A stretch of 14,028 nucleotides of DNA from Phytoactinopolyspora endophytica (GTDB lineage: Bacteria > Actinomycetota > Actinomycetes > Jiangellales > Jiangellaceae). Positions within the stretch are counted from its first letter, which is position 1; each line of letters opens with the position of its first letter. Shown here piece by piece: positions 1-14,028 of this stretch. The notes under the pieces are model-generated. The model saw nothing but the letters and a program-made list of their open reading frames with translations. It searched no databases and had not been told where the DNA came from. A program made the translations under genes and the position numbers. The stretch is from assembly GCF_004138495.1 (NCBI RefSeq), contig NZ_ML142870.1:27560-41587 (forward strand), written 5' to 3'.

Positions 1-1387
1 GCGTGACGTTCACCGAGACAGGACGCCCGTGAGCAGTAGCCAGGCGGATGCCACCGACGGCCCCACAGTGGGAGCACACGTTCCCGCCCAACGTTGCGGT
101 ATGCAGCGACGCCCAGGCCAGCGCGGCCAGCGCATCCGCCCGGCGCTGCGCCGGCGTTCGCTGCCGGCACGCGCCCAGGTGATCGCGGCGTGACTGGGTG
201 CCGGTGTCGGTGTCACCGGCGTCGCTGTCGCGGTCGTCGCTGTCGCGGTCGTCGTCTGTGTCACCGTCGTCGACTGTGTCACCGTCGTCGACTGTGTCAC
301 CGTCGTCGCTGTCGCGGTCGTCGTCTGTGTCGCTCTCGTCGACTGTGTCACCGGCGTCGGTGTCGCTGTTGTTTGGGCAGGTGCCGGCATGTGCGCAGTC
401 GCGGTTCTTCTCGGCGTCGGCGGCGGCGTTGAGCACGGTCATGATCGCGGTGACCTCTTCGGCGGGCAGGTACGCGATCAGCCAGGCCATGCCGTCCTCA
501 CCGGGCTCGGACCACACGTCGCGACGTTTACGCGCCTCGCGGCGGCGACGCTTCGCCCCGGCCACGTCGAGCTCATGCAGGAGCTCGTTCAGAACGCGGG
601 AAAGCTTCACATCGGTCCAGGTGTGCACGAATGGCAACACCGCCTTCAGGATCAGCTCGACCACCTCAGCGTTACTGCACTTGTTCAACGCGGTGGTGAT
701 CAGGCGGGCCTTCTTCGCGTCTACACGCCCATCGGCCAGTGCCTGGTGCACCCGCGGGTGGTCCCGCACCAGGGTGAGCGCCTGCCCGACGAGTTTCTCC
801 GCCTGCGGCTTGGTCCACGGATGTACAGCGCACAACGCCCCCGCAGTGACCGGCACCGGGTGCAGACACCCGTAGCGTCCGCCGTCGTCGTCCGGGCGCA
901 GCTGCGGGCGGCGGGTCAACTCGGCAGCGTTCTCGGCCTGGCGCGCTCCGGCCCAGGCGATCACCTTCTCCCAGGCCGCCACCGTGTCCGCGAGCTCGTG
1001 CACCTCCATGGATCGCGGCCGAACACCTTCCAACGTCAGGACCAGCTCCGCCCCGGGCGGGATGTCCGCCAAGAACGAGGCATCCACCCCAGGCAACGGC
1101 CCGAACGGTCCGTTGTCTGCACCAGCCCTGGCGGCACCGTCCGGGTCCACGTCGTCGTCCGGGTCCACGTCGTCGATCAGCGGATCATCGACGAACCAGC
1201 CCCCGACGGCCGGACCCAACGGATCCACACCGTTTCGCAGCTCGTCCCGCTGCGCCTCCGATGCGGCCATCTCCGCCTCGACGAGACGCACCCATGCAGC
1301 ATCCCAGCCCGCACCGGTCTCCGCGCCGCCGGGGACATCGTCCCCCGCAGCATCCGGGAAAGGCCTGGCCGAGCTCATATTGATCAT
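1..1387 (-). CDS. DUF222 (13E12 repeat family) protein, C-terminal part missing at the left window edge
   Basis: The minus-strand frame is open from ATG 1387 to the window edge (462 residues, no stop), so the gene is truncated on the left. Residues about 120-330 look like the DUF222 helical domain: a heptad-like stretch with ELADTVAAWEKV, then HPRVHQALADGRVDAKKARL, then MAWLIAYLPAEEVTAIMTVL. Later QRRADALAALAWASL and a CSHC pair precede GRPVSVNV, as in the 13E12 family just before the beta segment. Family members usually end in an HNH nuclease domain, which here would lie outside the window. An acidic Asp-rich tract (about residues 340-395) interrupts the domain, and a shorter DVDPDDDVDPD repeat lies near residues 72-83. 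The start is uncertain: ATG 1387 and in-frame ATG 1378 both lack a strong ribosome-binding site. Function is not known; these proteins are multicopy in actinobacteria and often suspected of being mobile or nuclease-related. Confidence 0.85.
   Translation of the reverse strand, partial: MINMSSARPFPDAAGDDVPGGAETGAGWDAAWVRLVEAEMAASEAQRDELRNGVDPLGPAVGGWFVDDPLIDDVDPDDDVDPDGAARAGADNGPFGPLPGVDASFLADIPPGAELVLTLEGVRPRSMEVHELADTVAAWEKVIAWAGARQAENAAELTRRPQLRPDDDGGRYGCLHPVPVTAGALCAVHPWTKPQAEKLVGQALTLVRDHPRVHQALADGRVDAKKARLITTALNKCSNAEVVELILKAVLPFVHTWTDVKLSRVLNELLHELDVAGAKRRRREARKRRDVWSEPGEDGMAWLIAYLPAEEVTAIMTVLNAAADAEKNRDCAHAGTCPNNSDTDAGDTVDESDTDDDRDSDDGDTVDDGDTVDDGDTDDDRDSDDRDSDAGDTDTGTQSRRDHLGACRQRTPAQRRADALAALAWASLHTATLGGNVCSHCGAVGGIRLATAHGRPVSVNVT
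204..369 (-). repeat. In-frame minisatellite encoding an Asp-rich tract inside the DUF222 gene
   Basis: The block is built from two related units read on the plus strand, an 18-bp unit (gtgtcaccgtcgtcgact) and a 15-bp unit (ctgtcgcggtcgtcg), which alternate several times with small changes. All units are multiples of three, so the reading frame is kept. They encode runs such as DGDTVDDGDTVDDGDTDDD and DRDSDDRDSD at about residues 340-395. The tract splits the DUF222 helical part from the following CSHC region. There are no unique spacers, so this is not a CRISPR array. Confidence 0.85.
1139..1174 (-). repeat. Perfect 2 x 18-bp tandem repeat in the DUF222 gene
   Basis: The 18-mer gtccgggtccacgtcgtc occurs twice back to back (1139-1156 and 1157-1174). 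On the coding strand it gives the doubled acidic peptide around residues 72-83 (DDVDPDDDVDPD). It is a second, independent acidic expansion in the same gene. Confidence 0.85.
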
Positions 1388-1647
1388 GCTACTCGAACAC
1401 CCGTACGGACGCAAGCAGATCAGTCGTATCAATCTCCCCCAGGGATAAACCGCGCCAAACCCAGCTATCTACTCCGTGCGCGACGGAATCGACCCTGGAC
1501 GCAGCATTCCGGACGTGACTGCAGAAACACGTCGCCTGTCGAACGGCTTGCCGGATAAGGGCCGGCGAGCACTACCACGCTCACGCTTCGCACTCGCTGA
1601 CCCTGCCATTGGTGAAGCCGACAATACGTGTCCCTAAGGTCTTGTAC
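1388..1647. other. Divergent intergenic region between the DUF222 gene and the GNAT gene, with two inverted repeats
   Basis: This 260-bp spacer must supply upstream signals for both divergent genes. I see no convincing -10/-35 pair. Two inverted repeats stand out. One is a 6-bp perfect repeat, gacgtg (1512-1517) and cacgtc (1528-1533), with a 10-nt spacer. The other is an 8-bp stem, cttgccgg (1547-1554) and ccggcgag (1562-1569), with one G-U pair and a 7-nt loop. Either could be an operator or an RNA hairpin. No U-run follows the second one, so it is not a classical terminator. No tRNA or small ORF was recognised here. Confidence 0.4.
1636..1639 (+). promoter_or_regulatory. Ribosome-binding site that decides the GNAT start
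   Basis: AAGG at 1636-1639 lies 8 nt before ATG 1648. The frame is also open upstream, with TTG 1609, GTG 1612 and GTG 1630 as possible starts, but none has a comparable site. The family-like sequence also begins at MAHPLYKLLHEAADG. Confidence 0.6.
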
Positions 1648-2307
1648 ATGGCGCATCCGCTGTACAAACTTCTCCACGAGGCAGCCGACGGTCGCTTCCC
1701 TGCGGCGGATGGGCAGGTCCGTGTCGTGCCACCGCTGCACGACGGCTTGGAATGCTCCTACGCCTTCACCGGACACGCCATCGTCGCGACGGCGCTGCCC
1801 ACAGTCGACTTCCACGGCGACCGGCCGGACGGGTTCGGCGGGTCCCTCGCTCCCGGCTTCCTCCGCCGGCTGGCCGGCCCGGGCGGCTGGATCGGTGTCA
1901 TCGATGCGACCCTGGTCACGCGCGGGCGCGGAGGCGCACCGGCGCTGCCTGCGCAGACCGGCCTCGACGATAACGACCGAGTTCGCCATGCTCGTTCGAT
2001 TCGGTCGGACGTGCGCGTCTACGGCGACGAACGCGGCTTCGTCACACTTGGAACAGGGCTGGCCGGGCGACGCGAGCTCAGCATCGAGGTGCCGCCCAAC
2101 GGTCAAGGACGCGGATGGGGCCGATCGTTGCTCTCCGACGCCCTGACCCTCGTGCCGGACGGCGAACCGGCCTTCGCCGCTGTCTCCCCTGGCAACGCGC
2201 GTTCGCTCCGCGCGTTCCTGGCCGCGGGGTTCACGCCGATCGGTTCTGAAGTCCTCATCCGGCCGAACCGGCGACCGCGATCGACCAACCCGCCGGCGGG
2301 AGCGTGA
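1648..2307 (+). CDS. GNAT-family N-acetyltransferase
   Basis: From ATG 1648 the protein has 219 residues and no signal peptide or membrane segment, so it should be cytosolic. The C-terminal half shows GNAT features: beta strands around residues 120-150, the acetyl-CoA pyrophosphate loop GQGRGWGRSL (152-161), and motif-B-like NARSLRAFLAAGF (183-195). The N-terminal part (DGRFPAADGQVRV, then FTGHAIVAT) resembles a set of actinobacterial GNAT proteins of unknown substrate. GNAT enzymes move an acetyl group from acetyl-CoA to an amine, but the acceptor cannot be told from sequence. The last 53 bp overlap the 3' end of the convergent amylase gene. It stands alone on its strand, and context gives no clue to its substrate. 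Confidence 0.85.
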   Translation: MAHPLYKLLHEAADGRFPAADGQVRVVPPLHDGLECSYAFTGHAIVATALPTVDFHGDRPDGFGGSLAPGFLRRLAGPGGWIGVIDATLVTRGRGGAPALPAQTGLDDNDRVRHARSIRSDVRVYGDERGFVTLGTGLAGRRELSIEVPPNGQGRGWGRSLLSDALTLVPDGEPAFAAVSPGNARSLRAFLAAGFTPIGSEVLIRPNRRPRSTNPPAGA

Positions 2308-3559
2308 CCAGGTCGGCTGTGAGTTCACCGGTCCCTGCGACGCGCTGCCAGTCCGCCGTGGGAAGCCCGAGATCCACCGGCTGTTCGCCGATGTTGAGCG
2401 CGACAGCCAGCCACTCTTCTCCCTCTCCCACGGTGTAGACGATGGACGTGTTGGTCAGCGCATGCACGGTGGCACGGGAGGACACCAGCCACGGGTGACG
2501 ACGGCGCAGTCCGATGAGAAGCTGATGGAGTCGGTAGTATCCCCACCCGTCCACCGCCAGGCCGTCTGGGGTGTCCGGGAACGCCGGTCTGATGGCGTCG
2601 TCGCCGCCCTCCCGTTCCTCCTTGATGCCACGGAATGCCTGCTCGTCACCGGCATAGACCGACGGCACGCCGCCCACCGTCAGCAGGACGACGAGTGCGT
2701 GCTCCAGATGACGCTCGTCGTCCAGCCGGCTGGCGATCCGGGTGACGTCGTGGTTCCCGAGGAACGTCTGCGGGGTGAACGTGCCCAGCAGGGCATTGTG
2801 CCGGCCGAGGGTCCAGCTGAGCTCGTGGAGGTTGTGGTCGTTGAGTGAGCTCCAGATCGCCTTCCACAGCTCGTACTGGGTGACCGAGTCCAGCCCGCCG
2901 TCCTGCACGAACGCGCCGTATTCGCCATGAATGACCTCGCCGACGAACCAGGCGCCCGGGTGGCGTGCCCGTACCCGCGTCGTCACCTGATGCCAGAACG
3001 ACACGGGCACCGTGTAAGCCGCGTCCAGCCGCCAGCCATCGACGCCGCGGTCCAGCCAATGCGACATCACATCACTCACGTAATCGACCACTGCCGGGGC
3101 GTCGTGGTTCAGCACGACCAGCCGGTCGTGGCCTTCGAACGTACGGTAGTCACCGTCCGAGTCGACCTGGAACCACGAGGCGAATCGGGAGTCCGATCCG
3201 TGCTTGAGAACGTCCTCGAACGCGGGAAAACCCCTGCCGACATGGTTGAACACACCGTCCAGCAGCACCCGCACACCCCGAGCGTGTGACTGCTCGATCA
3301 GGCGGACCAGATCGTCCTCGTCACCGAGCCGGCCGTCGATCCGGAAGTGATCAACCGTGTCGTAGCCATGGGTCTCGGAGGCGAACACCGGCCCCAAGGC
3401 AAGCCCGTTGCAACCCAGCTCGACGAGGTAGTCCAACCAGCCGGCCAGTTTCGGCAACCGCGACACCGCAGGCGAACCGGGCGAGAGCGCCTCCCGCTCC
3501 GCACCGACGAAGCCCAACGGGTAGACGTGCCACCAGATGGCGTGCGTAGACCACTCCAC
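2255..3559 (-). CDS. Alpha-amylase family (GH13) glycosidase, intracellular
   Basis: From GTG 3559 the protein has 434 residues, a compact GH13 length. The four GH13 motifs are present in order: DGVFNH (101-106), GWRLDAA with the probable nucleophile D179, GEVI with the probable acid/base E208, and FLGNHD with the transition-state Asp D271. A short C-terminal beta domain follows (about residues 350-434). There is no signal peptide, so the enzyme should act on cytosolic alpha-glucosides such as maltodextrin, glycogen-derived chains or trehalose-like sugars. The exact GH13 subfamily and substrate are not clear. The frame continues upstream to an ATG at 3688, but that 43-residue extension (Pro/Arg-rich) looks non-coding, and conserved-looking sequence starts at HAIWWHVYPLGF. 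The GTG has only a weak ribosome-binding site, so the start is not certain. It diverges from dhaK and overlaps the GNAT gene by 53 bp at its 3' end. Confidence 0.9.
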   Translation of the reverse strand: MEWSTHAIWWHVYPLGFVGAEREALSPGSPAVSRLPKLAGWLDYLVELGCNGLALGPVFASETHGYDTVDHFRIDGRLGDEDDLVRLIEQSHARGVRVLLDGVFNHVGRGFPAFEDVLKHGSDSRFASWFQVDSDGDYRTFEGHDRLVVLNHDAPAVVDYVSDVMSHWLDRGVDGWRLDAAYTVPVSFWHQVTTRVRARHPGAWFVGEVIHGEYGAFVQDGGLDSVTQYELWKAIWSSLNDHNLHELSWTLGRHNALLGTFTPQTFLGNHDVTRIASRLDDERHLEHALVVLLTVGGVPSVYAGDEQAFRGIKEEREGGDDAIRPAFPDTPDGLAVDGWGYYRLHQLLIGLRRRHPWLVSSRATVHALTNTSIVYTVGEGEEWLAVALNIGEQPVDLGLPTADWQRVAGTGELTADLVTLPPAGWSIAVAGSAG

Positions 3560-3717
3560 TCGCCCATCATGAATGCATCGTGGTGCGACCGAGCAACCCG
3601 GGCCGGGACTACTCCATGGCCGCCTCTTCGGGCGTAGGGTGTGGTACAGGTCGGGTCGGAGCGGAACCCTTCGCGTCGGCCCGAGCATCCGCCGGGACCG
3701 CAGGTTTGGAGCCGCTG
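3560..3717. promoter_or_regulatory. Divergent promoter region between the amylase gene and dhaKLM
   Basis: This 158-bp spacer separates two head-to-head transcription units and must hold both promoters and any shared operator. It contains G/C-rich elements such as cccgggccggg, but I cannot assign a -10/-35 pair or a clear regulator site on either strand. The call rests on gene layout rather than motifs. Confidence 0.5.
3708..3711 (+). promoter_or_regulatory. Ribosome-binding site that decides the dhaK start
   Basis: GGAG at 3708-3711 lies 6 nt before ATG 3718. The frame is open further upstream to 3580, but that stretch (Ala/Gly/Ser-rich) does not look like DhaK. The family-typical start MKKLINSPDAV matches ATG 3718. 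Confidence 0.7.
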
Positions 3718-4707
3718 ATGAAGAAGCTGATCAACTCCCCCGACGCCGTCATCCCGGATGCGCTGCGCGGCCTCGCCGCCGCCCATCCCGGCCTCAACGT
3801 CGATGTCGAGAACCGGATCATCTCACGCGCCGAGCGGACCCCTGGAAAGGTCGGACTGGTCTCCGGTGGCGGTTCCGGGCACGAGCCCTTGCACGGAGGT
3901 TACGTCGGGCGCGGCATGCTCGACGCGGCGGCTCCGGGCGAGGTCTACACGTCGCCGGTACCCGACCAGATCCTCGCCGCGACCGAGGCAGCCGACGCCG
4001 GCGCAGGGGTGCTGCACATCGTGAAGAACTACACCGGCGACGTCCTCAACTTCAGGATGGCGGCCGAGCTCGCCGAGGACGACGACGTCCGTGTCGTGTC
4101 GGTGGTCATCAACGACGACGTCGCCGTTGAAGACTCCACGTTCACCGCCGGACGACGCGGTGTCGGTGGCACCATCGTCGCCGAGAAGGTCGCCGGTGCC
4201 GCCGCCGAAGAGGGCGCCGATCTCGACACAGTCGCCCAGCTCGCCCGTGAGGTCAACGAACGTTCCCGCTCGTTCGCCATCGCCCTGCACGCGGGTACGG
4301 TTCCCGCGGCGGGCAAACCCGGCTTCGAACTCGCCGGCAACGAGGTGGAGATCGGCGTGGGCATCCACGGCGAGCCCGGCCGCCAGCGAGGCGAGTTCGC
4401 TCCCGTCAAGGATCTCGTCGGCTACGCGCTGGATGCCATCCATGCCGACCTGCCGGTGTCCGGCGATGTTCTGGTCATCATGAACGGCCAGGGCGGAACC
4501 CCATTGATCGAGCTCTACGGCGCGTTCGCGGAGGCCGCCGACTGGCTGCAGGGACATGGTGCGACGGTGGCCCGCAACCTGGTCGGCAACTACATCACCA
4601 GCCTGGACCAGGCGGGGTTCTCCATCACGGTCACCTCGCTCACGGACGAGCTCGTCCGCCTGTGGGACGCCCCCGTATCGACGCCCGCCCTGCGCTGGGG
4701 AGTGTGA
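3718..4707 (+). CDS. dhaK: Dihydroxyacetone kinase subunit DhaK
   Basis: This 329-residue protein has the usual DhaK length. DhaK binds dihydroxyacetone covalently through a histidine; the DhaL subunit then phosphorylates it to dihydroxyacetone phosphate, which enters glycolysis. The substrate-binding His is H217 in GVGIHGEPG, and two more active-site elements are visible: H55 in GGGSGHEP and D108 in NYTGDVLNF. The protein is cytosolic. It is the first gene of dhaK-dhaL-dhaM, with 3 bp between its stop and the dhaL start. It probably serves growth on glycerol or dihydroxyacetone, or recycling of dihydroxyacetone made elsewhere. No dha regulator gene is next to it; the divergent gene is the GH13 enzyme. 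Confidence 0.96.
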   Translation: MKKLINSPDAVIPDALRGLAAAHPGLNVDVENRIISRAERTPGKVGLVSGGGSGHEPLHGGYVGRGMLDAAAPGEVYTSPVPDQILAATEAADAGAGVLHIVKNYTGDVLNFRMAAELAEDDDVRVVSVVINDDVAVEDSTFTAGRRGVGGTIVAEKVAGAAAEEGADLDTVAQLAREVNERSRSFAIALHAGTVPAAGKPGFELAGNEVEIGVGIHGEPGRQRGEFAPVKDLVGYALDAIHADLPVSGDVLVIMNGQGGTPLIELYGAFAEAADWLQGHGATVARNLVGNYITSLDQAGFSITVTSLTDELVRLWDAPVSTPALRWGV

Positions 4708-4710
4708 TCA

Positions 4711-5337
4711 ATGACGTTGGACACTGCAACCGCCGTGGCCTGGATCACCCGTGCCGCTGAAATCATCCGGGCCGACGAGTCCCGGTTGACCGGTCTCGAC
4801 GCGGCGATCGGCGATGGTGACCACGGCGCCAATCTGGCCCGCGGTTTGGCCGCCGCCGTCACCTCGCTGGAGGAGACGCAACCCGAGAGCCCAGGGAAAG
4901 CGCTCATGGCCGCTGGGCGTGGCCTGGTCGCCAAGACCGGTGGCGCGTCCGGGCCGCTGTACGGTACGGGCTTCCGGCGGGCCGGCAAAGAGCTGGGAGA
5001 CGGGACTGACGCCACCGGCGTCGGCGACGCGCTCGAGGCGATGCTGCGGGGCATAGAGGAGATCGGCGGGGCAGTGCAGGGCGACAAGACGATGATCGAC
5101 GCGCTCGCTCCGGCCGTCGCCGCTTTCCAGGAGGCGGCCGGGAACGGGGCTGACCTCCATGCCGCCGCCGTCGCCGCCGCTGATGCCGCCGAGGCCGGGC
5201 TGGCGGCGACGGTTCCGCTGCAAGCTCGTAAGGGCCGAGCAAGCTACCTGGGCCCGCGCAGTGTCGGACACGAGGATCCCGGCGCGGCGTCCACCGCGCT
5301 CATCATGCGTGCGCTCGCGGAGGTGACCGCCCCGTGA
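4711..5337 (+). CDS. dhaL: Dihydroxyacetone kinase subunit DhaL (ADP-binding phosphotransfer subunit)
   Basis: This 208-residue cytosolic protein has the normal DhaL length. DhaL holds a tightly bound ADP that is rephosphorylated by DhaM and passes the phosphate to dihydroxyacetone on DhaK. The Mg-ADP binding aspartates D30, D35 and D37 lie in LDAAIGDGDHG. The nucleotide-binding TGGASGPLYGT loop and the C-terminal GRASYLGPRSVGHEDPGA segment are also intact. Its ATG follows the dhaK stop by 3 bp and has a strong GGGGAG site (4697-4702). Its stop overlaps the dhaM start by 4 bp (GTGA), so the subunits are probably made in fixed ratio by coupled translation. Confidence 0.96.
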   Translation: MTLDTATAVAWITRAAEIIRADESRLTGLDAAIGDGDHGANLARGLAAAVTSLEETQPESPGKALMAAGRGLVAKTGGASGPLYGTGFRRAGKELGDGTDATGVGDALEAMLRGIEEIGGAVQGDKTMIDALAPAVAAFQEAAGNGADLHAAAVAAADAAEAGLAATVPLQARKGRASYLGPRSVGHEDPGAASTALIMRALAEVTAP

Positions 5338-5747
5338 CCGTCGGTATCGTTCTCGTCTCGCATAGTGCGGCACTCGCGGCGGCGACGGCAGAGGTGTCAG
5401 GCACCCTGTCCGGTCCGGCTGTCCGGCTGGAGCCGGCGGGCGGCACCGACGACGGCGGCATGGGCACCAGCATCGAGCTCATCCGCTCCGCGGTGTCCAA
5501 GGCCGACGCCGGCGACGGGGTGCTGATCCTCATGGACATGGGTAGCTCGGTGCTCACCGCCAAGACTCTGCAGGCCGACCTCGAGGACGCGAACTTGGAG
5601 GACGACGGCGGGACGCCGCTGGTGCGTCTCGCCGATGCCCCGTTCGTCGAGGGTGCGGTCGCAGCCGCCGTGCTCGCCTCCACGGGTGCCGACCTGGAGG
5701 CTGTCGCTCAGAGCGCGGAACAGGCGTGGAGCATGCGCAAGCTCTGA
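5334..5747 (+). CDS. dhaM: DhaM-type phosphocarrier (PTS EIIA-like), single-domain form
   Basis: This 137-residue protein starts with GTG at 5334 inside the dhaL stop (GTGA overlap). It has the EIIA-like DhaM fold signature: VGIVLVSHSAALA with the phospho-accepting H10, GGTDDGGMGTS, then GVLILMDMGSS. DhaM takes phosphate from HPr of the phosphotransferase system and rephosphorylates ADP on DhaL. The E. coli DhaM also carries HPr and enzyme-I-like domains; this protein stops after the EIIA-like domain, so general HPr and enzyme I must come from elsewhere in the genome. The gene is last in the operon and converges on the sulfatase gene, 39 bp away. Confidence 0.94.
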   Translation: MTVGIVLVSHSAALAAATAEVSGTLSGPAVRLEPAGGTDDGGMGTSIELIRSAVSKADAGDGVLILMDMGSSVLTAKTLQADLEDANLEDDGGTPLVRLADAPFVEGAVAAAVLASTGADLEAVAQSAEQAWSMRKL

Positions 5748-5786
5748 GAGTCCACTCCGATCTCCATATAATCTCCATCTCCGGGG
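5748..5786. other. Convergent spacer between dhaM and the sulfatase gene
   Basis: Only 39 bp separate the two stop codons. The spacer contains a near-direct repeat of atctccat (about 5760-5778) but no hairpin with a U-run on either strand. I see no intrinsic terminator for either transcript here. Confidence 0.4.
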
Positions 5787-7253
5787 TCATGCTCCGCTCC
5801 CTGAAAGGCCCGTCGCAGTCGACAGGCATGCGGCCACCGGGCGTCCGGTCATCAGCCGGCCGCCATCGGTGAAGCCTTCCTCACGACCGGTCAGCTGGGC
5901 GATGAGGGAGGAACGCCACTGCACCAGTGTCTGCGCCATCGACGGCTCACCGGCGAGATCCCGGGTCTCCTGTGGATCAGCGATGAGGTCGAAGAGTTGC
6001 TCACGGCCCGAGCCAGAGAACCACACATACTTGGTGCGCCCGTCGGTGAGCCACTGCAACGACTGGCCGAACAACGTGTGCTCCCCGTGCAGCACGTCTC
6101 GCCACGGCACGTCGTCGCCTCGCGCGAGGCTGAGCAAGCTGCGGCCTTCGACAGTCTCCGGAACCGGGACGCTCGCGCACTCCAGTAACGTCGGCATGAC
6201 ATCGCGCAACTCGACCACGTCGTCGCGGACGCCGCCTCGCTTCAGCCCGCTGCCCTCCGGACCGGCCAGGATCATCGGAATCCGTGCCGATCCCTCATAG
6301 GGGAAGCCCTTCCGGAAGAGATGGTGGTCGCCCAGCATCTCGCCGTGATCGGACACAAAGCAGACGTAGGTATTCTCGCGTGCACCGTGTTGCTCCAGCT
6401 CACCGAGCAGGTAGCTGATCTGCTGATCCACATGCGCCATGTGCCCGTAGTAACCGGCCTTGGCGCGATGTAGCAGATGCGGATCGAACCGCCCGGCGAA
6501 AGCGGCCGGGTTCGCCGGATCATGTTGGTCGCCGAACACATCCGTCCAGTCGCCCACCGGCGAATCGGGCATGTCCCTATGGAGGAACTGCTCGAATGCC
6601 CAGCCAGGCGGATCGTACGGCGGGTGGGGCGCGTTGAACGAGACATGCAGGAAGAACGGCTTACGCGGATCACGCCGCCGGAGGAAATCGGCCGCCTGTG
6701 TCGCGACGAAGTTGGTCGGATGCGTGTGCTCGGGTTTGTCCCAGGGCCGGGCCACCAGCGAGTTGCTGTCGACGCCGTGGTCAAAGTAGGTAGCATCGCG
6801 CCCCAGCTGCTGGCGTAGCCAAGGCAGGTAGTCGTCCACCAGGTCCGGATCACGGCCGCGCTGCCGCGCCGTCCGCACGATGCCAGTGGGGCTGTGCAGG
6901 ATGACGTTCTGGAACCCCAGCTGTGACCGTTCCGGATAGACGTGCATCTTCCCGACGGCCTGGGTCTGGTAGCCGTGCCGGGTCAGCTCCCCGGCCAGGG
7001 TCACGTCGTAGTTCCATTCGACACCGTCCTGGTAGCCGACCCGCCCGTGTGAACGCTGGCCCAGGCCGGTGTGCAGCGCCGCCCGGGCCGGGATGCACGT
7101 CGGCACCGCCGAGTACGCCCGGCTGAACCGGACGCCCTGGGCGGCCAGCCGGTCGAGGAACGGCGTCTGAACCACCGGATGACCGGCGGCACTCAAGCAG
7201 TCACCACGCCATTGGTCCACCATGAGAAGCAGAAGGTTCGGCCGATCGGTCAT
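5787..7253 (-). CDS. Sulfatase (alkaline-phosphatase superfamily, Cys-type formylglycine motif), probably cytosolic
   Basis: From ATG 7253 the protein has 488 residues, typical of S1-type sulfatases. It hydrolyses sulfate esters using a formylglycine made from Cys53 in TCIPARAALHTG (C-x-P-x-R), so the host should also have a formylglycine-generating enzyme. Other active-site elements are visible: D13 and Q14 (LMVDQWRGD), K102 and H104 (VGKMH), H210 (NAPHPPY), D302-H303 (SDHGEMLGDH) and K315. The start overlaps the GH16 stop by 4 bp (ATGA), so a longer upstream start (16 residues) is unlikely. There is no signal peptide. With the transporter and the secreted GH16 upstream, it most likely desulfates imported sulfated oligosaccharides. 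A choline-sulfatase-like or other small sulfate-ester role cannot be excluded from sequence. Confidence 0.92.
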   Translation of the reverse strand: MTDRPNLLLLMVDQWRGDCLSAAGHPVVQTPFLDRLAAQGVRFSRAYSAVPTCIPARAALHTGLGQRSHGRVGYQDGVEWNYDVTLAGELTRHGYQTQAVGKMHVYPERSQLGFQNVILHSPTGIVRTARQRGRDPDLVDDYLPWLRQQLGRDATYFDHGVDSNSLVARPWDKPEHTHPTNFVATQAADFLRRRDPRKPFFLHVSFNAPHPPYDPPGWAFEQFLHRDMPDSPVGDWTDVFGDQHDPANPAAFAGRFDPHLLHRAKAGYYGHMAHVDQQISYLLGELEQHGARENTYVCFVSDHGEMLGDHHLFRKGFPYEGSARIPMILAGPEGSGLKRGGVRDDVVELRDVMPTLLECASVPVPETVEGRSLLSLARGDDVPWRDVLHGEHTLFGQSLQWLTDGRTKYVWFSGSGREQLFDLIADPQETRDLAGEPSMAQTLVQWRSSLIAQLTGREEGFTDGGRLMTGRPVAACLSTATGLSGSGA

Positions 7254-8824
7254 CTCAAGGCACCCGCCCCATCGCAGGCGATGGAGCCGTCGAACTGACA
7301 TTGCTCACCTGGCGCGGTGTACGCGACTCGGTCCACCTGCGCGGTGAGCGGACCATCCGGCGGGACGAAATCACCCATCTCGGGGGTCGTCTCGCTCGCC
7401 CAGACGTTGAAGAACATCTGAGCGGCCCGGTCCGGGATGCGGTCGGTGTTGACGATGGACACGGTGACCTCACCGTCAAGGTAGAAGTCGAGCCGATCCG
7501 CGGTCCAGACCATCCCGTAATCGTGGAACGCCTCATCTGACGGCGCGGACAGGTCCACGAACGTCGGCCGCAGCGGTTGGTCGTTCCGCCAGGTGTTGAC
7601 CTTGACCTGGTCGGGGTTGACCCCGAGCAGCTTGGCGATGTCGATCGCCTCGGACGGCTCCGAGGAGGTGGCGCCAACCCAGGTGAAGAAGGTCGACATC
7701 ACACCAGAGCCTTCGACACCTCTCATCTTGACCTCGTAGGTGCCGTAACCGAGCTTGCTCTTGTGCTGTACCTCCGCGCAGGCATAGTCGCGGTCACCGG
7801 TGGGCTGTTCCACGTAGGTCAGCTTGAGCACGCCGTCCGAGACCTCCACCTGGTCGGCATCCCAGGTGCAGTTCTGCTTCGCGCCGTTGTTCCATCCGTC
7901 GGAGACGTTCCAGCGCGACGTGTCGAGCGTGTCGAAGTCGTCGACGAACGACGTCGTCGGCGGCTGGACGTCGATGCCGCAGGCCACGGAGCCGGCGAAC
8001 TGACAATCCTCGCCCGCACGGGTGAACGCCACGTACTGGTACTCGGTGGTGATGGGGTGGCCCGGATACTCGAACTCCCCCATCCAGTCAGTCAGCGTGT
8101 CCGTGCTCCACAGCATGGTGAAGATGAACTGGTTGCGGGTCGGAACGTCGGCCGGGTCGGTCAGTGTGTGCACCAGTTCCCCATCGATGAAGAACCGCAC
8201 GCGGTCCTGCTCCCACACGTAGGCGAAGTCCACCCATTGCTCGCTGCTGTCGTACCCGATGTCGGCCGGCCAGGGACCCCGGTTGGAGCCGTTGACGTGC
8301 GTGTTCAACTCCACCTCGGTGGTGTCCTTGCCGAGCACCTCGAAGTCGAGCTCCATGTGCGGTTCACCGTGATACGGCCCGACGTAGGAGAACAGCGACG
8401 AGTTGGTTCCGCTGGCCTTGCCCGCCTTCATCCGGGTCTCGTACGTGCCGTAGCCGTACCGTTTGTTGGTCTGAATCGCCCCACAGGAGTAGTCGCGATC
8501 GCCGTAGGACGTGTCGTCCAGCGTGAGCGTCAGGACTCCGCCGGCGACGGTGGCTTTGTCCTTGTTGAACTCGCAGTTCTGGTGGCCGCCGTTGTTGTAG
8601 CCGTCATTCACGAACCAGAAGTCCGGGTCGATGCCCGCGTCAAACTCCTCGATGAACGATTCGCCGCCGAGGTCAGCCTGCATGCCGGCCTGTGACGGTG
8701 CCGGGACAGCGCGCTCTGCGTCAGCCGAAGTAGGCTGCGCCTGAGGCGTGATGGCGGTGACTCCGCAGAGAGTGACGGCGGCTGTGGTTGCCGCCATGAT
8801 GGTCATTCGTCGTCGTGTTCGCAT
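7250..8824 (-). CDS. Secreted tandem GH16 protein: one active and one apparently inactive GH16 domain
   Basis: This 524-residue protein starts with a Sec-type signal peptide (RRR, then a hydrophobic stretch at about 8-27, probable cut near 29-34). Two homologous GH16 domains follow, about residues 55-285 and 291-518. Shared landmarks are YNNGG/WNNGA, QNC (C84, C319), GDRDY-C (C114, C349), LGYGTYE or YGYGTYE, and a closing Cys pair (DCQFAGSVAC, QCQFDGSIAC). Domain 1 keeps the catalytic motif ELDFE (E158, D160, E162). In domain 2 the same site reads AIDIA (A393, D395, A397), so both catalytic glutamates are lost. From memory the domains resemble bacterial ExoK/ExsH-type and licheninase-like GH16 enzymes that cut beta-glucans or succinoglycan. 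The exact substrate is not known, and a sulfated glycan fits the neighbouring sulfatase. Its stop overlaps the sulfatase start. The gene lies 72 bp after the ABC ATPase. Confidence 0.93.
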   Translation of the reverse strand: MRTRRRMTIMAATTAAVTLCGVTAITPQAQPTSADAERAVPAPSQAGMQADLGGESFIEEFDAGIDPDFWFVNDGYNNGGHQNCEFNKDKATVAGGVLTLTLDDTSYGDRDYSCGAIQTNKRYGYGTYETRMKAGKASGTNSSLFSYVGPYHGEPHMELDFEVLGKDTTEVELNTHVNGSNRGPWPADIGYDSSEQWVDFAYVWEQDRVRFFIDGELVHTLTDPADVPTRNQFIFTMLWSTDTLTDWMGEFEYPGHPITTEYQYVAFTRAGEDCQFAGSVACGIDVQPPTTSFVDDFDTLDTSRWNVSDGWNNGAKQNCTWDADQVEVSDGVLKLTYVEQPTGDRDYACAEVQHKSKLGYGTYEVKMRGVEGSGVMSTFFTWVGATSSEPSEAIDIAKLLGVNPDQVKVNTWRNDQPLRPTFVDLSAPSDEAFHDYGMVWTADRLDFYLDGEVTVSIVNTDRIPDRAAQMFFNVWASETTPEMGDFVPPDGPLTAQVDRVAYTAPGEQCQFDGSIACDGAGALR

Positions 8825-8896
8825 GCTGGTGTGGATCCCTTCTTCGCGATCTGTGCACGAGCAGGTGCGGTACTGATGCCTCCTTTCCGGTCTCCT
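8825..8896 (-). promoter_or_regulatory. Leader between the OppF-like gene and the GH16 gene, with a displaced ribosome-binding-like motif
   Basis: The minus strand carries AAAGGAGG at 8886-8879, a near-perfect Shine-Dalgarno, but no ATG, GTG or TTG follows within about 5-13 nt. The GH16 ATG is 54 nt downstream. Its own nearest purine run, GAAGGGA, ends about 11 nt before the ATG. The segment could be a decoy, a remnant of a lost small gene, or part of a structured leader. No promoter could be assigned. Confidence 0.4.
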
Positions 8897-9931
8897 TCAG
8901 GCGAGCTCGGATGCGACGCCGGCCAGGCTGAGCTCGTCGGATCTCAGGCACGCGGCGTGGTGGCCCGGACCGATCCCGTCGAGCACCGGCCCCTGACCGG
9001 ACACGTCGCACACGCCCGCCACGGCGTACGGGCAGCGGGTGTGGAAGTAGCAGCCGGCCGGCGGGTTCGACGGGTCCGGAAGGTCGTCGGTGAGCCGGAC
9101 CCGCCGGCCCACATCTCGCAGCCGCGGGTCGGGCCGCGGCACCGCCGACAGCAGCGCCTCGGTGTATGGATGGCGCGGTGACGCGTAGAGCTCCGCCGTC
9201 TCCGCCAGCTCTACGATCTTGCCCAGGTACATGACCGCGACCCGGTCACAGACGCTCTCCACCACGGACAGGTCATGGGACACGAACAGGAAGGTCAGGC
9301 TGAACTCTTCCTGCAGGTCGCGCAGCAGGTTCAGAATCTGGGCCCGGACGGACACGTCCAGCGCCGAGACCGGCTCGTCCGCGATCACCAGCCGTGGTCC
9401 GAGGATGAGTGCACGGGCGATGTTGACCCGTTGCCGCTCTCCACCGGAGAAGGCGTGCGGGTAACGATCCATGTACTTCGGCGACAGTCCTACCCGCGCA
9501 AGCATGTCGGCCACCCGGTCCTCCAGCTCAGAACCGGTGGCGATCCCATTGGCGCGCAGCGGCTCGCCGACGATCTGCCGCAACGTCATCCGCGGGTTCA
9601 GCGAAGAGAACGGGTCTTGGAACACCACCCGGATCTGGCGTTGGAAGGGCCGCAGCTCCCGTTCCCGTAGCGCGGCAAGATCCGTGACCGTCCCATCCGT
9701 CCCGCGATAGCCGATCATTCCGGTGCTCGGCTTGATGATGCGAGAGATCGAGCGACCCAGCGTGGTCTTGCCACAGCCGGACTCTCCCACCAGACCGAGC
9801 GTCTCGCCTGGCTGGATGGTCAGGTCCACACCATCCACCGCACGCACGTGTCCGACCGTGCGGCCGATGAAACCGGCCTTCACCGGGAAGTGCACCTTCA
9901 GGTCGCGGACGTCGAGAATGGGCATGGTCAT
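8897..9931 (-). CDS. Oligopeptide/dipeptide-type ABC transporter ATPase (OppF/DppF-like)
   Basis: This 344-residue cytosolic ATPase belongs to the peptide/nickel (family-5) importer group. Motifs are intact: Walker A GESGCGKT (49-56), Q-loop Q105, signature FSGGE (161-165), Walker B with E186, and H219. The C-terminal oligo_HPY-like region has four cysteines (294, 300, 308, 328). Members of this family import peptides, nickel, or in many soil bacteria oligosaccharides. The neighbouring GH16 and sulfatase genes favour sugars here. The ATG at 9931 overlaps the previous stop (ATGA), so the start is secure; the second ATG (9925) is less likely. Confidence 0.93.
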   Translation of the reverse strand: MTMPILDVRDLKVHFPVKAGFIGRTVGHVRAVDGVDLTIQPGETLGLVGESGCGKTTLGRSISRIIKPSTGMIGYRGTDGTVTDLAALRERELRPFQRQIRVVFQDPFSSLNPRMTLRQIVGEPLRANGIATGSELEDRVADMLARVGLSPKYMDRYPHAFSGGERQRVNIARALILGPRLVIADEPVSALDVSVRAQILNLLRDLQEEFSLTFLFVSHDLSVVESVCDRVAVMYLGKIVELAETAELYASPRHPYTEALLSAVPRPDPRLRDVGRRVRLTDDLPDPSNPPAGCYFHTRCPYAVAGVCDVSGQGPVLDGIGPGHHAACLRSDELSLAGVASELA

Positions 9932-10989
9932 CGCTGGACCTCCTCTGCGCCGAGCTGCCCGTCATCGCCGATCAGGTCCGCGTTCTCGTGCAGCACGCAA
10001 CGGGCGGTGCGCCCTGGACCGACCCGCACATCGGGTGGATCGGACCGGTCGCACAGCCCGGCGACAGCGTCGCCACAGCGTGGATGGAACGGGCATCCGG
10101 ACGGCCGATCGGACGGGTGCGGCACGTTGCCCCGGATCGTGGCGAGCCGTTGCCCAGTGCCTGCCCCCATCCGCGGGATCGACCCCAACAGCGCGCGCGT
10201 GTAGGGATGCTTCGGGTCGTGAAAGATCTCGTCCACGCCGCCGCGCTCTACCACCGTGCCCAGGTACATCACGACCACCTCGTCCGCGATCTCCGCCACC
10301 ACACCCAGATCGTGCGTGATGAACAGCACCGACATCCCGGTCTCGGCCTGCAGCTCGTGGATCAGGTCGATGATCCGCGCCTGCGTCGTCACATCCAGCG
10401 CCGTCGTCGGCTCGTCGGCGATCAACAGCGCGGGACCGGCAGCCAGTGCGATGGCGATCATCACCCGTTGGCACATCCCGCCGGACAGCTGGAACGAGTA
10501 CGCATCCAGGCGCTCCTCCGGCCGCGGAATACCCACCCGTCGCAGCAAGTCCGCCGCCCGCTCCCGCGCCTGTTCCCTGTCCAGCGGCATATGCAGCCGG
10601 ATCGCCTCCACCAGCTGGGCGCCAACGGTGTACATCGGCGACAGCGACGCCATCGGCTCCTGGAACACCATCGAGATCTCCCCGCCGCGAACCCGGCGCA
10701 TCTCCTCGCTCTTCGGCCCGTACCGGGCCAGGTCGACCGGCGCCTGACCGTCGCGCCGCCACCAGATCTCCCCGGCGACGACCCGGCCGGGCTCGTCGAC
10801 CAGGCCGAGCACGGAGCGGGCCGTCACGCTCTTTCCGCAGCCTGACTCGCCAACCACACACACCGTCTTGCCGGCCGGCACGGTCAGGCTCACCCCGTCC
10901 ACCGCACGCACCGTCCCCTCGCGGGTGAAGAAGTGCGTCGTCAGCCCGTCGATCTCCAACAGTGCGTCGCTGGCCTGCACAGGTCTCAT
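9928..10989 (-). CDS. Oligopeptide/dipeptide-type ABC transporter ATPase (OppD/DppD-like)
   Basis: From ATG 10989 the protein has 353 residues. Motifs are intact: Walker A GESGCGKS (47-54), Q110, signature LSGGM (168-172), Walker B with E193, and H226. The C-terminal oligo_HPY-like region has cysteines at 299, 305, 313 and 331. In a mycobacterial DppD such a set binds a [4Fe-4S] cluster, so this one may too (inference). It would pair with the OppF-like ATPase as a heterodimer that drives the two permeases. The start at 10989 is chosen because AAGGA lies 6 nt before it. An ATG at 10995 sits directly on AAGGA, so it is the alternative (355 residues). The gap to the previous stop is 9 bp, or 3 bp with the alternative start. 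Confidence 0.93.
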   Translation of the reverse strand: MRPVQASDALLEIDGLTTHFFTREGTVRAVDGVSLTVPAGKTVCVVGESGCGKSVTARSVLGLVDEPGRVVAGEIWWRRDGQAPVDLARYGPKSEEMRRVRGGEISMVFQEPMASLSPMYTVGAQLVEAIRLHMPLDREQARERAADLLRRVGIPRPEERLDAYSFQLSGGMCQRVMIAIALAAGPALLIADEPTTALDVTTQARIIDLIHELQAETGMSVLFITHDLGVVAEIADEVVVMYLGTVVERGGVDEIFHDPKHPYTRALLGSIPRMGAGTGQRLATIRGNVPHPSDRPSGCPFHPRCGDAVAGLCDRSDPPDVRVGPGRTARCVLHENADLIGDDGQLGAEEVQR

Positions 10990-10995
10990 CGCCAT

Positions 10996-11000
10996 TCCTT
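10996..11000 (-). promoter_or_regulatory. Ribosome-binding site that decides the OppD-like start
   Basis: AAGGA (minus strand) overlaps the stop TAA of the previous gene and ends directly before ATG 10995. It is 6 nt before ATG 10989. Normal spacing favours the second ATG. Confidence 0.55.
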
Positions 11001-12138
11001 ACTTCTTGTACGGGTCCGCGGCGTCGCGCAGACCGTCGCCGACGAAGTTCAGCGCCAGGACCGCGATGACGACGGCCAGGCCGGGGATCATCAACCACGG
11101 AGCCGTGGCCAGCACCCGGACGTTCTGCGCGTCCTGCAACAGCACGCCCCAGCTGACCACCGGGGGCTGCAGACCCAGCCCAAGGAAGCTCAGTGCGGTC
11201 TCGGCCAGGATCATCGCCGGGATCGACAGGGTCACGGACGCGATGAGGTGACTGGTGAACGACGGCAGCATGTGTCGATAGATCACCCGCGGCCGCCCGC
11301 TCCCGTCGAGGCGCGCAGAGGTCACAAACTCCTCGTTGCGCAAGGAGAGGAACCGGCCGCGCACGACACGCGCCATGTCCGTCCATCCGATGATGGCCAA
11401 GATCACGGTGATGGCGAAGTAGCGCTGCATCGGCCCCCACTCGTGTGGCAGCGCCGCTGACAGACCCATCCAGAGTGGAATCCCGGGGATCGACATGAAG
11501 AACTCGACCACGCGTTGGATGACGGTGTCCGTCTTGCCGGCGAAGTACCCGGACATGCCGCCCAGGATGATGCCGAGGATCAGCGCCATCGCCACGCCTA
11601 CCAGGCCGATCGTCATCGACACCCGGGTGCCGTGGATCATCCGGGACAGCAGGTCGTACCCATTGCGATTCGCCCCGAGCAAGTACATCGGCTGGTCCGG
11701 ATCCTCCGGGCCGATCAGGTGCCGATCCCACGGGATCAGCCCGAACAGCTCGTACTCGTCGCCCTTCACGAACAGGCCGACGTCGATCTTCTGTGACTTG
11801 TCCACCTCGAACGTCGGCTCGAACGTCTCCGGGTCGACGGTCGAGGTGTAACCGTGCACGTAGAGGCCGGCATCGGAGTCGATGCGCAACTGCTGCGGTG
11901 GCGCGTAGGTGTACTCCGAGTTGAACGTGCTGGAGCTCACCGGCGCGAGGAACTCGGCGAACAGCGCGACCAGATAGATGCAGGCGATGAGGACCAGCCC
12001 GACCATCGCCAGCTTGTGTTGGCGGAACTTCCACCACACGAGCCGCCGCTGAGTCGCCGCGCGCCGCCCGCCCGTCTCGTCACCGCCTGCTGGATCTCCA
12101 GTGACGCTCGCGTCGGCGTCTGGAAGAACGCTCGTCAT
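10999..12138 (-). CDS. ABC transporter permease (OppC/DppC-like) with a long extracytoplasmic loop
   Basis: This 379-residue inner-membrane permease has an Arg/Lys-rich N-terminus, then a first membrane helix at about 43-65. A long polar segment (about 66-173) follows before the helix bundle (helices around 175-197, 240-255, 297-320 and 348-368). The EAA-type loop that contacts the ATPases is at 269-292 (EEFVTSARLDGSGRPRVIY). Classical DppC proteins are about 300 residues; the extra length is mostly the first loop. A similar insert (TYAPP and DRHL landmarks) occurs, as I recall, in a subfamily linked to non-peptide solutes. The start has a good AGGAGA site (12150-12145) 6 nt upstream that overlaps the preceding TAG stop. 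Confidence 0.93.
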   Translation of the reverse strand: MTSVLPDADASVTGDPAGGDETGGRRAATQRRLVWWKFRQHKLAMVGLVLIACIYLVALFAEFLAPVSSSTFNSEYTYAPPQQLRIDSDAGLYVHGYTSTVDPETFEPTFEVDKSQKIDVGLFVKGDEYELFGLIPWDRHLIGPEDPDQPMYLLGANRNGYDLLSRMIHGTRVSMTIGLVGVAMALILGIILGGMSGYFAGKTDTVIQRVVEFFMSIPGIPLWMGLSAALPHEWGPMQRYFAITVILAIIGWTDMARVVRGRFLSLRNEEFVTSARLDGSGRPRVIYRHMLPSFTSHLIASVTLSIPAMILAETALSFLGLGLQPPVVSWGVLLQDAQNVRVLATAPWLMIPGLAVVIAVLALNFVGDGLRDAADPYKK

Positions 12139-12148
12139 GAGTCATCTC

Positions 12149-13090
12149 CTACCGGTAGCCCAGCCGGACCCGGGGATCGAGCCAGGCGAGCAAGATGTCG
12201 GACAGCAAAGTGCCGATGACGGTCAGCACGCTGACGATCAGGATGATGGAACCGGCCAGGTACATGTCCTGGGTCCGCAGGGCGCTGAACAGCAACGGAC
12301 CAGTGGTCGGCAGGTTCAGCACCTGCGCGACGATCACCTCGCCGCCCACCAGTCCCGGTAGCACCCAGCCGATGGTGGACACGAACGGGTTCAGAGCCAT
12401 CCGGACCGGGTACTTGATCACCAGCGTCTTCTCCGACGCGCCGCGCGCTCTCGCCGCGACTACATAGGGCTTCTTGAGCTCGTCGAGAAGATTCGCGCGC
12501 AGCACCCGAATCATCCCGGCCGTGCCCGCCGTGCCGAGAACCACCACAGCGATGCCGATGGTCAGCGGCGATATCCCACTCGTGCTCAACCCGAAGACGC
12601 TGTACGCCACGTACATCATCGCCAGCGCAAGCATGAAGTTCGGGATCGCGAGACCGAGAAAGCCGATGGTGGTGGCGAGGTAGTCGCCGAACGAGTACTG
12701 CCGTACTGCCGAGTACAGTCCGATCGGGAACGCCACGATCCAGGTGAACAGGAGTGCGAACACGGTCAGGCCTATCGACCATGGGAGGCGGTCAAGGACG
12801 AGGCTGCTCACGCTGCGCCCGTACTCGAAGGACTCCCCGAAATCGCCGTGGAAGAGGATGCCGCTGATCCACTTGGTGTACTGGGCGTAGAACGGCTCAC
12901 CCAGCCCGTACCGCTGCCGCAGGCCGTCCAGCATGGCCGGGTCGACCTGTTCGCCCTCTGATTCGAGCCTGGTCACCCAGGCGGTCAGGAAGTCACCCGG
13001 CGGCAGTTGAATAATGGCGAACGCCACCAGCGAGATGGCGAACAGAGTCGGCACCATATAGAAACAGCGACGGCCGATGTACCTGAGCAC
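12149..13090 (-). CDS. ABC transporter permease (OppB/DppB-like)
   Basis: This 313-residue inner-membrane permease begins with GTG 13090, preceded by GGAGG (13101-13097) at 6-nt spacing. It has a first helix at about 11-29, an extracytoplasmic segment with YGLGEPFYAQY (61-71) and HGDFGESFEYG (81-91), and further helices at about 107-129, 140-165, 175-192, 239-258 and 280-303. The EAA-type loop is at 206-235 (PYVVAARARGASEKTLVIKYP). It pairs with the OppC-like permease to form the channel. The next gene starts 10 bp downstream and uses a ribosome-binding site that overlaps this stop codon. Confidence 0.93.
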   Translation of the reverse strand: MLRYIGRRCFYMVPTLFAISLVAFAIIQLPPGDFLTAWVTRLESEGEQVDPAMLDGLRQRYGLGEPFYAQYTKWISGILFHGDFGESFEYGRSVSSLVLDRLPWSIGLTVFALLFTWIVAFPIGLYSAVRQYSFGDYLATTIGFLGLAIPNFMLALAMMYVAYSVFGLSTSGISPLTIGIAVVVLGTAGTAGMIRVLRANLLDELKKPYVVAARARGASEKTLVIKYPVRMALNPFVSTIGWVLPGLVGGEVIVAQVLNLPTTGPLLFSALRTQDMYLAGSIILIVSVLTVIGTLLSDILLAWLDPRVRLGYR

Positions 13091-13161
13091 GCCACACCTC
13101 CAGTGCGTGTCGGGGACTCAAGAGCCGGTTCAGGAACGGTCTGTCAGCGTTGCGGACGTAT

Positions 13162-13186
13162 CGCGGAACCCCAGGCGGGCGCCGCG
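13162..13186 (-). other. Small hairpin between the solute-binding protein gene and the permease genes
   Basis: CGCGG (13162-13166) pairs with CCGCG (13182-13186), with an inner CCC/GGG stem (13170-13172 with 13177-13179) and a 4-nt loop. It lies 5 bp after the solute-binding protein stop. In transporter operons a hairpin here can stabilise the binding-protein mRNA or reduce read-through. No U-run follows, so it is not a strong terminator. Confidence 0.35.
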
Positions 13187-13191
13187 AAGCG

Positions 13192-14028
13192 CTACGTCAT
13201 GAAGTACTGCTCCGGGTTGGTGACGCCCGGATACGGGAAATCCGCCGCGAAGAACGTCTGGTCCACCATGTTGTGGAAGTTGTTCTTCACCACGCCGTAC
13301 GGCGGGACCGGAGTGCTGATGCCGATCAGCCAGAACTGCTCCTTGGTGATGGCCAGCACCTGGGCCATGAGCTCGGTGCGGCGGTCCGGGTCGGGTTCGA
13401 CCAGGATCTCCTGGTAGATGCGGAACTGCTCCTTCACTGGCTCCGGCGGTTCCATCCCGTCCTCTTCATCACCGTCGAGCCAGTTGGACCACTTGAGGGC
13501 GAAGGCGTTGTCGATGCCCCACCGCGGCAGGTAGTACGTCGGCGAGTTCACCGGGTCGAGGGCACCATCGCCGTCCCAGACGTGCGCCTCGTGCTCGTTG
13601 GCCTGGAGCAGCTCGTAGCGCAGTTCGTTGGCCTCGGTCTGCATGCTCATGTCGATGCCGACCTCGCGCCAGTACCCTTTGACCAGTTCCAGGCTGTCGA
13701 TCATCTCCGGCTTCCCGCCATCGGTCGCCACCAGAACCCGGAAGGAGATCGGCGTGCCGTCCGGTCCCAGCCGGATGCCGTCGGCGTTACGCTCGGAATA
13801 GCCGGCGTCGTCGAGATGCTGGTTGGCCAGGTCGACGTCGTACTCGGTGTACTGCTTGCCCATCTCCTCGTCGTACAGAGCGCTTTCGGGAAGCGGGGAA
13901 GGCTGCCATGGTTCGCCCTGGCGGGCGTAGACGGCCTCGATGATCTCCTGCCGGTTGATGGCATGCGACAACCCGATCCGGAAGTCCTTGTTCTGGAATA
14001 TCTCCCGCTTCACCTCGTCCTGGCAGTT
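13192..14028 (-). CDS. Family-5 extracellular solute-binding protein (DppA/OppA type), N-terminal part missing at the right window edge
   Basis: The frame is open to the window end, giving 278 C-terminal residues; family members are usually 500-650 residues, so about half is missing. The family signature FRIGLSHAINRQEIIEAVY is present about 17 residues in. EYDVDLANQHLDDAGYSE and the lobe with YLPRW and KEQFRIYQEIL follow, then a terminal segment ending PGVTNPEQYFMT. The protein should be a lipoprotein or cell-surface binding protein that delivers the solute to the two permeases. It is the first visible gene of the set and is followed by the permeases after 101 bp. Ligand: unknown; genes downstream suggest oligosaccharides rather than peptides (inference). 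A start codon cannot be assigned because the 5' end lies outside the window. Confidence 0.92.
   Translation of the reverse strand, partial: NCQDEVKREIFQNKDFRIGLSHAINRQEIIEAVYARQGEPWQPSPLPESALYDEEMGKQYTEYDVDLANQHLDDAGYSERNADGIRLGPDGTPISFRVLVATDGGKPEMIDSLELVKGYWREVGIDMSMQTEANELRYELLQANEHEAHVWDGDGALDPVNSPTYYLPRWGIDNAFALKWSNWLDGDEEDGMEPPEPVKEQFRIYQEILVEPDPDRRTELMAQVLAITKEQFWLIGISTPVPPYGVVKNNFHNMVDQTFFAADFPYPGVTNPEQYFMT

Follow-up and report, generated by a model that had tools for sequence, protein, structure and literature searches.

Why would an apparently secreted, probably glucan-degrading enzyme carry, behind a domain predicted to be active, a second copy of the same fold in which the catalytic residues have been replaced? 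The question is raised by a gene in the window, by which we mean the whole 14,028-nucleotide stretch of Phytoactinopolyspora endophytica DNA that was analysed. The gene (7250..8824, minus strand, as are all features given below) starts with ATG, encodes 524 amino acids and was identified from the list of open reading frames and by Pfam and NCBIfam profile searches. Pfam family PF00722 matches the protein twice, and with the halves scored singly domain 1 reaches 101.2 bits and domain 2 84.9 bits against a cut-off of 22 bits, so the original prediction of two GH16 domains in one protein holds. Residues 1 to about 35 (8720..8824) look by eye like a signal peptide, with a basic start followed by a hydrophobic stretch, and residues 1–49 have low confidence in the structure model. 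Domain 1 (residues 55–282; 7979..8662) is, according to Pfam, alignment and fold model, a lichenase-type GH16 with intact catalytic residues; its active-site motif ELDFE (E158, D160, E162; 8339..8353) had been placed correctly at 158–162, as the checked translation and the alignment confirm. Domain 2 (residues 290–517; 7274..7957) has, by alignments and model, the GH16 fold without either catalytic Glu. The two domains are 38.6% identical and are separated by a short linker of about 4–9 residues. Each is modelled as a GH16 fold, that of domain 2 being nearest to lichenases. The Cys landmarks said to be shared by the domains are real (C84, C114, C274, C282 and C319, C349, C509, C517) and invariant across 25 tandem proteins in an alignment with gaps ignored. 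The whole protein scores 570.8 bits against NCBIfam NF052392, the ExoK model with a threshold of 350, but this score is summed over two stretches. The protein is probably a secreted enzyme that cuts beta-glucan.

The residues at the catalytic positions of domain 2 needed closer reading. The pseudo-active-site motif is E392-A393-I394-D395-I396-A397-K398 (7631..7651; HMMER and MAFFT alignments). The original prediction numbered A393, D395 and A397 correctly (residues 391–400 read SEAIDIAKLL) and held both Glu to have become Ala. This is right for the nucleophile (A393) and wrong for the acid/base residue, where both kinds of alignment place Lys or Arg. When domain 2 is aligned with solved lichenases by HMMER, A397 is unpaired and K398 lies opposite the acid/base position in all five alignments shown. 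In a MAFFT alignment of 21 tandem proteins Lys or Arg fills that position in every second domain; an extra strand residue is present in 16 of them and absent from the other five (P0015, P0017, P0018, P0019 and P0020), which have the motif E-A/S-x-D-x-K. The modelled strand has eight residues in domain 1 (157–164) and nine in domain 2 (392–400). The second catalytic position of domain 2 is best read as Lys398, with A397 as an inserted residue, and domain 2 would then carry a small residue, Asp and Lys where the enzyme carries Glu, Asp and Glu. According to a passage in PMC6827312, one additional residue at this place distinguishes the GH16 subfamilies with EXDXXE (bulge) from those with EXDXE. 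A hidden acidic pair involving Glu392 was considered and rejected, because Glu392 aligns not with the nucleophile but with the residue preceding it, which is Asp in 98 of 101 non-tandem relatives and there adjoins an intact Glu pair.

Judged by the two Glu that mark an active GH16 (EXDXE or EXDXXE), domain 1 with ELDFE would count as an enzyme and domain 2, reading A-I-D-I-(A)-K, would not. Domain 1 also has the features of subfamily GH16_21, namely EXDXE without a beta-bulge, a domain of about 210 residues and the conserved +1 Trp. Domain 2 has no EXDXE and contains the extra strand residue, and the +1 Trp is found in none of 25 second domains. The claim that the fold was kept while the catalytic residues were lost is borne out by the models of both domains and by alignments with GH16 relatives, which show neither catalytic Glu in domain 2. 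We infer that domain 2 is catalytically inactive and predict that domain 1 is active.

The pattern is shared by related proteins. We compared 25 tandem proteins: that of the window, P0002–P0020, P0032, L005, L037, L039 and L040. P0001 was omitted as the window's own protein; L033, L034, L035, L036 and L038 were omitted because their last 200 residues equal those of P0002, P0006, P0007, P0008 and P0014, and the tandem loci of genomes G009, G010 and G144 because they were assumed to be copies of named ones. It is important to note that P0016/L039 and P0003/L005 are nearly the same in at least one of their domains and P0019/L040 are close, so that the 25 represent fewer than 25 independent witnesses. 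The protein searches covered at least 31 proteins, the best 120 of at least 154 and the best 120 of 284. All 25 first domains have Glu, Asp and Glu at the three catalytic positions, and both catalytic Glu are missing in all 25 second domains. Specifically, the nucleophile position of domain 2 holds Ala in 16, Gly in six, Ser in two and Thr in one; the central position is Asp in 24 and Asn in one; the acid/base position is Lys in 21 and Arg in four; and the residue preceding the nucleophile position is always Glu. Thirty-six residues are invariant among the second domains, whose mean identity is 58.8% as compared to 61.3% among first domains. In non-tandem relatives the E-D-E motif was found by pattern search in 109 of 109 and 97 of 98 among the matches listed, and by aligned column in 101 of 101. 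The sole exception is P0131 (227 aa), whose sequence SEAIDVKLLG marks it as a protein, or a piece of one, of the domain-2 type.

When was catalysis lost? In a domain tree built with the motif columns removed, with 14 non-tandem rows included, the distant P0024–P0028 dropped and no outgroup, all 25 second domains fall on one side of one branch (support 100/100), and the 25 first domains together with P0021, P0033 and P0034 fall on one side of a branch with support 100/99. P0021 and P0034, which group within the first domains, have no domain 2 before their sequences end; this indicates that domain 2 is dispensable in some lineages. The sequence of P0033 stops shortly past the first domain with no clear end; it may therefore be a cut tandem and was not counted as lacking domain 2. 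In a tree with distant outgroups the second domains stand beside rhizobial single-domain enzymes, with an SH-aLRT of only 80. The simplest history is that the tandem arose once, that catalysis was lost once in domain 2 and that the lineage leading to P0021 and P0034 later lost domain 2 again. As to how the tandem arose, duplication had been proposed and is plausible, but the trees fit internal duplication and fusion of two related genes alike, and either is a plausible origin.

Domain 2 is kept by selection. We calculated dN/dS by the NG86 method for six pairs; the values are rough, since the Biopython module is flagged as experimental. Between the window and its nearest relative L033 (P. halotolerans) the ratio is 0.107 for domain 1 and 0.119 for domain 2; for the Jiangella pairs it is 0.103 and 0.147 (L037 vs L038) and 0.142 and 0.376 (L035 vs L036). 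The order is reversed in the pairs with L005: 0.412 and 0.259 for the window, 0.388 and 0.210 for L033, 0.249 and 0.227 for L034. Domain 2 thus has the higher ratio in three pairs, once markedly, and the lower in three; its values (0.12–0.38) are well below 1 in all six. These results support purifying selection on domain 2 and argue against decay. Retention by selection is supported as well by the single well-supported branch.

What domain 2 is kept for is less easily answered. A binding role had been suggested, and the old cleft speaks for it in part. For GH16_21, PMC6827312 names Tyr24, Tyr94, Trp103 and Trp192 of 1GBG as substrate-binding aromatics and Phe92 as the platform at −1; the +1 site is described as having a conserved Trp. 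Among the second domains the Tyr24 position is Trp in 25 of 25, the Tyr94 position is Tyr or Trp in 25 of 25 and Phe92 is kept in 21 of 25. The Trp103 position is aromatic in none of the 25; neither is the Trp192 (+1) position, which is Trp in all 25 first domains and in 11 of 11 rhizobial enzymes. We also followed positions that we take from the lichenase literature. All 25 second domains have Glu63 and Trp184, and all have Gln in place of Arg65; Asn26 (20/25), Asn182 (18/25), Tyr123, as Trp (14/25), and Asn121 (10/25) are less well kept. With the residues other than Phe92 assigned, on our assumption, to the donor side, it looks as if domain 2 gave up the +1 side and the catalytic centre and kept much of the donor side. 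Conservation of the cleft beyond the ordinary was looked for in domain 2 and not found: entropy is 0.81 at its ten non-catalytic positions as compared to 1.12 at random domain-2 positions, 10% of samples being as low, and 17% in a strand-only control. In domain 1 the ten positions are more conserved than random ones (0.4%), also within strands. In view of the unremarkable conservation, glycan binding by domain 2 is an informed guess. Solved complexes in which GH16 mutants with one Glu or none have sugars bound (1u0a, 8xpk and 4bow, by their titles and the sequence of 1u0a) speak for it. The suggested binding role thus has the kept Phe92, Tyr24, Tyr94 and Trp184 positions on its side and the lost Trp103 and Trp192 against it.

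The neighbourhood offers a hint of the substrate. The tandem gene terminates a same-strand run in which it is preceded by genes for a family-5 solute-binding protein (13192..14013; PF00496), two ABC transporter permeases (12149..13090, PF00528; 10999..12138, named by eye and by place) and two ABC transporter ATPases (9928..10995 and 8897..9931, both named by eye). The solute-binding reading frame probably covers the C-terminal end of a longer gene that extends beyond the window; its relative in L033 has 670 aa. Close orthologues of the transporter genes adjoin, in the same order, the tandem gene of the P. halotolerans loci L033 and L034 and of the Jiangella loci L037 and L038, and L005 (genome G020) has close orthologues of the two ATPases. 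Only distant transporter genes (about 25–41% identity) lie within 10 kb in L039 and L040, and only distant ATPases (28–34%) in L035 and L036. Genes for a LacI-type regulator and for an FAD oxidoreductase lie upstream of the transporter genes in the genome of the window (L120), in G020 (L122) and in P. halotolerans (L033). A GH3 gene is found as well, after the tandem gene in L122 and L033 and ahead of the transporter in L038. In the window its place after the tandem gene is taken by an arylsulfatase-like gene (5787..7253; Sulfatase PF00884, CIPAR motif), which probably starts with the ATG at 7253 and so overlaps the stop codon of the GH16 gene (ATGA). The locus reads as a regulated system in which a glycan is cut extracellularly and the pieces are imported. 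GH16 together with GH3 points to beta-glucan as the substrate, and the sulfatase gene raises the possibility that it is sulfated.

Bringing these results together, we consider it somewhat better than an even chance, judging from sequence comparison, that the protein combines an active domain 1 with an old domain 2 that died once and was retained for a task other than catalysis, glycan binding being the most likely one. The gene at the end of the transporter run would encode a secreted two-domain glucan-degrading protein in which domain 1, predicted to be active, is a GH16 endo-glycanase of the lichenase/ExoK type and domain 2 a pseudo-hydrolase that goes back to an enzyme of this type. The loss, in the simplest case a single one, would have preceded the diversification of the tandem family; the nucleophile Glu is now Ala, Gly, Ser or Thr and the acid/base Glu now Lys or Arg. 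Domain 2 would since have been retained as a folded, selected, non-catalytic domain that holds glycan beside the working domain by the conserved remainder of the old cleft, similarly to a carbohydrate-binding module; of the two marks of such a module, the sequence supports the lack of catalysis. Some observations run against this reading. Two of the four named aromatics, Trp103 and Trp192, are lost in all second domains. PF02018, presumably a carbohydrate-binding domain, is already present in six of 21 tandem proteins (P0004, P0007, P0008, P0009, P0011 and P0032). P0021 and P0034 do without domain 2, and dN/dS is higher in domain 2 in three pairs.

These observations bring up other explanations. 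Domain 2 might be a structural partner that packs on domain 1 and stabilises it or shapes its cleft while binding no sugar itself. The short linker would suit such a partner, as would selection on the whole of domain 2 with cleft positions not specially conserved and no aromatic residue at the Trp103 and Trp192 positions; but the domain orientation is uncertain in the model (pTM 0.65), several cleft residues of domain 2 are invariant, and P0021 and P0034 manage without it, so that we regard this explanation as unlikely, if well worth keeping in mind. We give little chance to regulation of domain 1 by allostery or product sensing, since domain 1 occurs without domain 2 and P0131 resembles a stand-alone or cut domain 2. 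That the dead domain always lies behind an intact one (25/25) is a weak argument for regulation, because the proteins were chosen as tandems. A new chemistry using Glu392, Asp395 and Lys398 would account for the tight conservation of these positions (25/25, 24/25 and, with Arg, 25/25). It is nevertheless very improbable: an acid at the Glu392 position is not new, given the Asp of the non-tandem relatives, Glu392 should by strand alternation point away from A393 and D395, and no sign of another chemistry was found. Hardly credible is a decaying, functionless relic, for which the missing catalytic residues, the slightly lower identity among second domains and the ratio of 0.376 vs 0.142 in one Jiangella pair might be quoted; the low dN/dS in six of six pairs, the 36 invariant residues, the single branch and a loss common to hosts of three actinobacterial families disfavour decay. 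A bolder version of the binding role, in which domain 2 founds a GH16-derived bacterial glycan-binding family and its rebuilt Glu/Asp/Lys-Arg site reads an anionic, perhaps sulfated, beta-glycan that is also the substrate of the sulfatase and domain 1, seems to us quite unlikely.

Both GH16 binding proteins without catalysis and GH16_21 enzymes with tandem domains have been described, and the dead lichenase-type twin is a variant of these. PMC6403176 describes catalytically dead insect GH16 domains that bind glucan, and figures in PMC6827312 put the loss of one or both catalytic residues at about 9% in GH16_4, 0.7% in GH16_3 and 1% in the rest. The GH16_4 binding proteins, as these two sources portray them (insect beta-GRP/GNBP and their kin), are similar in having lost the catalytic Glu and have a binding role. 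They are animal or fungal, whereas the protein of the window is bacterial and lichenase-type, has an intact twin and belongs to one tree branch. RfGH16_21 of Ruminococcus flavefaciens (PMC12484212) likewise has tandem GH16_21-type domains, but three of them and a dockerin; the passage on it presents a cellulosomal licheninase and mentions no dead domain. Rhizobial ExoK-type enzymes are on average 46% (first domains) and 44% (second domains) identical over the 11 compared, and the closing Cys pair is also found in one of this type, P0023; they are single-domain proteins with E-D-E intact in 11 of 11. The Bacillus lichenases 1gbg, 3o5s and 1u0a, which we take to be active enzymes, 1u0a in an engineered form, resemble both domains in fold and domain 1 in the EXDXE strand; they have a single domain, and domain 2 differs from them in lacking both Glu and the aromatics of Trp103 and Trp192. 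Among the titles and abstracts searched we found no account of a bacterial protein in which an intact domain is followed by a conserved dead one of lichenase type that forms a single branch; this does not prove absence.

If glycan binding by domain 2 is true, this would be a bacterial case of a hydrolase turned into a binding domain next to a twin that is still active; single-domain enzymes and sister domains, both intact, would together with the dead domains make up a comparison set. The 25 sequences are a test set for how a cleft changes after selection on catalysis ends. Annotation calls for caution: public names and the profile library label the whole protein licheninase or ExoK, and half of it is without catalytic residues. 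Licheninase activity (EC 3.2.1.73) would mean cleavage of the beta-1,4 bonds in mixed-linkage glucan, and the names to that effect come from annotation.

The tandem architecture is uncommon. A scan of contigs with a single protein as query gave no match, and the class-level match in genome G339 (L117) was rejected, because it is no tandem but a lone GH16 fragment that reads DEIDVE and lies where a contig starts. Full-length tandem matches occur in five of 22 genomes of the order and six of 393 genomes sampled in the class. The window's genome, rated 94% complete, has one tandem gene and is the only one of 396 sampled Actinomycetota genomes that a profile of domain 2 matches with an E-value no higher than 1e-25. 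Hosts are named for 8 of 80 loci (80 from 227): Phytoactinopolyspora halotolerans, Jiangella aurantiaca and J. endophytica with two copies each, Pseudactinotalea terrae and Nonomuraea deserti.

In two related tandem proteins, P0019 and P0020, the second GH16 domain, which lacks both catalytic glutamates, shows additional changes. The alignment places a loop six residues shorter before the active-site strand in both proteins, and the extra strand residue is likewise missing from this domain. Judged from the aligned sequences, the loss in the loop and that in the strand are further remodelling of a dead site. Two other proteins each show a domain of one type only. P0131 (227 aa) consists of a domain of the second type without domain 1, and may be a genuine stand-alone dead GH16 domain or a fragment of a tandem gene. 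P0021 (812 aa) has a GH16 domain of the first type and no domain 2; its GH16 domain is preceded by a long N-terminal region with no Pfam domain listed for it.

In the window protein (7250-8824, minus strand), domain 1 keeps the catalytic E-D-E and carries H156 and H176 at the positions of Trp103 and Tyr123 in the lichenase cleft. Histidine occupies the Trp103 position in 6 of the 25 first domains compared and the Tyr123 position in two of the 25. Going by these residues, H156 and H176 may alter the specificity of domain 1.

The stop codon of the tandem gene overlaps the likely start of the sulfatase gene in an ATGA at 7250-7253 (minus strand). The sulfatase ORF is listed as beginning at 7301, a start that probably lies 16 codons upstream of the real one. 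Across 2255-8824 the order is tandem GH16, sulfatase and then, directly, three genes named dihydroxyacetone-kinase-like by eye and a GH13 gene. P. halotolerans, in contrast, has two tandem GH16 genes (L033 and L034) separated by about 12 kb; in this interval lie a second transporter and genes for GH3, a sulfatase and an FAD oxidoreductase. It is as if the second-copy stretch were absent from the window or had been gained in P. halotolerans. Elsewhere in the window, at about 198-390, overlapping ORFs on both strands contain, by eye, short repeats rich in serine and threonine (VTQSTT... and SPSSTV...).
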